From a virus: a stretch of DNA of 64,000 nt. The notes under the pieces are model-generated. The model saw only the letters and a list, made by a program, of their open reading frames with translations. It ran no database searches and had not been told where the DNA came from. Position numbers and translations under genes: made by a program. Shown piece after piece: positions 1 to 64,000 of this stretch (its first letter is position 1; each line of letters opens with the position of its first letter). Location of the stretch: positions 108,624 through 172,623 of the IMG/VR virus record IMGVR_UViG_3300025520_000001, one strand, 5' to 3'.

Positions 1-1
1 C

Positions 2-433
2 GGTGGTTGTGGTGTGCATCTTGTTCTTGCTGACATCATTCGTAGACACGAGAAGCGTCTCCCGTCTTGGGTCATCATGGAGCAGGCTCTATTAGAACCG
101 TTCAAGCTTCTCCTCTCAAACTGTGGCGAAGATTTTAATGATGTGTGGAATGCGATGGGGGGATTTGTTACCGGCACAGACGCACCTCCTACTCACATCT
201 TTGATGCAAGCACGCATCAGGTAGTTCAGCCCGAACAGGCAGGAATTATTGAGCCTGCTAAGGTGTGTCGTGTAAGCATCGGTAATGCGCTCTCTGTTGC
301 TTCAATTCTCAGCACACTCGGCGGTTTGGTTGTGTCCCCTCGAGATGTTGGCCTTGAGCACCAGCTGGCCCTCTCGAAATCAGCATTCCGGGACATGATG
401 AGCGATTCGACGGGCGCTGTCGGTCAGGAGTAA
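2..433 (+). CDS. groEL: GroEL/Hsp60-type chaperonin, C-terminal fragment (cut by window edge)
   Basis: The frame is open at the left edge, so only the last 143 codons are present. The visible part matches the end of the GroEL equatorial domain. It has a Gly-rich GGCGVHLV start (GGGVAL in cellular GroEL), and GIIEPAKVCRVSIGNALSVA corresponds to the family's GIIDPTKVTRSALQNAASVA. GroEL is a double-ring ATP-dependent folding chamber, and phage copies are thought to fold their own capsid or replication proteins. The tail lacks the Gly-Gly-Met repeats of many cellular GroELs. The stop lies 3 nt before the next gene, so the two are probably co-transcribed. Family assignment is strong; ATPase residues lie outside the window. 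Confidence 0.85.
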   Translation, partial: GGCGVHLVLADIIRRHEKRLPSWVIMEQALLEPFKLLLSNCGEDFNDVWNAMGGFVTGTDAPPTHIFDASTHQVVQPEQAGIIEPAKVCRVSIGNALSVASILSTLGGLVVSPRDVGLEHQLALSKSAFRDMMSDSTGAVGQE

Positions 434-435
434 CC

Positions 436-1251
436 ATGGAAAAGTCGACTAAAGTAGGTCTCATCAGTATGGGTGTTTTAGTGCTTGTTGCACTTTGCTT
501 TGCGGGATATATCACGCTTCGCGAACAGGCCCATAATGAAGAGATTGTCAAGCTTAAGAACGAGATCGCCTTACGGGATAAGACCATTGAGGTCCAGCAG
601 GGTGTCTATCAGAAGCTGACAATTCAAAGCCATGATCTAGCTAAGCTCCTCGATACTAAGGACGTAGAGCTTACGTCGCTTCGTAAGCAACTTAAGACGC
701 AGGGCTCGGACCTACTTACTGCAAACACCATCATTGCCACTCTCAAGAAGCAACTTGAATCAAGTGGTAATGTTAAGCCGCCTCAGCCCACAGAGACAGC
801 AACCGTTCGCAAGGTTGAATTCGAGAGCGGTTCAGATTTTGAACCGTTCGCTGTATCTGGATACACGACCGTTAATTGTGAGAAGCCCGAGGAGCGCAGT
901 GCTAAGCTACTCATGAAGCAGGTTGCACCTCTGAAGTTTAGTGTGGTCGTTTCTCAGGACAAAGATGGTACCTGGCGCACGTCCACGACGTCTTCCTCAG
1001 ATAAGTTTGACGTCAATATTGGTCTTGCCGCTGTCAATCCTTTTCTTTTAGAAGAGAAGTGGTATGAGAAGCTCTCGTTCGTACTTGAAGCTGGTGTCGG
1101 CACCAACCCTGGTCTTCTAGCTGGCGGTGGTGTGGATGTTGAGATTGGTAAGTTCGACGTTGGACCTAGAGTGTGGGCGGTTGTTGACAGAGGAGCCTCT
1201 GCGTATTTTGGTGCTTCTCTTGCTTGGCATCCGTTTAAGAAGGTGCGCTAA
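436..1251 (+). CDS. Membrane-anchored coiled-coil protein with beta-rich C-terminal domain
   Basis: This 271-residue protein is not a family I recognise. Residues about 8 to 27 form one hydrophobic segment after a short basic N-terminus, which suggests an inner-membrane anchor with the rest outside. Residues about 30 to 115 are charged and heptad-like (coiled coil). The C-terminal 100 residues alternate hydrophobic and Gly residues and end in a beta-hairpin-like stretch (GVGTNPGLLAGGGVDVEIG). The layout resembles small phage envelope or spanin-like proteins, but there is no lipobox Cys. AGGAG lies 6 nt before the ATG, and the stop overlaps the next start as TAATG. Confidence 0.6.
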   Translation: MEKSTKVGLISMGVLVLVALCFAGYITLREQAHNEEIVKLKNEIALRDKTIEVQQGVYQKLTIQSHDLAKLLDTKDVELTSLRKQLKTQGSDLLTANTIIATLKKQLESSGNVKPPQPTETATVRKVEFESGSDFEPFAVSGYTTVNCEKPEERSAKLLMKQVAPLKFSVVVSQDKDGTWRTSTTSSSDKFDVNIGLAAVNPFLLEEKWYEKLSFVLEAGVGTNPGLLAGGGVDVEIGKFDVGPRVWAVVDRGASAYFGASLAWHPFKKVR

Positions 1252-1610
1252 TGGCTAAGTATCGTTTCCAGTGCGAGAAGTGTGGTAACACGGTTGAACG
1301 ATATGTTGATGTCTCTGTGGAAGCACAACCGTGCAAGAAATGTGGGGGTTTAGCTAAGCGATTATTTCCAAATCTTGGATCTAAAAAGGTTACGGAAAAG
1401 GTAGATCCCTTTCTTAACATTCGTCAAGAGGAAGATCACAAGAAGCAATTGCAGGACCGTAGATCTGAGTACTTTTGGAGTACTGAAGTTCCACGTTTTG
1501 TTCAAAGTGGTATTTATTCAACGGAAACAATGCTGGCTGAAGGATGGGTCGTTTACAACGAGAAAGGAGAGATGGTTATAGCAAAAGGACCGCCTCAAAA
1601 GAATAAATGA
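1251..1610 (+). CDS. FmdB-type zinc-ribbon protein
   Basis: The N-terminus of this 119-residue protein is a compact zinc ribbon: YRFQCEKCG followed 20 residues later by CKKCGG. This is the pattern of the FmdB family (putative regulatory small Zn proteins, common in bacteria and phages). The rest is charged and unassigned. Nucleic-acid or protein binding is the usual guess for this family and nothing here narrows it. It overlaps both neighbours (TAATG upstream, ATGA downstream), indicating translational coupling. Confidence 0.6.
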   Translation: MAKYRFQCEKCGNTVERYVDVSVEAQPCKKCGGLAKRLFPNLGSKKVTEKVDPFLNIRQEEDHKKQLQDRRSEYFWSTEVPRFVQSGIYSTETMLAEGWVVYNEKGEMVIAKGPPQKNK

Positions 1611-2215
1611 AAACCTGCTCTAAATGTAAACAAGCACAACCTGTCTCGTATTTTTCTAAAAAGAAAGCTTCATCAAGTGGATATAAGTCCCATTGTAAAC
1701 AGTGCGATAAACAACTTAGGGAACAAAACAGAGAAAGAGATAAGGAACTCAAACATAAGCATTACTTAAATAATAAAGAAAAATACTTAAAAGCCCATCA
1801 AACATATAATGCTCTTCATGCAGGTCATATAAAAGAGTGGAAGCGGAATTATAGATCAACTTATGAAAAACAACGCTACAATAACGATGTTTCTCACCGA
1901 TTGAAGTGTGTTTTAAGGTCTAGATTGTATCAAGCTCTTCAAGAAAATCAAAAGACTGGTTCTGCTGTAAATGATCTTGGTTGCTCTGTTGAAGAACTTA
2001 AAAAGCATTTAGAATCATTGTGGAAGCCCGGCATGTCATGGGATAATTGGTCTAAGGATGGTTGGCATATTGACCACATTAGACCTTTAAACTCTTTTGA
2101 CCTCTCTAATTCAGAAGAAGTAAAACAAGCTTGCCATTATTCTAATCTTCAGCCTTTGTGGGCCGAAGAGAACCTTCAAAAGAGCGACAAGCACAATGCG
2201 CATAATCTCAGTTGA
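1607..2215 (+). CDS. HNH endonuclease, homing type (paralogue of the gene at 13936)
   Basis: This 202-residue protein starts with a CxxC...CxxC zinc finger (CSKCKQ, CKQCDK), followed by a Lys-rich linker. It ends in an HNH nuclease motif (WHIDHIRPL, then HYSNLQPLWAEENLQKSDK). The last 80 residues are closely similar to the gene at 13936: both share LGCSVEELKK, IDHI[RK]PL and KQACHY[ST]NLQPLW. The base composition is more AT-rich than its neighbours, as expected for a mobile free-standing homing endonuclease. It sits immediately before the SbcC-like gene and overlaps it by 20 nt. Confidence 0.8.
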   Translation: MKTCSKCKQAQPVSYFSKKKASSSGYKSHCKQCDKQLREQNRERDKELKHKHYLNNKEKYLKAHQTYNALHAGHIKEWKRNYRSTYEKQRYNNDVSHRLKCVLRSRLYQALQENQKTGSAVNDLGCSVEELKKHLESLWKPGMSWDNWSKDGWHIDHIRPLNSFDLSNSEEVKQACHYSNLQPLWAEENLQKSDKHNAHNLS

Positions 2216-3947
2216 CATCGAAAACTTTTTAAGTATCGAGAAAGCACACATTGACTTTGATGACTCTGGATTAGTTTTAATGGAAGGATGGAATCATGAC
2301 GTCGATAGGGCAAATGGCGCCGGAAAGACGGCAATTCTTAACGCAATCTCATTTGGACTTTATGATAAGCTTCCTCGCAAGATTAGTGCTTCCGAAATTG
2401 TTAGACGAGGAGCGAAGAAAGGCTCTGTTGTGGTCAAGCTTGTCCATGGAGGCGAAACGTATGAAGTGCGACGATCACGACCTAAGGGAGTTACTTTTTC
2501 GCGTGATGTCGATGGAACGCCTGAGGTCCTTACGCTGACTCAAGAAGAGTGGGAAGCGAAGCTTCGTCTTACTTATAACCAGTTCATCACTGCTGTGTAT
2601 TGCTCACAGGCCAATTCAGGCCAGTCTTCTCGTTTCCTTCTGCTCAACGATGCGGATAAAAAGCAGTTCTTGCTTCAGTTGTTGAATCTCGACGAATTCA
2701 GTGCGTGTAAGAAGAAGTGTGACGAGATCATCTCTTCCAAGCAGGTCACTCTCTCGGATTTGCAGCACAAGGCTTCAGAGTGCCAGGTAAAGATGGATGC
2801 GTACCGTGAATCCATGATTGATGCGGAAGCATCTATGTTGCAGCTTGCCCAGAAAGAGCAGACGCTTCAAGCCTTTAAGAAGGCTCTTGCTGATAGCCAG
2901 GACGTTATCAAGCCTGACCTTGCTAAGTATCAGCAGCTAGAGAGGGACATTTCTGCTAAAAAGACCAACTTTGTCAAGTTGCGTACTAAGCGCGATATGC
3001 TTAACAGTCAATGGCAGCAACTTGGTCGCAAGATCAAGCCGTTCAACGCGTCTGATTCCTGTCCTACCTGTGGCTCTGCTGTTGATAATTCTCATGCAGA
3101 GTCTATGCACAACGCTGAAGTTGAGCGTATCACTCGAGAGCGTCTCGTGCTCAAACAATCCATGGATGAGATCGATACTGCTCTACTCGCTGAAGCCCAG
3201 GTCAATCAATTAGACTCTAAGCTTTGCGAACGCAAACAGAAGGAATCTGCTGAGTATGAGCAAGCCCGTACTAATAGCGTAGAGTTAAATGCTAAAATCT
3301 CGACATTAGAATCCCACATCCAGGATTTGAATAAGAAGTTGAAAGATAATGCTCAACTAGTTAATAAGATCAAGGAGCTCCAAAATCGGCAGGATACACT
3401 TAATTACGGGGCTGGGGTCATTGCCGCAGATATCGAGCTTCAGAAGACTGTAAGTGCTATCTATTCTCCCACTGGTGCCCAAGCTTATATCCTGGACTCC
3501 ACTGTTACTCTGTTCAACGAGAAGATGTCTGGATACGTAGAGATGCTTTGGCCCAATCTTACATATGAACTCCAAAGCTATAAGGAGAACGTCAAGGGTG
3601 AAGTCACTGCCAAGTTCTCTGAGTCGATCATCATGGACGGGCGGCCTATATCTCTGGGAAGCCTCTCAGGTGGCGAGTTGAAGGCCCTTTCTATCTGTGC
3701 CGATATGGCTCTGTTGGGTGTCTTAGAACAGCAGTTCGGCATCCACGTGTCTCCTATCGTGTTTGATGAGGCCTTTGATGGTTTGGATGCCTCTGGTAAA
3801 GAATTTGCATTAGAATTGATACGGGGCATGTCTGGTGACAGACAGGTTGTGGTCATTGACCATGCGTCGGAGATGCGAGCCTCATTCGATCGGATTCTAA
3901 AGGTCGAAAAGCGCAATGGTATTTCGACTATAACACCTCAAGTCTGA
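2196..3947 (+). CDS. SbcC/Rad50/T4 gp46-like recombination exonuclease ATPase subunit
   Basis: This is an SMC-type ATPase of 583 residues. The Walker A is near residues 39 to 46 (RANGAGKTA). A zinc hook (CPTCG, about residue 289) sits between two coiled-coil arms. The ABC signature (SLSGGELKAL) is near 489 and the Walker B (PIVFDEAFDGLD) near 520. With the SbcD/gp47-like nuclease at 14517 it should form the Mre11-Rad50-type complex that resects double-strand ends for recombination-dependent replication. T4 gp46 is of similar size (560 residues). The partner gene is 10 kb away rather than adjacent, and each subunit gene directly follows an HNH gene of the same family. Confidence 0.92.
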   Translation: MRIISVDIENFLSIEKAHIDFDDSGLVLMEGWNHDVDRANGAGKTAILNAISFGLYDKLPRKISASEIVRRGAKKGSVVVKLVHGGETYEVRRSRPKGVTFSRDVDGTPEVLTLTQEEWEAKLRLTYNQFITAVYCSQANSGQSSRFLLLNDADKKQFLLQLLNLDEFSACKKKCDEIISSKQVTLSDLQHKASECQVKMDAYRESMIDAEASMLQLAQKEQTLQAFKKALADSQDVIKPDLAKYQQLERDISAKKTNFVKLRTKRDMLNSQWQQLGRKIKPFNASDSCPTCGSAVDNSHAESMHNAEVERITRERLVLKQSMDEIDTALLAEAQVNQLDSKLCERKQKESAEYEQARTNSVELNAKISTLESHIQDLNKKLKDNAQLVNKIKELQNRQDTLNYGAGVIAADIELQKTVSAIYSPTGAQAYILDSTVTLFNEKMSGYVEMLWPNLTYELQSYKENVKGEVTAKFSESIIMDGRPISLGSLSGGELKALSICADMALLGVLEQQFGIHVSPIVFDEAFDGLDASGKEFALELIRGMSGDRQVVVIDHASEMRASFDRILKVEKRNGISTITPQV

Positions 3948-3962
3948 TAAGATTGAGGTACT

Positions 3963-4658
3963 ATGGATGACCTTTACGGCAAGACAGATCAGTTGCTTAA
4001 GTCCCTACTTTCTATCAAGACCAAGCCGGGAAAGAACAACTCTCAGGTTCCCGCTGCTGTAAAGGGCGCCACAATTCCCACTCCGAAGCTTCCATCTCAG
4101 CTGCCGGACCTCTCGCTTAAAGCACCGAAGATTCCAAAGCCCACAGAGGCTAAGCTTCCGAAGTCGGCAAAACAGGCCGAAAAGGAAAATAAGGTGCCTG
4201 GTGGCCTGCCTCCCGCTTCTAAAAAGGATCCTCAGAAGGTAGCTGAGCAACTCAAGAATCCTAACCCTACGAAGCTCACCAATCCTAAGGAAGAGATTTT
4301 GAAGTTTGAGAAGAATGGCCAGTGGTCACTTGAAAAGCGAACTTTAGACCCCTCCCATGGCATAACATTCATGCATGAGCACCACGATTTGGGTGGAGTC
4401 GGCGACCTCACACACATTAAGGCCGTTCATCCTGTTCACGGGGTCGTGGGGGAAACAGTTCTCGAGCACCAGGCTGATGGTTCTCTTAAGCCCTCGGATG
4501 TCCAGGTTACACCCTCTCATCGTCGTATGGGCATTGCCTCTGCAATGTATGCTCACGGTCAATCTCTAACTGGCAAGATGATTAAGCCGTCTACGGCTCA
4601 AACTGATCTAGGCGCCGCTCTTTGGTCCGGCAATAAGAATAAAACTCAGTTTGGGTAA
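3963..4658 (+). CDS. Proline/lysine-rich protein with GNAT-like C-terminal segment
   Basis: This protein has 231 residues. Residues about 1 to 110 are low-complexity, rich in Lys, Pro and Ala. The C-terminal half carries a segment like GNAT acetyltransferase motif A (VTPSHRRMGIASAMY, near 180 to 195), where R-x-x-G-x-A binds acetyl-CoA. The overall match is short, so the call is tentative. A motif NGQWSLEK precedes this half and recurs as NGQWTLEK at the start of the minus-strand gene at 24923, which suggests a shared domain. GAGG lies before the ATG. Confidence 0.4.
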   Translation: MDDLYGKTDQLLKSLLSIKTKPGKNNSQVPAAVKGATIPTPKLPSQLPDLSLKAPKIPKPTEAKLPKSAKQAEKENKVPGGLPPASKKDPQKVAEQLKNPNPTKLTNPKEEILKFEKNGQWSLEKRTLDPSHGITFMHEHHDLGGVGDLTHIKAVHPVHGVVGETVLEHQADGSLKPSDVQVTPSHRRMGIASAMYAHGQSLTGKMIKPSTAQTDLGAALWSGNKNKTQFG

Positions 4659-4661
4659 AAT
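4656..4661 (+). promoter_or_regulatory. -10-like box (TAAAAT), possible leaderless promoter
   Basis: TAAAAT is followed by exactly six bases and then the ATG of the HNH gene at 4668, which has no Shine-Dalgarno sequence. The same spacing is found at other isolated genes (22148, 26768, 33734). The hexamer itself is weak, so this is a pattern-based inference. Confidence 0.3.
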
Positions 4662-4667
4662 AGCCGT

Positions 4668-5204
4668 ATGGCTACATCCTATAACCAAAACTCAGCAATT
4701 CGCGGTGCGCTCCGTAGGGCGTTCGCCCGATCTCCTTCTGTAGTGGAGAAAATGCAGGAATCCCGTCGCACGGTTCCTCGGTACCTTAAAGATGGTTCGA
4801 GAGCTAAAAAGGACTGGGTCCAGCGTCAATGTGAAGTTTGTGGCAGTTGGGTCGGAAGCACTAAGATTTCTATTGATCACAAGGATCCGGTTGTCTCTGT
4901 GACGGATGGATTCGTAGATTGGAACGAGTTTGTTGCCCGACTCTGGTGCCCCAAATCAAATCTTCAACGCATCTGTGATGATTGCCACGATGTTAAGACA
5001 CAAGCAGAACGCATCAGCCGATTGACGCTACAGTATGATCAGGAGCTTGATGATCTAGATGTTCTAATCAATAAGGGACATATTTCTAACAAGGAAGCAC
5101 TGGCCGCTCTCAAGAAGTATCTCGCTAAGAAGAAAACTCCCGGATTGAATTCGATAGTACAAAGGGCCCTGATGATGAAGAATGATTTAACCCAAAAGGA
5201 ATAA
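4668..5204 (+). CDS. HNH endonuclease (phage type)
   Basis: The 178-residue protein has two zinc-binding CxxC pairs (CEVCG near residue 56, CDDCH near 104) around an HNH core. The first His lies in ISIDHKDPV and the Asn in SNLQRICDDCHDVKT. This is the arrangement of stand-alone phage HNH nucleases related to McrA and T7 gp5.3/7.7-type proteins. Residues after 115 are helical and charged. It is unlike the two homing-type paralogues elsewhere in the window. No ribosome binding site is visible before the ATG (see the -10-like box). Confidence 0.75.
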   Translation: MATSYNQNSAIRGALRRAFARSPSVVEKMQESRRTVPRYLKDGSRAKKDWVQRQCEVCGSWVGSTKISIDHKDPVVSVTDGFVDWNEFVARLWCPKSNLQRICDDCHDVKTQAERISRLTLQYDQELDDLDVLINKGHISNKEALAALKKYLAKKKTPGLNSIVQRALMMKNDLTQKE

Positions 5205-5205
5205 T

Positions 5206-5490
5206 ATGAGCGAGTCTAAGCTAAGCCAGTCGTTTGTTGATAATGCGGAAAATCTCAATGAGGATGAAGCCATGGCGCTTCTAGTTGAAGCTGAGCAGAA
5301 GCTCCGCCAGATCAAGGAAGAGCGTAATGCAGATGAGAAGCTTACGGCTGCCAAGAATATTGTGAAGGACTTGAATGCCGGCTACAGCAGCGCTATGAGC
5401 TATGAGAAGTCGAAGATTAACTTCTTGCTTGATAAGATTGCTGAGATCCAGGGTGGTGTTAATCCCACTTCTGGTCTAAATGATAAGTAA
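5206..5490 (+). CDS. Small charged helical protein, unknown
   Basis: This protein has 94 residues, is acidic and almost entirely helical (Ala/Glu/Lys-rich), and has no Cys or membrane segment. It starts one base after the HNH stop, with AAGGA before the ATG, and is followed 12 nt later by a possible structural gene. The function is not recognised. Confidence 0.55.
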   Translation: MSESKLSQSFVDNAENLNEDEAMALLVEAEQKLRQIKEERNADEKLTAAKNIVKDLNAGYSSAMSYEKSKINFLLDKIAEIQGGVNPTSGLNDK

Positions 5491-5502
5491 GGAGACGACT
5501 AA

Positions 5503-5868
5503 ATGTCACTAAGAGATCAGTATTTTGCAGGATCGACGGGATTAACCCAGAAGTTGAAGGATGCACATGATGCGGGTGTGGCACTTGTTGGCACTCAGAC
5601 TGGCGAAGGACAGTGGGATGCGATCACGGCTGGTCTGCAGACAAACGCAGCAGCGGGGCTCAAGAAGTTCACCGTAGAAATCCCAACGACTTACCTTCCT
5701 GCGGCTCTTCGTGGCAACAAGGGCGACAATCTCATCTTGAAGGCATATTTAAGTGGTATCACTGAAGGACTCTCGAGTCAACTTATCTATGATTTTGAGT
5801 GTACTCCCACCCTCAATACTTCAGATACGGTTGATACCAGCATTGACCTGAACTTCACGTTCGCTTAA
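5503..5868 (+). CDS. Small beta-rich protein, possibly virion component
   Basis: The protein has 121 residues and starts SLRDQYFAGSTGLTQKL. A Gly/Thr-rich body has alternating hydrophobic residues, and the end (DTSIDLNFTFA) terminates in an aromatic residue, as many outer or assembled virion proteins do. No catalytic motif is present. It is preceded by a strong GGAG site and is the last gene before a rho-independent terminator. A structural role is an inference only. Confidence 0.5.
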   Translation: MSLRDQYFAGSTGLTQKLKDAHDAGVALVGTQTGEGQWDAITAGLQTNAAAGLKKFTVEIPTTYLPAALRGNKGDNLILKAYLSGITEGLSSQLIYDFECTPTLNTSDTVDTSIDLNFTFA

Positions 5869-5893
5869 TCCGAATCAATATCATCTCGTAGAG

Positions 5894-5934
5894 TCCTCTG
5901 CTCACGGTTAAGTGGGCAGAGGATTTTCTTTTTC
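5894..5934 (+). terminator. Rho-independent terminator
   Basis: A 12-bp stem (TCCTCTGCTCAC paired with GTGGGCAGAGGA, one T:G wobble) has a 6-nt loop and is followed by TTTTCTTTTTC. It ends the operon that runs from the left edge. It also shows that the phosphoesterase frame, which is open from 5912 inside the stem, really starts at 5948. Confidence 0.85.
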
Positions 5935-5947
5935 TATAAGGATACAT

Positions 5948-6478
5948 ATGACAGTATTTTTTACTAGCGATAGCCATTTTGGCCATGCTCGTATAATCGA
6001 GTTGAGCGCTCGACCCTTCGCAAATGTGGAGGAGATGAACGAGGCGCTCATCCAGAAGTGGAACTCGGTGGTGGGTCCAGAAGATACAGTCTACCATCTC
6101 GGTGACTTCTTTATGGGTCCTCCCGAGACCGCACTCTTACGTAAGCGCCTCAATGGCAAGATTATCTTGGTGAAGGGTAACCATGATAAGAAGGATGTTG
6201 TGCTCAAGAATGCAGGCGTGGATGAAATACACCGCAACCTCTACCTAGAGCTTGATGGCTATAAGCTTTATCTGGCACACATTCCGATGCATGAAGACCC
6301 TGGCGAGCGCTTCTATCCTGCAGAGTTCAAAAAGCCTCCGACAGAGGAGCACGATTACTTCCTTTGCGGACACGTTCACGAGAAGTGGAAACGTCGAGGT
6401 AAAACAATAAACGTGGGGGTAGATGTTTCTAACTTTACTCCGCTCACTTTGGCTCAACTATTGGAGCGTGGCGAATGA
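5948..6478 (+). CDS. Calcineurin-like metallophosphoesterase
   Basis: This 176-residue single-domain phosphoesterase carries the full metal-binding set: DSHFGH (D-x-H), GDFFMG (GD), KGNHDKK (GNHD), LAHIP and CGHVHEKW (GHxH). Such small phage enzymes hydrolyse phosphomonoesters or diesters and the substrate cannot be read from sequence. The start at 5948 was chosen because AAGGA lies just before it, and the longer frame begins inside the upstream terminator. It overlaps the next gene by ATGATG. Confidence 0.85.
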   Translation: MTVFFTSDSHFGHARIIELSARPFANVEEMNEALIQKWNSVVGPEDTVYHLGDFFMGPPETALLRKRLNGKIILVKGNHDKKDVVLKNAGVDEIHRNLYLELDGYKLYLAHIPMHEDPGERFYPAEFKKPPTEEHDYFLCGHVHEKWKRRGKTINVGVDVSNFTPLTLAQLLERGE

Positions 6479-6831
6479 TGCCTTATAAAATTGAAGTCTT
6501 CTACCGAACTGGTGATTCGTTTGGGTCTCGTGACACATCGACTGTTCTAGAGATGGAATGGCAAAACGTAGAAAATGCAAAGAAAGCCTTGCGGCGTATC
6601 AAGGAGCATTACAAGTGGTATAAGTACGAAAACGAATCTCCGTGGAACCGAGACGAAGAAGTAAGAGAGCCTGATTGGCACAAGGGCGAAAAGACCGACG
6701 CCACAGTCAAGCTACTCTTGGATAACGGCAACGAGGTAAAGTTCTACGCCCCATGGTGTGGTTATTTTGAGAGACTGCAGAGCGCGAAGGTCTTTATCGC
6801 CGAAGATCTTGATATGGAATTTTCGTTGTAA
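6475..6831 (+). CDS. Conserved-looking phage protein of unknown function
   Basis: The protein has 118 residues, is rich in Trp, Tyr and charged residues, and has a mixed alpha/beta pattern. There is no Cys pair, membrane segment or nuclease motif. Starts at 6475 and 6478 are equally possible (ATGATG). It overlaps the phosphoesterase stop and precedes the DNA polymerase by 12 nt, so it may be co-expressed with replication genes. Confidence 0.5.
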   Translation: MMPYKIEVFYRTGDSFGSRDTSTVLEMEWQNVENAKKALRRIKEHYKWYKYENESPWNRDEEVREPDWHKGEKTDATVKLLLDNGNEVKFYAPWCGYFERLQSAKVFIAEDLDMEFSL

Positions 6832-6843
6832 TAGAGGAGTTTA

Positions 6844-9800
6844 ATGTCCAAGTTTAAGCCTGTAGTTCAACTGCACAATCACAGTAAATACAGTTTGCTT
6901 GATGCCGTACCTAGTCCCCAAGATTGGGTTCGTTGGTGTTTAGAAACTGGTACGCCGGGACTGGCCGTAACCGATCATGGTACGGCCATTTCCATGTATG
7001 ATGCCATTCGAACGCCCGATCTCATTAAGAACATCAACAAAGAGAACAAAGACTGGAATAAGGAGAACCCAAAGAAGAGTCCTCGTCCCGAGTACCCTTT
7101 GGATGCGGCGAAATTAATTCCCGGTGTTGAGTTATATGTGAAGCTCAATGCTGAAGACGAAGGCCATTATCACATTACTGTGTGGGCTTGCTCGAACGAG
7201 GGCTACCACAATTTGATGAAGCTCGCGTCGTTGGCCTACAACGATACTGTGAGCTATTATGGCTCTCTTAAAGCAAGAGTGACCTACGAACAGATCAAGC
7301 AATACAAGGCTGGTCTCATGTTCGGGACCGGTTGCATTGTCGGTCCGATCGGTCAGGCCATCATGAAGAACAAAGACAAGAAGCTCGCCGAAGAACGGTT
7401 CCTAATGTACAAGGAGCTGTTCGGCGACGATCTCTTAATTGAGTTTCACGTCGGTGATATAACCCACGACTTTAATAAGAAGACTGGTAGTTTTGACGCG
7501 TTCCCTGTCGAAGAGGGACCAGACCAGTGCACATGCGACCACAATAAGCAACGTGGATACAACCTCTTCTTAAAGGAGATGGTCGAGAAGCACGGCGGCA
7601 AGTGCGTTCCGGTAACCGATGCACACTTTGTCTATCCTGAGGACAAGATCATTCAGGATTGCTTGTTGAAGAACGGTAACTCGAATGGCTGGTATTTCCA
7701 TGAGAGCTATCATCAGATCATGGCCGACGAGATGTTCAAAAAACTCCAAGTTCATCTTGGAGAGGAGTGGATGACCGAAGAACGGTTCTCAGAGTGGATC
7801 GACAATACCTACATTCCGCTCGAACGGTCCAAGAGCATCAAGTTCAAGTTCGAGTATCACCTGCCAAAAATTGATATTCCAGAGCACATCAAGGCTAAGG
7901 CTCCCGATAACTATGATCAGCAGACTTATTGGTACCTAATGGAGCGAATTAAGTTCCATGGTCGCTGGAACAATGACCCCGTTTATGTTCAACGGTTCAA
8001 GACTGAAGTAGACGTCATCATGAAGAACGAGAAGCTCAACTTCCTCCCGTACTTCTTGGTGTATGAGGACATTGGCACATTTGCGCGCTCAAAGGGTATC
8101 TTGCAGAACCTGGCTCGCGGTTCAGCTGGCGGATCGTTGCTTTCGTTTTATTTGAAGATCATTCACATCGATCCTATTAAAGCTCACCTTCCATTTGAAC
8201 GGTTTTTATCTCATGCTCGTATTCGCGCCGGATCGTTTCCCGATATCGATGGTGACTTCGGCGATCGTGACCGCAGCCTCATCATGAAGTACTTGCAAGA
8301 TAAGTACAACTTAGGCTTTGCGCAGATTGCAACGTTCCAGAAGATGAAGACAAAAAATGCCATTAAAGATGCAATGTATGCTCTATATGGCAAGAAAGGC
8401 AATGATCCAGAGGTAATGGCTATCTGTGAAACAATCCCCGATTCACCTCAGGGTGTTGATGAGCATGACTTCTTGTATGGATACACAGACCAGGAAGGCA
8501 ACTACAACCACGGGATTGTAGAACTGAACAAGACCTTGGCGAAGTTCTTCCAAATTCACCCTGAGATCCAGAAGATGGTTGATAAGCTCATCGGTACAGT
8601 CCGTGGCTGGGGTCGACACGCGTCGGCATTCGTTATTTCCACGCTAGACTTGTCAGCGGACCGAGTTCCCACAATGATGCTCGACGACGACCATCTAGGT
8701 AAGATTCAAGTTACGCAGTATGATGCAGGCATGGTCGAGAAAAGCGGCCTGGTAAAGGCAGATATTCTCGGTCTTTCGACGCTTACTGCTGTCTCCGATT
8801 GTATTAAGCTGATGCAAGACAAAGGCATTGACTATCTGCAGGAAGAGAACGGCGTGCCTCTCATCTATCGTCTTCCTGAAGATCCGCAGGTCTATGCAGA
8901 TTTCTATAAGAAAGACACGGACTCGTCTTTCCAGTTCAACACTGATCTCATTAAGGGGATGGTACAGGAGTTCTGCCCGCTTAATCGGCAGGCCCTAGCC
9001 GACTTCACAGCTCTGGCTCGCCCTGGTGCTCTCGACGCACCACTTGGTGACTCGACTGCGGCTCAGTTTTACATGGACGTGCGAAACGGCGTCAAGAGCC
9101 TTACCTATCTGCACGAAGATCTCGAACCGATTCTAAAGGAGACCAATGGTGTCTTCGTGTACCAGGAATCCGTCATGCGCTTCCTGGTCGAGATTGCAGG
9201 CTATTCTTGGGAGGAATCGGACATCATCCGGTCCGCTATCGCGAAGAAGAAGCAGGAAGTTATCATGAATTGTTTCGATAAGATCCGTACTTCTTGCAGA
9301 TCTCGTGGCTGGGATGATGATGCCATCGAGCAGGTTTGCCAGCAAATTTTGGCATTCTCCCGCTACTCCTTTAACAGGTCTCACTCGTACGCATACGGAG
9401 AGTTGGGCTATATTACGATGTATTTGAAGCACCATCATCCGCTTGAGTGGTGGGCCTCAATGCTCAACCTAGACCTAGCTGAAGATAAGCTTCGTCGCTA
9501 TGTTTCCAAGCTTGGTGAAATTGTTCGTCCCCCGTCGCTGAAAAATCCCTCTGACCGCTTTGTGGTGCGTAACGAAGATCCCTTGGGCTTGGGAAAGGAG
9601 TACATCTATGCTCCACTCTCAGTGGTGAAGGGTATCGGACCTAAGGTTGTGCATGAACTCTGCACAAAGGGCCCGTTCGAGAACCTCGAAGACTTCGTGG
9701 CCCGAATTGACCACGCCAAGTGCAATACCGGCGGCATCTCAGCCCTAATTAAAGGTCGGGCCGCTGACGATCTGATGGTTAAGGACGACATGGTGCCTTA

Positions 9801-10377
9801 TGCCGAACGCCGTAAGAAGTTCATCGAGGACTTCAAGAAGTTGCGCAAGAAGCCAATTAAATTGCACGAGGACGTGTTCAAGTTTGATCCCCTGTCCATC
9901 TTCCTAATGGAGAAGGAGACCAACAAGGTCTTCAATAAGACGCTACTCAGCAATCCCGACATCATGGATCTGGTCAAGCGATACCACACAGATGAAGCCT
10001 CTCTTGAGCTCAATTCTCTTGTGGAGACCGGTCGGACGGCTGTCCCATTCAAGATGGGCTCGGTTCCGGTCTTGGCCAATATCAAGGTGGCAGAGGGCTT
10101 TTGCGGAAAAACAGATAAGGATGTCGGCTTGATTCTTCTGTATGAGTCATCATCTTTTACGTCTGGTGTTTCTAAGAAGAGTGGCCGTCCGTGGTCCAAG
10201 GTGGCTGTAAACCTGTCCGATGGGTACGCTACTATTGAGTGCGTTGACTGGAAAGGCAAGAAGGCCTTCGGGTGGAATAAGAACACCATCGTGTATGTCC
10301 GCGGCGAGTTGAAGCCGGGCTGGAAGACTCCAGTTTGCTTAGATATACATGAAATTCAGCGTCTCTCAGACGATTAA
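6844..10377 (+). CDS. dnaE: DNA polymerase III alpha-type (DnaE, family C) replicative polymerase
   Basis: At 1177 residues this is the size of bacterial DnaE. The N-terminal PHP domain has HNHS (residues 11 to 14) and TDHG (43 to 46). The polymerase palm carries FPDIDGDFGD near 465, with the two catalytic Asp. This is followed by the SYAYGELGYITMYLKHHHP region of the fingers, a helix-hairpin-helix (VVKGIGPKVVHEL) and a C-terminal OB-fold (VNLSDGYATIECVDW). It should copy the phage genome. A complete family C polymerase in a phage is less common than family A or B. No separate exonuclease is visible, so proofreading could come from the PHP domain or another gene. GAGGAG lies 6 nt before the ATG. 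Confidence 0.95.
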   Translation: MSKFKPVVQLHNHSKYSLLDAVPSPQDWVRWCLETGTPGLAVTDHGTAISMYDAIRTPDLIKNINKENKDWNKENPKKSPRPEYPLDAAKLIPGVELYVKLNAEDEGHYHITVWACSNEGYHNLMKLASLAYNDTVSYYGSLKARVTYEQIKQYKAGLMFGTGCIVGPIGQAIMKNKDKKLAEERFLMYKELFGDDLLIEFHVGDITHDFNKKTGSFDAFPVEEGPDQCTCDHNKQRGYNLFLKEMVEKHGGKCVPVTDAHFVYPEDKIIQDCLLKNGNSNGWYFHESYHQIMADEMFKKLQVHLGEEWMTEERFSEWIDNTYIPLERSKSIKFKFEYHLPKIDIPEHIKAKAPDNYDQQTYWYLMERIKFHGRWNNDPVYVQRFKTEVDVIMKNEKLNFLPYFLVYEDIGTFARSKGILQNLARGSAGGSLLSFYLKIIHIDPIKAHLPFERFLSHARIRAGSFPDIDGDFGDRDRSLIMKYLQDKYNLGFAQIATFQKMKTKNAIKDAMYALYGKKGNDPEVMAICETIPDSPQGVDEHDFLYGYTDQEGNYNHGIVELNKTLAKFFQIHPEIQKMVDKLIGTVRGWGRHASAFVISTLDLSADRVPTMMLDDDHLGKIQVTQYDAGMVEKSGLVKADILGLSTLTAVSDCIKLMQDKGIDYLQEENGVPLIYRLPEDPQVYADFYKKDTDSSFQFNTDLIKGMVQEFCPLNRQALADFTALARPGALDAPLGDSTAAQFYMDVRNGVKSLTYLHEDLEPILKETNGVFVYQESVMRFLVEIAGYSWEESDIIRSAIAKKKQEVIMNCFDKIRTSCRSRGWDDDAIEQVCQQILAFSRYSFNRSHSYAYGELGYITMYLKHHHPLEWWASMLNLDLAEDKLRRYVSKLGEIVRPPSLKNPSDRFVVRNEDPLGLGKEYIYAPLSVVKGIGPKVVHELCTKGPFENLEDFVARIDHAKCNTGGISALIKGRAADDLMVKDDMVPYAERRKKFIEDFKKLRKKPIKLHEDVFKFDPLSIFLMEKETNKVFNKTLLSNPDIMDLVKRYHTDEASLELNSLVETGRTAVPFKMGSVPVLANIKVAEGFCGKTDKDVGLILLYESSSFTSGVSKKSGRPWSKVAVNLSDGYATIECVDWKGKKAFGWNKNTIVYVRGELKPGWKTPVCLDIHEIQRLSDD

Positions 10378-10386
10378 ACGCGCGTG

Positions 10387-10409
10387 TATAATCTCCCCAC
10401 AGGAGATTA
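10387..10409 (+). promoter_or_regulatory. TATAAT box and hairpin covering the ribosome binding site
   Basis: In the 36-nt gap after dnaE, TATAAT (10387 to 10392) overlaps an 8-bp hairpin, TAATCTCC with GGAGATTA (10389 to 10396 and 10402 to 10409). The right arm contains the AGGAG site of the next gene. The stem would hide the ribosome binding site in a read-through message. A transcript started from the TATAAT would lose the left arm. No good -35 is visible. Confidence 0.4.
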
Positions 10410-10413
10410 ATAC

Positions 10414-10926
10414 ATGGCTAAATTTGTAAGCGTCAAGACTGCTCCAACTACCCTCCGTAAGGATGAGGTTGTTTTGCAGTCACCCGACTTCTTGGAACAG
10501 ATCAGAGCGGCTTCTCACCGTAAGTCTCAGAGAAACCTCACTGCTCTTAATCACATGAGGGATATTCTTACCCTCATCCAGCAGAAGTTTGAGACCGACC
10601 TTCAGATCTTGAAGATTCCACTCTCTCAGTATGAGGGCTTGGAGTTTAAGGATGAGAAGGAGCTCAGCCGCATCATCATTCGGTTGCTGAAAAATGAACG
10701 CCCTCTCGCGTTTGAGAAGTTTTTGGAGTATAATATTAGAAACCGGCCATATGGAGTTAAGTTGATCTATTATGTCGGTGATTGGGGCGATACTGGAGCT
10801 TTCACTAGAAACGGTATTGACTCAATTGAAGAGAAGGACATAGATGAATATCTTGGTGTGAAACCCAAGAAAATTGTTGGAAAGCCGGCTGTAACCAAGG
10901 AGCAATCTGAGGAATCAGCTAGCTGA
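10414..10926 (+). CDS. Unknown replication-region protein
   Basis: This 170-residue protein is mainly helical, with a charged C-terminal tail (KEQSEESAS). The middle (YGVKLIYYVGDWGDTGAF) is aromatic. It lies between the polymerase and the single-strand binding protein, so a replication or recombination accessory role is plausible. No family is recognised. Confidence 0.5.
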   Translation: MAKFVSVKTAPTTLRKDEVVLQSPDFLEQIRAASHRKSQRNLTALNHMRDILTLIQQKFETDLQILKIPLSQYEGLEFKDEKELSRIIIRLLKNERPLAFEKFLEYNIRNRPYGVKLIYYVGDWGDTGAFTRNGIDSIEEKDIDEYLGVKPKKIVGKPAVTKEQSEESAS

Positions 10927-10963
10927 TTTTGAAGATACCCTTTGACTAATTAAGGAATAACCT

Positions 10964-11998
10964 ATGAATACAAATACTAAGATCAAGTTGAATATGGACT
11001 CGCTGAAGACTTCGAAGGAGTGGGTTCGTCACAAGGTGAAGAGCGGCAGCAACATCTTCCGCATTCTCCCTCCGTTTGGTGATAGCTCAAACGGTTACCC
11101 GTACCGCAAGTGGCAGATTATCTGGGGCCTCACTGACCCCTCGAGTGGTCGTGTTCGTCCGTATGCCTCTTCGTTGACCACCGAGAAGCGCGACCCGGTT
11201 GTTGAGTTTGTTACGGATCTCCGTACGCGCCTTGATGAGATGGAAGGTACGCTCAAGGGCCGTGGTATGGACGACAAGAGCGTTCAGAAGCATCCGAAGT
11301 TCGCGCGTCTTGCAAAGTTCATCCGCGATGTGTCCCCGAAGACTGTTTATCTTTACAATGCAGCTGACAAGGCTGGTGTTGTGGGTCTTCTGGAGCTCAA
11401 GAGCTCAGCACACAAGGACATGAAGGCATGCATGAACGAGTATATCCGCGACTACAATCAGGATCCGACCTCGCTCAACAGCAACGATGATGATTCTGGC
11501 GTGTGGTTCAATGTTAAGCGTACTGGCGAAGGCTTTGACACGGAATACAAGGTCGAGAAGCTCCAGACCAAGCAGAAGGTTGGCAACAACATCTCATTCG
11601 TTGACGATCGCACTCCGCTTCCTGAGGCTCTCGTGCAGAACTTCGACAACCTCGCTTATGACCTCAGCGCGGTCTATAAGACCAATACATATGACGATCT
11701 GAATGACGTCCTTCAGGCAAACCTCGATACGTTCTACAAGGTGTGCCCTGAAGCCAACCTCTCAATTCCTGTGGATCTCGATTCGGACGATGAGGCCGAG
11801 GGTGCAGCACCTGTTCCGGTCAAGGCAACTCCTGTAGCAGCAAAGCCGGCTGGTAAGGTTGCACTCAAGCTTCAGGATTCGGACGATGAAGAGGAAGCTG
11901 CTCCCGTTGCCAAGGCTGCCACCAAGAAGCCAGCAATGCCTGTCGTGTCGGACGATGACGACTTCATGGCTCAAGCAGACGCGATCCTTCGAGGATAA
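10964..11998 (+). CDS. Probable single-stranded DNA-binding protein (gp32-like)
   Basis: This protein has 344 residues. The N-terminal 250 include a core starting NIFRILPPFGDSSNGYPYRK, with many Lys, Arg and aromatic residues. The C-terminal 80 form a strongly acidic tail with runs of Asp and Glu in an Ala/Pro/Lys linker, ending in DDDDFMAQADAILRG. T4 gp32-type proteins have this design: a core that coats ssDNA and an acidic tail that recruits polymerase and recombinase. The location before RecA/UvsX fits. No clear CCHC zinc site is present, unlike T4 gp32. Confidence 0.65.
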   Translation: MNTNTKIKLNMDSLKTSKEWVRHKVKSGSNIFRILPPFGDSSNGYPYRKWQIIWGLTDPSSGRVRPYASSLTTEKRDPVVEFVTDLRTRLDEMEGTLKGRGMDDKSVQKHPKFARLAKFIRDVSPKTVYLYNAADKAGVVGLLELKSSAHKDMKACMNEYIRDYNQDPTSLNSNDDDSGVWFNVKRTGEGFDTEYKVEKLQTKQKVGNNISFVDDRTPLPEALVQNFDNLAYDLSAVYKTNTYDDLNDVLQANLDTFYKVCPEANLSIPVDLDSDDEAEGAAPVPVKATPVAAKPAGKVALKLQDSDDEEEAAPVAKAATKKPAMPVVSDDDDFMAQADAILRG

Positions 11999-12003
11999 CA
12001 TAA

Positions 12004-12453
12004 ATGAGTGACCTTCCCACGAAAGTGGTGGATGTTACTCGATTAGCAGAATACGTAAACAAGATTGAGGAGCTATCATCGGTATCAAAGATGATGGCTC
12101 CCGTCTATTTACGGGACTTTATTCTCGGACAGGATGTCGCCGCTACGTTACTAGCGAAGGCTGTTCAGGCCGACAATAAAGCTAAAGCTGCTCTCGAGTA
12201 TGCTGAATCCATCGCCTATCTAGAGAACGCAAAAGCGTACCTTGATATGAAAGGTATCAAGGATACATCAGAAGCACGGAAGCAATACGTCAACATTGAT
12301 CCTGACGTGGTTAAGGCAAAAGACAACAAGGCAATGACTGAAGCCACTGTGGTTCTGTTCAAGAGTAAGTTGAGTGAACTTCGTCAGAGCCACGATACAC
12401 TGAAGAAGATTACGTACGGGGATAATAACATGACGCCGTATGAAGGAATGTAA
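12004..12453 (+). CDS. Helical protein, possible UvsY-like recombination mediator
   Basis: The protein has 149 residues, nearly all helical, with mixed charge. It lies between the SSB gene and RecA/UvsX. Length, helicity and a segment that runs from a Lys/Ala-rich helix into VDPDVVKAKDNKAMTEATV-like sequence recall T4 UvsY (137 residues), which loads UvsX onto gp32-coated DNA. The similarity is by architecture and position, not by a strong motif. Treat as a hypothesis. Confidence 0.4.
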   Translation: MSDLPTKVVDVTRLAEYVNKIEELSSVSKMMAPVYLRDFILGQDVAATLLAKAVQADNKAKAALEYAESIAYLENAKAYLDMKGIKDTSEARKQYVNIDPDVVKAKDNKAMTEATVVLFKSKLSELRQSHDTLKKITYGDNNMTPYEGM

Positions 12454-12467
12454 CTGGAGAATACCCT

Positions 12468-12734
12468 ATGAAAATCAAACTAACTAAAAGATCAAAGACA
12501 GATGGAACACTAGTAACGGTATCATTGGCCCAATTAAACGACTATCACTTCAAGCATGGCTTCATTGGCGAAGAGCTAATTGCTGATGTGGATGGTGTTG
12601 CTACAGTATTCACGCTAGCACGGCCCAATAAGGAAGGGTTCCCGACTGTCATGACAACGCGTAGTCTTCCTCGCCACGTTCGTCTTCCCCGTGTTGGCCG
12701 TCCGGTCTATGCGGAAATCTCGGAGCTTCGCTAA
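12468..12734 (+). CDS. Small basic beta-rich protein, unknown
   Basis: This protein has 88 residues, is basic and has alternating hydrophobic residues suggesting a small beta barrel. The C-terminus is rich in Arg (RSLPRHVRLPRVGRP). It has a good GGAG site and its stop overlaps the RecA start (TAATG), so the two are translationally coupled. No family is recognised. Confidence 0.5.
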   Translation: MKIKLTKRSKTDGTLVTVSLAQLNDYHFKHGFIGEELIADVDGVATVFTLARPNKEGFPTVMTTRSLPRHVRLPRVGRPVYAEISELR

Positions 12735-13861
12735 TGGCTAATAAGTGGCTCTCCAAGATGACGGGCGATTTCGGTATCGTCGCGTCGCAGCTGAAGACAG
12801 CCCTGCCGCCGGTTATTCCGTCACGGTCGCCTTCGCTTAACTGGGCGCTCGATATCGGTGGTTTCCAGCCTGGTAAGGTCTATGTTCCGTACGGCCCCGA
12901 GTCATCAGGTAAATCGCTGCTTGCGATGATGGTTATCGCAGACCTACAGAAGCGTGACCCTGAGGCCATCTTCGTGTGGTTTGATGCTGAATTCTCATTC
13001 AACCTCAACCTATTCGTGAAGATCGGCGGTGATGCGGAACGTCTCTATCTCCGCCGCACCAACAATCCTGAGCTCATCTTCGATTATATGAAGACAGAGA
13101 TGAAGGAGCTTCTGCAGGACGGGGCGCCAATCCGTGGCTTCGTTATTGACTCGATCAAGTCAATCCTGTATCCTAAGGAACAGAACATGAAGAAGACCAC
13201 TGACCAGAAGATGGGCGGTACTGGTGCTTCTTATCTTCCTACGGCTCTCAAGTGGATTATCCCGATTGTGGCTGAGTTCAATCTTCTTGCCTTCCTTATT
13301 CAGCAGGTGACGATGGAGATTGACCCTAATAAGGCAAAGCGCAATCCGTATGTCATCACGGAAGGCCGTGCTCTCAAGCATGCCGCAGATACTATGCTCG
13401 AGATTACCAAGCTCGATACAAAGGCTGGTGTTCTTGAGTCAGGTACGGCATTGTCCGGTTCTGCTCATCAGGTCGGTCACGTCATTCGTGTCAAGGTGAA
13501 GAAGAATCGCCTTGGTCGTCCTGCCCGTGTTGCTCAATTCGCTTATCACTACGACAAGGGGGTTATCAACACGGGTGAAGAGTTGTTTGATCTAGGGAAG
13601 ACTCTAGGTCTTATCTTCCATCCGATTAGCGAAACAACTGGTAAGCCTAATGCAATGATGTGGGCGTTCGGGAAGCATCCCCCGATTAAGGGAGAGGATA
13701 ACATGAAACAGTTCATCGTTGCCTCTCCTGAAGTTCAGGAAGAACTGATGAAGGCTTGTCATGGTCATCAGGATTCGACTGAAATCAAGGTTGATGCAGA
13801 TGGCGTCGTCATCGGTGACGATGATGATGTTCTCGGTGCTCTCAGTTTCGACGAAGAATAA
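12734..13861 (+). CDS. RecA/UvsX-type recombinase
   Basis: This 375-residue strand-exchange ATPase has a Walker A of GPESSGKS near residues 54 to 61 (GPESSGKT in RecA), then VWFDAEFSF and RGFVIDSIKSI (Walker B). The MGGTGASYLPTALKW segment with LIQQVTMEI corresponds to the loop region and the glutamine switch. It should form filaments on SSB-coated DNA for repair and recombination-dependent replication. The C-terminus is acidic (DGVVIGDDDDVLG), as in RecA. Its partner genes SbcC, SbcD and SSB are all in the window. Confidence 0.93.
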   Translation: MANKWLSKMTGDFGIVASQLKTALPPVIPSRSPSLNWALDIGGFQPGKVYVPYGPESSGKSLLAMMVIADLQKRDPEAIFVWFDAEFSFNLNLFVKIGGDAERLYLRRTNNPELIFDYMKTEMKELLQDGAPIRGFVIDSIKSILYPKEQNMKKTTDQKMGGTGASYLPTALKWIIPIVAEFNLLAFLIQQVTMEIDPNKAKRNPYVITEGRALKHAADTMLEITKLDTKAGVLESGTALSGSAHQVGHVIRVKVKKNRLGRPARVAQFAYHYDKGVINTGEELFDLGKTLGLIFHPISETTGKPNAMMWAFGKHPPIKGEDNMKQFIVASPEVQEELMKACHGHQDSTEIKVDADGVVIGDDDDVLGALSFDEE

Positions 13862-13876
13862 CAGAATACACAGGAC

Positions 13877-13919
13877 TATCCGGCGGGTGGGCTATAGCAA
13901 TATAGCCTATCGCCGGATA
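13877..13919 (+). terminator. Strong hairpin after recA, possible terminator
   Basis: A 9-bp outer stem (TATCCGGCG with CGCCGGATA) encloses a second stem (GGGCTATA with TATAGCCT). It follows the recA stop by 15 nt. There is no T-run after it, so factor-independent termination is not certain. It could also stabilise the recA message. It separates recA from the inserted HNH gene. Confidence 0.45.
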
Positions 13920-13923
13920 CTTG

Positions 13924-13929
13924 TATAAG
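13924..13929 (+). promoter_or_regulatory. -10-like box TATAAG before HNH gene
   Basis: TGTATAAG ends six bases before the ATG at 13936. The AAGGA inside it could equally act as a ribosome binding site, so the site is ambiguous. It follows the hairpin and may give the HNH gene its own expression. Confidence 0.25.
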
Positions 13930-13935
13930 GACCCT

Positions 13936-14520
13936 ATGAAAAAGATTTGTTCTAAGTGCGGAATTGAAGGAGAGTTAACCGTTGACTTTTATAAGGATAA
14001 GCGCGGTCTTGGGGGTTTTCGCTCTAAATGCAAATCGTGTGACAAGCAGAGAGCAATAAAATGGAATAGAGAAAATAAGGAAGCTCATGCTCAGCATCAG
14101 CGTCTCTTTGCTAAAAACAATCCCAATTCGACTCGAGTCAGTAGAGCTAAATATGTTGAAAAATATCCGGACAGAATTGCAGCGTCTCAAACTAAATACT
14201 TAAACTCAAATCCGCAGGCCCGCCTTAGAGGAAACTTAAGACGTCGCCTTTATAACTTTCTTAAGCGAACTAAACAACCTAAAATTGCTTCTGCAGTTGA
14301 TGAATTAGGGTGCTCTGTTGAAGAACTTAAAAAATACTTAGAGTCAAAGTTTCAATCAGGAATGACCTGGGACAATTATGGTTTGTGGGAAATTGACCAC
14401 ATTAAACCGTTAGCTGCGTTTGATATGCTCGATATGCAACAAGTCAAACAGGCTTGTCATTATACTAATTTGCAGCCACTGTGGCAAGAAGACAACAGAA
14501 GCAAAGGAGATAGACAATGA
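13936..14520 (+). CDS. HNH endonuclease, homing type (paralogue of the gene at 1607)
   Basis: The 194-residue protein has the same design as the gene at 1607: an N-terminal zinc finger (CSKCGIEG, CKSCDK), a Lys/Arg-rich linker, LGCSVEELKKYLES and an HNH core (WEIDHIKPL near residue 152, then HYTNLQPLWQEDN). It stands between RecA and SbcD, overlapping the latter by ATGA. The start at 13936 follows AAGGA. A TTG five codons upstream is in frame but lacks a site. It is AT-rich compared with recA. Two copies beside two recombination genes suggest homing into this module. Confidence 0.8.
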   Translation: MKKICSKCGIEGELTVDFYKDKRGLGGFRSKCKSCDKQRAIKWNRENKEAHAQHQRLFAKNNPNSTRVSRAKYVEKYPDRIAASQTKYLNSNPQARLRGNLRRRLYNFLKRTKQPKIASAVDELGCSVEELKKYLESKFQSGMTWDNYGLWEIDHIKPLAAFDMLDMQQVKQACHYTNLQPLWQEDNRSKGDRQ

Positions 14521-15536
14521 GAGTTTTGTTCATTGGAGATATGCATCTTCGCATTAATAAGTTTTCTCTTGCATTACAGTTTCTTACTTGGTTAAATACG
14601 TTTATTGAAGATCAAAAGCCAGATTTAGTGGTTAATTTAGGTGATGCTACGGATACGCATGCGGTCATTCGCTCCGAGGTGCTCAATGAGCTAATGGCTC
14701 ACATATATCACGTAGTTGATTCAGGTATTCCGTATGTTTACGTTTCGGGTAATCATGACTATTTTTCCCCTAAAGACTCCAAATATCACGCTCTCCTCCC
14801 CTTCAAGGGACGCATCAACAATCTGTTTGTCGTAGACGAGCCTCAGGATCTGTTTGGGATGACGTTTGTTCCGTTCATGGCAGATGAGAAGAAGTTCCCG
14901 ACAAAGACTAAGCCAATCTGCATTGCCCATCAGACCTTCCTAGGTGCCGATTACGGTGCAATTAATGCTAATGAGGGGATTGATGCTAATACTGTGAGTG
15001 CAGATATCATCATTTCGGGTCATATCCACAAGAAACACGACCTGGGGAAGGTCGTGTATGTGGGATCACCTTATAGCCAGGATGCTTCCGATGCCAACCA
15101 AATTAAGGGTATTAGTACCTTCGACACAGACACGTTTGAATTTTCTTTCACTCCGACACCTATGCCTTCATGGAAAACCATTAAGCTTGAGATATCAAGC
15201 GCGCAGGGAGCTGATGGACTTCATATGGCTCTTGAACAGGCTACGTCTGACCGAACTACAAGTCATCATTACCTCATCGAAATCACTGGACCTAAAGCCG
15301 AAGTAGTTGCCTATATCGAGTCTCCTCAGTATCTAAAGCTAGTCAAAGGTCTGAGTATAAGACTTAAGACGGTCTTTACAGATAAGGAACGTAAGAAGGT
15401 CGCAATTAGTGCTATATCTATGGAACAAGTTCTTTCTGAGTTTGTAAATAGGGTTTATAGTGGAAGTCTAGATAAAGACAAGGTTTTACAGAAGGCCAAG
15501 GAAGTACTCGAGCAAGTTAAGTCCCAGGCGACCTGA
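14517..15536 (+). CDS. SbcD/Mre11/T4 gp47-like nuclease subunit
   Basis: This 339-residue metallophosphoesterase nuclease has FIGDMHLR (D-x-H), NLGDATDTH, VSGNHDYFSP, IAHQTF and ISGHIHKKHD in the order used by Mre11, SbcD and gp47 for two metals. T4 gp47 has 339 residues, the same length. With the SbcC-like ATPase at 2196 it should process DNA ends. It overlaps the HNH stop (ATGA). Confidence 0.9.
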   Translation: MRVLFIGDMHLRINKFSLALQFLTWLNTFIEDQKPDLVVNLGDATDTHAVIRSEVLNELMAHIYHVVDSGIPYVYVSGNHDYFSPKDSKYHALLPFKGRINNLFVVDEPQDLFGMTFVPFMADEKKFPTKTKPICIAHQTFLGADYGAINANEGIDANTVSADIIISGHIHKKHDLGKVVYVGSPYSQDASDANQIKGISTFDTDTFEFSFTPTPMPSWKTIKLEISSAQGADGLHMALEQATSDRTTSHHYLIEITGPKAEVVAYIESPQYLKLVKGLSIRLKTVFTDKERKKVAISAISMEQVLSEFVNRVYSGSLDKDKVLQKAKEVLEQVKSQAT

Positions 15537-15542
15537 TATAAT
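15534..15542 (+). promoter_or_regulatory. Extended -10 promoter (TGATATAAT)
   Basis: A full match to TGnTATAAT lies at the end of the SbcD-like gene, 17 nt before the ATG at 15560. No TTGACA-like -35 is seen. It is one of several such boxes in short gaps of this window and may start the packaging-gene transcript. Confidence 0.45.
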
Positions 15543-15559
15543 AGGCGAGTAGGTAAATT

Positions 15560-16012
15560 ATGGAAAAGACTGATGTTACAGAGATTATGGATTCCGATCG
15601 TTGGTTGCTCAACAACGGGCTGGTGTCCGATACTATCAAAAATCAGCTCTTTTTCTGTGGGTCGATTGTTCATAAGGACGTTCAGGCAGTAGAGGTAAGA
15701 GTAGTTCCAGAGAAGAAACTGGTCGACTACATCATTTATGTCACTCCTGGTCTTCTCGAGAAGATCGCCCAATATCAAAAGCTATCTTCATCAACGTCGA
15801 TATTTGGGCTATGGAGATTTAAGCGGCTTCTGAAGCGTGAGGGTTGCCTCGACTTCCAGAAGGTGCTTAATTCTTTTGTAGTTGACTATTGTGGCCCCAA
15901 GTGGGTTGCAAAAGCTAGCGTTATCAGCTTTGACTCGTATGTAGATGGTCTTGAGGCTGACAATGACGACAACGGAGACAGTGAGTTTCATCAACCGTCT
16001 GACAACGGATAA
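15560..16012 (+). CDS. Unknown protein upstream of terminase genes
   Basis: This protein has 150 residues of mixed alpha/beta pattern, with an acidic C-terminal tail (ADNDDNGDSEFHQPSDNG). There is no recognised domain. It overlaps the next gene by about 50 nt and begins the run of genes leading to the terminase. Confidence 0.5.
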   Translation: MEKTDVTEIMDSDRWLLNNGLVSDTIKNQLFFCGSIVHKDVQAVEVRVVPEKKLVDYIIYVTPGLLEKIAQYQKLSSSTSIFGLWRFKRLLKREGCLDFQKVLNSFVVDYCGPKWVAKASVISFDSYVDGLEADNDDNGDSEFHQPSDNG

Positions 16013-16370
16013 AGACGAACAGCAAGAATTGTGGGTTCATTATTTAGAGAATAATGACCTTTCTGCTTTGTCAACTCACTTGTCTCAAATACGCAAACAG
16101 TATAGTGAAGAGGAATTGCTCCAAGTTACTATTTGGAAGCAAATCAGACACCCTTCTGACCTTAATCTGCAGTGGGTCTTTGATAACTTTACTGACCTAG
16201 AACAGTCAGTTATTCACTTGTTGATATTGAATGTTTCGTTGGTGGATATCGCTAGTATTAAGTCAATTGGAATAAATCGTCTGCGTCACGTTATATCGAT
16301 AATCCAACAAAACCCTGCGTGGGACACTTTTTCCACTTCGTGGTATAAAGATAGTTTAAAAGGAACTTAA
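15963..16370 (+). CDS. Unknown helical protein before terminase
   Basis: The protein has 135 residues, is helical and is rich in Leu/Ile/Gln. A segment near residues 85 to 115 (VSLVDIASIKSIGINRLRHV) could be a helix-turn-helix, so DNA binding is possible. The start at 15963 was chosen over 15945 because GAGG lies 7 nt upstream. It sits just before the small-terminase candidate. Confidence 0.45.
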   Translation: MTTTETVSFINRLTTDKDEQQELWVHYLENNDLSALSTHLSQIRKQYSEEELLQVTIWKQIRHPSDLNLQWVFDNFTDLEQSVIHLLILNVSLVDIASIKSIGINRLRHVISIIQQNPAWDTFSTSWYKDSLKGT

Positions 16371-16372
16371 GA

Positions 16373-16984
16373 ATGGCTCTAAAGACATCTCTCACAGAGG
16401 AAGAAAAATATGGTCTCTCGGCAGAAGAGATTAAGCTAGCCACTCGTTGGCTTCGTGTTCACAAGACAGCCGGAGCTATTCCTGATCTTGAGGCAGCTAA
16501 ACTTTTCGAACTGTATCTTCTTGGTGAGCCTCTTGTTAAATTGGCACAGAACTTTCCTCAGTATCCCTTTGGACAGATTGCCTTTACGGCCGCTTACAAG
16601 CGTTGGCCTGCAGACCGCGATCGTATGATGTCTACTCTCAAGGATAGAGTACAGGCAAAAGTAGTCAAGAGTGTGCTCGATCAGGTTGACTTTCTAACTA
16701 GCATGATGGCAGTAGCTAATGCTGAACACCTGGACAGTATGTCCAAGTATGTTCGCGATCCGAGCAACAATCCTAAGCCAGCGCTCCGCATTACTTCTAT
16801 TAAGGATTATAAAGACATCACGGACACTCTCTTGAAGATTGTGACTGGTGCAACTGCCGGCGGGGAGAAGGGAAAGAGCTCGCCGATGATTTCGGCCCTT
16901 ACTTCACACGAGGATAGACGTCAGCTTCCGGGCCCCAAGGAAGAAGTTGAAGAAGTGACGATCTTGAACATTGACAATGGCTAA
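16373..16984 (+). CDS. Probable small terminase subunit
   Basis: The protein has 203 residues, is helical, and lies directly before the large terminase with an 8-nt overlap. This is the classical position of the DNA-recognition subunit. The N-terminal half (LSAEEIKLATRWLRVHKTAG, then KLAQNFPQYPFGQIAF) could hold a helix-turn-helix. No specific family motif is visible, so the call rests on position, size and composition. Confidence 0.5.
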   Translation: MALKTSLTEEEKYGLSAEEIKLATRWLRVHKTAGAIPDLEAAKLFELYLLGEPLVKLAQNFPQYPFGQIAFTAAYKRWPADRDRMMSTLKDRVQAKVVKSVLDQVDFLTSMMAVANAEHLDSMSKYVRDPSNNPKPALRITSIKDYKDITDTLLKIVTGATAGGEKGKSSPMISALTSHEDRRQLPGPKEEVEEVTILNIDNG

Positions 16985-18941
16985 AAAGAAGACAACGCAG
17001 CCAGGGCTCACAATAGAGCAGAAGCGCAAGATCATGCTTCAGCCTTGCAAGACTAAGGCTGAGTTAAAGGCATGGATTAAGTATTTTCTTGGTCTTGATC
17101 TTCCTGATTTTACAGTCTCAAGACATGCGGATACCAATCCCCTTCTGGTTGTTTGGGAGATCTACGATATCTGCGTGAATAAGAATAACCCCGACAAGAT
17201 TCAGGAGTTGCTCTATGTCGCGTCCCGAGGTTCTGGAAAGACTCTCGGTGCAGCTATCGCAGAGTTCATGATCATGCTTCACGATCAGCGCGATATCGCT
17301 CACGTTGGCGCTATTATGTCACAGGCCGAACGTGCATACGAGTATATTCAGCAGTTCTGTGTCGCCCCTAACGTCAAGGCTATCATTGATCCTCCCGGAG
17401 TCCCCGAGAGTGAGAAGATCCTCCAGAAGAACACGATGTCTAAGAGCGTTTTCGAGGTCAATGGCACCAAGTGTGCTATGGAAATTCTGCCTACCACAAT
17501 GAAGGCGCTTAACGGCGTCCACTGTTCGCTTGTCTCCTGCGATGAGCTCGATACGTTGCAAGGTGAAGGCCTCAAGGCCATTAAGGAAGTAGCGGGCATG
17601 TTGGATACGAAGAAGGGCAAGAAGCCGCTTCGTATCGGTATCTCTACTCGTAAGTCGCGTGCCGGTCTCATGAATGAGATGATGGAAAACGCGATCAACA
17701 AGAGAGGGGAACGCGTACGTCATATTCGTTGCTGGACGGCCCTGGAATTCACGGAGAGATGCACGGACGAACGATCCGGCACAACACCCACCGATTATTA
17801 CCTCAATGTAGAGAAGGGCGAGGTTATCACGACTCAGGCTTATGACAAGCTGGAGCCCTCAAAGCAGAAGGACTACTTTCTAGAGAAAGGAATGTACGAC
17901 AAGTGCCGTACGTGTCCGGTTGCTGTATTCTGTCGTGGCGATGCTAAGAAGCAAGTCTCGACGTCGAACATGCTTAAGACCATCGATGAGCTCAATCAGA
18001 AGATCCTTGGTGAAGGCTACGACTGGGCAGCATCTCAGCTATTTAACCTCAAACCTTCCTCAGAAGGTATCGTCTTCAAGGAGTTCGAGGAAAAGACTCA
18101 CGTCAAGAGCTGGAACCAGATGTGGTACACTCTCACTGGTAAAGAGTTCCCAGGCAACTGTACTCATGATCTGTTCGTTAAGAAGTGCTTGGAGATGGGC
18201 TTGCCTTGCTACGGCGGCATCGACTGGGGTTGGAGCAACCCGCACACAATCGTTTATGCCTTCGTAGATAAGAATGAGAATGTCTACATTGTCAAGTGCG
18301 ACGGCATGACCTATATCTCACAGCCTATGTGGATTCACCAGATCAAGACCAAGTACCATAACAAGTATCGCTGTCAACTATATGCACCTGACCTTGCAGA
18401 TAAGGGCTCCGTGTTAGAAATGCAGAAGGCGGGTCTACCCTGTGCTAACGACGCTATTAAGCCAGAGATCAATGCTAGTATCCAGACAGTGAAGAAGTTT
18501 TTACGTGTTCCTGGTCTTTCCCAGCCCAAGCTGCTCCTGGCTGAGGAGACGTGCAAGCCGCTCATTGATGAGTTTACTAAGTACCACTACAAGCTTAATG
18601 CAGCTGGCGAGCTCACCGACGATCCCGATGACCGTGACAACCACTGGATCGATGCCCTTCGATATATGATGCACACCCTGTTTGGCAAGAGCACTATCGT
18701 TCTGGGTGGTGGCCTGGCCTTTAGTGACCTCGAGGGGTTACAGACTCCCGTTGGTGACTACAACAGAATGCCCACCCCAATGGAGTATGCCCTCACCCAG
18801 GGAATTAAGATTAGTACTGAAGCCCCAGATACTTCTCGATTGGGCAAGATCGGAACATCCCGAGAACTGGATAAAGAAGCCGAGCTAGAGGAAGAGGGCG
18901 AGAATGCCAACTCAGCAGGTAACTTCCTCTGGAACTTTTAA
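16977..18941 (+). CDS. Large terminase subunit (DNA-packaging ATPase/nuclease)
   Basis: This is a 654-residue packaging motor. The ATPase has a Walker A of ASRGSGKT near residue 82 and a Walker B of LVSCDEL near 187, followed by the motif III region GISTRKS. The C-terminal RNase H-like nuclease starts at GGIDWGWSNPHT near 413, with further acidic residues (APDLADKG, DNHWIDALRY). A CxxC...C cluster (CRTCPVAVFC) near 308 may bind zinc. The ATG at 16977 was preferred to the TTG at 16971. Confidence 0.93.
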   Translation: MAKKKTTQPGLTIEQKRKIMLQPCKTKAELKAWIKYFLGLDLPDFTVSRHADTNPLLVVWEIYDICVNKNNPDKIQELLYVASRGSGKTLGAAIAEFMIMLHDQRDIAHVGAIMSQAERAYEYIQQFCVAPNVKAIIDPPGVPESEKILQKNTMSKSVFEVNGTKCAMEILPTTMKALNGVHCSLVSCDELDTLQGEGLKAIKEVAGMLDTKKGKKPLRIGISTRKSRAGLMNEMMENAINKRGERVRHIRCWTALEFTERCTDERSGTTPTDYYLNVEKGEVITTQAYDKLEPSKQKDYFLEKGMYDKCRTCPVAVFCRGDAKKQVSTSNMLKTIDELNQKILGEGYDWAASQLFNLKPSSEGIVFKEFEEKTHVKSWNQMWYTLTGKEFPGNCTHDLFVKKCLEMGLPCYGGIDWGWSNPHTIVYAFVDKNENVYIVKCDGMTYISQPMWIHQIKTKYHNKYRCQLYAPDLADKGSVLEMQKAGLPCANDAIKPEINASIQTVKKFLRVPGLSQPKLLLAEETCKPLIDEFTKYHYKLNAAGELTDDPDDRDNHWIDALRYMMHTLFGKSTIVLGGGLAFSDLEGLQTPVGDYNRMPTPMEYALTQGIKISTEAPDTSRLGKIGTSRELDKEAELEEEGENANSAGNFLWNF

Positions 18942-18996
18942 CGGTTTAAAGCCCTTAAACTCAGTACAGGGTACAATGGTCCAATAGGGTGACTAA

Positions 18997-20958
18997 ATGG
19001 CTTTCTGGGACAATTGGCTTAAAAAGAGTATTCAGGGTGAAATTTCAGAGTTGCTGAAGGCGGACGGTATTCCTGCGCCGACGCCTGTTATTTCTGAGAC
19101 TAATACGGCGGACATGTTGCCGGATGCTCCCGAGAAGTCGGAAGATGATAAGAAGATTGCGCGACAGTTTGTTGAAGATCCGTACTTTGACATGGTTAGC
19201 AATAATTACAACTATAAGACGAAGCTTAGCCGTATCACCAATCGCACACTTAAGGAAGTCTCCCTTCGCGACTGGCTAATCTCGTCCATCATGCAGATCA
19301 GAGTTGATACCGCTGCCCGGTTCGGTCGTCCGGAGCACCGCCGTCATGAGATGGGCTTCCGTTTTGTCAAGAGAGATGCTGATTCCGACTACACTCCTCA
19401 GGAACGTGATGAGATCGCCCAACTAGAAGACTTCGTCTATAATTGCGGTCGTAGAGAAAATGTCCCCGCTGAAGACAAGCTGCTCTTTGGCGAATTTCTA
19501 AAGCTCACGGTTCGTGATGCTCTTACCTTTGGCCATGTAGCTGTTGAAAAGGTAAAGACGCGCACTGGTGGCTTGCACCGCTTCCGCCCGCGTCCCGCAG
19601 AGTCTATCTATCTCATTAATAAGCAGATGCCGAAGGCGACTGTTCAAGCTGATGCAAAAGCTGCTCGTAAACTTGCTGCACCTAAGAGCGATAACGATCC
19701 CGTACAAGACCAGGAACTAAACACGCCGGAACACCAGTATGAAAAATATGTCCAGGTGTCCTACGATAATCGGACACTGGCCACCTTTGGCGACGAAGAC
19801 CTCATCTTCAAACTCTTTAATCCTCAGAACTTCATTGACTCCCGTGGGTATTGCTACAGTCCCTTAGAGCTAGCAATCATCACTGTTCGTTCGCACTTGG
19901 ATGTAGAGAACTACAACGTTAACTTCTTCACCCACGGCTATGCTTCTAAAGGCATTCTCCACCTCAAGGGTACGGTTACTCAGCAGCAGCTGGCTAACTT
20001 CCGTCGCTCCTTCTATAACAGCATCACTGGGCAGCAGAATGCCTGGAGAACCCCGATCGTTGCTGGTCTCGAGGAAGTGCAGTGGGTTCCGATTTCAGCT
20101 TCGGCGAAGGAAATGGAGTACATTAACTTCAACAACCACCTGATGCGCATTCTCTGCACTCAGTTCCAGATTGACCCGATGGAACTCGGTCTTGATTACC
20201 TCGTCTCTGGTAACGGCAAGGGCAACATGCAGGCCGCAAGCAGCGAGTACAAGGTGAACTTCTCCCGTGAACGTGGTTTGCTTCCTATCCTCACATTCAT
20301 TGAAGATCTAATCAACTGCGATATCGTTCCGGCTATCGATAAGGAGATGTCCGCGAAGTATCGCTTCATCTTTACCGGTTACACGGATGAAACTCCGCAA
20401 ACGGAGATTGCTCAATTGCAAGCCGAGATCTCGGTTTACAAGAGCATGAATGATGTGTTACGCCAGGCACAGAAGGATCCACTCAAACACAAGATCGCCG
20501 ATTTGCCTCTCAGCGCAGGTTTCTGGGCTCTAGTCGAAAAGAACTACACTCGTGGAGAGATACGTGAGATGTTCTTGGGAGATACGGGCGCCTCACAGCG
20601 CAAGGAACTCCAGTACATTCCTGGGGATCCCAGCTTCGCTGCTTGGCAGCAGTTCTTGGCTTCAATTGTAAACATGAAGGAACAGAAGCAGCAGATGGCC
20701 GCTCAGCAAGATGCACAGGCTCAGCAGGCTCAGCAGGAGCAGGCTAAGGCCGAACAGGAAGCTCGTCATGCTGAAGAAGCTCACGGCCGTGACAAGGAGA
20801 AGCATGAGATGGAGATGGAGCAGTTGAAGGCAAATCATGCTCACAACGCCGTCAAGGCCGCTTCTCTGCGCGATTCTGCGAAAGAATTCGGTGCAACGAA
20901 GGCCAATCATATTGGTGGCCAAACGTTAGCAAACCCGATTAACAAGCTTGGTGAGTAA
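18997..20958 (+). CDS. Portal protein
   Basis: The 653-residue protein comes directly after the terminase. The central part has portal-type features: an N-terminal helical wing, RDWLISSIMQIRVDTAARF, the stretch FGHVAVEKVKTRTGG, ESIYLI, and a C-terminal SAKEMEYINFNNHLMRILCT stretch as in phage portal families. Residues about 560 to 620 are Gln/Ala/Glu-rich and coiled-coil, forming the crown. It should form the dodecameric gate through which DNA is packaged and to which the tail connects. Confidence 0.8.
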   Translation: MAFWDNWLKKSIQGEISELLKADGIPAPTPVISETNTADMLPDAPEKSEDDKKIARQFVEDPYFDMVSNNYNYKTKLSRITNRTLKEVSLRDWLISSIMQIRVDTAARFGRPEHRRHEMGFRFVKRDADSDYTPQERDEIAQLEDFVYNCGRRENVPAEDKLLFGEFLKLTVRDALTFGHVAVEKVKTRTGGLHRFRPRPAESIYLINKQMPKATVQADAKAARKLAAPKSDNDPVQDQELNTPEHQYEKYVQVSYDNRTLATFGDEDLIFKLFNPQNFIDSRGYCYSPLELAIITVRSHLDVENYNVNFFTHGYASKGILHLKGTVTQQQLANFRRSFYNSITGQQNAWRTPIVAGLEEVQWVPISASAKEMEYINFNNHLMRILCTQFQIDPMELGLDYLVSGNGKGNMQAASSEYKVNFSRERGLLPILTFIEDLINCDIVPAIDKEMSAKYRFIFTGYTDETPQTEIAQLQAEISVYKSMNDVLRQAQKDPLKHKIADLPLSAGFWALVEKNYTRGEIREMFLGDTGASQRKELQYIPGDPSFAAWQQFLASIVNMKEQKQQMAAQQDAQAQQAQQEQAKAEQEARHAEEAHGRDKEKHEMEMEQLKANHAHNAVKAASLRDSAKEFGATKANHIGGQTLANPINKLGE

Positions 20959-20997
20959 TGTTCTCTTGCGAGCTTTGGTCAATCAATCGACTTCTGC

Positions 20998-21078
20998 GCT
21001 TCTCAGGTTTCCGTCTATATGTTGCTGTAGACGGAACACTTGGATAAGCGTTTAAACCTGAGAAGCCAATCAGGATTG
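20998..21078. other. Structured element with three-way junction between convergent genes
   Basis: A perfect 13-bp outer stem (20998 to 21010 with 21054 to 21066) encloses two hairpins. CCGTCTA pairs with TAGACGG (21011 to 21017, 21028 to 21034). AACACTT pairs with AAGCGTT with one mismatch (21035 to 21041, 21046 to 21052). A third hairpin, GCCAATCAGGATTGGC, follows directly. No U-run is present. It lies between the portal stop and the end of the minus-strand IMPDH-like gene, so it may stop or protect both messages, or be a small RNA. Confidence 0.45.
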
Positions 21079-21104
21079 GCCTTAAATGGTACGGCTGGAA
21101 CTTT

Positions 21105-22148
21105 TTAACGGGTAAGTAGGTGTGGCTTGCTTTCGGCCATACCATTGCCCGTTATGGTGACGTATTGCGCGTATCGGTGAAGATCCTTCAGGTTGTCTAC
21201 ACCGGAATAGCTGAAACCAGAGCGCATCCCGCCAACCAGTTGTTCCACGATATCTGCTACTGAATTTTTAAAGTCTACAATTGTTGATTCACCCTCAGGA
21301 GTGTACGAAGAGTTTGTTTGAGCCACTGAATTACGTGCTGCTCTGCTGGCCATGCCGCGATACTCCTTTACCCAACGATACTGACCATCTTTATCCACAA
21401 GCTGACGAAATTCGCCAGGCGTCTCCGGACTTCCCGCAAACAGGGACCCTACCATTATCATGTCTGCACCAAAAGCGAGTGCCTTGACGCAATCGCCTGC
21501 GTTGCGGATACCGCCGTCAGCAATAATTGCTACATTGGGATGTGTGAGCTTAATCCTCGCGCACTCTTCAATGGCTGACAGCTGAGGAACGCCATGGCCG
21601 GTAACGATACGTGTAGTACACAGAGAGCCAGGACCAATACCGACCTTGATTACCTGTGCACCAGCATCTGCCAAACGCTGTGCAGCACTTAGAGTCGCAA
21701 CATTACCTGCGATCACGTTGACCTTTGCATCAGTTAGACAACGTACCATTTCGATCATATGTTTGCTGTCACCGTGGGCGATATCTACGTTAATAGCGAA
21801 CACACCCTCATTCCAGTACTTCATGGCTATATCGAAGTCTTCGGGTTTAACTCCGATAGAGGGAGCCGCTAGACACTTGGCCATGTGAATTTCCTTTATC
21901 CACGAGAGAACTTTTTCAGGCGTTGCGTATCTATGTAGAAGCCCTAAACCACCAAGCTGAAACATCTTCTGCGCCATAAGAGACTCAGTGATTGTGTCCA
22001 TATTGGCAGAACAAATGGGCGTAGAAAACGGAACGCCAAAAAGACTTGTGCTTAAGTCGACATCTTTTCGCGATGCTATTTCAGAATACTGGGGTACAAG
22101 AAGTACATCATCAAACGTTAATGCATTGGATTTAATTAGGATTGGCAT
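21105..22148 (-). CDS. IMP dehydrogenase / GMP reductase family enzyme without CBS domains
   Basis: This 347-residue TIM-barrel enzyme has the catalytic Cys loop [11 protein letters not shown] (Cys177), followed by [15 protein letters not shown] and a flap with YRGMASRAA. The regulatory CBS pair is absent. The length equals E. coli GMP reductase, but TGHGVPQ, YRG and the C-terminal [11 protein letters not shown] resemble IMPDH. Thus it either makes XMP from IMP (guanine synthesis) or IMP from GMP. It is on the strand opposite to the surrounding head genes and has its own promoter-like box. Family is certain, direction of reaction is not. Confidence 0.85.
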
Positions 22149-22154
22149 GAGGGG

Positions 22155-22163
22155 ATTGTACCA
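22155..22163 (-). promoter_or_regulatory. Extended -10 promoter (TGGTACAAT), leaderless start
   Basis: On the minus strand TGGTACAAT is followed by six bases and the ATG of the IMPDH-like gene. No ribosome binding site precedes that ATG, so transcription should start at or next to the A of ATG. Confidence 0.45.
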
Positions 22164-22208
22164 GATTAGATCGCCTTTATGGTAAAATGACAACTAAGGA
22201 GACCTAGT

Positions 22209-22898
22209 ATGGTTAATGAGGAAGATTTTATTGTTAAGGTGTATGAGCGAAAAAATGGAAAGTTGAACAGGCAGAAGTGGTACATGCACTCTTGCGATAA
22301 TTGTGGTCTCGAGCGAGGCTATGCACCTAAAAACAAGACCGGACTGTGTATTTCATGCGCATGCAAAGGACGGGTTATAAGTGCTCAACAGAAACGTCAA
22401 ATAGCTCAAACTCTTAAGGGTAATAAGAATGCCGCTAATATTAAGCCCGAGGCTGTTATCAAGCGTACGGCAAAACGAATGGGGATGACTGTTGAGCACT
22501 ATTTGGCTCAAAGAGAAATGTCTAAGACATTACGTCGAATCAAGAAAAACATGTGTGATCGACTGATCAGATTCATTAAGGATGAACGCCGCTCTGTTAA
22601 GTATTTCTCTTTTTCCCGAAAAGAATTACTGGATCACATTGAAAAACAATTCGCTAATCATCCTGACACACAAGAGCCCATGACGTGGTTTAATTACGGC
22701 CGAATTAGTCGAATCAATTGTTGGGAGATTGACCACAAAATTCCGTTAAGGTATAAAGAAAACGGTTCTTTTTATTGGAATCAAGAAGAGCTTAAAGATT
22801 ACAAGTCGGAAACTTTCAAGAAAGCATGGGCATTAGACAATTTACAACCCAAATGGGCTAAGTTAAATTGGTCGAAAGGCTCTCGCTTCAAGGACTAA
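22209..22898 (+). CDS. HNH homing endonuclease with NUMOD3-like repeat
   Basis: This protein has 229 residues. The N-terminus holds a four-Cys finger (CDNCGLE, CISCACKG). Next comes ISAQQKRQIAQTLKGNKNA, which resembles the NUMOD3 DNA-binding motif of homing nucleases. An HNH core follows (CWEIDHKIPL, DNLQPKWAKLNWSKG). AAGGAG precedes the ATG. It is inserted between the IMPDH-like gene and a kinase-like gene, with an AT-rich composition typical of mobile endonuclease genes. Confidence 0.8.
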   Translation: MVNEEDFIVKVYERKNGKLNRQKWYMHSCDNCGLERGYAPKNKTGLCISCACKGRVISAQQKRQIAQTLKGNKNAANIKPEAVIKRTAKRMGMTVEHYLAQREMSKTLRRIKKNMCDRLIRFIKDERRSVKYFSFSRKELLDHIEKQFANHPDTQEPMTWFNYGRISRINCWEIDHKIPLRYKENGSFYWNQEELKDYKSETFKKAWALDNLQPKWAKLNWSKGSRFKD

Positions 22899-22899
22899 C

Positions 22900-23682
22900 A
22901 TGCTTATTTGCATTTGTGGCTTAGATAGAACCGGAAAAACTACGGTGGCTGAGTCTTATAAGAGTAAGGGATTTGAAGTAGTTCATTTGTCGGCGCCAGA
23001 TAAGAAGTATACTGCCGAAGGATATTCGGGTCCCTCTTATTTAGATGATTATGTGGACATGCTGCTTTCGTTTCAAGGTAAGAATGTGGTTCTAGATAGA
23101 TTTTGGGACGGCGAATTTATTTGGAGTAAGGTATTTGGTAGAAAGCCTCTATTAACTGAGGAAGATGTTGAGACTCTTCGAGAAATAGAGCGCAACATGG
23201 GTGTTTCATATGTAATGATGCATGACCCCAACGTGGAAACTCACTGGAAGCGCTGCGTAGATAACAATGAACCCCTGACCAAAGCTCAGTTTGTGCTTGC
23301 TCGTAAGCTCTATAATGAATTAGCTAATAAGTATGGCTTTGAACGCAAGACTCTGCAGGATTACAGCGATATCGAGATCACTGTAGAAGAGCCCAAGGCC
23401 AAGGAAGAGCCGGAGAAGAAGGTGGCTCCTGCGCCCAAGTTGACCAACGAGCAGATTAAACTCGAAACTGCTAATGCTATCAACGAGGTCCTCGGCAAGC
23501 GCATTATCAAGCAGAAGGGGCCAATCTATGACAAGATTGAAGGCAACCTTCGAAACTTCCTTAATACCGAGCTTGGGAAAATTCTCGGTACAAAGAATGA
23601 GATTCAAACAGGACAATTTACATCAGAAGAAGTTGAGGTATTACGCTTCTTCGCTAAGAAGCTTAAGGAGAATTCAAAATGA
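22900..23682 (+). CDS. P-loop nucleotide kinase (dTMP-kinase-like) with extra C-terminal domain
   Basis: Residues 1 to about 155 form a nucleoside-monophosphate kinase fold: Walker A GLDRTGKTT at 7 to 15, VVLDRFWDGEFIW (the DR[YFW] motif of dTMP and deoxynucleoside kinases) near 65, and a lid with MMHDPN. After a Glu/Lys/Pro linker (160 to 180), an unrelated helical domain of about 80 residues follows. The substrate is unknown; dTMP or a modified dNMP is plausible. It overlaps the next gene by 4 nt. Confidence 0.7.
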   Translation: MLICICGLDRTGKTTVAESYKSKGFEVVHLSAPDKKYTAEGYSGPSYLDDYVDMLLSFQGKNVVLDRFWDGEFIWSKVFGRKPLLTEEDVETLREIERNMGVSYVMMHDPNVETHWKRCVDNNEPLTKAQFVLARKLYNELANKYGFERKTLQDYSDIEITVEEPKAKEEPEKKVAPAPKLTNEQIKLETANAINEVLGKRIIKQKGPIYDKIEGNLRNFLNTELGKILGTKNEIQTGQFTSEEVEVLRFFAKKLKENSK

Positions 23683-24317
23683 AGGCTATTCGTGGAGTAA
23701 AGCAGGCACCGAAGCTTAACAAGGCTGAAACCATCATCTCGATGGACAAGGAGATCAAGAATCTCCAGATGGCTGGTCGTGTCTCTCAGATGATGACCCA
23801 ACAGCTTATGCAGAATCTACAGAATATGAGTCAGGATCTTGGCAAGGCGTTCAAGATCATCAACGAGATGCAGTATAAGATTCTCGCGATGCAGGCGGTT
23901 GGCAGCTTCGACTCTGCAGCGATGACTGCTAAGGCCGACGAACTCCGTCTCAAGGATTTCTCCGAGGCTTCAGAGGCTGAGGATAAGGCCGGTAATTTCA
24001 CGGTCGGTGATGTGGTACAGGAAGACAGTACGGTAATCATCACCTCTACTGCTCCTTCAGGGGAAGGTATCTTCCGGTCGCGTATCAAGCTCGCGGATAG
24101 CGGCGTTCCTGCACTCATCCGTGACCTCTCGGGTAAGCCGGTCGGTACCAAGGTGACCTGCCAGCTCAACGGTGAGGAGCACATGGTCGAGTTGCTCGGT
24201 ATTCGTAATCCTCCTCCGGCTGTTGAGGTTGTCCCTGTAGGTGAACCTGTCGTTAACGGTGACGGTTCTGTCGATCAGAAGTTCGAGCGCATCCCTACTG
24301 ATACCACGGTGCACTAA
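23679..24317 (+). CDS. Unknown protein with N-terminal coiled coil and C-terminal beta domain
   Basis: The protein has 212 residues. Residues 20 to 75 are Gln/Met/Asn-rich and helical, followed by a beta-rich domain (FTVGDVVQEDSTVIITS through VELLGIRNPP). The C-terminal 30 residues are Val/Pro-rich. The beta part loosely recalls FKBP or GreA C-terminal folds, but no residue set supports this. It is coupled to both neighbours by overlap. Confidence 0.45.
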   Translation: MKAIRGVKQAPKLNKAETIISMDKEIKNLQMAGRVSQMMTQQLMQNLQNMSQDLGKAFKIINEMQYKILAMQAVGSFDSAAMTAKADELRLKDFSEASEAEDKAGNFTVGDVVQEDSTVIITSTAPSGEGIFRSRIKLADSGVPALIRDLSGKPVGTKVTCQLNGEEHMVELLGIRNPPPAVEVVPVGEPVVNGDGSVDQKFERIPTDTTVH

Positions 24318-24532
24318 TGTCCGAGGTCAAGATCATCTTGAAGCGTTCTCCTCGGGACCCGGAGAATGGCGTATGGATTGATGGTGTTAAGGTTCCAGAT
24401 GTCAAGGATGTTACGGTTTACGGTGCGGCCACCGATGCACCGCAAGTAGTCGTAACCCTTCTTCCCAAGAAGATCACCATCGGGCTTGATAACCCCGATG
24501 TTGATATGGTGCCCGATGACCACAAAAACTAA
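24317..24532 (+). CDS. Small beta-rich protein, unknown
   Basis: The protein has 71 residues with alternating hydrophobic residues, Asp/Pro-rich turns and an acidic end. Its start overlaps the upstream stop (TAATG). No family is recognised. Confidence 0.45.
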   Translation: MSEVKIILKRSPRDPENGVWIDGVKVPDVKDVTVYGAATDAPQVVVTLLPKKITIGLDNPDVDMVPDDHKN

Positions 24533-24533
24533 G

Positions 24534-24926
24534 ATGGATGATCGTTGCCCTCGGGCATTGAAGGAAATGCCAAATACTTTTTGCCCGCTCGCGGTTACTC
24601 GCCTGCGGGCAATTCGTACCGCGGGGAGAGAGCTTTCTGAAGAAGAGGAAAATGCCCTACCGGGTTGTCCTTGGGCAGTAAATAGTCAGACCGCTAATTA
24701 TTGCTTCTTTAAATACATCGATGAGCTAGCTGCTGAACACACCCTCTCTGATGTTGAGGTTGCTGCACTCAATTGTCTTTCAGTTGATACTGTAAAGAAG
24801 GTTGAAAAAGAAGCAATGGCTAAGATTAAAGCTCGCGATGAGTTTGCTAACCTTCGGAAGAATCTAGAAGGTGAGGCTATTTTTGATGAGCCTCACGCCG
24901 ATGGTGAGTATGGGTTTGGTAATTAA
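24534..24926 (+). CDS. Cys-rich protein with sigma-region-4-like helix-turn-helix
   Basis: The protein has 130 residues. The N-terminal half has Cys residues spaced as CP, FCP, CPW and YCFF, which could bind zinc or a cluster. Residues 65 to 105 (HTLSDVEVAALNCLSVDTVKKVEKEAM, quoted in part) read like a helix-turn-helix of the sigma-70 region-4 or LuxR type. The start at 24534 follows the upstream stop directly; an ATG at 24516 is also open. A role in transcription is an inference. Confidence 0.45.
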   Translation: MDDRCPRALKEMPNTFCPLAVTRLRAIRTAGRELSEEEENALPGCPWAVNSQTANYCFFKYIDELAAEHTLSDVEVAALNCLSVDTVKKVEKEAMAKIKARDEFANLRKNLEGEAIFDEPHADGEYGFGN

Positions 24927-25801
24927 CTCTTGCCAAGTTCAGGATTCGCTAGCGTAGTGCGCAAGTGATTCCACTTCTTTTCGTTGTGATCCCACGCCCA
25001 ATGGTGCTTCTGCACCTGCGGGCGAACGACACGATGCATTTTTTCTTCGCCGGTAGTCGGATCCTTCTCCTTGAAGAAGTGATTAGTATCGACGATCTTC
25101 CCAGTGGTGGTTGCCCCCTGATTGTGGAAGGTTCCCTGTTTGATGCGCGTTCCAGGTGCTCCAGTCTTCTCATCAGTAAAGGGTTCGTGGGGTGGCTGAA
25201 GTTCTTGTTTCACCTTGGGTGCTACAGCAGGCTTGATGCCTTTGTCGATATTCGTCTGCTGCTCCTGAAGTGCGTTGCGAGTCTGACCAGCTTCGGCGAC
25301 CGCCCTCATTCCTCTACTGCCATGGTTGGCTAGGAATTCAGTTGTTGCTTGCCATGCTGCCTTGCGCCCCTGTGCTCGCTGATTCGCCTCAATATCCTGA
25401 GCAAGTCCGGCGTCGTTGTCAGGGTTAACTGCTGCAGCGGGAGCACTTGCTTGCGGCTTCACGCTAGGAGTGATACCAGTAACAGGGCGATTGTTCGCGG
25501 CGAGAGCGTCTCGTCTGCGCTTCGCGTCCGCTTCAGCGGCCTGCTCTGCCGAGGTTAAACGGGAGCGCTTCTCTGCTACTTGCTCTCTTGTCAAGTCAGG
25601 GTTGTCACCGGTTAGATGATTTACAGGACGAAGTCGCTCAAGAGGATGGGCTTTAGGTGCAGCGGGCTTTGATTGGGCTTGAGCTGCCTTTGCTTTCTTG
25701 TCGGCAATAAACTGCTCGATGAGCTTTAGCTTCTCTTCATCAGTCTTGGCCTTCTCTAGAGTCCACTGCCCATTGCCGGCAATCTTGATCAACTCGTTCA
25801 T
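24923..25801 (-). CDS. Ala/Gln/Lys-rich protein next to prohead protease
   Basis: This 292-residue, mostly helical low-complexity protein starts with NELIKIAGNGQWTLEKA. The NGQW[ST]LEK motif recurs in the gene at 3963. The C-terminal part (HHWAWDHNEKKWNHL) is aromatic and His-rich. It lies 1 nt after the prohead protease on the minus strand and may be a head-associated or internal protein. It overlaps the convergent plus-strand gene by 4 nt. Confidence 0.45.
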   Translation of the reverse strand: MNELIKIAGNGQWTLEKAKTDEEKLKLIEQFIADKKAKAAQAQSKPAAPKAHPLERLRPVNHLTGDNPDLTREQVAEKRSRLTSAEQAAEADAKRRRDALAANNRPVTGITPSVKPQASAPAAAVNPDNDAGLAQDIEANQRAQGRKAAWQATTEFLANHGSRGMRAVAEAGQTRNALQEQQTNIDKGIKPAVAPKVKQELQPPHEPFTDEKTGAPGTRIKQGTFHNQGATTTGKIVDTNHFFKEKDPTTGEEKMHRVVRPQVQKHHWAWDHNEKKWNHLRTTLANPELGKS

Positions 25802-25802
25802 A

Positions 25803-26768
25803 TTATTTCTGCCCTTTGAAGAACTTCTCCAACTTGTTCATAGAGAAAGCCTTGTTGCACTTGCGGCACTTCACTTGGAATTTACCGTAAACTTGTTCGT
25901 CTCCGCAATCGTCGCACGTAATGAACTTGAGACTCTTAGGTCCCAATGATTCACTCTGAAGTACGCTACCGCCAGTCATAGAGCCAGGTGCTCCTGCGCC
26001 GCCGTAACCAGCCATGAGAGCCTTTTGCACGGTTTCATGAATATGTACGACATTATCAGCAATCCTGCGTTCTAGTGAAGCTTTAATTAGTTCCTGCTTG
26101 AGGTTCACGGGAGCTTCACTACCAAGTGCTGACATAATCTTATTGATGTTATGCTCGATCTTTTCTGCTGATGCAGTCCGCGTGATGTGTCGGAAGGACG
26201 GTACGTCTGTCTGAGCTAAATGAAGTACTGATTTAATCAAAATCATGTCCGCATTTGTATCGGTTTCGTTCTTGGAGAGATTTAGCGGCTCTACGAGAGT
26301 AGCCTGATTAGCAGGAACGAATGTCAGTGCAACTGAGTGAATCTTAGTTCGAGCCAGCAGACTAGGATCCTTGATTCCGCGGGCAACTACACCGCCCTCT
26401 ACTGAAGCCTTTACTTTGAGCGGACAATCCGTCTTGTGAATGTTCCGAAGGATGGCCGCGGCAGCCTTAGCATTGGGGTGGTCCTCGTCGTTAAACAGGC
26501 GGGCCTTCACGTAAACATAGGGACTTTTTACCTTTTCCCAGTAATACCGCTGACGATCATCCTCGCAGTCTTCTGCTTTGTAGATCTTTTTGGCCGAGAT
26601 CACCTTACCGAGACAGTTGAAGAAGCCTTTGCCGTGGTTGTCGTTAATTCGACCCCGACCAGCCTCTAATTCGGAAATATCTGCCCCATTTACATCCAGC
26701 ATTTCGCCCTGTGTATCTCTAAGTTGAGAACCAGCGCACATATCGATCTCTAAAGAATGTTTGGCCAT
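25803..26768 (-). CDS. Prohead maturation protease with C-terminal zinc ribbon
   Basis: The 321-residue protein has its first 160 residues matching phage prohead proteases, with a catalytic His in NDNHGKG (His45) and Ser in KASVEGGVVARG (Ser123). A four-Cys zinc ribbon (CDDCG, CRKCNK) ends the protein. Between them (253 to 275) is AGYGGAGAPGSMTGGSVLQ, nearly the same as residues 31 to 49 of the capsid protein. This may be a shared cleavage or assembly signal. It is on the strand opposite to the capsid gene. Confidence 0.75.
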   Translation of the reverse strand: MAKHSLEIDMCAGSQLRDTQGEMLDVNGADISELEAGRGRINDNHGKGFFNCLGKVISAKKIYKAEDCEDDRQRYYWEKVKSPYVYVKARLFNDEDHPNAKAAAAILRNIHKTDCPLKVKASVEGGVVARGIKDPSLLARTKIHSVALTFVPANQATLVEPLNLSKNETDTNADMILIKSVLHLAQTDVPSFRHITRTASAEKIEHNINKIMSALGSEAPVNLKQELIKASLERRIADNVVHIHETVQKALMAGYGGAGAPGSMTGGSVLQSESLGPKSLKFITCDDCGDEQVYGKFQVKCRKCNKAFSMNKLEKFFKGQK

Positions 26769-26774
26769 GTCGTC

Positions 26775-26783
26775 ATTATAGCA
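26775..26783 (-). promoter_or_regulatory. Extended -10 promoter (TGCTATAAT), leaderless start
   Basis: On the minus strand a perfect TGnTATAAT is followed by six bases and then the ATG of the prohead protease. No ribosome binding site is visible. The transcript should begin at the start codon. Confidence 0.5.
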
Positions 26784-26844
26784 TAAATAAAGTCTTAGTT
26801 AGTTTTTACTAATCAATAGAGTCATATGCTTAACCTGTGGCCCA

Positions 26845-26853
26845 TGATAGAGT
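26845..26853 (+). promoter_or_regulatory. Possible promoter box TGATAGAGT
   Basis: This 9-mer lies 49 nt before the gene at 26903. The same 9-mer lies before the gene at 51202 (51138 to 51146), and TGATAGTAT before the gene at 37855. All three are structural-type genes, mostly after terminators. Role inferred from recurrence only. Confidence 0.25.
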
Positions 26854-26902
26854 GACTTCTAGTTTAGTTTCTAAACAAAGTTTTCTTAAGGAGAAATTTC
26901 AC

Positions 26903-27310
26903 ATGGCATCTACTTCTGCTGTTGCACAGATCATGGCAAAGATTGAGCGTAAGGCTCGCATGCTTGGTCTCACCGTTGTTTCCAATTCAGGTTCAAGCGT
27001 TGTAATCGATAATGGTTCAAACGATCTTACCATTTCGTATGTAGCTCCCACGATCACCGCGCCTATGGGCGGTGTTGATCCTGCTAACTCGCCGTATCTT
27101 GGTGTTGGCGTTGTGCAGCCGGGTTCGCTCAAGATGAAGAGCGCAAGCACGGCCGCTGATGCTATCTCGGACGTAATGGATAGCCTTGTAGCTGCTAAGG
27201 TTCTTCACTTGCTTGCTGGCATGGCGAATGACATCATCCTCGAGAACAGCGACGCGACTTACACTGCGACCATTCGTGGTCATGCAGACTTGCTAGGCGT
27301 TGGTCAGTAA
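26903..27310 (+). CDS. Small head-region protein (possible decoration protein)
   Basis: The protein has 135 residues: Ala/Ser/Val-rich, with a helical start, a beta-rich centre (VVSNSGSSVVIDNGSNDLTIS) and a helix near the end. The start at 26903 was chosen for the AAGGAGA upstream, and an in-frame ATG at 26837 lacks a site. It is the first gene of the scaffold and capsid operon, so a decoration or head role is plausible but unproven. Confidence 0.5.
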   Translation: MASTSAVAQIMAKIERKARMLGLTVVSNSGSSVVIDNGSNDLTISYVAPTITAPMGGVDPANSPYLGVGVVQPGSLKMKSASTAADAISDVMDSLVAAKVLHLLAGMANDIILENSDATYTATIRGHADLLGVGQ

Positions 27311-27335
27311 TTAGAGGTTGTACTAAGGAGACACT

Positions 27336-28064
27336 ATGAAAGAGGAACTCAAGAAGAGCCTCACTGACCTAATTGACGAGACACTCTTGGAGCTTGAAGA
27401 GCTCAAGAAGTCCCGTTTCTCGGCGGAAACGATCGAGATCAAGGGTCCGGGCGAGGATATGGCTGGTAAGCCGACCAATGGCAAGCTTGACGCCGGCAAG
27501 GTCGCTGAGAAGGCTGAAGATAAGAAGGACGATAAGGATGAGAAGGACGACGAGGCGGAGAAGGCCGAGGGCGTTAATGAGGCTGCTGAGAAGGCTGAAG
27601 GTGTGAACGAAGCGGCCGAAAAGTCGGAAGATAAGAAGAAGGACGACGACAAGGACGAGCCCCACGACGACGATCCGAAGCATGAAGAGAAGGAGAAGGA
27701 TATGGCGAAGAAGCTCCTCGACATGCACAAGGGTGAGATGAAGAAGTCCCTTGAGGAAGCGGATGCTCTTATGAAGAGCTACGTTGATCAGAAGGTGAGC
27801 GGCATTGAAGGCAAGCTCGCTACTCTCCTTGAGACTGTAACTAAGCTGGCTGAGGCTCCGGTCCCGGCTAAGGGCGTTAGCTACAAAGGTGCTGCACCTC
27901 TCATGAAGTCTGCAGATGAGGTTGAGCCTCTCTCGAAGTCTGAAGTTGCTTCACGGTTGTTTGATTTGAAGAAGTCCGGCGGGCGCGTTGACAGCAATGA
28001 CATCGCAATGGCCGAGATGGGACACGATCTGGAAAAGATTGTTTCGAAATATAGCATTAAGTAA
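27336..28064 (+). CDS. Highly charged scaffold-like protein
   Basis: The protein has 242 residues. The middle third is almost only Lys, Asp and Glu, with two tandem copies of KAEGVNEAAE (near residues 75 to 94). The flanks are helical. It sits 16 nt before the capsid gene with strong GGAG sites on both. Charged helical proteins in this position normally serve as scaffold or assembly core and are removed by the protease. The C-terminal helix (RVDSNDIAMAEMGHDLEKI) could bind the capsid protein. Confidence 0.65.
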   Translation: MKEELKKSLTDLIDETLLELEELKKSRFSAETIEIKGPGEDMAGKPTNGKLDAGKVAEKAEDKKDDKDEKDDEAEKAEGVNEAAEKAEGVNEAAEKSEDKKKDDDKDEPHDDDPKHEEKEKDMAKKLLDMHKGEMKKSLEEADALMKSYVDQKVSGIEGKLATLLETVTKLAEAPVPAKGVSYKGAAPLMKSADEVEPLSKSEVASRLFDLKKSGGRVDSNDIAMAEMGHDLEKIVSKYSIK

Positions 28065-28080
28065 TTTTTAAGGAGATAAT

Positions 28081-29526
28081 ATGAACGACACAGTTAATCA
28101 AGTATTACAGGGTCTCGAGTCCGGTCTCGTGTCAGCGGCTGAAATCGAGGCACTCAACAAGGCAATCAGCGCAGGCTACGGCGGCGCTGGCCGGCCCACG
28201 GACCTCACCTATGGTGGCGTCCTCCAGGCCGAGTCACTCGAGACGACTCTCAAGAGCGTCACGTTTGACATGAAGAACCTCAAGATGTGGCCTGCTGTTT
28301 CAGTTGATAAGGCATACAACTTGTTCGAGCAGTACAATCGTCTAATCGCGTATGGTAGCGATTCGGCGCCGTATATTGGCGAAGGCGGAGCTCCTCAAGA
28401 GGAAGATTCGACCTACGTACGTGACGGTCAGAAGATCGTGTTCTTCGGTACGCGTCGTCGCGTTAGCCACCAGATGACGCTTGTGCGGGTCACTGTCGGC
28501 GATATCGTGGCGCAGCAGGCCAAGGAAGGCACGATGCACCTTCTGAAGAACGTTGAGCGCGAACTCTATTGGGGTCACGCGCACTACCAGAATCAGAGCA
28601 CTGGCGCAATGACGGGTTCAGACGCAGATCTTCCCTCGAGCTCGATCGCGATGAGCGGCCTCTTGAAGCAGCTACTCAAGGGTGACACCGATGCGCAGAT
28701 GATCTCCGGTGATTTCAACGGTTATGGCAACACGAGCTCGATCCTCCAGGATCTCGCGGGTGCGGTTATGACCCAGGACGACGTCGAAGCCCTCGCGGTT
28801 ATTGCTCTTGAGAACTTCGGTTCGCCGAGCGAGCTCCACGCTGAGCCTGCGGTAATCTCGGCCTTCGTCAAGCAGTTCTATCCTCAGTTCCGTTCGGCGC
28901 CAGGTCTTGCTAACCAGACTGTCGGCTACGACGTGTCGAAGATCCAGACTACGGCTGGTGCGATCGACCTCAAGCCCAACCTCTTCCTCCGTCCTCGCAG
29001 CGGCGTTCGCGCTGTCGCGAGCGGCGTCTCAGCTCCCGCTGCGACGTTTACGGCGTCTGGTGCGGCTGCTGGTTCAGGTTCAACCTTTGCGGCTGGTACG
29101 TACCAGGTTAAGGTTACAGCGGTTAACGACAGCGGCGAATCGGCCCCTGTTGCTTCAGCGGCTGTTGTCCTCACCCTTGGTCAGAACATCGACGTGACTA
29201 TCGGCAGCGTCCCTGCTGGCGTGAAGTCATGGAAGGTGTATGTCTCGGCTCCGGGTGGTGCGGCAGGCACCGAGAAGTTCGCGGGTAACTGGGCAAATGC
29301 TGGTGCGGGTGTTTATCGCTGCGCTGGTGCGAAGCTCCCCGGTCTCGGCGAAGCGTTCCTCCTCGACATGAGCGCAGAGAACATGCGCTTCAAGCAGCTT
29401 GCTCCTCTCTCGAAGATCAACTTCGCGATTGTGACCACTGCTCTCGAGTTCGCGATTGTGCTCTACGGTGCACTCTTCGTCTACACGCCGCGCTTCAACT
29501 GCGTGTTCAAGAACGCAGGCAAGTAA
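28081..29526 (+). CDS. Major capsid protein with inserted Ig/FN3-like domain
   Basis: The 481-residue capsid protein is probably of HK97 fold. The N-terminus carries AGYGGAGRPTDLTYGGVLQ (31 to 49), then the body VTFDMKNLKMWP, VYD-type loops and a C-terminal FAIVLYGALFVYTPRFNCVFKNAGK end. Residues about 317 to 420 are an inserted beta-sandwich with FN3-like sequence (AGTYQVKVTAVNDSGESAPV), likely exposed on the capsid surface. GC content and codon choice are more biased than around it, as expected for very high expression. It is followed by a strong terminator. Confidence 0.85.
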   Translation: MNDTVNQVLQGLESGLVSAAEIEALNKAISAGYGGAGRPTDLTYGGVLQAESLETTLKSVTFDMKNLKMWPAVSVDKAYNLFEQYNRLIAYGSDSAPYIGEGGAPQEEDSTYVRDGQKIVFFGTRRRVSHQMTLVRVTVGDIVAQQAKEGTMHLLKNVERELYWGHAHYQNQSTGAMTGSDADLPSSSIAMSGLLKQLLKGDTDAQMISGDFNGYGNTSSILQDLAGAVMTQDDVEALAVIALENFGSPSELHAEPAVISAFVKQFYPQFRSAPGLANQTVGYDVSKIQTTAGAIDLKPNLFLRPRSGVRAVASGVSAPAATFTASGAAAGSGSTFAAGTYQVKVTAVNDSGESAPVASAAVVLTLGQNIDVTIGSVPAGVKSWKVYVSAPGGAAGTEKFAGNWANAGAGVYRCAGAKLPGLGEAFLLDMSAENMRFKQLAPLSKINFAIVTTALEFAIVLYGALFVYTPRFNCVFKNAGK

Positions 29527-29553
29527 GTACTAAATAAGTAGATTGGTAGTTTG

Positions 29554-29588
29554 AAGGGCCAGGATTATGTCCTGGCCCTTCTTTCTTT
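29554..29588 (+). terminator. Rho-independent terminator after capsid gene
   Basis: An 11-bp perfect stem (AAGGGCCAGGA with TCCTGGCCCTT), a 5-nt loop, and then CTTTCTTT. It ends the protease-independent head operon. Confidence 0.85.
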
Positions 29589-29597
29589 GGAGATCTT

Positions 29598-30086
29598 GTG
29601 AGTCTTAATATCCGAATTGGTTTTACTACTGTTACAAACAGCTGGATAAGTAGATTGGTTCGTTGGGCAACTAAAAGCCAATGTAGTCACGTAATTTTCG
29701 TCTACTACGATCAGGATTGGCAGGTAGATATGGTTTTAGAGGCTTCTGATGTCGGTTTCCGAGAAATACCTTTGTCAGTGTTTGAGAAGAAAAATACGAT
29801 AGTGGCTCTTCTTGAACCCAAGGTTTGTATAGATGAAGGGCTTAAATTTGTAGCACTCAACTATCTCGGTACCATGTTTGACTATACAGGTTTACTTGGT
29901 CACGGGCCTATACTCTTAGGACGTTGGTTTAAGAGAAAGTGGCACAACCCTTGGAATACGCCTTCTTCAATGTTTTGTTCTGAAGCTGTAGTGGTAGCAA
30001 TGCAAAAAGCTGGATATCCGGGCGCTGATAAGCTAACTCCTGAAGATACTAGTCCTCAGGACCTACTAGCTTTTATGTCCATGTAA
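29598..30086 (+). CDS. NlpC/P60-like (YiiX/DUF830-type) cysteine hydrolase
   Basis: This 162-residue protein has the permuted papain-like layout: His in QCSHVIFVY (His31), an acidic residue in VLEASDVG, and the nucleophile Cys in SSMFCSEAVV (Cys127). Relatives cleave peptide bonds in peptidoglycan or act on lipids or amides. In a phage, a tail-associated or lysis role is plausible. The start codon is GTG with GGAG upstream. Confidence 0.65.
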   Translation: MSLNIRIGFTTVTNSWISRLVRWATKSQCSHVIFVYYDQDWQVDMVLEASDVGFREIPLSVFEKKNTIVALLEPKVCIDEGLKFVALNYLGTMFDYTGLLGHGPILLGRWFKRKWHNPWNTPSSMFCSEAVVVAMQKAGYPGADKLTPEDTSPQDLLAFMSM

Positions 30087-30095
30087 TGTTATAAT
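30087..30095 (+). promoter_or_regulatory. Extended -10 promoter (TGTTATAAT)
   Basis: A perfect TGnTATAAT in a 30-nt gap, 21 nt before the ATG at 30117, with a separate AGGAG site. It probably drives the two beta-helix genes that follow. Confidence 0.45.
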
Positions 30096-30116
30096 ATTGC
30101 TGGTACAGGAGTCTTC

Positions 30117-31571
30117 ATGACGTTATCTAGCGATGCTCGCAAACGGTTAATTGTAGCCACAGCCTCTGTTAACATCGGCAATGAGATTGCTGATGCGGTG
30201 GATGAAGTAAATGCTCCACTTACATTATATGTAGAGATAACGGGTAGTGATGTTTCTGGTGATGGCTCGAAAACTAATCCTTATTTTTCTGTTCAAAAAG
30301 CAGTAGATGCTGTTCCTAACCTAATCACCAATCCAGTGGTGATAAACGTTGGTCCCGGTACCTTTGATGGCTTTCGCATAGATAATAAGGAACCGGGAAG
30401 ACCTGGAACCACGGATGGTAGTTATTTAGCCATCGTGGGTACACTAGATCTCGTAACATCGTCTACGACGGGCGGCACAGTATCTGGTTTAGTGGCCAAC
30501 AATTCAACTGCGCTTAGTTCATTTACCGTTGCTGGAGCGAACTGGACTGTTGACGAACTAAAGGGAAAGTTTATCAAAAACCTTACATCCGGAGCTACCG
30601 GATGCATTCCCATTATTTCAAACACCTCTAATACTGTAACTTTCTATGCTGTCACGTCTACCTTTGCTAATGGTAATATTGTCAGTTTTGTTGAACCTAA
30701 AACTGTATTTAACAGCTCGTCGTTAACCACGACAACCAATCCTAGTTCATCGACTACATCACAATACCTGTCAAATACTGACTCTGCAGCAATTATTAGA
30801 ATATCGAACTGCGATAAGGGGTATGCTTCTTCGGTTTCCACATTTCCTTCGCTGCTTTTAGCTAATTTTAGAGTTACAGCCACAGGTACTACAACAAGAA
30901 TTCGCACTGTGCTATCTAAGGTTATTATAAAAAACTTTATAACAGACGGAGCAGGAACTGGTAATCAAATTGCAGGTGGGAATAGTTCTTTATATATAAA
31001 CGGCTGGTGCAGTCTTGGTGGTGGTTACTCCATAAACGCCGGAACAACTGGCCTTACTTCCAGTTTAGATCACTTCACTATAAATATGGCCTTTGTCGAA
31101 CGCAGTAATGCTCTTGGTGGATTCTTTGGATGCAATTCTTTTTCAGCCACTGATCTATACATAAAAGGTTGCACTACTGGTATTACTATGCAAAACAGCA
31201 ATTATGCCTTATCCCGTACAGCCTTCGAGTCCTGTACTAAGGCCATCTTAAGCGATCAAGGTGACAATTATCAGAATTTGTTCGTGTCTAAACTTGGTTT
31301 GAATGGTGGTTTTTTCAATAATTGCGGTACTTGCTTTGATTTTAAAGGTCCGCATTGGATTCAGACAAAGTTTATAGGCGGCACAGGAAACACTTTGATA
31401 GCAAACGTCAAGCAGGGGACGCGGTTTGGTTTTAGATCCGACTTTAATCCTGCTGGTACAACTGAAATAACCATGGATACAGCTAACGCAACATTAGCTG
31501 ATGTCCGTGCAGCGACTCCAAAACTCGTAAATAATACCTATGGGTCAATAGCTTACGAGTCAGATTACTAA
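30117..31571 (+). CDS. Beta-helix fibre or spike protein 1
   Basis: This protein has 484 residues. After an N-terminal anchor (LSSDARKRLIVAT...EIAD), a pectin-lyase-like start (LTLYVEITGSDVSGDG, FSVQKAVDAVP, VVINVGPGTFDGF) leads into Ser/Thr/Asn/Gly-rich repeats of a right-handed beta-helix. The anchor and the last 50 residues (PAGTTEITMD, RAATPK) are shared with the next gene. Likely a receptor-binding or capsid-decorating spike; no active-site residues can be named. Confidence 0.65.
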   Translation: MTLSSDARKRLIVATASVNIGNEIADAVDEVNAPLTLYVEITGSDVSGDGSKTNPYFSVQKAVDAVPNLITNPVVINVGPGTFDGFRIDNKEPGRPGTTDGSYLAIVGTLDLVTSSTTGGTVSGLVANNSTALSSFTVAGANWTVDELKGKFIKNLTSGATGCIPIISNTSNTVTFYAVTSTFANGNIVSFVEPKTVFNSSSLTTTTNPSSSTTSQYLSNTDSAAIIRISNCDKGYASSVSTFPSLLLANFRVTATGTTTRIRTVLSKVIIKNFITDGAGTGNQIAGGNSSLYINGWCSLGGGYSINAGTTGLTSSLDHFTINMAFVERSNALGGFFGCNSFSATDLYIKGCTTGITMQNSNYALSRTAFESCTKAILSDQGDNYQNLFVSKLGLNGGFFNNCGTCFDFKGPHWIQTKFIGGTGNTLIANVKQGTRFGFRSDFNPAGTTEITMDTANATLADVRAATPKLVNNTYGSIAYESDY

Positions 31572-31583
31572 TAAGGAATTTAT

Positions 31584-32849
31584 ATGCCATTATCAGATGA
31601 TGCCAGAAGACGATTGGTTGTAGCTACAACATCAGTAGAAGCTGGAGAAGAAATTGCTAGCCATCTCGATGGATTGACTATCGATGAGCCACTTACATTG
31701 TATGTAGAGACAACAGGAAATGACAGTAATCCTGGCACGCAGAATTTGCCTTTTGCTACGCCAAATGCTGCTTTAAATTATGTTCGTAAGTTCGAGATTA
31801 ACTCGGAAGTGATAATTCAACTTGGCGTTGGTACTTTCGATGGCTTCACTTTGTGGGGTTTGTCGATTGGCCAGAATGCAACAACTGCAAGTCGCCTTCT
31901 TATAAAGGGCACATTGGTATCTGAGCTTGCTGGTACGTGCACTGCCACTGTATCCAGCGGAGTTACCATATTGACGGACGCTAGCAAAAGCTGGACTACC
32001 AATGAACACGCTGGGAAGATTGTAACAGGGACCACCAGTGGCGGTGTTTCTTCTGATTTTGTATGTCTTGGAAATACGGCTACTGAACTTTATGTCAGTA
32101 CGAATGCGGCAACCTCGACTTCTTACACGATTCAAACATTAGGAACTGTAATTGCGGCAACAACTAGAATGGGCGTATCTGGCTCTATTTTTGTGGGAAC
32201 AAATCCAGTAATGGGCAGTTCAGGAAATATTCTGGTTCAGTATGTGCGCTGCACTGGTGTTGCTCAAATGCGCGGCAATGTTACTTTTACTTCCTGTCAG
32301 TTTACGGGGGGTTTCAGTTTCTTTAACGGCATTGTTACTGCGAATCATTGTAGTTTTACAGCTTCTACAGGTCTTGGACATGGCACATCCGGAAGTCCTG
32401 GGCTTATCACAGTAAGCGGTGGACACTTTAGTAGCACTACGGCTGGTATTGCTTGGAATGGTCCTAGTCAACTTGCTTTGTTTGGAACTATTGGGTTTTT
32501 GAATTGTGCTACAGGTTTGTCAGTTTCTGGTGGTAAGGTTACTGCTAATAACTCAGCAGCGGGATATCGTTTTGTTGGTTGCACGACCGCTGTTCATTGC
32601 ACTTTTGGCCATAGTCTATTGTCGGCTACTACTACGGGCACAGGCGCACTTTTGACTGGTACTGGCAACACCACGGCAATTAGAGTTGAAAAGGGTAGTC
32701 GAGTGCAAGTTGCTGCAGCATCTAATATTGCGGGGACAACAGAAATTAACGTAGATGGGACTACTACGACTTTAGCGGCTATGCGAGCTTTAACTCCAAA
32801 GGCCTTCCCTTCTACTCCCAATGCCTTCGGAAGTTGTGTGTTCGAATAA
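31584..32849 (+). CDS. Beta-helix fibre or spike protein 2 (paralogue)
   Basis: This 421-residue paralogue of the preceding gene has the same N-terminal anchor (LSDDARRRLVVAT...EIAS), the same DEPLTLYVETTGNDSN start, VGTFDGF, Gly/Thr/Ser-rich helix turns, and the C-terminal AGTTEINVDG and RALTPK. The middle is divergent, as expected for alternative receptor-binding regions. AAGGA precedes the ATG. A tandem duplication is the simplest origin. Confidence 0.65.
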   Translation: MPLSDDARRRLVVATTSVEAGEEIASHLDGLTIDEPLTLYVETTGNDSNPGTQNLPFATPNAALNYVRKFEINSEVIIQLGVGTFDGFTLWGLSIGQNATTASRLLIKGTLVSELAGTCTATVSSGVTILTDASKSWTTNEHAGKIVTGTTSGGVSSDFVCLGNTATELYVSTNAATSTSYTIQTLGTVIAATTRMGVSGSIFVGTNPVMGSSGNILVQYVRCTGVAQMRGNVTFTSCQFTGGFSFFNGIVTANHCSFTASTGLGHGTSGSPGLITVSGGHFSSTTAGIAWNGPSQLALFGTIGFLNCATGLSVSGGKVTANNSAAGYRFVGCTTAVHCTFGHSLLSATTTGTGALLTGTGNTTAIRVEKGSRVQVAAASNIAGTTEINVDGTTTTLAAMRALTPKAFPSTPNAFGSCVFE

Positions 32850-32852
32850 AAT

Positions 32853-32860
32853 TGTATAAT
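32853..32860 (+). promoter_or_regulatory. -10 box (TGTATAAT), near-leaderless start
   Basis: TGTATAAT ends eight bases before the ATG of the deformylase, which has no ribosome binding site. The transcript would have a leader of at most one or two bases. Confidence 0.4.
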
Positions 32861-32868
32861 TCATTAGA

Positions 32869-33297
32869 ATGAAATCAGAACTAGTTCTGTTTCCCGATCC
32901 AATTCTGCGCATCACCTCCGTAGAGTACGACTTCTCTAGCAACATCGACTCTCTCATTGAGGGAATGTTCGACGTAATGTATAAAAACAATGGAGTCGGG
33001 TTGTCTGCTATCCAAATCGGAGTGCCTCTGCGACTTATTGTTGCAGACGTAGGAGAAGGCAGAGAGGTTTACATCAACCCCAAGATTCTTCGAATCGGTG
33101 GTACCAAGAAATCTATGCCGGAAGGTTGCCTTTCGTTTCCTGGTATTAGCGACGACATAATGCGTTATGCGAAAATAACAATTTCATATCAATCCCCTAA
33201 TGGATCGCACTTAACATTAAACACTGGTGGGTTGAGAGCTCAAATGTTGCAGCACGAAATTGAGCATCTAGATGGTAAGTTGTTAGGTGGGAGATAA
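32869..33297 (+). CDS. def: Peptide deformylase
   Basis: The 142-residue protein has all three deformylase motifs: GVGLSAIQIG (42 to 51), EGCLS (85 to 89, Cys ligand) and QHEIEHLDG (His129 and His133 as metal ligands, Glu130 catalytic). The usual HEIDH is HEIEH here. It removes the formyl group from new proteins. Phage deformylases are short and lack the C-terminal helix, as here. It is directly followed by a tRNA, a hint of a translation-related cassette. Confidence 0.93.
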   Translation: MKSELVLFPDPILRITSVEYDFSSNIDSLIEGMFDVMYKNNGVGLSAIQIGVPLRLIVADVGEGREVYINPKILRIGGTKKSMPEGCLSFPGISDDIMRYAKITISYQSPNGSHLTLNTGGLRAQMLQHEIEHLDGKLLGGR

Positions 33298-33300
33298 TAC

Positions 33301-33375
33301 GGCTCCTTAGCTCAGTTGGCAGAGCATCCGCTTTGCTCAAGCGGAAGGCCAGGGGTTCGAAACCCCTAGGAGCCG
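33301..33375 (+). tRNA. tRNA with enlarged anticodon arm (anticodon uncertain, GCU or UGC)
   Basis: This is a cloverleaf of 75 nt without CCA. It has acceptor GGCTCCT/AGGAGCC, D arm GCTC-AGTTGGCA-GAGC, T arm AGGGG-TTCGAAA-CCCCT and a 5-nt variable region AGGCC. The anticodon arm is two nucleotides longer than normal. It can be read as a 6-bp stem with loop TTGCTCA (anticodon GCU, Ser, but without the long variable arm of tRNA-Ser), or as a 5-bp stem with a 9-nt loop TTTGCTCAA (anticodon UGC in the tRNA-Ala position, but without the G3:U70 pair). Confidence 0.85.
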
Positions 33376-33378
33376 TTT

Positions 33379-33513
33379 GTGAGAATTTGGTGGAAGTGGA
33401 ATGATCGTGGTTATATTCAGAACTTTTTCTGGCTTCTCTGGAAGCTGGGTCTGAATAAAGAAGCTGTTAATGTCAACGACAATTCGCTTAAGAATTTATA
33501 TTGGAAGCCATGA
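33379..33513 (+). CDS. Micro-protein, array member (Trp-rich), 44 residues
   Basis: The start is GTG. The AGGAG in the 3' acceptor strand of the tRNA lies 6 nt before it and could serve as the ribosome binding site. The centre NFFWLLWKLGLNKEAV matches the next micro-gene (RFFRLLWRLGLNKKAS). The stop overlaps the next start as ATGA. Function unknown. Confidence 0.5.
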   Translation: MRIWWKWNDRGYIQNFFWLLWKLGLNKEAVNVNDNSLKNLYWKP

Positions 33514-33638
33514 ATGATAGATACGATAGTTATCGCTTTTTTCGTTTATTGTGGAGACTAGGGCTCAATAAGAAAGCATCGGACGTCGGTGATGCTTGGA
33601 TGCAGGCTACATTCCTGGTAATGCACCATGACCGATAG
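33510..33638 (+). CDS. Micro-protein, array member, 42 residues
   Basis: The core YRFFRLLWRLGLNKKAS is nearly the same as in the upstream micro-gene. It is coupled to that gene by ATGA and overlaps the next start. It forms a hydrophobic-aromatic helix with basic residues, then a short polar tail. It may sit at a membrane or bind a partner protein; no homologue is known to me. Confidence 0.5.
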   Translation: MNDRYDSYRFFRLLWRLGLNKKASDVGDAWMQATFLVMHHDR

Positions 33639-33726
33639 ACATAGGATGAACATCTTCATCGGTAAGTTATATAAGATTGGTTTACTTCGTGGTATGTCGT
33701 ACGTGTATTTTTCTTTTGAGGTATAA
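33628..33726 (+). CDS. Micro-protein, array member, 32 residues
   Basis: The third tandem member, with NIFIGKLYKIGLLRG in the same place as the LLW[KR]LGL core of the two genes before it. It overlaps the upstream gene by 11 nt. It is the shortest and most diverged. TATAAT at its stop may be the promoter for the Pth2-like gene. Confidence 0.45.
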   Translation: MTDRHRMNIFIGKLYKIGLLRGMSYVYFSFEV

Positions 33727-33727
33727 T
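33722..33727 (+). promoter_or_regulatory. TATAAT box six bases before ATG 33734
   Basis: TATAAT, then GATTCT, then ATG, the same spacing as at 22148 and 26768. It suggests a leaderless start at 33734 for the Pth2-like gene. GAGG directly before it could instead act as a ribosome binding site for the triplet ATG at 33726, which meets UGA after three codons. Confidence 0.35.
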
Positions 33728-33733
33728 GATTCT

Positions 33734-34142
33734 ATGATTACTGAAATGGATAGTCGAGAGCACCAGCAGCGGTAAAAAGCCCGCGCTGGAAACAGTACAA
33801 AGTAAAGTTGTAGAAGTACAGACGGTTGAGACTTTATATCATTACGTAATCGTAAGAGAAGACCTCCCGTTTGGAGTAGCACTCGCACAAACCGTGCACG
33901 CTGCCGGTGAAAGTGCGCAAAACACCACAGTACCGCCCAATACGCATGCAGTTGTGCTTGCTGTTCCCGATGAGGTTTCACTTCTCGTAGTGGAAGAAAA
34001 GCTACTGCAGAACGGTATTGAGATTACGCCTATACGTGAGCCCGATGTTCCGTATCTGGGGCAGTTGATGACAATCGGCATTAAGCCGCAACCCCGCAAG
34101 AAGCTGCGCAAGCTCCTTGCGAACCTACCGCTGTATCGATAA
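33734..34142 (+). CDS. Peptidyl-tRNA hydrolase 2 (Pth2)-like protein with frame break near the start
   Basis: The frame ending at 34142 encodes the Pth2 core: YHYVIVREDLPFGVALAQ, then VHAAGES, THAVVLAVPDE, GIEITPIREPD and MTIGIKP. It would free tRNA from stalled peptidyl-tRNA. That frame has no ATG, GTG or TTG between the UGA at 33735 and the conserved core; the GTG at 33894 lies inside the core. The ATG at 33734 is in another frame and meets UAA after 13 codons (33773). A +1 shift at CGG-UAA-A would join both parts. The alternatives are a rare start codon (CTG 33786) or an inactivating indel. Confidence 0.6.
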
Positions 34143-34156
34143 CAGGAGAAATACAA

Positions 34157-34543
34157 ATGAAGCTCAACAAGCAGAAGTGGATTCAGGAAGTTCGCCGTGT
34201 GGAAGCAGAAATAAGAGTATTGAAGGACGCTATGCACAAGCCAGATTATCAGTTGACATTTTCACATTCGATGCTGCATAAACTAAAGGCAGAAGCCACT
34301 CGACTCTATGCTCTTCGCAGAGTAATGAAGAAGAAGAGCATGCAATTGAAGTCGTTCTTTTATACTGCAGTAAACGGGAAATACTCCTGGACGTACTGGA
34401 AGCGCACTGAGGACATGGATGAGGCCCAGGTGCTTACTTTCATCATAGAGTCGATTCCTGGCTGGAAGGATGGCTTTCTAATTGAAGATCCTGTCGATGC
34501 CATCGCGCCTGAATACGTGCCTCAGGAGGCCGTCGTTTCGTAA
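34157..34543 (+). CDS. Unknown basic helical protein
   Basis: The protein has 128 residues. The N-terminal two thirds are helical and Lys/Arg/Leu-rich; the C-terminus is acidic and Pro-containing. It follows the Pth2-like gene with a GGAG site. No family is recognised. Confidence 0.5.
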   Translation: MKLNKQKWIQEVRRVEAEIRVLKDAMHKPDYQLTFSHSMLHKLKAEATRLYALRRVMKKKSMQLKSFFYTAVNGKYSWTYWKRTEDMDEAQVLTFIIESIPGWKDGFLIEDPVDAIAPEYVPQEAVVS

Positions 34544-34560
34544 TTGGTATAAATGAGGAT

Positions 34561-34947
34561 ATGGCAAAATCCTCCTCCGTTAAAAAGACTATAACTGCAT
34601 CAAAGTTTGATGCAATTATGAAGCGTCTCGAAGACCTGGAAAATCAGGTCTTCGGTCAGCAATTAGTTATCGATGAACTTAATAGTAAGCTCGAAACAAC
34701 ACAAAAAGACCTAGAAGGTGTACGCGCTGACCCTTTTGGATTATCTAAGGTGACCTATACCAGCGGAACTTATATTCCTCCCGCGGCGCATACTTGTACT
34801 TACGGCTATCCAGATTACTTTGGCAATTCCACGTGTACTGTTTGCGGGCAGATGTTCTACGGTGTTATGACATACACTAGCAATACATCTACGCCAGAAG
34901 ACAGCATTACCGAAAACATCGAGATCACTTGGGATGACAAGGACTAA
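34561..34947 (+). CDS. Coiled-coil protein with C-terminal Cys pairs
   Basis: The protein has 128 residues. Residues 10 to 60 form a coiled coil (MKRLEDLENQVFGQQLVID). The C-terminal half has HTC and CTVCG, which could bind zinc. The start lies 7 nt after TATAAA, with no well-spaced ribosome binding site. Function unknown; a virion or oligomerisation role is possible. Confidence 0.5.
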   Translation: MAKSSSVKKTITASKFDAIMKRLEDLENQVFGQQLVIDELNSKLETTQKDLEGVRADPFGLSKVTYTSGTYIPPAAHTCTYGYPDYFGNSTCTVCGQMFYGVMTYTSNTSTPEDSITENIEITWDDKD

Positions 34948-34948
34948 T

Positions 34949-35602
34949 ATGCGCAAAGCTAAGTACATTTGCTTTGAAGGAACAGAGGGTTCTTTCAAGT
35001 CAACCAACGCGAAGATGCTAGCGAAGTATCTAGAAGATAAGGGTTTCAAAGTACTTCTCACCAAAGAACCAGGAACCCCGCATGCTCCATTGACGATGGA
35101 GTTACGCGGCATCATGCTAGACGTTCAATATGAACCGGAAATGACTCCGGTTGCTCGTGAATTCATTAGCCAAGCAATTAGATCCATTCACATTGAAAAA
35201 GTCATTATTCCTGCGTTACAGGAGTATGATTACATCATTCAAGATCGTGGCATCTTATCTGGTCTGTGCTACGGCCACGTGTGCGGTAACGGTCATCTAT
35301 TTCTAGCTCAACTCGCTTCTGAGTGCTGCAAGAACATTAAGGGTGATTGGCACGATCTGTACGACAAGGTTGTTTACTTGCGCAACAATGCGGCTCGTGG
35401 TTTGGTGCAAGCAACGTCGTCTAAGAAAGAGTTTGCGGCGGGTGATGCCATGGAAGCCAAGGGTGCGGAGTTTATGATGAAGGTCGCCAAGGACATGGAT
35501 CAGATGGTTAATGCGTTCCCACATTGTACAATTGATGTAGAAGGCAAAACGATCGAAGAGAATTTCGCAGAGATCCTTCGGCAGCTTGATCTAGGAGAGT
35601 AA
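34949..35602 (+). CDS. Thymidylate-kinase-like protein with altered P-loop
   Basis: The 217-residue protein has a dTMP kinase layout: CFEGTEGSFKST near residues 8 to 19, TKEPGTPHAP (the dTMPK EPGGT motif region), IIQDRGILSG (DRY/DRG motif) and a lid. The P-loop reads GTEGSFKS, with Phe where the family has an invariant Gly before Lys. Activity may be changed or directed to another nucleotide. The start at 34949 has AAGGA upstream. It is one of two dTMPK-like proteins in this window. Confidence 0.7.
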   Translation: MRKAKYICFEGTEGSFKSTNAKMLAKYLEDKGFKVLLTKEPGTPHAPLTMELRGIMLDVQYEPEMTPVAREFISQAIRSIHIEKVIIPALQEYDYIIQDRGILSGLCYGHVCGNGHLFLAQLASECCKNIKGDWHDLYDKVVYLRNNAARGLVQATSSKKEFAAGDAMEAKGAEFMMKVAKDMDQMVNAFPHCTIDVEGKTIEENFAEILRQLDLGE

Positions 35603-35604
35603 AT

Positions 35605-37248
35605 TTGAGTAAGACTAAGTCGCAGTCATCTACAGCAAAGAATGAAAAGGATAGTGAACAAAAAAAGTCTGGCATAGTATCAGATTACGCAAACTTGTTC
35701 GACAAGTTAAATCGGGCTCCAAAAATGGACGAACTTGTAGAGCTAGGGCATACAAAGGACTCAATTAAGCACCATTTTTCCTCGCTTACGCGGCTAGAGG
35801 AAATTGCTCGAGAGGAATATCCCGATAAGTTCTTTGACGTAGAGATTGCCGATCTTATTGAAGAGCGCGACCTAGTAAGCAAGCTGCGAAAGGTGGTAAA
35901 GCAGCATAACAAATTCGTTATTACGACCGCTATTACAGGCTGCAAAGTTCACGAAGGCTTTCACGCGAGCCTAAAGAGTTTCTGCAAGCAGAATAAGGCG
36001 GCGCTGCTTATTCTCGTTGCTTCGGATCCTGCTCACTACAAGCCTTCTAGTGGCTACGGAACTATAGATTCAGAATTAGCTAAAGAATGTGTTGTAGTAG
36101 AAGATACTTACCTTAATTCGAACTTCTTTATTAGCACTATCAAGCTTTCAGCAAAGCAACCCAACCCCACAACTGGTTTAAGTGACATTGGTCAGCGCGA
36201 GGGTAGTTTTGTCTTCGCATCACCGAAGCAAAGCATGACGCTGGAATCTACCTCTAACGAGAAGCTTCCTCACGTGATGATGACGACGGGCGCAATTACA
36301 TCTCCTGACTATGACACGGGAATTTACATGTCGGAACGTACTGCCTACATTGCTGATAAACACCATGTTATGGGCGCTATCTATGTGAATATCTTCGATG
36401 ACATTAAGTACGGTTATACGCAGATTCAGATGCTTAATGAAGAAGGTAGTTTTGTACACTTTGGTAAGCGTTACTATCCCAACGGTAAGATCACAAGTGA
36501 ATCGCCTGAAGTTCTTGTGTGCGGTGACTGGCATTCGGGCGAGACAGACCCCGCTGTGCGTGAGTGCACAGAGGAAATGCTTGGCTTCTTTAAGCCGCAA
36601 AAAGTTGCTCTTCATGACTCGTTTAACGGTAAGTCTATCAATCACCATGAGGAACACAACACCATCACTAAAGCTCAGCACTTTATGAACAATACGCCTT
36701 CGCTCGAACAGGAATTTGTTGGTCTCAGAGACGATCTTGATTGGTTTGCCAAGCAGGTTGAAGAAGTTGTTATTGTAAAGTCGAACCATGACGAGTTTTT
36801 ATCTAAGGATTATCTCCGGTATGCTAAGTATGCTAAGGACCCTCAGAATCACTACTTCTCTCTAGATCTCGCTAAGGCAATGATGGAAGGGAAGGATCCT
36901 GTTAAGTTCGCTACGGAAAAGGTTGGTCTCCAGGCTAAGAATGTCCGCTGGCTCCAGCGTGATGAGGACTTTAAGGTAGCTGGTATCCAGCTTGGTGCTC
37001 ACGGTGATATTGGGCCAGCCGGCACCCGCGGCAATATAAAGAATATGCGTAAATCATATGGTCTGTCGGTGACTGGACACAGCCACTGTCCGGGTATCTG
37101 GCACGGAGCTTTTGCTGTCGGCACATCTTCATTCCTGAAGCTTGGCTACAACCAGGGACCCAGTAACTGGATGCAGACGCACGCCTTGGTCTACAGTGAC
37201 GGAAGTAGGCAATTAGTAAATATTATTAAGGGACAATGGAAAATATAA
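35605..37248 (+). CDS. Large metallophosphoesterase, phage T5 A1-like
   Basis: The 547-residue protein has an N-terminal 130 residues that are charged and helical, possibly helix-turn-helix-like. The C-terminal half carries CGDWHSGE, HDSFNGKSINHHE, VIVKSNHDEFL, GAHGDIGPAG and VTGHSHCPG, the D-x-H, N-H-D and G-H-x-H ligands of calcineurin-like enzymes. Size and order resemble the T5 pre-early protein A1, which is needed for host DNA destruction. The start is TTG with AGGAGA 6 nt upstream. The T5 link is from memory of the family and should be confirmed. Confidence 0.65.
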   Translation: MSKTKSQSSTAKNEKDSEQKKSGIVSDYANLFDKLNRAPKMDELVELGHTKDSIKHHFSSLTRLEEIAREEYPDKFFDVEIADLIEERDLVSKLRKVVKQHNKFVITTAITGCKVHEGFHASLKSFCKQNKAALLILVASDPAHYKPSSGYGTIDSELAKECVVVEDTYLNSNFFISTIKLSAKQPNPTTGLSDIGQREGSFVFASPKQSMTLESTSNEKLPHVMMTTGAITSPDYDTGIYMSERTAYIADKHHVMGAIYVNIFDDIKYGYTQIQMLNEEGSFVHFGKRYYPNGKITSESPEVLVCGDWHSGETDPAVRECTEEMLGFFKPQKVALHDSFNGKSINHHEEHNTITKAQHFMNNTPSLEQEFVGLRDDLDWFAKQVEEVVIVKSNHDEFLSKDYLRYAKYAKDPQNHYFSLDLAKAMMEGKDPVKFATEKVGLQAKNVRWLQRDEDFKVAGIQLGAHGDIGPAGTRGNIKNMRKSYGLSVTGHSHCPGIWHGAFAVGTSSFLKLGYNQGPSNWMQTHALVYSDGSRQLVNIIKGQWKI

Positions 37249-37781
37249 AGAAACCTGGTCCCGATGCTGCTGACTTAACCGGTCAGAAGTTCAATCTTCT
37301 GACTGTTTTGTCTAGAGTTGAGAATCAAGGTGAGAAAGTAAGATGGTTGTGCCGCTGTGAATGTAGTAAAGAAGTTGCTATGCAGGCTTGTGCCTTAACT
37401 ACCAATCATACTAAGTCTTGTGGTTGCAGAGGAAGAGAGAAAGCTTTTGGTTTTATTGGTCAAATGTATGCTAATTATAAGATTGCGGCTAAGAGACGCG
37501 GCCTCAGTTTTGAACTTTCTCGATTAGAATTCTCTGATTTGATCAAGCAAAATTGTCACTACTGTTTCTCTCCTCCTGTCTCAAAAGAAAATAGGGCAGA
37601 TGTAAAGAAGGGTGCCTTTAAGGAGACTATTCCGGTCAATGGCATCGATCGAAAGGACAACACCATCGGCTATATCCTAGCAAATAGCCTTCCTTGTTGC
37701 TCTATTTGTAATAGGGCTAAGTTAAATATGTCTTATGAAGACTTCACCGCTTGGATAAACAGGCTCAAGGAGCGGATCTAA
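37236..37781 (+). CDS. HNH endonuclease with N-terminal zinc DNA-binding module
   Basis: The N-terminus of this 181-residue protein (GQKFNLLTVLSRVE, then WLCRCECSKE and TKSCGC) is a Cys-rich module often found before AP2 or HNH domains in phage homing nucleases. The C-terminal part has CHYCFSPPV, NGIDRKDNTIGY, LPCCSICNRAKLNMS: a zinc-backed HNH-like core in which the first His is replaced by the GIDR[KV]D pattern seen in this subgroup. It overlaps the upstream gene by 13 nt. Confidence 0.7.
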   Translation: MENIKKPGPDAADLTGQKFNLLTVLSRVENQGEKVRWLCRCECSKEVAMQACALTTNHTKSCGCRGREKAFGFIGQMYANYKIAAKRRGLSFELSRLEFSDLIKQNCHYCFSPPVSKENRADVKKGAFKETIPVNGIDRKDNTIGYILANSLPCCSICNRAKLNMSYEDFTAWINRLKERI

Positions 37782-37785
37782 TTTT

Positions 37786-37806
37786 CCGAACACTAGTTCG
37801 GTTTTA
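37786..37806 (+). terminator. Weak rho-independent terminator
   Basis: A six-bp stem (CCGAAC with GTTCGG), a 4-nt loop and TTTTA. It separates the HNH gene from the structural block. TGATAGTAT follows (37817 to 37825) as a possible promoter. Confidence 0.5.
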
Positions 37807-37854
37807 GGTAGATAGGTGATAGTATGGCTCTTGTGAGTTTTTCAGGAGCCATAC

Positions 37855-38166
37855 ATGAAGACAGCAAATAACGTTTCAGGTTCTCTTCGCCAGTCAGAGT
37901 CGGGCCTCTGCTGGGAAGAAAAGATTACTAATAGCACTGGAAGTCTTGAAGTTCTTAAGGCTGGAACCGTTCGAGTTCGAGCCACTGGTGCTACGACGGT
38001 AACGATTGACGGTGTTCTTGCCGCGACTATGTCAGCAGGCGAGATCATCATCTTTAACGTCGGAGATGGCAATCCCGACGACAGCAAGCCTACAGTTACT
38101 GTGGTGATAGGTGCTGTTGCAGCTTTTGTTCAAGTTGCGCGTGAAACACCGCGCCAAAAGTCTTAA
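37855..38166 (+). CDS. Small beta-rich structural-type protein
   Basis: The protein has 103 residues, with many alternating Val/Thr residues (VRVRATGATTVTIDGVLAAT) and a basic end. It resembles small phage surface or head proteins of immunoglobulin-like or jelly-roll type, but no family is recognised. AGGAG lies before the ATG. First gene of the 38 to 51 kb structural block. Confidence 0.5.
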   Translation: MKTANNVSGSLRQSESGLCWEEKITNSTGSLEVLKAGTVRVRATGATTVTIDGVLAATMSAGEIIIFNVGDGNPDDSKPTVTVVIGAVAAFVQVARETPRQKS

Positions 38167-38176
38167 TAGGTGGCCC

Positions 38177-39463
38177 ATGGAACTAAATTCCTTTAAGGCT
38201 GTCCTATTGCGTAAGGCAGAAGGAAACAACGGCCTACAGACTTTTATTAAGAGTATTGCTGATGAGCGCTTCGCAGATGTTGTTATTGAAGTCTTAGAGA
38301 AGATGCCTCGTGCTACTGCTAGCACTGGCAGTAAAGCCAACGGTCCCATTACTGCTTTTGGGGCCAACGCTTCTACTATTGACACAAACATGATGCGCGA
38401 TGCGCTCGGGCATCACTTGTCACACTACAAGGCCGCACTGAAGGCGCATCATGCTGCTCCTGAAGGTAGCCCTGAGAAGGCGAAGTTTCGTCAGGTTGCA
38501 GATGCTCACATGGATCATTTGTTTCCTATTATGCACTTGGCCGCTCGGGCGGCCAACCACAGCAAAAACAGCAAAAATGCTTTCGATCTGGATTATCCAA
38601 AAATTGCTCCTTGGGAAACCAACTATACTAAGTTGACACGCAACGCGAAGGGAGATGGTCCACTTCGTGATCCTAAACTTCTACGCGTTCGTACTAAGAA
38701 TAGCGGCAGTATCACCAAAAACACTAAGGATTGGGGTTTCTTAGAAATGCCTCCACATCCTGGCCATGAAGATAACGCTACAATGCCTCACACAAGTGGC
38801 TATCCTTGGGAAGAAATTCAGTTGGGTAAGCCAGCTGACATTGATGCTAAGAAGGCGTATATTCACATAGAGGACGTGGAAGCAAAGCCGGAATTCACTC
38901 CACACGAATTCGATAATCATCCAATTCGCGGCGTGCAAGATGCACAGAACGAACACCTATCAGAGGCGCGTTTGCAGCAATATGCTGCTGATTTGGCCAA
39001 GTGGCATGGCGGAGAGCACCAGAAAAACTGGATCGCTCGCATGCGCTCGCTTCCACCTGGAGAATTTGCAAGCAGAGGATCTAAGAAAGCTGGTCACTTA
39101 TATGACGGCATTCCTCTGCGCCCACATGAGCCACATGTTCATGACCATCCTGTAGTTCCGAAGATGGGTTCAAAGAAAGAAGAAGACGTCGCTCCCGCTC
39201 CAGCTGCCAGTAAGGCCGTTGCTCCAGTGGTGAGAGCTGCAGCGCCCGCACAATCTGCCCCAGCGTCGACGCAACCTGTGCCTGTTCAAACTACACCGCA
39301 AGTTCAGCCCACTGTTGCTCCTGCTCCCAAGGCTGCTCCATCAAACACAATGGATTCAGCTGCTCTCATTGAGAGAATCAGCGCTCTTCCGCCCGAGCTA
39401 CAAGCCAAATTTATGGATCTTCCGGGTGTGAAAGATATGTTGCTCGCACGTAATAAGAAATAA
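38177..39463 (+). CDS. Unknown His/Pro-rich structural-type protein
   Basis: The protein has 428 residues. The N-terminal 130 are helical (DALGHHLSHYKAALKAHH). The centre is rich in His, Trp and Pro (PPHPGHEDNATMPHTSGYPW, then EEIQLGKPADIDAKK). The last 120 are an Ala/Pro/Val linker with a short helical end (RISALPPELQAKFMDLPG). The start at 38177 was chosen over 38111 because GGTGG lies before it. It sits in a series of low-complexity proteins, so a virion-internal role is plausible. Confidence 0.5.
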   Translation: MELNSFKAVLLRKAEGNNGLQTFIKSIADERFADVVIEVLEKMPRATASTGSKANGPITAFGANASTIDTNMMRDALGHHLSHYKAALKAHHAAPEGSPEKAKFRQVADAHMDHLFPIMHLAARAANHSKNSKNAFDLDYPKIAPWETNYTKLTRNAKGDGPLRDPKLLRVRTKNSGSITKNTKDWGFLEMPPHPGHEDNATMPHTSGYPWEEIQLGKPADIDAKKAYIHIEDVEAKPEFTPHEFDNHPIRGVQDAQNEHLSEARLQQYAADLAKWHGGEHQKNWIARMRSLPPGEFASRGSKKAGHLYDGIPLRPHEPHVHDHPVVPKMGSKKEEDVAPAPAASKAVAPVVRAAAPAQSAPASTQPVPVQTTPQVQPTVAPAPKAAPSNTMDSAALIERISALPPELQAKFMDLPGVKDMLLARNKK

Positions 39464-39472
39464 GAGGAACAC

Positions 39473-41152
39473 ATGAATTCAACACTAGATGTTTTGGAAG
39501 ATTTTCTTATGAAGGCTCGTCGACGACTCTCCGACGAGAATCCTGACTATTCAGATACAGATGAAGAGCAGGATAGTGATGGATTAGAAACCTGGGATGA
39601 AGATGAGCTGCAGGGTGATGACGCCGACGCATGGTTAAGTCAGAATGATCCAGCCAAAAAGCCCGAAGATGAAGATATGTCGATGGACGAGGATGCTGAG
39701 TACGAAGAGAAGCCTAAGGCAAAAGCTAAGGCTACATCTCCAGCGCCAGTAATTCGTAGAGCGGCTAAGCAGAACACTGCTCCTACTCCCACACCCCCTG
39801 CTGCTCAAGCACAGGCGCCACGTGAGCCTAAGCGAGTTGTAATGCCGTCGCCTGCTTCTGCGGCTTCTGCCACAAAAGAGTCTGATGACATGCAGCCTAC
39901 TCGCGAAGAGCTTGCGCAGCTGCGTGAATATACTCGTGCTTGGTCTTCGCGCGCTCGCGACAAGGCGCGTCTAGAAGCGGAAGCGCACAAGAACCCAGGT
40001 CGTCATCACGAGGGTCGTATTGTAGAAGCACGCAATCTTTCTCACGCTGATCGTCAACAAGCATATAACGACTTTACTCAGTCTCAGGACTTTCAGAATG
40101 CAGATCCGTTTACGCAAATGGAAATGGAAGCGCAATTTCACTCAGATTGGGAAAAGAACAACCCGGAGCATTCGGTGAATGCGTTAAAGGCCCATGCCGA
40201 AGCGCACAAGAAAGGTACTCACGCTAAGGGGCTTTATGCGCAGGCCAAGGATGAGAAGATTCGTCACATCGCTGGCGGCGGAGTTAACCCCGAAGCAGTG
40301 TCACTTGAAGAAGGAATGCAACACGCTGGTGGTAGTCGTGAAGAGGACGATGCGGCGCCTAGCGGCATTTCTCAGGATAAGAGCGCAGCATTTGCGTCTG
40401 GTAACAGAGATTTCGTTGACCAGTACATGAAGCGTTACGATGAAAAGAAGAAGCAGCCTACAGGCGATGTTGATCCCTATGCTGCTGCAGATGAAAAGCG
40501 CGCAGACGTTGCTTCAGTAATTGGAGATGGTCCGCAGTTTAAGGATGCATCTCACAAGCGCGCTCACGACATGCTCATTAGTAAGTACTATCCGCTGATC
40601 GAGCGGGCAGCTCGTCGCACACTTGGGAAGATGGGGCTCACTCAAGCCGCAGAGAGCGGTCAGCTTGATGATAGAGCGCTACATGAAGCCGGGATTCATG
40701 CTTTATATCAGGCGATCAATGATTATGATCACGATCATCCGAGTAAGGCTAGCTTCACGACTCACCTCAATCGAAAGATGAATGGTCTCATGCAGACTGC
40801 GCTTAAAGCTCAGGACGAAATCCCCGCAGAACTTCGTGCTGGTGCATCTAAGTTTAAGCAAGCACAGCGCCTCGAGAACGTTGCTCCCGTTAAGCATACT
40901 AACAAGGAGGGTGTTACAACAATCATTAATCCTGGAGCACCCAAGCCTACTCCTATTTCAGGCCCCACGGCAAGTCCTCCGGCTGCTCCGCCTCGGGCAC
41001 CGAAGCCCGCGATGCCAGTAGCGCCGAAACGCCGTCCAGCTGCTGAAGTTGCAGCCGCACATCCACCAGAAATACAGGAACGCTTGAAGCGAGTCTCCGC
41101 TCTTAAGCCTAAACGCAACATCAATTTTGTTGGCCCCGATGAAGAGGAATAA
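39473..41152 (+). CDS. Large acidic/Pro-rich protein with sigma-70 region-2-like segment
   Basis: The protein has 559 residues. Residues 20 to 80 are acidic and 80 to 140 are Pro/Ala-rich. Residues about 361 to 470 read like sigma-70 region 2: YYPLIERAARRTLGKMG, LDDRALHEAGIHALYQAIND, YDHDHPSKASFTTHLNRKMN. This corresponds to the DLIQEGxxGLxxAxxxFD and FxTYxxxxIRxAI motifs. The C-terminus is Pro/Ala-rich and basic. It may be a virion-carried transcription factor or a structural protein that reused the fold. No region 4 follows. Confidence 0.5.
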   Translation: MNSTLDVLEDFLMKARRRLSDENPDYSDTDEEQDSDGLETWDEDELQGDDADAWLSQNDPAKKPEDEDMSMDEDAEYEEKPKAKAKATSPAPVIRRAAKQNTAPTPTPPAAQAQAPREPKRVVMPSPASAASATKESDDMQPTREELAQLREYTRAWSSRARDKARLEAEAHKNPGRHHEGRIVEARNLSHADRQQAYNDFTQSQDFQNADPFTQMEMEAQFHSDWEKNNPEHSVNALKAHAEAHKKGTHAKGLYAQAKDEKIRHIAGGGVNPEAVSLEEGMQHAGGSREEDDAAPSGISQDKSAAFASGNRDFVDQYMKRYDEKKKQPTGDVDPYAAADEKRADVASVIGDGPQFKDASHKRAHDMLISKYYPLIERAARRTLGKMGLTQAAESGQLDDRALHEAGIHALYQAINDYDHDHPSKASFTTHLNRKMNGLMQTALKAQDEIPAELRAGASKFKQAQRLENVAPVKHTNKEGVTTIINPGAPKPTPISGPTASPPAAPPRAPKPAMPVAPKRRPAAEVAAAHPPEIQERLKRVSALKPKRNINFVGPDEEE

Positions 41153-41980
41153 ATGACAATCTCTAAAACACCACAAGTCCAGCCTTTCCCGTCGTGGGCT
41201 ATTGAGCAAAATGGCGCTGAGCGTTACTCCCCAATTCCCAATGCTGCGGATATGAAGCGTCGTAGTTTATTCGGCATCCCACTCGTGTCAAGACTCACCA
41301 ACGAGACGGTATCTGATGAAACATTGGATGACTACATTCGTCAGGCTATTTCGGAGATAGAGCACGAACTAGATCTGTATATCACTCCTACGCAGTTTCA
41401 GGAGCGTCACGACTATGATAGAGAAATGCAGTTCTGGAGCTTTGGCAATCTTAAACTCCACCACTCGCCAATCTTAAACGTAAATAAGTTCCAGCTTACA
41501 TTTAATAACGGTGTGCCGGGAGTCAATCCCCTCGTAGATATGCCACTAGAGTTTATTCATGTTCAGCCGCAAGATGGGACGATCCAGCTTGTTCCTACCC
41601 AGGGGGTAAGCATTTCTGGTTTTGTTGCTAGTGTTTATAGTGGATTGGGTTATCACGCCTTTAACTCACAAGCAATTACTCATTGGCCTGGTGCAGTTCT
41701 AGTTGAATACACTGCTGGATTCCCCGAAGGACAAGTACCTGCCCTGTTGGCAGGTTTAATTGAGAACATTGCAGCCTATCGCTTCCTATCCACTCTAGGT
41801 CCCGTTCTGTTTCCTTACTCTTCAGTTGGTATAAGCATAGATGGGACATCGCAGAGTGTTGGTACTCCAGGACCAGCTTTCTTAGCACAGCGATTAGGTG
41901 AACTGGAAAAGATTATTCAGCAGCAGAAAGAAGCAGCGCGCGGACACTATCAAAAGCGCTTCCTCATTGATTATTTGTAA
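41153..41980 (+). CDS. Head-tail connector/adaptor-like protein
   Basis: The protein has 275 residues. The segment VSDETLDDYIRQAISEIEHE is the helical signature of gp6-type head-completion proteins (which count helices binding the portal). The rest is beta-rich, with a C-terminal helix (FLAQRLGELEKIIQQQKEAA). It probably forms the ring between portal and tail. It starts 1 nt after the upstream stop. Confidence 0.55.
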   Translation: MTISKTPQVQPFPSWAIEQNGAERYSPIPNAADMKRRSLFGIPLVSRLTNETVSDETLDDYIRQAISEIEHELDLYITPTQFQERHDYDREMQFWSFGNLKLHHSPILNVNKFQLTFNNGVPGVNPLVDMPLEFIHVQPQDGTIQLVPTQGVSISGFVASVYSGLGYHAFNSQAITHWPGAVLVEYTAGFPEGQVPALLAGLIENIAAYRFLSTLGPVLFPYSSVGISIDGTSQSVGTPGPAFLAQRLGELEKIIQQQKEAARGHYQKRFLIDYL

Positions 41981-41990
41981 GGAATCTAAC

Positions 41991-43169
41991 ATGTCAGACA
42001 AACTTAAGAAGCCAAAGCGTCGCAAGGGCGACATGAACAAGGAAGAAATGCTGGAAGTTACTCCAGACGGTAAGCAAGAGATCGTCGAGGGTAAAGAGCC
42101 TTTGAAGCTCAGCGTGCGCTGGTCTAAGCTCAAGAAGGCGCTCAATCACGAGAAGGCGTTTATGGATCTCGAGGCACAAATGGAAGCGCAACCACAGCCT
42201 CAGCCTGATGATGCAGCCGCAATGCAAGGCGGAACCCCACCAGAGCAAGAAGAGCAAACACAGGAACCTCCTTTCGAAGGACAGGAGAACGAGGGTGACG
42301 CGCCCGAAATGCCTCCGGAGGAAGGGGATGATCAGCAAATGCTGCCTGATGGTGATGAAGCCGACTCCGAAGCAGTGTCAGCTGCTCCCGAAGATGAAGG
42401 ACAAGATGTACAGCCGCAAGAAGAAATGCCGGAAGATGGTAATGGAGATCCCAACGTTGATCCTCAAGAGCTTGTTGATTCATTGAAAGAGGAAGGCTAC
42501 TCAGATCAGGAAATCGCGTACATTGTTCATGGACACTTAGCACCTGAGATCGACGAGACGCAGGCGGCTAAGGCCGAAGCCACGCGAGCCATGTCGCATA
42601 TAGATGTTCAGAGTGCAACTAAGGATGCTGATTTGCAGCACTCCCACAATGCAGAAAGCTTGGCATTAGAGCGCGAGCACAAGAAGCGCATGCAGGATCT
42701 AGAGTTTGAGGCCGCTCAGAAAAAGCATGCTCTAATTGACCAGGATGCTGCGCATAAACAGAGAATGTCAGACGTGGAGTATCAGCGTGCCCAGCAGCAG
42801 CCAGATCCGGCTTCATTGGAAGTGGAGCATAAGAAGCGTATGCTAGATGTAGAGTACGAAAGAGCCCGCAAAGAAGCTCTTGCTCCGGATGGCTCTGAGG
42901 ATGATGCTGAAGTTAATAAGCAAATGAAGCAACTTGAAATAGAGAAAAAGCGTTTGGATCTTAAGTTGCGTCAAGAAGAGATGAAACTAGAACTTGAATT
43001 TAAGAAGCGTGAGCAAGAACTTAAACTTAAGTTGATGGAGCAGCAGATTAAGGAGCAGGCGAAGCAGAAGGGTGAGATTTCAAGTATTCGCCACGAGCAG
43101 CGTTTAGCTGAAGCTAAGAAACCACCCGAGAAGAAGCCGCTAAAGAAGAGTGAGGAAGAAAATGACTAA
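41991..43169 (+). CDS. Long coiled-coil protein with HKKRM repeats
   Basis: The protein has 392 residues. Residues 60 to 170 are acidic and rich in Pro, Gln and Glu. Residues 210 to 385 are an almost uninterrupted coiled coil with a repeat built on H-K-[KQ]-R-M-x-D-[LV]-E-[FY] at least three times. The start at 41991 has AAGGA before it. Likely a virion-internal rod or scaffold-like protein. It overlaps the next gene by 8 nt. Confidence 0.5.
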   Translation: MSDKLKKPKRRKGDMNKEEMLEVTPDGKQEIVEGKEPLKLSVRWSKLKKALNHEKAFMDLEAQMEAQPQPQPDDAAAMQGGTPPEQEEQTQEPPFEGQENEGDAPEMPPEEGDDQQMLPDGDEADSEAVSAAPEDEGQDVQPQEEMPEDGNGDPNVDPQELVDSLKEEGYSDQEIAYIVHGHLAPEIDETQAAKAEATRAMSHIDVQSATKDADLQHSHNAESLALEREHKKRMQDLEFEAAQKKHALIDQDAAHKQRMSDVEYQRAQQQPDPASLEVEHKKRMLDVEYERARKEALAPDGSEDDAEVNKQMKQLEIEKKRLDLKLRQEEMKLELEFKKREQELKLKLMEQQIKEQAKQKGEISSIRHEQRLAEAKKPPEKKPLKKSEEEND

Positions 43170-43668
43170 GGATGAAATCAACAGGGAGCTAGGCGACTTA
43201 ATTTATCGCTTCAAGGTGCTCAAGAAGGCCTTGGCAGAGGAAGAGAAAGGCCTTTCACCGATTGAAAAGGCTATGCAGGAAACTGCCAGGGCCTTCAGCA
43301 AGCCTACTCCTAGGCTTACACGTGAGCAAGTTCTAGTTAAAGCTAAAGAATTAGCTGAACAGCAGCATGCACAGAGACTTGCCAACCAGTTACAGAAGAC
43401 TGGTATTCTTGGCGGCCGCCCACCTCCGCGCCAGCCGACTAGCGAAGAGATGGCCATGGCTGCTCAGAATATGTGGGCTCAGCAGAATGGTTTTTCAACT
43501 CAAGAAGAGATGAACAAGGCTGAGGCTCAATGGGGCAATGGCATTAATAATTGGCTAGTTGAAGCGTCTAAGCCAATTAGTCAGAGATTTAAGAGTGAAG
43601 AAGAAGAACGGCAGTATTGGGATAATATAAAGATAAATGATAGTGGTCGCGGTAACGAAGGTTTTTAA
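43162..43668 (+). CDS. Helical Gln/Ala-rich protein, unknown
   Basis: The protein has 168 residues, helical, with a Gly/Pro break (ILGGRPPPRQP) in the middle and a Trp-rich second half. It is coupled to the coiled-coil gene. A hairpin (43678 to 43697, GCCTGTGA with TCACAGGC, no T-run) follows it. No family is recognised. Confidence 0.45.
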   Translation: MTKDEINRELGDLIYRFKVLKKALAEEEKGLSPIEKAMQETARAFSKPTPRLTREQVLVKAKELAEQQHAQRLANQLQKTGILGGRPPPRQPTSEEMAMAAQNMWAQQNGFSTQEEMNKAEAQWGNGINNWLVEASKPISQRFKSEEEERQYWDNIKINDSGRGNEGF

Positions 43669-43722
43669 GTCATAAGAGCCTGTGAATGGTCACAGGCGTT
43701 GGGGCCGTAAGGAGCTGATTTT

Positions 43723-44448
43723 ATGTTAGAGAAGCGTTTTTCAGCAGTACCTCCACAACTTTTTGCGGCCAATGGTGCCACTAATGGCGTAGCTGTTATC
43801 TCCGACTCATCCTTATTTAAGGTTAAGCAAGTTGTTATAGTTGCTTCTAATACACAGCCTAACTTAGAACTTGAAGTAAAGAACGTCCTTTCTTCTACGC
43901 AGATTGTAGTCGGGCCTCGTACAGGCAATATTTTTGCCACGACAGATATATCTTCTTACTTAACGGTTGATGGTGCCAATGTTTTTGCTAATGAGCAGAA
44001 GCGCCCCACCATCGCTGGAGATGAGATTACACGCTCCACGTATGAAGAAGAGCCCACAGTAGCCAATCGGACTATTTTAGTTGACCAGTTTGGCAATAAA
44101 ATTACTGAAGATAACCCGCTTCCTACGAGTGCAGTAGTTAATCTCGGTGATATTACAATCGGCGCTGTTAGCCAAGGTGAGCCCAATACTGCAGATAATG
44201 CTTGGCCAGTTAAGATATCTGGTGGAGTTGATGCTGTCGGTATTTCTACCGTAGATACTGCAAAGGCGCTGAAGGTGGATGTAGTTCGTTCAGAGTTTGT
44301 TGCTAAGACCACATCGTTTACTTATACGCCTAGTGGTGATGTTGAGACAATTGAAACCACTATCGGAAATAAGAAACGTGTTGAACAGTTTACGTATAAT
44401 GGCCAAGGCGACTTAATTACTCTAGCGGTAACAATAGAGGACGTGTAA
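43723..44448 (+). CDS. Beta-rich structural-type protein
   Basis: The protein has 241 residues, Val/Thr/Asn-rich with many short strands (QVVIVASNTQPNLELEVKNV) and few charged clusters. AAGGAG lies before the ATG. Position before the large fibre-like genes suggests a tail or baseplate accessory role. No family is recognised. Confidence 0.45.
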   Translation: MLEKRFSAVPPQLFAANGATNGVAVISDSSLFKVKQVVIVASNTQPNLELEVKNVLSSTQIVVGPRTGNIFATTDISSYLTVDGANVFANEQKRPTIAGDEITRSTYEEEPTVANRTILVDQFGNKITEDNPLPTSAVVNLGDITIGAVSQGEPNTADNAWPVKISGGVDAVGISTVDTAKALKVDVVRSEFVAKTTSFTYTPSGDVETIETTIGNKKRVEQFTYNGQGDLITLAVTIEDV

Positions 44449-44463
44449 TTTAACTTGTAGGGT

Positions 44464-44472
44464 TGTTATAAT
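44464..44472 (+). promoter_or_regulatory. Extended -10 promoter (TGTTATAAT)
   Basis: A perfect TGnTATAAT in the 74-nt gap after the preceding gene, 50 nt before the ATG at 44523. The leader contains a T-rich tract and GGAG. It probably drives the fibre-gene block. Confidence 0.45.
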
Positions 44473-44522
44473 CTTATTATTATTCTAGTTTTTTGTTCTA
44501 GTTTTTCGTCTCGGAGAGTAAT

Positions 44523-46646
44523 ATGGCCATTGCAGATGATTTTAGCGTTGCAGCAAACGGTAACATTAGATACGTAGGTTCAGGTGCCACATATACAGTT
44601 ATCGCCTTCCATCGTTGGCTGGGAGACTTGATGGACGACGCGCAGGCTGCTGGCAACGATATCCTCGATATCACTGATGCTACAGCTTCTGAACGCGCTA
44701 CAGACAACCTTATTACTCTAAATAGCCCATATAACATTGATGACTACGCAGCTCGGTTCCTCTTTGATGGTTCTATTGTTCAGGATGGCGGAAATACTAT
44801 CTATGACGGTATCGTTTGCTTTGCTCCTGCAAACACATACCTGCAGATCCTGCAGAACGCCAAGATACTCTCTCCTAATTTTTGGACTACAAGTTATAAT
44901 GCTGACGTTGCTCAAGGTATTAGCCATCGCTTCATGATTAAGGTTCGTACGGGTGGCTCGGACATAGATGGCCGCCGAATTATCGGCCAAACTCGTGAAG
45001 TTGGTAAGACGTTCTCAGAATTCCGCATTAACGGCACGTCACGTGGTAACAACGTGCTTGCCTTGCAGTTCTCGGATGACCTTAACAATGCTACCACTGA
45101 GTCGGTTATTAAGAGCTGGACGACTATCTCTAATACAGAAGGATATCGCTTGATCGACGTTAACAACGATACTGTTAACGAAGCATATTACTCAGAGTGG
45201 AATCGCGCTATTTATAGTATTAACCAGCTTTATGAGCGTGCCAAGTACCTCTCTCGCCGTGGCACTGTCGAGACGAGCTGTGCTGACGTAGGTTCTAACT
45301 TCCAGCTCGGCAACGGCACCATTACGCGCCAGGGCCAGTCATTCGCTAACGGGAGCAATCCTCAGTATCTTGTCCGTGCATACTTTCAGCTTCAAAAGGT
45401 TCTTGCTCCCACAGGTACAGTGACTGCTACGCTGTATGCACACTCGGGTACTTTTGGAACTAGCTCAGTCGGCACGGGTTCTGCTCTTGCCACTTCAGAT
45501 GCAGTAGATCTTTCTAGCATCACAACTTCCTATGCGCCCGTAGAGTTTTACTTTTCGACTCCATTTGAAATGGTAGCCAGCACAAACTACGTACTCGCTG
45601 TTGAATATTCGGGCGGCAACGGTACAAACTATCTTAACGTACGCGGACTTGCTTCCTCAGGAACGCATGCCGGCAACCGATCACAATATACTGGTTCTTG
45701 GGCAGCCACTGCAACTGATGATCTTAACTTCAGCATCCAGACTTCAAACAAGCTCTACACGGTTCCTGGTGAACTCTTCCGTGGAGTAACTCACGAGCTC
45801 AATATGACAACTCCGCGTTCCGGTACGTTCTCAGCCGTTGAGCGTATTACTTGGCCTGGTGGTGGATCAGGCATCTTGATTGCTGTTGATTCTGCCGCTG
45901 CATCGACAAAGATGTGGATTCAGGTTCTAGCGGGAGTTGCGCCTACTGCAGGTCAGTTGATTACTGGCGTCACTTCAGCTGCCACAGGAACCACTACTGG
46001 TGCTCCGGTTGAGCGTTCGCTATCATATCCGTTTATTGGTGCTTCCACGGGCTCAGCAATCATCGGCGGCTACGGTGTCGGAGTAGAGTACACAGATCTC
46101 ACTGCAGCTGACAAGCTCTTTGATCTTACAAACACACAGCGCGTTCCGCCTAACAATGTTACGTTTACAGTACAAGGACTTGTTGTTGGCGAAGATCGCG
46201 TACTTGTTGGTCCCGGTTCGGGCGGCAACTTACTCACAAACCAGCTCCTACTTAACGCTACACTTACAGGCGCAGCAGTAACTTCATTGGTAGTTCAGTC
46301 GGCCATCCCGTCAGATACTCCGTCTTCAGGCACGATACGCGTAAAATGTGACAGCGGCATTTATAAGCGTATCGCGTACTCGTCGTTTACAGGCTCGACC
46401 TTTACTATCGCATCAACTGATTTTAGCACCGATAACGCGACAGTGGGCACTGATGTATTTATTAGTTACATTGACAAGCTTGCGACAGCGACTTCTGAGT
46501 CATTCACTGTTGTTTACTCTTCAGATCGTTCGCTGTTCGTGCGTGTTCGCGACGGCGCAGCGTCGCCTATCAAGACGTTTGAAACAACAGGTACACTAGG
46601 TTCGGCCGGCGGCTCCGCTACAGCGATTCGTACATCAGACGCGTAA
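44523..46646 (+). CDS. Large virion protein, probable fibre component
   Basis: The protein has 707 residues. The N-terminal 250 (FHRWLGDLMDDAQAAGNDIL and YNIDDYAARFLFDGSI) form a domain found in phage tail or surface proteins. The rest is Ser/Thr/Gly-rich and beta-type, including a possible carbohydrate-binding jelly roll (ATLYAHSGTFGTSSVG, VLAVEYSGG). There are no enzyme motifs. A receptor-binding or surface role is likely. Confidence 0.55.
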   Translation: MAIADDFSVAANGNIRYVGSGATYTVIAFHRWLGDLMDDAQAAGNDILDITDATASERATDNLITLNSPYNIDDYAARFLFDGSIVQDGGNTIYDGIVCFAPANTYLQILQNAKILSPNFWTTSYNADVAQGISHRFMIKVRTGGSDIDGRRIIGQTREVGKTFSEFRINGTSRGNNVLALQFSDDLNNATTESVIKSWTTISNTEGYRLIDVNNDTVNEAYYSEWNRAIYSINQLYERAKYLSRRGTVETSCADVGSNFQLGNGTITRQGQSFANGSNPQYLVRAYFQLQKVLAPTGTVTATLYAHSGTFGTSSVGTGSALATSDAVDLSSITTSYAPVEFYFSTPFEMVASTNYVLAVEYSGGNGTNYLNVRGLASSGTHAGNRSQYTGSWAATATDDLNFSIQTSNKLYTVPGELFRGVTHELNMTTPRSGTFSAVERITWPGGGSGILIAVDSAAASTKMWIQVLAGVAPTAGQLITGVTSAATGTTTGAPVERSLSYPFIGASTGSAIIGGYGVGVEYTDLTAADKLFDLTNTQRVPPNNVTFTVQGLVVGEDRVLVGPGSGGNLLTNQLLLNATLTGAAVTSLVVQSAIPSDTPSSGTIRVKCDSGIYKRIAYSSFTGSTFTIASTDFSTDNATVGTDVFISYIDKLATATSESFTVVYSSDRSLFVRVRDGAASPIKTFETTGTLGSAGGSATAIRTSDA

Positions 46647-46666
46647 GCAGTAGGGGAGGGAACTCA

Positions 46667-49600
46667 ATGGCTCGTATTCGAGATTCAGCTGTTACTATCA
46701 ATTCTGTGGCCACAGCGAGCATGGTGTGTGAGATGCCAACACATCAGTCGGGAGACCTACTTGTTGCATTTGTGGCCAAGGATCTTGCTGCTGCTTTTAC
46801 AACACCGGCATCATGGAGTGCAGTTCAGACTGTTATTAGTGCTGGTGCAGGTGGTGGTGTATACACAAAGAGAGCAGCGAGTTCCTCGGAAACTGTGACT
46901 TTTGCACTCACCTCAGCTCCTTGTTGCGCACTTGTTGTTGCGGTGCAAGGTGTGTTCGGTACAACGGCAACAGACGGCATTAGTGCATCTGGTAACACAG
47001 TCGCAGACGACACTACGCTTCCATTTGCTTCTGCGAGCTGCACTCCTACGCACAATGGTTGTTTGGTAATGAGTGGACTGATTACAGACTCTGGTATCGG
47101 TCCATTTGCGCAAGCTGGATGGGTTAATGCTTTCGCTGGTGACACGGGGGCGAATAGTCTCTGTGTCTCATATACTCTTCAAGGTACAGCAGGTGCTATC
47201 GCGGGTCCGAGTCACTGGGCCGCTGCAGCAGACGATACACGCGCTGTAATTATTGCTTTGCGAGACGATGGTACTTCAAACTTACGCGAGACATATGTGT
47301 CTCGTTCTACTGTGCCTGCAACTCTCTTAATGCCAATGGTTGGAGCTACAGCCGGTGATGCCGGTACATGGGTGGCTGCCGCGAGCATTACACATACAAG
47401 TCTTGGCGGTAAGACAGTTACGGGAGTTGCGGTTGCTGCAGCTGCAGACTCTGGATATAACCCATTTCACGCTGCGGCTCGATCTGCGGGATCGTCATCT
47501 ACTACTAACCTTGCTCATACTGAATTTACACCAACTGCCGCATACAACCTAACAACGGGTTCAGGCGTATTGTTTGGTACTTGGCGTCCTCAAGTACCTC
47601 GAGACTACATTGACATGGGATCTGCTGTACGTGGCGGCGTTTACGTTGACCTAGCAGGTGCGACTCCTAATACTACATATTCAGCTTGGGTTGTAGGAGC
47701 ACAATTCAGTGCAACAACAGATCCATCGAACCGCCAAAACTTTGCCATTCAGGTTGCACAGACTTCTGATACGCGTTTCGCGAATGCTGGTACTGTTACA
47801 CTAACTTCAGTTCCTCGTGTGGCTTTTGGGTCTTCGGGATATTACGGTGCGTGTTCCATCGAATGGAGCCAACTTGTAATGCTCAATGAGACCGTAACTC
47901 TTGGTGGGACTTCTGCTAACCCGATTGACTTTGATCGCTTTGTAAATGCCGTGAACCGCGGATCAGGTGACATTCCTGTGCTTGTTCGCGCTGGTGCAGC
48001 TGTAACATGCTGGACACGTCTGCGTTTCGGCGGCGAAGATTCAACCCATGTTTCCTTTGATCTACAGACTTTTCAGTACCCCAGGAAGGCAGATGAAATC
48101 GACTACTTAGATTTTCATGTGGATAATAATCACCTGGGATTTGAGTTTTACGGTCTTGCTGGCGATTCGCTTCGCTTTACCAACTGCGTATTTACATCAG
48201 ACTCACCGTATTATTGGCGCTTTAACGCTAGCCATTCTGGTTCTGCTACGCTTAATTTTGCAGGTTCAACAGTTGTGCGCGCGACAGTAACGTTGCGTTC
48301 AACTGTAACACTCAACCGTACGACGTTTGTAAGCTGTCCTTCGTTTACGCAGAATGCAGCTACACTCACATCATGTTCATTCTCTTCTTCGCCGGTAACC
48401 TCTGACAACCCAACACTCATTTCGGCTGCAACCTTCACATCGGCGGGCACGGGGCACGGACTCATCATTACAACGCCAGGTACCTATACGCTTACAAATG
48501 ATACGTTCACTGGATTTGCTGGAACTGACGGTTCGACGGGCAACGAGGCAATCTATAATAACTCAGGTGGTGCAGTAACGCTTAATATTGTCGGTGGTAC
48601 TACACCGTCAGTGCGCAACGGCGCTGGCGCCTCAACGTCGCTAATAGTAAACCCTGTTACGACATCACTAACTGTTAGAGATCAAATTAGCAATGCCGCA
48701 ATACAGAGTGCACGTGCACTCTTATTGGCCGCAGATAATACGGGTCCGCTTCCCTATAACGTAACTGTGACAGTTGCAGGTTCAACTGAAAATGCAGTGG
48801 TATTTGATGCGTATGCTGATCGTCTTATTGGCAGCAACGTTCCTTCTTCTGACACCAATTACACAATGAGCTGTTGGGTACGACTTGATTCAGCACCACT
48901 AGCGTCATTCACTTCTGTTCCTCTTGCTCTCACACGTGGATCTGGTGGCGATTATGCTCACACCATTTCGATTAATGAGAACCTACAAATGTCAATTATT
49001 GACAACTTGGGCGGAACGGTCGTTAGAACTTTGGCGCTAGGAACATGGTATTACCTTGCGCATACAGTGTCTGGTGGCACCACTACACTATTCTCCCGCG
49101 CTGCCAATGAAGCCTCTTTCTCGTCCGGAACTAAGACAACAGTTACAGGCCCTTGGACACCCACGCAATTGAATATCTCAGGTTGGGATGTGTTTGGTAC
49201 TGCTGTCCGAGGTCGCATGGCACATGTGCGAATCTGGAATCGTGTGTTAACCACGACAGAGTTGTTGGCTGAATCACTATCACGCACTCCAGTATCTTCA
49301 ACGAACTTACTAGGTGCTTGGGCATTAGCTGGTAGTGCGGCTCGTGCAACTGCTATTAACGGTTCTGCACTCACTGATGCCTCGACCGGCCCATGGGGCA
49401 CAGATTTAGGCCCCATTACACTAGCAACTGTGACTCATAACTCTCATAATGTTAGCACTGGCCAAAAGATGCTTATTAAGGGTGCAAACGAAATCGAGTA
49501 CAATGGAGTTAAGGCTGTAACCGTGGTTAATGCCAACTCATATACATATCCCGCAATTGGAGCAACTGTAACTCCTGCCACTGGTACGATCAAATCAACT

Positions 49601-49795
49601 GGAGTTGTGTTAGAAGGTGTAACAGACGCCAGCGGCGTCCTATCTGAAGTTCGAAGCTGGAGTGCATCACAGCCAGTTACTGGGCGAATTCGTCGGGCTA
49701 CCACTGGTACGCTTTATAGAACAGGCACTGTGACGGGTACGGTGAGCAATACGAGTGGTTTTAGTGCTACAGTGCTTCTAATCAGAGACGAATAA
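46667..49795 (+). CDS. Giant adhesin-like protein with beta-helix and LamG domain
   Basis: The 1042-residue protein has an N-terminal beta-sandwich region, then Thr/Ser-rich repeats with beta-helix turns (RFTNCVFTSDSPYYWRFN) near 500 to 700. Near 720 to 880 is a concanavalin-A/LamG domain (MSCWVRLDSAPL, LGTWYYLAHTVSGG, GRMAHVRIWNRVLTTTEL), the fold that binds glycans. It most likely recognises the host surface. GGAGGG lies before the ATG, and two small partner genes follow. Confidence 0.65.
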   Translation: MARIRDSAVTINSVATASMVCEMPTHQSGDLLVAFVAKDLAAAFTTPASWSAVQTVISAGAGGGVYTKRAASSSETVTFALTSAPCCALVVAVQGVFGTTATDGISASGNTVADDTTLPFASASCTPTHNGCLVMSGLITDSGIGPFAQAGWVNAFAGDTGANSLCVSYTLQGTAGAIAGPSHWAAAADDTRAVIIALRDDGTSNLRETYVSRSTVPATLLMPMVGATAGDAGTWVAAASITHTSLGGKTVTGVAVAAAADSGYNPFHAAARSAGSSSTTNLAHTEFTPTAAYNLTTGSGVLFGTWRPQVPRDYIDMGSAVRGGVYVDLAGATPNTTYSAWVVGAQFSATTDPSNRQNFAIQVAQTSDTRFANAGTVTLTSVPRVAFGSSGYYGACSIEWSQLVMLNETVTLGGTSANPIDFDRFVNAVNRGSGDIPVLVRAGAAVTCWTRLRFGGEDSTHVSFDLQTFQYPRKADEIDYLDFHVDNNHLGFEFYGLAGDSLRFTNCVFTSDSPYYWRFNASHSGSATLNFAGSTVVRATVTLRSTVTLNRTTFVSCPSFTQNAATLTSCSFSSSPVTSDNPTLISAATFTSAGTGHGLIITTPGTYTLTNDTFTGFAGTDGSTGNEAIYNNSGGAVTLNIVGGTTPSVRNGAGASTSLIVNPVTTSLTVRDQISNAAIQSARALLLAADNTGPLPYNVTVTVAGSTENAVVFDAYADRLIGSNVPSSDTNYTMSCWVRLDSAPLASFTSVPLALTRGSGGDYAHTISINENLQMSIIDNLGGTVVRTLALGTWYYLAHTVSGGTTTLFSRAANEASFSSGTKTTVTGPWTPTQLNISGWDVFGTAVRGRMAHVRIWNRVLTTTELLAESLSRTPVSSTNLLGAWALAGSAARATAINGSALTDASTGPWGTDLGPITLATVTHNSHNVSTGQKMLIKGANEIEYNGVKAVTVVNANSYTYPAIGATVTPATGTIKSTGVVLEGVTDASGVLSEVRSWSASQPVTGRIRRATTGTLYRTGTVTGTVSNTSGFSATVLLIRDE

Positions 49796-49797
49796 TC

Positions 49798-50001
49798 ATG
49801 AGCGACATTAATAAGAGAAATGCTGAAACCGTACGTCTTACTTTAGAAAGTATGAATAAGAAAATTGCTGACCAGCAAATCCAAATTAATGGGTTGCAGT
49901 CAACTATTAGTACACTTAACAATCAGTTAAATGAAGTTCAGCAAATACTCAATATCATGCGCGCTAAACAGGGCGGTAGAGGTCCGACTGTAAAGGAATA
50001 A
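49798..50001 (+). CDS. Short coiled-coil protein
   Basis: The protein has 67 residues, nearly all a heptad-repeat coiled coil (NGLQSTISTLNNQLNEVQQI), with a Gly/Lys end. It lies between two fibre-type genes, 2 nt after the giant adhesin, and may trimerise or chaperone a fibre. Confidence 0.5.
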   Translation: MSDINKRNAETVRLTLESMNKKIADQQIQINGLQSTISTLNNQLNEVQQILNIMRAKQGGRGPTVKE

Positions 50002-50004
50002 GCT

Positions 50005-51126
50005 ATGGCTATTACTATTAACTGGGATGCCCGAGAGATTTTTATTCCAAAATCAGACCTTACGTTGATTCAATCTGTTCCCACTGAAATTCGTGAGATA
50101 GATTTGGATTTTTTACGGTTAACTCTCAAAAGTCTTGAAGACGATGAAACTGGAATGCTATTCCCAGCGACTCATAACCACGTTGCTCCTATTGCAGTAG
50201 GAGGAGTCTCTCTTGCTCGCGTAGTAGAGTTAATAAACGATTACACGATAACTTTTGAAGATGGTAATTACGCAGTGAACATTGTTGGAGGCAACTCCAA
50301 TGTAGGCGATCGAGTAAACGTCAACCAAGTGTCTGTGCGCTCTGCTAACTCTGCTGGTCTTGTGCAGAGCTCTGAAATTGAGTTTTCTAGCTTCCAGAAT
50401 GCAGTGTGGCTAAATCAAGCCAATGGATCAATTGGAACCCTGTATCCTAAGGGTACAGCCATGCAGCCAGTTAACAGTTTATTAGACGCCCAATTAATAG
50501 CTTCCTTACGTGGCTTTAATACCTTTCGTATTCTGGGGATGTATACTAGTTTAGGAACAGAAATTCAGAATGGGGGTCATTTTCTCGGATCAAACCTCAA
50601 TTATGACCGCATCATGATTACTCCGGGAACTCAGATAGTTGGTGGTCAGTATGAAAAACTGTGGATAAAGGGAGATGCTATGGGTGGCACTTTCCAAGAG
50701 TGCTTTATTGAAGACTGTATGACACTGCTAGGCGGAGCCAAAGACTGTGGTTTTCTTGGAACATGCTCGTTTATTAATGCGCCCCCAAATGTCTTTCAGT
50801 TTTTTGATTGCCACGTAACCAATAGTGACAACCCGATTGCGACTTTGAATTTCATACCTTCGATTACGGTCCTTATGCATCGATGCTCGGGGCGCTGGCT
50901 TCTGCGCAATGTCACTGCCGGAGTGCATGTTCTAAACATGGCTGGTGCAGAAATAGACCTAGATTCTTCTTGTACTGGAGGAACTGTAATAGTTCGAGGC
51001 AGTGCACTGATAACTGGGGCACCTGCCGGCACTACAGTCGTTGACGCCACCGGAGTCTTTGACGATCCTAACGCAAGTATCGAAAAGATCTTGAAACTGA
51101 GCAAGTTAACCTTTGCTCGCTCTTAA
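50005..51126 (+). CDS. Conserved phage structural protein with beta-helix C-terminus
   Basis: The protein has 373 residues. The N-terminal half (NWDAREIFIPKSDL, EIREIDLDFLRLTLKSLED, THNHVAPIAVGGVSLARVVE) has a pattern I have seen in structural proteins of many environmental tailed phages, where it ends a fibre or baseplate gene cluster. The C-terminal part has beta-helix-like turns. The exact role is unknown. AAGGA precedes the ATG. Confidence 0.55.
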   Translation: MAITINWDAREIFIPKSDLTLIQSVPTEIREIDLDFLRLTLKSLEDDETGMLFPATHNHVAPIAVGGVSLARVVELINDYTITFEDGNYAVNIVGGNSNVGDRVNVNQVSVRSANSAGLVQSSEIEFSSFQNAVWLNQANGSIGTLYPKGTAMQPVNSLLDAQLIASLRGFNTFRILGMYTSLGTEIQNGGHFLGSNLNYDRIMITPGTQIVGGQYEKLWIKGDAMGGTFQECFIEDCMTLLGGAKDCGFLGTCSFINAPPNVFQFFDCHVTNSDNPIATLNFIPSITVLMHRCSGRWLLRNVTAGVHVLNMAGAEIDLDSSCTGGTVIVRGSALITGAPAGTTVVDATGVFDDPNASIEKILKLSKLTFARS

Positions 51127-51137
51127 GTCTAAGCCCC

Positions 51138-51146
51138 TGATAGAGT
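51138..51146 (+). promoter_or_regulatory. Possible promoter box TGATAGAGT
   Basis: This is the same 9-mer as at 26845. It lies 55 nt before the ATG at 51202, in the gap after the preceding structural gene. No -35 is seen. Confidence 0.25.
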
Positions 51147-51201
51147 TAATGGGATGGTTCCCTGGCCCTGCCAGTGGTTCCTATGACAAGGAGAAGTTCA
51201 T

Positions 51202-51621
51202 ATGGCTCTATCAGCAAAAGCACGCAAACGTTTAGAAGCAGCACTAGCCCGGCGCTCCGAGGCTACCGAAATCTCGAATCTCGTGGATGACTTGGATCTA
51301 CGCGCGACTGCGGTCGTAGCTGACCCCGGCACTGGCGCGGCAATTCCGGTTACCCGCTCTGCATCTATTGCTATCACTACAGCAGCAGCTGAGACTAACA
51401 CGCTCGCTATCCCCACCTTTCTAGGTCAGCGTCTTTCGCTCTGCCTAGATGTTCGGGTTGGTGGCGATCGAGTTATTACCTCTGCTGCTCGCATCAATAC
51501 TGCAGGTAACACTGTTATTACCATGAATACTGCTGGTGATGCAATCATCTTGGAAGCTATCAAGATTGGCGGCGCTCTACGTTGGCAGGTTGTGGTGAAC
51601 GACGGCTGCACGCTTTCCTAA
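51202..51621 (+). CDS. Small protein with spike-type N-terminal anchor
   Basis: The protein has 139 residues. The N-terminus (MALSAKARKRLEAALARRSEATEI) matches the anchor of the beta-helix genes at 30117 and 31584 (LS-x2-AR[KR]RL, then EI). The rest is a short Ala/Thr/Val beta domain without a helix. It may be a fibre without a receptor domain, or a cap. A terminator follows. Confidence 0.5.
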   Translation: MALSAKARKRLEAALARRSEATEISNLVDDLDLRATAVVADPGTGAAIPVTRSASIAITTAAAETNTLAIPTFLGQRLSLCLDVRVGGDRVITSAARINTAGNTVITMNTAGDAIILEAIKIGGALRWQVVVNDGCTLS

Positions 51622-51639
51622 GCAATCCTGTTTAGAAAC

Positions 51640-51670
51640 AATAAAGGCCCAACTTTGTTGGGCCTTTATT
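51640..51670. terminator. Bidirectional rho-independent terminator
   Basis: A 14-bp stem (AATAAAGGCCCAAC with GTTGGGCCTTTATT) with a 3-nt loop between convergent genes. A/T-rich flanks let it work on both strands. Confidence 0.85.
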
Positions 51671-51691
51671 ATTAAGCACGGCTATAACTGT

Positions 51692-52069
51692 TTACTCTAC
51701 GATTAGACCATCAAGAAGAGAGAGTTCATCAACCGTAAGCTGCACGTTGTCTCCGAGCTCATCAATCTTCACTGATCCGAGTTCGATATCTAACTGACCA
51801 AGATCGTTCAACTGAGCGGCAAATACGTTGAGATTTTCCGGCTCAAAATCAATCGAGCCATCTTCCTTGGTAATAAGCTTCTTGTTCTCGTCTCGCTTGC
51901 CATACTTCTCAAGTGCTGCCTGACGGCATTCTTCGAACTTGCGAAGTTCACCATCTACTTTTATGCCAACGCCCTTAAGTTTAAAAGCAACACGAAGAGG
52001 TAGTGGCTGTGACATGAGCTTTCGAAGCGCCTGGTGAAAGCGAGCATCTGTAAGTCTTGCTAGTTTCAT
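51692..52069 (-). CDS. DUF1617-like phage protein
   Basis: The 125-residue protein is helical at the start (RFHQALRKLMSQPLPLRVAF), followed by a charged coiled segment (RKFEECRQAALEKYGKRDE) and an acidic end. This order (preserved L-P-x-[KR]-x-[SA]-[YF] stretch, then helix with EKYG) is that of the DUF1617 family of tailed phages, whose function is not known. Single minus-strand gene facing the structural block. Confidence 0.5.
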   Translation of the reverse strand: MKLARLTDARFHQALRKLMSQPLPLRVAFKLKGVGIKVDGELRKFEECRQAALEKYGKRDENKKLITKEDGSIDFEPENLNVFAAQLNDLGQLDIELGSVKIDELGDNVQLTVDELSLLDGLIVE

Positions 52070-52092
52070 ATAGTTTTTCCTATGTAGTGGAC

Positions 52093-52120
52093 TTTGCTAA
52101 GCCCGAAATGATGATACGAT
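52093..52120 (+). promoter_or_regulatory. Possible promoter TTTGCT-16-TACGAT
   Basis: TTTGCT (52093 to 52098) and TGATACGAT (extended -10 ending at 52120) are spaced 16 nt apart, in the divergent gap before the membrane-protein gene at 52154. It is moderately close to a sigma-70 promoter. Confidence 0.35.
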
Positions 52121-52153
52121 TATACAAAGTTGTATTCCCGTAAGGCGCGCCCT

Positions 52154-52489
52154 ATGTTACTAAAATTCTCCAAACATATTAAGCGGTTAGTTTTAGTATG
52201 TAACTCATATGGAATCCCTCTTCCCTTGGTTCATGATCCCAAGACAGGAACTGGTTCTGTTTCCCTTACGTTAGTTGTAGTTTCGTCCCTTATGGTCCTA
52301 GTTGGTTTAGTTAGTCAGTGGAGTGGAGTACCAGGCACTGTTGATATGGATAGTGCCCTTGAATTCTTCTACGCATCTTCCTTCCTATACTTTGGACGCA
52401 CTTGGCGAACCGGCGCGTCGGCTAAAGATACGGAAGAGAACTCCGGCGGCGCGGATAAAGAGAAAGACTCTAAGCCGCCTACTCAATAG
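52154..52489 (+). CDS. Small membrane protein, holin candidate
   Basis: The protein has 111 residues. One clear transmembrane segment (TLVVVSSLMVLVGLVSQW) and a second weaker one (ALEFFYASSFLYFG) are followed by a polar tail rich in Lys/Asp/Glu. Size and layout suit a class II holin, and the next gene has a C-terminal membrane segment. The start at 52154 was chosen over TTG 52130, which lacks a site. Holin function is inferred. Confidence 0.5.
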   Translation: MLLKFSKHIKRLVLVCNSYGIPLPLVHDPKTGTGSVSLTLVVVSSLMVLVGLVSQWSGVPGTVDMDSALEFFYASSFLYFGRTWRTGASAKDTEENSGGADKEKDSKPPTQ

Positions 52490-52497
52490 GGTGGCGT

Positions 52498-52890
52498 ATG
52501 GCAGACAAAATCGACGATCTTACAGAAAAGATGGACAATGTTACAGAGAAGGTCTCTGGCATTGATACGAAGCTAGAAGTACATCTAGCAAAGTTTGAAG
52601 CGCACGTAGACGGTGAACGTGACCGCTGGGAAGCACTAAATCACAACACCAAGATCTTACAAGAAAACACCGAATCGCTAAAGGAGCACATGCAGCGAAC
52701 AGATTTGCTTGAAAATTATGTAAAGAAAATTGACGAGCGATTTACGCCAGTTGAAATTGCTGCACAGCACAAGCTTGCAGTAGCCAACTGGTGGAAGAAT
52801 ACGCTAGTTCTTATCGCCAAGATTGGCGGCGCTTTAACTGCCGGCACGGTTATCTTGAAGACCCTTTTGGTCTTACTAGCACAAGATTAG
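52498..52890 (+). CDS. Coiled-coil protein with C-terminal membrane anchor
   Basis: The protein has 130 residues. Residues 1 to 95 are a charged coiled coil. A hydrophobic stretch ends the protein (GALTAGTVILKTLLVLLA). The design matches XhlA-type lysis accessories and other tail-anchored phage proteins. It lies 8 nt after the holin candidate, with GGTGG as site. A lysis role is possible. Confidence 0.5.
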   Translation: MADKIDDLTEKMDNVTEKVSGIDTKLEVHLAKFEAHVDGERDRWEALNHNTKILQENTESLKEHMQRTDLLENYVKKIDERFTPVEIAAQHKLAVANWWKNTLVLIAKIGGALTAGTVILKTLLVLLAQD

Positions 52891-53044
52891 CTATATGGAT
52901 TTCTTTTTTGAGAAGCCTATATGCACCGTTTGCTGTCAACGAAGTGCAAAGCCTTAAGCGGATCATTAAAAAAAATATGGTGGGCCAGAAAACATTAACT
53001 TTGTTTCGACGATAGCCATCAACTATGGTCTCATGTAGTTTCAT
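52850..53044 (-). CDS. Micro-protein, array member, 64 residues
   Basis: The core TIFFLMIRLRLCTSLTANGAYRLL fits the hydrophobic-helix plus Ala pattern of the other micro-genes (quoted in part). The ATG overlaps the upstream stop (ATGA) and GGGA lies 6 nt before. The last 41 nt overlap the convergent plus-strand gene. Function unknown; confidence is moderate because of that overlap. Confidence 0.4.
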   Translation of the reverse strand: MKLHETIVDGYRRNKVNVFWPTIFFLMIRLRLCTSLTANGAYRLLKKEIHIANLVLVRPKGSSR

Positions 53045-53166
53045 GGTGTTTCCCATGATCGCCAAGCGGGCCGCATTGATCGCAGCTCTCTGTCTTCTAT
53101 ATTAATTTTTATAGCCATCAGGTTCTCATAACTAATTATCTTTAATCGCCACAAGTTGTCGAGCAA
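53041..53166 (-). CDS. Micro-protein, array member, about 41 residues
   Basis: The core LLDNLWRLKIISYENLMAIK resembles the LLW[KR]LGL array proteins. The start is uncertain: the frame is open from 53301, but a strong promoter lies inside that part (53224 to 53252). A TTG at 53166 with AGG 8 nt upstream is the most likely start. The stop is coupled to the next gene by ATGA. Confidence 0.35.
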   Translation of the reverse strand: MLDNLWRLKIISYENLMAIKINIEDRELRSMRPAWRSWETP

Positions 53167-53223
53167 CTTGCTGACCTGATATCCAGCGGATTTAATGTAT
53201 GGTGTAGACCTAACTATTGGAAT

Positions 53224-53252
53224 AGTATACATTACGAATACCGTATAATCAA
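53224..53252 (-). promoter_or_regulatory. Sigma-70-type promoter
   Basis: TTGATT, a 17-nt spacer and TATACT with TG directly before it. It is the best -35/-10 pair I found in the window. It faces leftward and would transcribe the two micro-genes at 52850 to 53166. The long minus-strand operon ends upstream of it. Confidence 0.6.
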
Positions 53253-53331
53253 GTGTGTTCCTAATTTCACTTTCGCCGCGCGTAGTGTCTGGTAGCCACA
53301 CAGATCGAGAGCGTACGTGGTTAAGAGAAAC

Positions 53332-53778
53332 TTATTTACTAGCTGCACAGAAAACTTTGAGGAGCGCAACTTGTTTCTGGACATACTCTTTGTCATTGAG
53401 TTTCCTATTACGACCTGAAGGATGAGGCATCTCGAAGAAATCTAACTTAAGCTTAGAGAGCACCTTACTAGCGTTCTTTCCAAGCGCCACAATTCGATCA
53501 GGATTGATTCCTTTAATCCTCTCGAGAAGGGATGCCGATGCTTGGGCCATCTCATCAGAATTCAGAGGGCGGTTGTTTTCCGTGACCTGGGGCACGATAT
53601 TATCGAAGACGATGTTGCCTTCTACGCCCTCAATCCAAGTCCGAATAATGCGGCCCGAAGCAGTGTCGGCAGTAAAGGCTTCAGTACTCGTCGCCTTCTG
53701 TGAAGGATTGCTGCCGATAAATAGGATCGTCAGTTGGTTTTGCATAGTTGACATTTCTTGTAACGAAATTTGAAACAT
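53332..53778 (-). CDS. Uracil-DNA-glycosylase superfamily protein
   Basis: The 148-residue protein has the two active-site signatures of the UDG fold: ILFIGSNPSQKA (22 to 26, like GMNPS in Mug/TDG and GQDPY in Ung) and MPHPSGRNRKLND (His119, like HPSxxN). It is short for the family and lacks the Ung Asp. It may repair deaminated bases or act on an altered base. The start could be 53778, 53754 or 53745; upstream micro-gene sequence overlaps the first. Confidence 0.65.
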   Translation of the reverse strand: MFQISLQEMSTMQNQLTILFIGSNPSQKATSTEAFTADTASGRIIRTWIEGVEGNIVFDNIVPQVTENNRPLNSDEMAQASASLLERIKGINPDRIVALGKNASKVLSKLKLDFFEMPHPSGRNRKLNDKEYVQKQVALLKVFCAASK

Positions 53779-53938
53779 AGAATACTGTGCCCTGTACGGC
53801 CGGCCAATTTATTGACAGTTTTCGAGTGTTTACTATTGGCTGCAAAACAAGCTTAACAAAAACAACAAGAAGGCAACTAAACGCCTTCTCAATTTGCTTA
53901 AAGTTTTTAACTTCTAATGAGTTATTGGACCAGTCCAT
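53681..53938 (-). CDS. Micro-protein, array member, 85 residues (overlaps UDG gene)
   Basis: Residues 15 to 35 (EKAFSCLLVVFVKLVLQ) share the hydrophobic-helix pattern and the EK-x-[AF] lead-in with the gene just upstream (EKLKNIAFGFAITLVRLQL). The C-terminal third runs over the start of the UDG-like gene by 98 nt, so either the UDG start is internal or this gene is shorter in use. Function unknown. Confidence 0.35.
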   Translation of the reverse strand: MDWSNNSLEVKNFKQIEKAFSCLLVVFVKLVLQPIVNTRKLSINWPAVQGTVFYVSNFVTRNVNYAKPTDDPIYRQQSFTEGDEY

Positions 53939-54101
53939 AATTAGCGTGTCTTTCTATCAGAAGATTGAGTCCAGGGTCGCCAAACTTGTCCCAGTTTTTG
54001 GCAGTGACCAATTGGAGTCGAACTAATGTTATAGCAAAACCAAAAGCTATATTTTTTAGTTTTTCCGTTTTAGTCCAACTGCGGGTGTTATAAAAGTTCA
54101 T
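53913..54101 (-). CDS. Micro-protein, array member, 62 residues
   Basis: The core is EKLKNIAFGFAITLVRLQL, then VTAKNWDKFGDPGLNLLIE. The start overlaps the dCMP deaminase stop (ATGA), and its end overlaps the next micro-gene by 26 nt. Same layout as the arrays at 57 kb: hydrophobic helix, Trp, then a Leu/Ala helix. Confidence 0.5.
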
Positions 54102-54556
54102 TTTCGCGGAGAGACAACCATGTGATAGAAGCCGTCATGCTCGTCTAGCGTGACTGCTAAATCTAACATCGACGTGCACTCTTCAAAGTCCTTATATTTT
54201 TCCTTAAAATAAAACTCTTTTATGCCTGCTTGCCACATGAGCCGAAGACAAGCGGTACACGGAGACATGGTAACGTATACAAAACAGTGATCAGTCTTCA
54301 CCCCGTTTCTGACTGCATTGCAGAGGAGATTAGCCTCTGCATGCACCATATAACGGTACTTTTCGGGCCTATTAGTGGGTAGCTTAGAATCATCAGCCTC
54401 TCTCACAAAGCCGTTATAGCCATCCGCACTAACAGCGAGTGTTTGCGGGTTAACCAGCAAAGCTGCTACTTGTGTATGGATGTCATGTGACTGTGCAGCA
54501 ATAGCCACTGCCCGATTATGCAGATGACTTAACTTCTTTGTTGAGAGAGTGCTCAT
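54098..54556 (-). CDS. Deoxycytidylate deaminase
   Basis: This 152-residue zinc deaminase has HAEANLLCNAV (His72, Glu74) and SPCTACLRLMW (Cys100, Cys103), matching ComEB/T4 cd-type dCMP deaminases. A Cys/His pair for a second zinc, as in T4, is not obvious. It turns dCMP into dUMP, feeding dTMP synthesis and lowering the dCMP pool. It sits in the same operon as ThyX-like and TS-family genes. Confidence 0.88.
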   Translation of the reverse strand: MSTLSTKKLSHLHNRAVAIAAQSHDIHTQVAALLVNPQTLAVSADGYNGFVREADDSKLPTNRPEKYRYMVHAEANLLCNAVRNGVKTDHCFVYVTMSPCTACLRLMWQAGIKEFYFKEKYKDFEECTSMLDLAVTLDEHDGFYHMVVSPRK

Positions 54557-54557
54557 A

Positions 54558-55313
54558 TTAGTCGATGATTTCGTCTAAGAACTCAGGACGCTCCTTGAAG
54601 ACATAGTAGCGACACAGCGAATTAGAGTACAAATTCGACTTGTAGGTGGAGTTATCAACCGAGTGTGTCACAAGATTGCTCTGTGGAGCAGACGACCATG
54701 CTGAAGGCGAAGGAAAGCCAATTGGATGAATATTGATTTGGTCAATAACGTAAGGTTCTTTATGAATGTTGTTGATGCTGTACCCCCACCAAATCTGGTC
54801 GCCGACCTTCAAGGTCTTCATCCATGCAATCACTGCAGCCTCGTCCGGAAGGTCCACGCGCTTCTTCTTATTGCGGCGATGAAGGGCTTCGCGACGCTTC
54901 TTCATGTCGTTGTATCGTGACGCCGTATCGAACTGGTCATCCTCGCTGGCCAGCAACATGTGATCGGCGTATTCAGGATCGAGCTTGAAGCGAGTGTGGT
55001 CCGGGTCGAATTGAGTAACGCACATGGCACGGTCAACGAGCTTCGTGCCCTTGACGCTCATACGGCGAATATAGCCAACCCCGAGCTCATTTTCAAACAG
55101 ATACACATACTTATGCGGGATATCTCCGCTGCCAGTTTCCACGTGCCACTTCTTTTCATCTCCGTCGCGGTCATATCCAATGTTTTCGCGGATAAGAATG
55201 TCGCCGGGTGCAAACTTGTAGAAGGACAAGTTTCGTAGGTGCTTTAGTGTGCGATCAGTAGCTAAATCATTCTCCATAATCTGGCGGTCTTCGGGTGTAA
55301 TTTCGTATTTCAA
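54558..55313 (-). CDS. Unknown two-domain protein (paralogue of the gene at 59058)
   Basis: The protein has 251 residues. Shared with the gene at 59058 in the same order: a GDILI-type strand after a Phe (KFAPGDILI; RFNVGDVCL), a middle Asp-rich helix (LDPEYADHMLL; LDAIMLETEYD) and AWMKTLKVGDQIWW (FFKGLKVGDKFWT), then short strands. It could be a twin-barrel binding protein. The start is TTG, with GAGG 7 nt upstream. Function unknown. Confidence 0.5.
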   Translation of the reverse strand: MKYEITPEDRQIMENDLATDRTLKHLRNLSFYKFAPGDILIRENIGYDRDGDEKKWHVETGSGDIPHKYVYLFENELGVGYIRRMSVKGTKLVDRAMCVTQFDPDHTRFKLDPEYADHMLLASEDDQFDTASRYNDMKKRREALHRRNKKKRVDLPDEAAVIAWMKTLKVGDQIWWGYSINNIHKEPYVIDQINIHPIGFPSPSAWSSAPQSNLVTHSVDNSTYKSNLYSNSLCRYYVFKERPEFLDEIID

Positions 55314-55558
55314 AGGTCTTCCTCGTCGGTAGTGACAACGATGTCGTCGTCTAAGTCTAGACCGGAGTATTTTAGGTCAATCTCATCGGCTAGACTTTTA
55401 CTGCGCTTGATGTCAGCAATTGGCGTAATTTCTACGCTCTTAAGCCGCTTTACTTGTACCTTCTGCTTTACAAGCCCTCGTACAGGACAAGTAAACTCCA
55501 TCTCCGTCTCGTACACTTCAATGTCTGGCGTTGGTTCTTTCTTAACTTTTTTGGTCAT
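55310..55558 (-). CDS. Small acidic protein, unknown
   Basis: The protein has 82 residues, Lys-rich at the start and acidic at the end (LDLDDDIVVTTDEEDL). The middle has one Cys and several Val/Lys strands. The start at 55558 overlaps the ThyX-like stop (ATGA). No family is recognised. Confidence 0.45.
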   Translation of the reverse strand: MTKKVKKEPTPDIEVYETEMEFTCPVRGLVKQKVQVKRLKSVEITPIADIKRSKSLADEIDLKYSGLDLDDDIVVTTDEEDL

Positions 55559-56100
55559 GGCCACTCTGCTTTGATTAGTTGGTCCACTGCTACCATGTAG
55601 GCTGCAATGGGCGCAGGTGCACCATTTTGGGATACGAACCTGCTCCAATCATTATACATTCCATGAACGAGGATGGTCGTGTAAGTATTGATTGGTGTTA
55701 GGATTTGCGACATAAAACGATTGCAACCGTCAGCCTGATAAGCCTTGTGGTTCATGAGAAGCGCAACCGAAGTTCGCTGCATATCCTCGGCAATATCAGT
55801 GCTATTCTGCAGGTTGGGGGCACCAATTTCCCCCGGATTTGGACAGTAGCTCTCGAGCTCATCAGAGCCAATGTTGGGTAAATTGGTGATACGTAGGTTA
55901 AACTGCGACAGGTTCAGTTGAATAAACAGCGGACACTTCATCATCACTGTCAGTGTCGAGTTTTCACAAAGAAACTTGCCATCGAGTCTCTTGTAGAACT
56001 CGACAGCAAGTTGGTTCAGCTTTGTCCCGTTGCAAGAGGTATCGTATGTCGCTACGAACCCCTTGTCAAGCACAGGTATTTTACTTAGAAGTATTGACAT
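55555..56100 (-). CDS. ThyX-like protein lacking the RHRxxS signature
   Basis: This 181-residue protein resembles flavin-dependent thymidylate synthase. Its start (VLDKGFVATYDTSCNG) aligns with ThyX (ILDKGFVELVDVMGND), and MMKCPLFIQ with HVKAPIFVA. DGCNRFMSQILTPINTYTTI fits GVPREVARIVLPLNLYTRF. Where ThyX has RQW-x-RHRxxSxNExS, this protein has LNLSQFNLRITNL, so the FAD/dUMP-binding signature is gone. It may bind a nucleotide without methylating it, or catalyse something else. GAGG lies 6 nt before ATG 56100. Confidence 0.6.
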   Translation of the reverse strand: MSILLSKIPVLDKGFVATYDTSCNGTKLNQLAVEFYKRLDGKFLCENSTLTVMMKCPLFIQLNLSQFNLRITNLPNIGSDELESYCPNPGEIGAPNLQNSTDIAEDMQRTSVALLMNHKAYQADGCNRFMSQILTPINTYTTILVHGMYNDWSRFVSQNGAPAPIAAYMVAVDQLIKAEWP

Positions 56101-56308
56101 CCCTTTCCTCAAAGACAATGTCCAACAGGTACATTAACGTTTCGCCGTTGTCACCATCACCGCCAGTTTTAAAGTCAAAATACCCTTCAAGAAGTTCCCA
56201 GTCGAGTTCCTTAACTCTATTCATTAAAGCAATTGACTGTAGGTGATGTGGCGTACCGCTTTCCCAGCGCTTGTTGATGTCGTACTCTATGCCAGAAGTT
56301 TTAAACAT
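56081..56308 (-). CDS. Small conserved-type phage protein, unknown
   Basis: The protein has 75 residues, mixed charge, with helical segments (HHLQSIALMNRVKELDWELL) and an acidic end. Proteins of this kind (short, DINKRWESGTPHH start) occur in many tailed phages without a known role. It overlaps the ThyX-like start by 20 nt. Confidence 0.5.
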   Translation of the reverse strand: MFKTSGIEYDINKRWESGTPHHLQSIALMNRVKELDWELLEGYFDFKTGGDGDNGETLMYLLDIVFEERDVNTSK

Positions 56309-56314
56309 GTTGTT

Positions 56315-56482
56315 TTATCTGGACCCCGTGATAGGCACCCAGTCGTTCCAAAAGTTAGACCACTCGTATTCGTCAGGGTGACTTTGCTTATACTGTGTGT
56401 CGTGTTGGGGCCTTGGGTACTCATGAATTACTTTAACTATTACTTCCACCTTTGCAGCACTGTTTTCTTTTTTCTTGCTCAT
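56315..56482 (-). CDS. Small Lys/Glu protein, unknown
   Basis: The protein has 55 residues, Lys-rich at the start, with a Trp/Tyr/Pro C-terminal half (EYEWSNFWNDWVPI). The start at 56482 overlaps the upstream stop. No family is recognised. Confidence 0.4.
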   Translation of the reverse strand: MSKKKENSAAKVEVIVKVIHEYPRPQHDTQYKQSHPDEYEWSNFWNDWVPITGSR

Positions 56483-56483
56483 G

Positions 56484-56666
56484 TTAACACATTGTACTTT
56501 TCTTGTACGCCGCAGCCGTCTCATTCAGCGTGAACATAGGAACCTCAATGTCCTGGCCCTTAATCATAGGCGGAATATTGAGTTGTTCATGCGGAGAAAG
56601 GGGTGCGAGCTTAGCAAGGGCGATACGGATCATCTGGGCAAATTCTTCTTCTTCAGGGGATCGCAT
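56484..56666 (-). CDS. Small protein, unknown
   Basis: The protein has 60 residues: acidic start, helix, then Pro-rich end. The start at 56666 has GGAG 6 nt upstream and overlaps the upstream stop (TAATG). No family is recognised. Confidence 0.4.
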   Translation of the reverse strand: MRSPEEEEFAQMIRIALAKLAPLSPHEQLNIPPMIKGQDIEVPMFTLNETAAAYKKSTMC

Positions 56667-56854
56667 TACGGCTCCGTTTTGGTGATGTGCTTTTCTGAGC
56701 ACAGTTGCAAGAAGTTCAGGAAGCTAAGAAAACCAAGTAAGACAAAGTCAATGTCGTCTTGCCATATATCGTGCTTTCCGTTTACATAGCGTACGTGGCC
56801 AAATGGCAAACTTCCTGTCTTCTTGCCTGCAATATACTGCTTACTCGCTGTCAT
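56666..56854 (-). CDS. Micro-protein, possible array member, 62 residues
   Basis: The C-terminal part (DFVLLGFLSFLNFLQLCSEK) is a hydrophobic helix like those of the adjacent array; the N-terminal part is polar with Gly and His. It is coupled on both sides (ATGA upstream, TAATG downstream). Confidence 0.4.
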   Translation of the reverse strand: MTASKQYIAGKKTGSLPFGHVRYVNGKHDIWQDDIDFVLLGFLSFLNFLQLCSEKHITKTEP

Positions 56855-57039
56855 GGGTATCTACTTCTTGTGATGCGAACGTATTCATCTTTAGCCATTA
56901 CATATGCTTGGTTGTCTGTTTTCTTTTGCCAAAGGCCAATTTTGCCGCCTAAATAAAGCAAGTAATCAAGAGCTTCAAGCTTGCGCTTATTTCGAGCCAT
57001 AACAACTTCGGTCTGTGGAAGTTGTTCATCATAGATCAT
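56851..57039 (-). CDS. Micro-protein, four-member array, copy 4
   Basis: The protein has 62 residues with the core EALDYLLYLGGKIGLWQKK, then DNQAYVMAKDEYVRI. The aligned columns with the three upstream genes are [DNS]-[YW]-x-[LF]-x-x-x-G-x-x-[IL]-x-L-W and A-x3-A near the end. Overlaps both neighbours. A start at 57000 (MARNKRKLEALDY) is an alternative. Confidence 0.55.
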   Translation of the reverse strand: MIYDEQLPQTEVVMARNKRKLEALDYLLYLGGKIGLWQKKTDNQAYVMAKDEYVRITRSRYP

Positions 57040-57175
57040 CGTTGATTTTTGCTTTTGCCATCTCGAAAGCCCTTAAGCCGGTTGCGTGTTTCCACAGGTC
57101 GAGGCGTAAGCCCACCGTCAAGAGCCAGTTGAAGGCCTTGATTACCTCGTAGCGATATGGCGGTTCCTTCGTCAT
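57029..57175 (-). CDS. Micro-protein, four-member array, copy 3
   Basis: The protein has 48 residues with the core KAFNWLLTVGLRLDLWKHA, then AFEMAKAKIND. It is short but fully aligned with the flanking copies, and coupled by ATGA upstream and an 11-nt overlap downstream. Confidence 0.55.
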   Translation of the reverse strand: MTKEPPYRYEVIKAFNWLLTVGLRLDLWKHATGLRAFEMAKAKINDDL

Positions 57176-57345
57176 CGGATCTTACGTAGAAAAACCTCTT
57201 TAGCCAACATGAGGGCGTTGTTATCGGCCATGTAACTCCAGAGCTGCAGGCGTCGCCCGGTAACAAAAAAGTAGTCAATCGCCCTCATCACCATGGTGAT
57301 GTTTGCCCCCACTACTAACCTAGAACGCAAATCAGAATGTTTCAT
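57172..57345 (-). CDS. Micro-protein, four-member array, copy 2
   Basis: The protein has 57 residues with the core RAIDYFFVTGRRLQLWSYM, then ALMLAKEVFLRKI. The ATG at 57345 lies inside the end of copy 1; the stop is coupled to copy 3 by ATGA. Confidence 0.55.
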   Translation of the reverse strand: MKHSDLRSRLVVGANITMVMRAIDYFFVTGRRLQLWSYMADNNALMLAKEVFLRKIR

Positions 57346-57532
57346 TGTTCTGTGTTTTAAAATACCTGAGAGCCGAGCTTGCAAAATTAAAGGCGTCTAT
57401 GTCGCCGTCGCGGCTCCAGAGATTTAAAACTCGTCCAAGGTAGAGGACATAAGATACTGCACGCAGCGCGGCCTCGGCGTCTTCATGTTTTTTCACCAAG
57501 AAGAACAATTTAAACGACTTGTTTGTCTTCAT
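57332..57532 (-). CDS. Micro-protein, four-member array, copy 1
   Basis: The protein has 66 residues with the core RAVSYVLYLGRVLNLWSRD, then DAFNFASSALRYF. It starts on the stop of the transglycosylase gene (ATGA). The N-terminal 20 residues (KSFKLFFLVKKHEDAEAAL) are specific to this copy. Confidence 0.55.
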   Translation of the reverse strand: MKTNKSFKLFFLVKKHEDAEAALRAVSYVLYLGRVLNLWSRDGDIDAFNFASSALRYFKTQNNETF

Positions 57533-58005
57533 TGAGTGATTAACTGAGCGTACTTAGTCGTGTACGACGAACCAATAATATCTTCATCTGAAGCATTTTG
57601 GCTGGCAGTTAAGCCCCATCGCCAAGCATAGACGGCACGAGGAAGGTTGGGAGTTGACGCACGCAGAAACAACCAATGTGTATTTGCGCACTGCGTATAC
57701 AGGCGCCGATTGGTCCAGAACGCCTTCAGGAACAATCGCTCATCCTCGAGCCCCGGGAACTGCTGGCGAAGCTTCGCAGTCTTCCGATACATCCAGTGTG
57801 CTGTGCTGGGTTTGAGCCCAAGCGAACCGAAAGCCGTATGAAAGTCACCGAGCGGATGAGCTCGGTGATTGACATACTTGCCGTATTGTGACTCGATGCT
57901 AGCAATACCATTCAGCTCGCGATTCAGCCCTTCAAGCGGCCAAGTAGATATCTTTGCGTCTACGGGAATGAAAGAAACCGCAAATGCAACGAACTTAGCC
58001 CACAT
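57529..58005 (-). CDS. Lytic transglycosylase-like protein (SLT fold)
   Basis: The protein has 158 residues. The start (MWAKFVAFAVSFIPVDA) is a possible signal sequence. GIASIESQYGKYVNHRAHPL carries the probable catalytic Glu (Glu38) in the SLT pattern, followed by GDFHTAFGSLGLKP. It probably cleaves peptidoglycan, for lysis or DNA entry. The rest is helical (LRQQFPGLEDERLFLKAFW), as in goose-lysozyme/SLT folds. It heads the array of micro-genes. Confidence 0.65.
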   Translation of the reverse strand: MWAKFVAFAVSFIPVDAKISTWPLEGLNRELNGIASIESQYGKYVNHRAHPLGDFHTAFGSLGLKPSTAHWMYRKTAKLRQQFPGLEDERLFLKAFWTNRRLYTQCANTHWLFLRASTPNLPRAVYAWRWGLTASQNASDEDIIGSSYTTKYAQLITQ

Positions 58006-58018
58006 AGAAAAGCCTTTC

Positions 58019-58186
58019 TTATGGCATGTGCCTATCCCAAACTAATCGGCCTGGTGCTTTTGTCCTGAACAGTTTCAACCTGCGGGTAACTTTAAGAAAC
58101 GCCGCGTAGCGATCTACTACAATATAGTCGTCGAAGGTCTCACCCAACCGCCAAGCCGGCTTGTGTGGAAAGAAGAAAACTGTCAT
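58019..58186 (-). CDS. Small protein, FPH[KR]P-LGETF pair, copy 2
   Basis: The protein has 55 residues, FFFPHKPAWRLGETFDDY then KVTRRLKLFRTKAPGRL. It aligns along its length with the upstream gene (FPHRPSRFLGETFHDT). The C-terminal helix with RRLKLF also resembles the 57 kb array. It is coupled by ATGA. Confidence 0.5.
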   Translation of the reverse strand: MTVFFFPHKPAWRLGETFDDYIVVDRYAAFLKVTRRLKLFRTKAPGRLVWDRHMP

Positions 58187-58377
58187 ACGTTATGTCTTGC
58201 TCTTACCAGATAGTAAGGCATTGTTGCATCGAAGAGCATAAGCCGATGGCTCATAAGCAAGATAACACTGTATTGTTCTTGCAACTCCGTATCGTGAAAA
58301 GTTTCCCCAAGGAACCTAGACGGTCTATGGGGAAACTGGAACTTGGGCTGTTTACTTTCGCTCGTCGGCGGGAGCAT
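58183..58377 (-). CDS. Small protein, FPH[KR]P-LGETF pair, copy 1
   Basis: The protein has 64 residues. KFQFPHRPSRFLGETFHDT is followed by SHRLMLFDATMPYYLV. The most likely ATG (58377) lies inside the end of the gene at 58352, in another frame. It is the partner of the gene at 58019. Confidence 0.45.
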   Translation of the reverse strand: MLPPTSESKQPKFQFPHRPSRFLGETFHDTELQEQYSVILLMSHRLMLFDATMPYYLVRARHNV

Positions 58378-58789
58378 CTTCGACTGTTCCGGCGACGCAC
58401 GTGTACTCCTTCTCCTCGAAGGCCGCAAGCGTGTTCTCCATGATGATGTCGATGTAGTGTGCTTCGATGTAGTCGATGGTGTTCGCATCGAGAAGGAGGA
58501 CCTTCTTCTTGGGGTCCTTCTCCAAGATGATCACCTTGGCGTGGTGCTGGTGTTCCACCCACATGTCGCCAACTTCCTGGCACATCTCAGTGAAGTCGTA
58601 TGGACCATGGACAGTCGAACAAAGGAATTTTACTTTGTTCGGGTCGCCTGTGCCAACAGCAACCATGTAGGTCTTTCCCTTGATGGGAGTGAGGTCCATT
58701 ACCTCAGCTTCAGCGAGGAATTCACGCTGCTCTTCGGTGACCTGCTCAACGGGTTCGAGTGGTGCTGCAACGCCCTGCGCATTCGACAT
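58352..58789 (-). CDS. Unknown acidic alpha/beta protein
   Basis: The protein has 145 residues, with Val/Ile-rich strands (KVIILEKDPKKKVLLLDANT) and acidic ends, well expressed by its site (AAGGAG 8 nt before ATG). GC-rich and codon-biased compared with the micro-genes around it. No family is recognised. Confidence 0.5.
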   Translation of the reverse strand: MSNAQGVAAPLEPVEQVTEEQREFLAEAEVMDLTPIKGKTYMVAVGTGDPNKVKFLCSTVHGPYDFTEMCQEVGDMWVEHQHHAKVIILEKDPKKKVLLLDANTIDYIEAHYIDIIMENTLAAFEEKEYTCVAGTVEDAPADERK

Positions 58790-58830
58790 GTGTACATCTC
58801 CTTGTGTTACGGGATCTTGTTTCGGAATTG

Positions 58831-59061
58831 TCAGCGGTACCAGTGTGGATATTGGGATGTAAGTCGCAACTTAATTAGAGTGTGCCAGAAGGCTACCCAA
58901 GTGTGGCCAGTCGCTCCACCCTCGTAATTGGGTCGAGTCATGGACCGCAAGTAGTGTATCTTACGATTCATCTTTCGCTTTAGGTAGTCATCGCGGCTCC
59001 TGCATCGTCGAGTCCGCTTACGGGCGTGGCGATTGTAGCGATGGTTAAACGGATATTTCAT
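58831..59061 (-). CDS. Small basic protein, possible array member
   Basis: The protein has 76 residues. The first 40 are Arg/Lys-rich and the end (HTWVAFWHTLIKLRLTSQY) carries the hydrophobic, Leu-x-Leu pattern of the array proteins. The start overlaps the upstream stop (ATGA). Confidence 0.45.
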   Translation of the reverse strand: MKYPFNHRYNRHARKRTRRCRSRDDYLKRKMNRKIHYLRSMTRPNYEGGATGHTWVAFWHTLIKLRLTSQYPHWYR

Positions 59062-59753
59062 TTCTTAACTTCTCGAGTATAGGAGCGAGGCTGCTCTCGA
59101 TATAGACGCCTATAAGCGAATCCACTGAGTTCATGCTCGACCTGCCGCTGATTGACATCGGTCGTGGTGATAAACCACCGGCCTTTTGCCTTAAACGCAA
59201 CCTTCTGCACAATGTGCTGCGCATCAATGCTAGTCCAGAACTTATCGCCGACCTTGAGACCCTTAAAGAAGGCTAAGTAATCGCTGTCATACTGGGTCGC
59301 CACTGTGATTCGCTTGTTGTGCTTGGTGATGTCAGACTTAAGACGCAACTTATCCTTGTGCGCCTTCATCGGGTCATACTCTGTCTCGAGCATGATTGCG
59401 TCGAGTTGATCTGGGTCCTGCACGAAATCCCAACCGGGCGGATAAATACGCGAAGCATACGTTAGATGTGTGGCTTCGGGTGGCAGCAGAAGCTCTCCTT
59501 CTGGTCGTCCTTCAGGATTCAATCGCTGAAATATGGCGACACCTTCAGGTGTAATGTGTATAACCTGGAACTTAACAGGTTCGCCAGTCGCTTTCTTTTG
59601 AAAAGAAGAATTATTCATCTGCATCAGGCACACATCACCGACATTAAAACGACCACATGCGCCCTTGATTGCCTCGGAGGCCTTAATATTGTTGTCTACG
59701 TTGTTTATCCACTCTTGCTGTTGTACAGTGAAACTTACATTATTAGCTGACAT
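59058..59753 (-). CDS. Unknown two-domain protein (paralogue of the gene at 54558)
   Basis: The protein has 231 residues. RFNVGDVCLMQM, LDAIMLETEYDPMKAHKDKL and FFKGLKVGDKFWTSI match segments of the gene at 54558 in order. A small-barrel binding protein is possible; no catalytic residues are seen. AGGAG lies before the ATG, which overlaps the upstream gene. Confidence 0.5.
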   Translation of the reverse strand: MSANNVSFTVQQQEWINNVDNNIKASEAIKGACGRFNVGDVCLMQMNNSSFQKKATGEPVKFQVIHITPEGVAIFQRLNPEGRPEGELLLPPEATHLTYASRIYPPGWDFVQDPDQLDAIMLETEYDPMKAHKDKLRLKSDITKHNKRITVATQYDSDYLAFFKGLKVGDKFWTSIDAQHIVQKVAFKAKGRWFITTTDVNQRQVEHELSGFAYRRLYREQPRSYTREVKK

Positions 59754-59997
59754 CGCTCTTCTCTCCTGAGATCAAGCGGTTGTACGCCGTCACTGAAGAG
59801 GAGGCGGCGAAAATGCACACAATGCCCAGCCCGTAGCTCACCCACTCCCAATTAGGGATTGGGAGAGCAAACAACCAAGCAGCAGCCGCGATAAATACAA
59901 CTGCATCCACTACTTCAATTCCGTGCTTGCCAATGAAAGGCTCGAGGAGCCAACGGCGAAACAGGAACAAGATGAAGAATACGATGAAACTAATCAT
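59743..59997 (-). CDS. Small membrane protein, unknown
   Basis: The protein has 84 residues and two to three transmembrane segments (FIVFFILFLF, VVDAVVFIAAAAWLFAL, YGLGIVCIFAASSSV). It is coupled by ATGA to the TS-family gene upstream. An alternative holin or an envelope modifier are possible roles. Confidence 0.5.
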   Translation of the reverse strand: MISFIVFFILFLFRRWLLEPFIGKHGIEVVDAVVFIAAAAWLFALPIPNWEWVSYGLGIVCIFAASSSVTAYNRLISGEKSDVS

Positions 59998-60725
59998 ACC
60001 TTTTCTCCTAACATCTTTTTAATGATTTCAGTGTCTTTCTCGTAAGCGTGCATACTGTGTGCAATATGCGTATATTTACCCTTTTCCAAGTCAGGATAAG
60101 TAGGCTTGAGTTCTTGCAGCATCTTGTCGATTAGGCTGCAAAACCACGGCAAGTCATACACTAGACCAAGCACAACGTCATTCGACCGCATGACAATAGT
60201 TAGATTTAGCTTATTTTCACGAATCAGCCAATTGCCAGTGAGCGTACAGACCTGATCCTTGTTTCCAATCCATTTGTGTTCGGGAAGGGCAAAATGCATC
60301 ACAGCCTGGCGAGTGTCCTTGTCAGCAATAAGTGACTCTTTGGCCCACTCCCACGGAGTCATGGCTCGGTCGCTGAAATTGCTTGAACAGCTGTAGTACT
60401 TCCATAAGAGATGTCCATAAGCCGAGTTGATAGTGCCGTCCGGATTTGCAAGCTTACTCCAAAACTTACTAGCCGCAGCGAAGTCAACAACTCTATTAGT
60501 CCCATTATCATATAGAGCGACTTCCTTCGCTGTGTAGTCTGCGATAATTTGGTTTCTATTTTCATCAGCAGTCTGAATCGGTTCAGAAGTTGGATTTAAG
60601 ACAGAGAATGAGTAGTCTACCTTTTCTCTAATAGGAAGACCTCTGGGTGCTGCCTTGTAGTCGGGATTGTTAAATACGTCTCGCAAGACTTCGCGGTACG
60701 CTTCATGTGTAGTTTGATAGTTCAT
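59994..60725 (-). CDS. Thymidylate-synthase-family protein, dCMP-type (hydroxymethylase or methylase)
   Basis: The protein has 243 residues (T4 dCMP hydroxymethylase has 246). The catalytic Cys is Cys160 in KDQVCTLTG, and RSND (180 to 183) matches RSCD of thymidylate synthase. LGLVYDLPW aligns with LGLPFNIAS, so Asp191 replaces the Asn (E. coli Asn177) that selects uracil. This Asn-to-Asp change marks dCMP enzymes. All positions keep the same offset of 14 from E. coli ThyA. It probably makes a 5-substituted dCMP. Confidence 0.75.
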   Translation of the reverse strand: MNYQTTHEAYREVLRDVFNNPDYKAAPRGLPIREKVDYSFSVLNPTSEPIQTADENRNQIIADYTAKEVALYDNGTNRVVDFAAASKFWSKLANPDGTINSAYGHLLWKYYSCSSNFSDRAMTPWEWAKESLIADKDTRQAVMHFALPEHKWIGNKDQVCTLTGNWLIRENKLNLTIVMRSNDVVLGLVYDLPWFCSLIDKMLQELKPTYPDLEKGKYTHIAHSMHAYEKDTEIIKKMLGEKV

Positions 60726-61291
60726 AGTTTATTTCTTATGTAGCTTTCTATTGCTTCCCACTCATACCCATCCTTATGGATTCGACGCGTTTCTAAGGGA
60801 GCATGCGTATTATACGGATAAGAAATCGTGATCAAGTGGGCCTTGGGGTGCGCCTTCTTATAGGCTGCGAGATTCTCAACCTTATCGTCAATAAGGACAT
60901 CCGCTGCCATGAGGTGTTTATCACGTAAGAACCAGAGCTTTTGGCTACTATCAAACCAAGGCATCATTGCCTTGAACCATTGAAGAGTCTCGGCTGTGCA
61001 TACAATACCGTGTCTTGCAGTGACAACGTTCACATCATGACCGGCATCATGCAGCTTCTTTAGGAAAATGTCGGCATCTGCCATCATCGGCAGGTGAGCT
61101 GTAAAGCCAGGCTCATTGAGCGGAGCCATCAAGTCCGCCACTGGCACCTGGTCCAGTGGCGGACACTCATTAAGGTTCCATTTGGTGATGTCACTTACCT
61201 TGGCCTTCACTCCCGTTGTCTCGTGGATGCGTTTCAACCATGCAGGTAACGTATCTGTAATAATGCCATCGACATCGACCAAAATTCTCAT
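60722..61291 (-). CDS. 5'(3')-deoxyribonucleotidase-like HAD phosphatase
   Basis: The 189-residue protein starts RILVDVDGIITD, with the two Asp of the HAD motif I (8 and 10), TARHG as motif II and DVLIDDKVENLAAY as motif IV. It matches the NT5C group, which removes the phosphate from deoxynucleoside monophosphates. It may empty an unwanted dNMP pool. The start at 61291 has GAGGAC upstream. Overlaps the TS-family gene (ATGA). Confidence 0.8.
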   Translation of the reverse strand: MRILVDVDGIITDTLPAWLKRIHETTGVKAKVSDITKWNLNECPPLDQVPVADLMAPLNEPGFTAHLPMMADADIFLKKLHDAGHDVNVVTARHGIVCTAETLQWFKAMMPWFDSSQKLWFLRDKHLMAADVLIDDKVENLAAYKKAHPKAHLITISYPYNTHAPLETRRIHKDGYEWEAIESYIRNKL

Positions 61292-61304
61292 TTGTCCTCG
61301 TTTA

Positions 61305-61475
61305 CTATAATTCAGCTTCCCAGCGTTCCACAAATGCTCTACAACGCTGGGAAGCAACTACAAAGTTTGCTGCTGTGTCAAAAGAAATTAACTGAAACCT
61401 GTATAGCAGTATGAATAGTGCTCGCGTTGCTTTTTCTGGCTGCCATGTTTTAGCGCTTTTTAATGTTGGGCGCAC
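61305..61475 (-). CDS. Micro-protein, array-like, 56 residues (GTG start)
   Basis: The core ATRALFILLYRFQLISF, then DTAANFVVASQRCRAF, aligns with the four-member array at 57 kb (RAVSYVLYLGRVLNLW, DAFNFASSALRYF). No ATG is in frame; GTG at 61475 is the likely start and lies inside the upstream micro-gene. This separate copy supports a true family. Confidence 0.4.
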   Translation of the reverse strand: MRPTLKSAKTWQPEKATRALFILLYRFQLISFDTAANFVVASQRCRAFVERWEAEL

Positions 61476-61578
61476 GAGGTATTAGTTCCACCATTTCTGC
61501 AATTGATAATTCCGACGAGTGCAAATCCAGCTGTTGGGTAAACTGCAGAAAGAATAAGATATACCCATATGCTGACAT
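61450..61578 (-). CDS. Micro-protein, 42 residues
   Basis: It has a hydrophobic start (SAYGYILFFLQFTQQLDL) followed by an acidic helix and a basic end. The ATG lies one base after the stop of the nucleotidyltransferase gene. Function unknown. Confidence 0.4.
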   Translation of the reverse strand: MSAYGYILFFLQFTQQLDLHSSELSIAEMVELIPRAPNIKKR

Positions 61579-61579
61579 T

Positions 61580-62572
61580 TCAACTACGGACTGCTGACCA
61601 ATGTGCATTAGAAACCAACTCATCCATCAAGGTGTGATTGGGCTTATGCGTCAGTGTTGACTTTGCTTCTGCATCTTTGATGTCAGCAAGTCCCTGATCG
61701 ATCAGGGCTTCAACCTGTTCGTACGGCAACTCACCTTTACGGATTGCTAATAGCAACGGCGCTTCAGGTCGAGGAAAGGTGATGTGTCCGGTGAGAAGAA
61801 GCTCCTTGGCCTCTGCTGCAATTCGGACTGCATGCATAGTTGCTTTCCAGTCCACGCCATTTGCTGATTGAGCTAGTCGAGCTCGATGACCGTACTTATC
61901 TACGACAAACTGAAAAACTTGACGGGCGTAGTCAACAGTGCAGGTATAGCTCACCTTTCTGTTGGCAAGCTGCAAATGCGGAATGTCCTTAAGTTCATTC
62001 ATTCCGCCGGGCGAAGGAACCATAACTACTTCGGCTTCTTTGGAGTTGGCTAATTGCACTAATTCAGCAATCTCGTTAGCGTAGTTACCTAGTTCAGCCT
62101 TCCCACTCCAATCCTTCATGGCTGCCATGAAGAGATTCAGTGCAGAAAGCCTATCACCCTTGTTGCCGTACTTGGCAGCTTGTGCCTTAGTGTAACCCAC
62201 AAAGGCGTTAGTTCCCTTGTGAATCAAGTGTTGGCGGTTGTCCACGATCTCGAGCCAGCGATCATGTACAGGAACATTGCTGCAGTAGAAGCGCCTTGGA
62301 GTAAACAACATGTCCAGCGCTACAGTTTGACCCTGGCGGATGAGTTCCATGTATGTTTGGAACGAGAATGACTCATCATCCACATCCTCAGCGGTATTTC
62401 GCTTGGAATCATCCTTTTTGGTGGAGTTCCGAATGTGCTTAGAGGCTCGTTGCATTACGAGGTCTTGAGCGTCAGGGATAAAAACTCCCTTATAGTCTTG
62501 GTCAGAAGACGGAAGGTTGGTGCCATAAACATGGCTACCGAACATCATTTTTACTAGTTGAAGATTTGGCAT
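61580..62572 (-). CDS. Nucleotidyltransferase (RlaP / polymerase-beta-like)
   Basis: This 330-residue protein has GSHVYGTNLPSSDQDYKGV near residues 12 to 30, the G-S-x(n)-D-x-D signature of polymerase-beta-type nucleotidyltransferases. It is of the type found with RNA repair systems (RlaP family). The rest is helical and conserved-looking. It probably adds a nucleotide to RNA ends or another acceptor. It lies in an operon with an RNA ligase. The start at 62572 has AGAGG upstream. Confidence 0.7.
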   Translation of the reverse strand: MPNLQLVKMMFGSHVYGTNLPSSDQDYKGVFIPDAQDLVMQRASKHIRNSTKKDDSKRNTAEDVDDESFSFQTYMELIRQGQTVALDMLFTPRRFYCSNVPVHDRWLEIVDNRQHLIHKGTNAFVGYTKAQAAKYGNKGDRLSALNLFMAAMKDWSGKAELGNYANEIAELVQLANSKEAEVVMVPSPGGMNELKDIPHLQLANRKVSYTCTVDYARQVFQFVVDKYGHRARLAQSANGVDWKATMHAVRIAAEAKELLLTGHITFPRPEAPLLLAIRKGELPYEQVEALIDQGLADIKDAEAKSTLTHKPNHTLMDELVSNAHWSAVRS

Positions 62573-62723
62573 AATACCACCTCTGTGCAAAGTCATATTC
62601 CTCTGAGATGTACATATCCCACTGGGGTATCTCAGGAAACAAATAGACGTATACGTAAATTAGCTTGTCCAGTAGACGAGCCATTTCATCTATTTTAGCT
62701 CGTCTACTTTCTGTTGGGTGCAT
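62535..62723 (-). CDS. Micro-protein, LFP array, copy 3
   Basis: The protein has 62 residues with LLDKLIYVYVYLFPEIPQW, then EEYDFAQRWYYAKS. It shares an L-F-P turn after a hydrophobic helix with the two upstream micro-genes. A start at 62684 is an alternative. It overlaps the nucleotidyltransferase start by 38 nt. Confidence 0.45.
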   Translation of the reverse strand: MHPTESRRAKIDEMARLLDKLIYVYVYLFPEIPQWDMYISEEYDFAQRWYYAKSSTSKNDVR

Positions 62724-62847
62724 GCTTTAATGCGAGATCAGTCCACTTTGATTCATAGGGATACCCATATATTTTAGGGAAAAGAGTCCCCATCATTCTA
62801 ATGAAACGCCATGTTGCTGCTAAACCATGTACCCGTTTATCTTCCAT
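62704..62847 (-). CDS. Micro-protein, LFP array, copy 2
   Basis: The protein has 47 residues: TWRFIRMMGTLFPKIYGYPY, then WTDLALKHAPNRK. It aligns with both neighbours at the L-F-P-[EK] turn. The ATG (or the one just before it at 62850) lies inside the upstream gene; the end overlaps the next by 20 nt. Confidence 0.45.
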   Translation of the reverse strand: MEDKRVHGLAATWRFIRMMGTLFPKIYGYPYESKWTDLALKHAPNRK

Positions 62848-63004
62848 CATGGCGTTTCACAAACGCTAGCCACGGACCGGTACCAACATACCTAAACCAT
62901 CCACGCTTGGGAAACAATGAGTTCATCACGTTGAGTAAAGCATAAGTGCTTGTCAGCCCGCTGAGAACGTCAACTTGGGGACGAACTTCACTTGTTGTTT
63001 TCAT
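62837..63004 (-). CDS. Micro-protein, LFP array, copy 1
   Basis: The protein has 55 residues: STYALLNVMNSLFPKRGWF, then GPWLAFVKRHDGR. It starts 3 nt after the RNA ligase stop. The three copies are chained by overlaps. Confidence 0.45.
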   Translation of the reverse strand: MKTTSEVRPQVDVLSGLTSTYALLNVMNSLFPKRGWFRYVGTGPWLAFVKRHDGR

Positions 63005-63007
63005 TAC

Positions 63008-64000
63008 TTAGTGAAAGTCGGTGTTGTCTTCAAGGTAGTAAGCATCACTGATGCTCTTGAGCACCTTACGTCCGCAAATGGACTCTTCATCTACGACCGA
63101 CTTGACAACGACGCCCTCACGAACCTTCTGGCCACCAATAGTCGAGTCGCCATCGCGATGCTTCATGTGGACCTCAGCGCTCCACGGACCGACGTACAGC
63201 TTAGGCACAGGCTCGAAGCCGCGGTTGCTACACCAGCGAGCGAATGCCGGGTAGTCCAAGAACTTGCCATCCACCATAACGTCGTAGACATAGAACTTGT
63301 GCTCGCCTTCCTTGCAACCGTATGAGTAGTTCTTCTGGATGTTGTGGCCAACAATTTCGCCGTAGATGCACTCACCCGGTAACAGACGCTCTTGAATGTT
63401 CTCCTGCTTGAGAATTTTGCTGTAGACATCCTCGGCGTACCAGCTCTTGTTGCTGCCCGTGTGAAGCTGGACATTGCGCGAGCCATACACGAACTGATGC
63501 GACTTCACAATTCCCCATTTAGCGAGCTGGCCCATCACTGCCGTGCGCAGAGGCGCCAAGAAGCCTTCGTAGTGGCGAGGAACGTAGCCGAAGCGAGCCG
63601 AAGTACCGTGAAGCTTCTCGCTGATGTAAACCATCTCGCCTTCCTTGAAGACGTTCGTGTACCACTTGATGTTCTCGATGTCTGTGTACTTCTTGAAGTT
63701 CGGGTTAATCTGGTTCTTGCTGGCCTTCTTGGTATTATTAGTCGAACCAGCGAACTCAGGCTCAGGCGGCTCGTACTTGGTGATGTTGAGAAGACTTGCG
63801 AAATCATCACCAAGAAGAATGTCACTTTCAACCCAGTCGCTTCCGCCCGCTGCTTGGGCATTCAGTTCCGCGACCACTTCACTAAGCGGAATCAGCATGC
63901 CCTGCGACATCTGACCACGAATCTTGATCGAACGAATCCGACCCTTTTTGAGGGTGATCTTCGACCCAGGAGGAAACAGGCGCTCCTCAAGTGAGTTAGG
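63008..64000 (-). CDS. RNA ligase (Rnl2/DRB0094-like), N-terminus outside window
   Basis: At least 330 residues are present, and the frame is open through the right edge. The nucleotidyltransferase motifs are in order: motif I SEKLHGTSARFG (Lys that takes AMP), VYGSRN, GECIYGEIVG, VYDVMV and GVVVKS. The part before the ATG at 63910 (FPPGSKITLKKG, RSIKIRGQMSQGMLIPL) is clearly coding and matches the N-terminal OB domain of the Deinococcus DRB0094-type ligases, so the true start lies outside. It seals RNA breaks; with the nucleotidyltransferase it suggests repair of cut tRNAs. Confidence 0.88.
   Translation of the reverse strand, partial: PNSLEERLFPPGSKITLKKGRIRSIKIRGQMSQGMLIPLSEVVAELNAQAAGGSDWVESDILLGDDFASLLNITKYEPPEPEFAGSTNNTKKASKNQINPNFKKYTDIENIKWYTNVFKEGEMVYISEKLHGTSARFGYVPRHYEGFLAPLRTAVMGQLAKWGIVKSHQFVYGSRNVQLHTGSNKSWYAEDVYSKILKQENIQERLLPGECIYGEIVGHNIQKNYSYGCKEGEHKFYVYDVMVDGKFLDYPAFARWCSNRGFEPVPKLYVGPWSAEVHMKHRDGDSTIGGQKVREGVVVKSVVDEESICGRKVLKSISDAYYLEDNTDFH

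Follow-up and report, generated by a model that had tools for sequence, protein, structure and literature searches.

Four tandem micro-genes of a tailed phage as part of a putative micro-protein superfamily sharing one helix

The window analyzed in this work (64,000 nucleotides, bases 108,624-172,623 of the 172.6-kb IMG/VR virus record IMGVR_UViG_3300025520_000001) carries four overlapping genes of 48 to 66 residues on its minus strand, at 57532-56851. Micro-gene 1 (57332..57532, minus strand, 66 aa, helix core SYVLYLGRVLNLW) overlaps micro-gene 2 (57172..57345, minus strand, 57 aa from its ATG, core DYFFVTGRRLQLW) by 14 nt; micro-gene 2 overlaps micro-gene 3 (57029..57175, minus strand, 48 aa, core NWLLTVGLRLDLW) by 4 nt within an ATGA, and micro-gene 3 overlaps micro-gene 4 (56851..57039, minus strand, 62 aa, core DYLLYLGGKIGLW) by 11 nt. 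An alternative upstream TTG start would extend micro-gene 2 to 57384, giving 70 aa. The gene set and its joins, by ATGA or by overlaps of 11-14 nt, are as the original prediction had described them. A 158-aa ORF upstream of gene 1 (57529..58005, minus strand) and a 62-aa ORF downstream of gene 4 (56666..56854, minus strand, PSSM score not above threshold) are each connected to the array by a 4-nt ATGA overlap. The upstream ORF had been taken for a lytic transglycosylase, an assignment left unconfirmed by sequence searches of Pfam, PHROGs and PDB, which returned no matches; close relatives of this ORF were likewise not found in IMG/VR.

Leave-one-out HMMs, in which any three of the copies were used to search for the fourth among the 2,131 ORFs of the phage, recovered genes 1 to 4 with E-values of 2e-7, 2.7e-8, 3.7e-6 and 1.1e-9, respectively, with the next ORF at E > 0.5. 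Judged by these profiles, the four genes are real paralogues whose likeness goes beyond chance, including gene 3, which lies slightly below the genome-wide PSSM threshold (gene 2, PSSM 29.1) yet is retrieved by its three neighbors. Pairwise identity among the copies is only about 22-25%, in keeping with the earlier view that none is a recent copy. The signature originally proposed contains one residue too many and in its printed form fits none of the four; once an [LF] is dropped, [DNSY][YW]x[LF]xxGxx[IL]xLW matches exactly these four genes, no other ORF in the phage or in the related genomes scanned, and nothing in 20 shuffled sets. The Ala-x3-Ala second helix that had been predicted was found in all four. 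An AlphaFold (AF2) model of gene 4 (pLDDT 80) is an alpha-hairpin with helices at residues 9-33 and 39-59 and L-x-L-W at the turn. Close homologues of gene 4 were not found in IMG/VR or INPHARED, and the related contigs yielded a single weak relative of the four-gene family (G002:152125, E 0.002).

The source virus is a tailed phage encoding a DnaE-like polymerase, terminase, portal, capsid protein and tail sheath. IMG/VR contains about 100 relatives of its major capsid protein (28081..29526, plus strand, phrog_752), with identities of 66-100% for the best 80. Homologues of the capsid protein in genome bins were found in Bacteroidota MAGs in three of three cases (Saprospiraceae, Cytophagales and Flavobacteriaceae), and on these sequence assignments the hosts of the phage clade are therefore probably Bacteroidota. 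Related contig G001 was left out as independent evidence because it is 100% identical to the phage of the window, and a nucleotidyltransferase gene of the window, tried as a synteny anchor, had no matches in 41 related contigs. Several features were recorded separately. The head maturation protease (25803..26768, minus strand, phrog_1028) and the capsid protein contain a common peptide, AGYGGAGxP...GG.VLQ.ESL, which may serve as a signal for processing or targeting; a uracil-DNA glycosylase superfamily protein is encoded at 53332-53778 (minus strand, Pfam E 3e-13); and an HNH-like endonuclease family (CxxC...HIDH), represented by few copies in other relatives, reaches about 17 in relative G006 (L105-L113).

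Weak matches to the four-gene profile pointed to arrays elsewhere in the phage, such as eight tandem genes at 60,724-61,866. A first position-specific profile collected 41 ORFs in the phage and 0.33 in shuffled ORFs, and a profile seeded solely with other phages collected 44 ORFs, against about 2 expected, with genes 1, 2 and 4 of the window among them. The same other-phage-seeded scan gave 41 ORFs in G002, 38 in G010, 35 in G003, 25 in G007 and 22 in G006; with the best of three seeds, 38 were obtained in G009, 24 in G012 and 16 in G015. Seven related contigs have about 18-39 micro-genes apiece, and after the cut applied for statistics 12 (G015) to 39 (G002) members were kept in the relatives. 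No members clearly above chance were found by these profile scans in G005, G008, G014 or the outgroup Bacteroides phage DAC16; for the three clade members, either the set is dispensable or it was missed through incomplete contigs. Column-permuted seeds recruited 0-5 ORFs, against 34-45 for the real seed, so profile iteration does not invent such families. By profile evidence, then, the four window genes are part of a superfamily of about 45 micro-genes in this phage, mostly 36-100 aa. The single family of the original prediction is genuine; it is not confined to four copies, and forms one local branch of a superfamily that is genome- and clade-wide.

All four window genes are tandem, translation-coupled small ORFs outside conserved genes, as is usual for the superfamily, and genes 1, 2 and 4 have a helix core (15-18 residues) scoring above the shuffled and permuted controls, with gene 3 just short. 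Further members on the minus strand of the window are a 56-aa protein (ALFILLYRFQLISFDTAANF, 61305..61475, PSSM 23.5), an 86-aa protein read from GTG (KLLDNLWRLKIISYENLMAI, 53041..53301, PSSM 23.3), a 54-aa protein (KFLLTTYALDLCGYQTLRAA, 53232..53396, PSSM 12.3) and, probably, a 59-aa protein (GFAITLVRLQLVTAKN, 53922..54101, PSSM 12.8). The plus strand has a 44-aa member (FFWLLWKLGLN, 33379..33513, PSSM 23.5) with orthologues in two related contigs, overlapped by a 45-aa member (FFRLLWRLGLNKKASDVGD, 33501..33638, PSSM 23.7). A 55-aa possible member (YAAFLKVTRRLKLF, 58019..58186, minus strand) exceeded the PSSM threshold in the first scan only and was absent from the later one; it is a paralogue of the C-terminal half of 58183-58488. 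These two adjacent ORFs (58019-58488, minus strand) are a local duplication and share FPH[KR]P...LGETF.D ahead of a helix-like C-terminus. The G010 contig has about 34 genes arranged head to tail at 144,489-149,745, with ATGA joins in about half. Only 2 of 44 members in the phage of the window lie inside conserved genes, compared with 46% of its small ORFs, and ATGA coupling is frequent. Most arrays are far from head genes and near copies of an unrelated gene of about 150 aa. The family of this neighbor (NWLRKDKRLNGG...KNPGSRxGSGD) has 3-4 copies in most clade genomes, those of G000 lying at 36200, 58837, 62460 and 64135 (L003-L005). Three more overlapping micro-ORFs at 62535-63004 (minus strand) have in common a motif of another kind, LFP[KE], and could form a further small family.

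The element common to the superfamily is an amphipathic helix, L-x-x-[LM]-[LM]-x-[KR]-L-x-[LIV], which most often ends in a turn; in the phage of the window a second helix comes after it. A set of 118 micro-proteins drawn from five phages has the consensus LxxLLxKL and an overall mean column identity of 5%. The helix has a clear hydrophobic face, and its helical hydrophobic moment is 1.26 versus 0.80 for shuffled sequences. All six leucine codons are in use at the conserved leucine positions; the helix is therefore conserved at the protein level, and an embedded Shine-Dalgarno sequence or a DNA repeat was ruled out as the cause of the motif. The helix is almost absent from ORFs longer than 130 aa (8 matches, versus 2 in shuffled sequences). 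Its position varies among members, which have it at the N-terminus, in the center or at the C-terminus, and in a model of the G010 array (pLDDT 88) it comes after a sheet of three strands. The helix has a distinct dialect in each phage (L-x-L-[IWCF]-S in this phage, KLGIKSA in G007, KLGVID in G010), and this phage-specific sequence is retained while the flanks are not. Motifs were assigned to their own phage by dialect in 61% of cases versus 12% when permuted, a figure inflated because the members were selected with per-genome profiles. Common nucleic-acid binding was rejected as an explanation, since the micro-proteins of G009 and G012, unlike those of most phages, are not basic. A search for Bacteroidota-type promoters gave one match, fewer than expected.

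Searches for known families agreed with the original view of the family as a new one. Comparison of the superfamily with Pfam, PHROGs, NCBIfam, PADLOC and PDB gave nothing beyond chance; the four window genes were scanned against Pfam and PHROGs, and the PADLOC and NCBIfam scan covered 118 relatives, in which models of known anti-phage and anti-defence proteins had chance-level matches only. Regulators of the helix-turn-helix or ribbon-helix-helix type had no significant Pfam match (best, HTH_72 at E 0.049 in 1 of 53) and none in the 118 relatives. Fold searches gave no match below E 0.09, and the open papers searched had no description of such a family.

Selection was assessed on orthologous micro-protein pairs, in many of which pN is far below pS between phages; the trio that includes 33379-33513 has pS of 0.49-0.72 and pN of 0.15-0.19. 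Several superfamily members are thus under purifying selection between phages, and a few scored ORFs, in which pS does not exceed pN, are probably false members. The possibility that these reading frames arose by chance, or that a DNA repeat is being translated, draws on the abundance of small ORFs and on these few, which behave as frames overlapping conserved genes would. Against it stand the permuted-seed control, the leucine codon diversity, the depletion inside genes, the ATGA coupling, the purifying selection and the leave-one-out recovery of the four window genes, and we regard it as hardly credible.

One orthologue, located between the portal and kinase-like genes, is present in about 20 contigs (20 loci) and has, apparently, a layout of strand, helix and second helix. 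Its median dN/dS is 0.53, and the best pairs reach 0.1-0.5. Its profile aligned with set A1, the members of this phage including the four, at an hhalign probability of 88% (E 3.4e-6); against the four window genes alone (4 sequences) it reached E 0.11, not a significant match. We infer that this portal-adjacent gene is a plausible ancestor.

Outside the helix, members differ almost completely and most flanks match nothing. Matches to conserved clade proteins at E<0.01 were found for 6 of 279 helix ORFs versus 0.4 for shuffled flanks, a count that was not blind, as five of the six were added by hand after an earlier genome-wide search, with the E-values standing individually. Among more than 250 members, a recognizable virion segment is limited to about 10, and the four window genes are not among them. 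One such segment is an arm of the capsid protein (residues 47-77, ESLxxxLKSVTFDxxxLKxW), present in six phages, each time in micro-proteins that also have the helix (L020 weak), with profile comparison giving an hhalign probability of 97% (E 9.7e-11). The helix comes after the capsid segment in two phages and before it in four. Of 51 residues identical between capsid-arm members and the capsid gene of their own phage, 26 use different codons, and because about half thus differ, the resemblances are long-kept rather than freshly copied. Elsewhere, G003:176173 carries the N-terminus of the sheath, G007:124744 the N-terminal portion of a protein assigned as tail tube from its synteny, and L016:5679 a segment of a 1200-aa tail-region protein, with G002:19096 a weaker case. 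For another capsid segment (residues 227-266), the resemblance seen in three micro-proteins is only suggestive.

Two alternative roles bear on these segments. In one, the displayed capsid, tube or sheath segments would be immune decoys that occupy host sensors ahead of the real virion proteins. Tail tube sensors such as DSR2 are known (PMC11087589), and the capsid-arm resemblance has been long maintained in six phages; most members, however, have no virion segment, three capsid-arm members lie within the head operon, whose genes are not expected to be expressed early, and a PADLOC match is absent, so that we consider decoys improbable. The capsid-arm members of L019 and L025 adjoin the head maturation protease gene, and that of L020 is similarly placed relative to the capsid gene. 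This location, together with the core orthologue beside the portal gene, would suit packaged or assembly-associated micro-proteins directed into the prohead by helix or arm, in the manner of T4 internal proteins. The capsid-targeting peptide of T4 internal proteins, however, is N-terminal and cleaved, whereas this helix varies in position among members and so does not fit an N-terminal peptide removed by the prohead protease, and most arrays are distant from head genes; packaging is in our estimate quite improbable. The T4 internal proteins are alike in being small, diverse and provided with a short common peptide, and differ in that the helix here can be internal, N-terminal or C-terminal and its bearers are far more numerous.

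The reading we prefer, held tentatively and at slightly less than an even chance, is that the four genes belong to a clade-specific, fast-turnover micro-protein superfamily built on one docking helix, with members serving as modular adaptors or inhibitors whose partner and function we infer. Docking on a shared partner, or co-assembly, would best account for a common helix that is joined to unrelated payloads and takes a phage-specific form. The helix would dock on a common partner, be it a phage or host hub or the micro-proteins on each other, and the variable part would bind a different target in each member, making the array a set of adaptors or competitive inhibitors; the suggestion in the original prediction of adaptors or inhibitors with different targets comes near to this. 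Members with capsid, sheath or tube segments would probably engage assembly interfaces of virion proteins, their own or those of rivals, and the four of the window would represent an all-helical hairpin form. A shared helix could also arise through common descent, or through simple self-association, with no single docking partner involved. We are more doubtful of a specific version in which expandable single-helix adaptors, matched to a partner in each phage, have payloads in either order, including virion imitations, and capture or block assembly interfaces or sensors.

The members may instead be ordinary accessory micro-genes, in which a tandem-duplicated alpha-hairpin has diverged, each protein acts alone on a host or defence target, and the helix is a hydrophobic core with no common partner. 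Tandem arrays, fast turnover between phages and the compact hairpin model are consistent with this, and it is well established that phages have hypervariable regions with many small ORFs (PMC2147016, PMC11323111). The flanks, however, are more than diverged: the helix occurs at either end or centrally, or on a beta sheet in one array, it lies on either side of virion segments, and phage-specific sequence is kept in it but not around it. We find this explanation unlikely, while giving it real weight.

Among described systems, the hypervariable or 'hyperplastic' small-ORF regions of T4-type phages and phage 0305phi8-36 (PMC2147016) are similar in that a large phage carries numerous tiny accessory genes, arranged in tandem and changing fast; here, in contrast, dissimilar genes share one helix with a phage-specific dialect, and some have virion segments. 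Anti-defence small proteins of the DSAD1 type (PMC11087589) are likewise small phage proteins in an arms race with virion-protein sensing, whereas the present genes form a large array with a common helix and no PADLOC sequence match. The architecture, in which a single helix recurs in dozens of micro-proteins that are dissimilar in other respects, would be new; if these are ordinary accessory micro-genes, it is of a known kind.

On the preferred reading, tens of micro-genes per phage that have been taken as unrelated hypotheticals would form one system with a definable common element, and the helix would provide a handle on the phage dark matter of Bacteroidota viruses. If the payloads mimic virion segments, they would point to a new means by which phages keep assembly, rivals or immune sensors in check.
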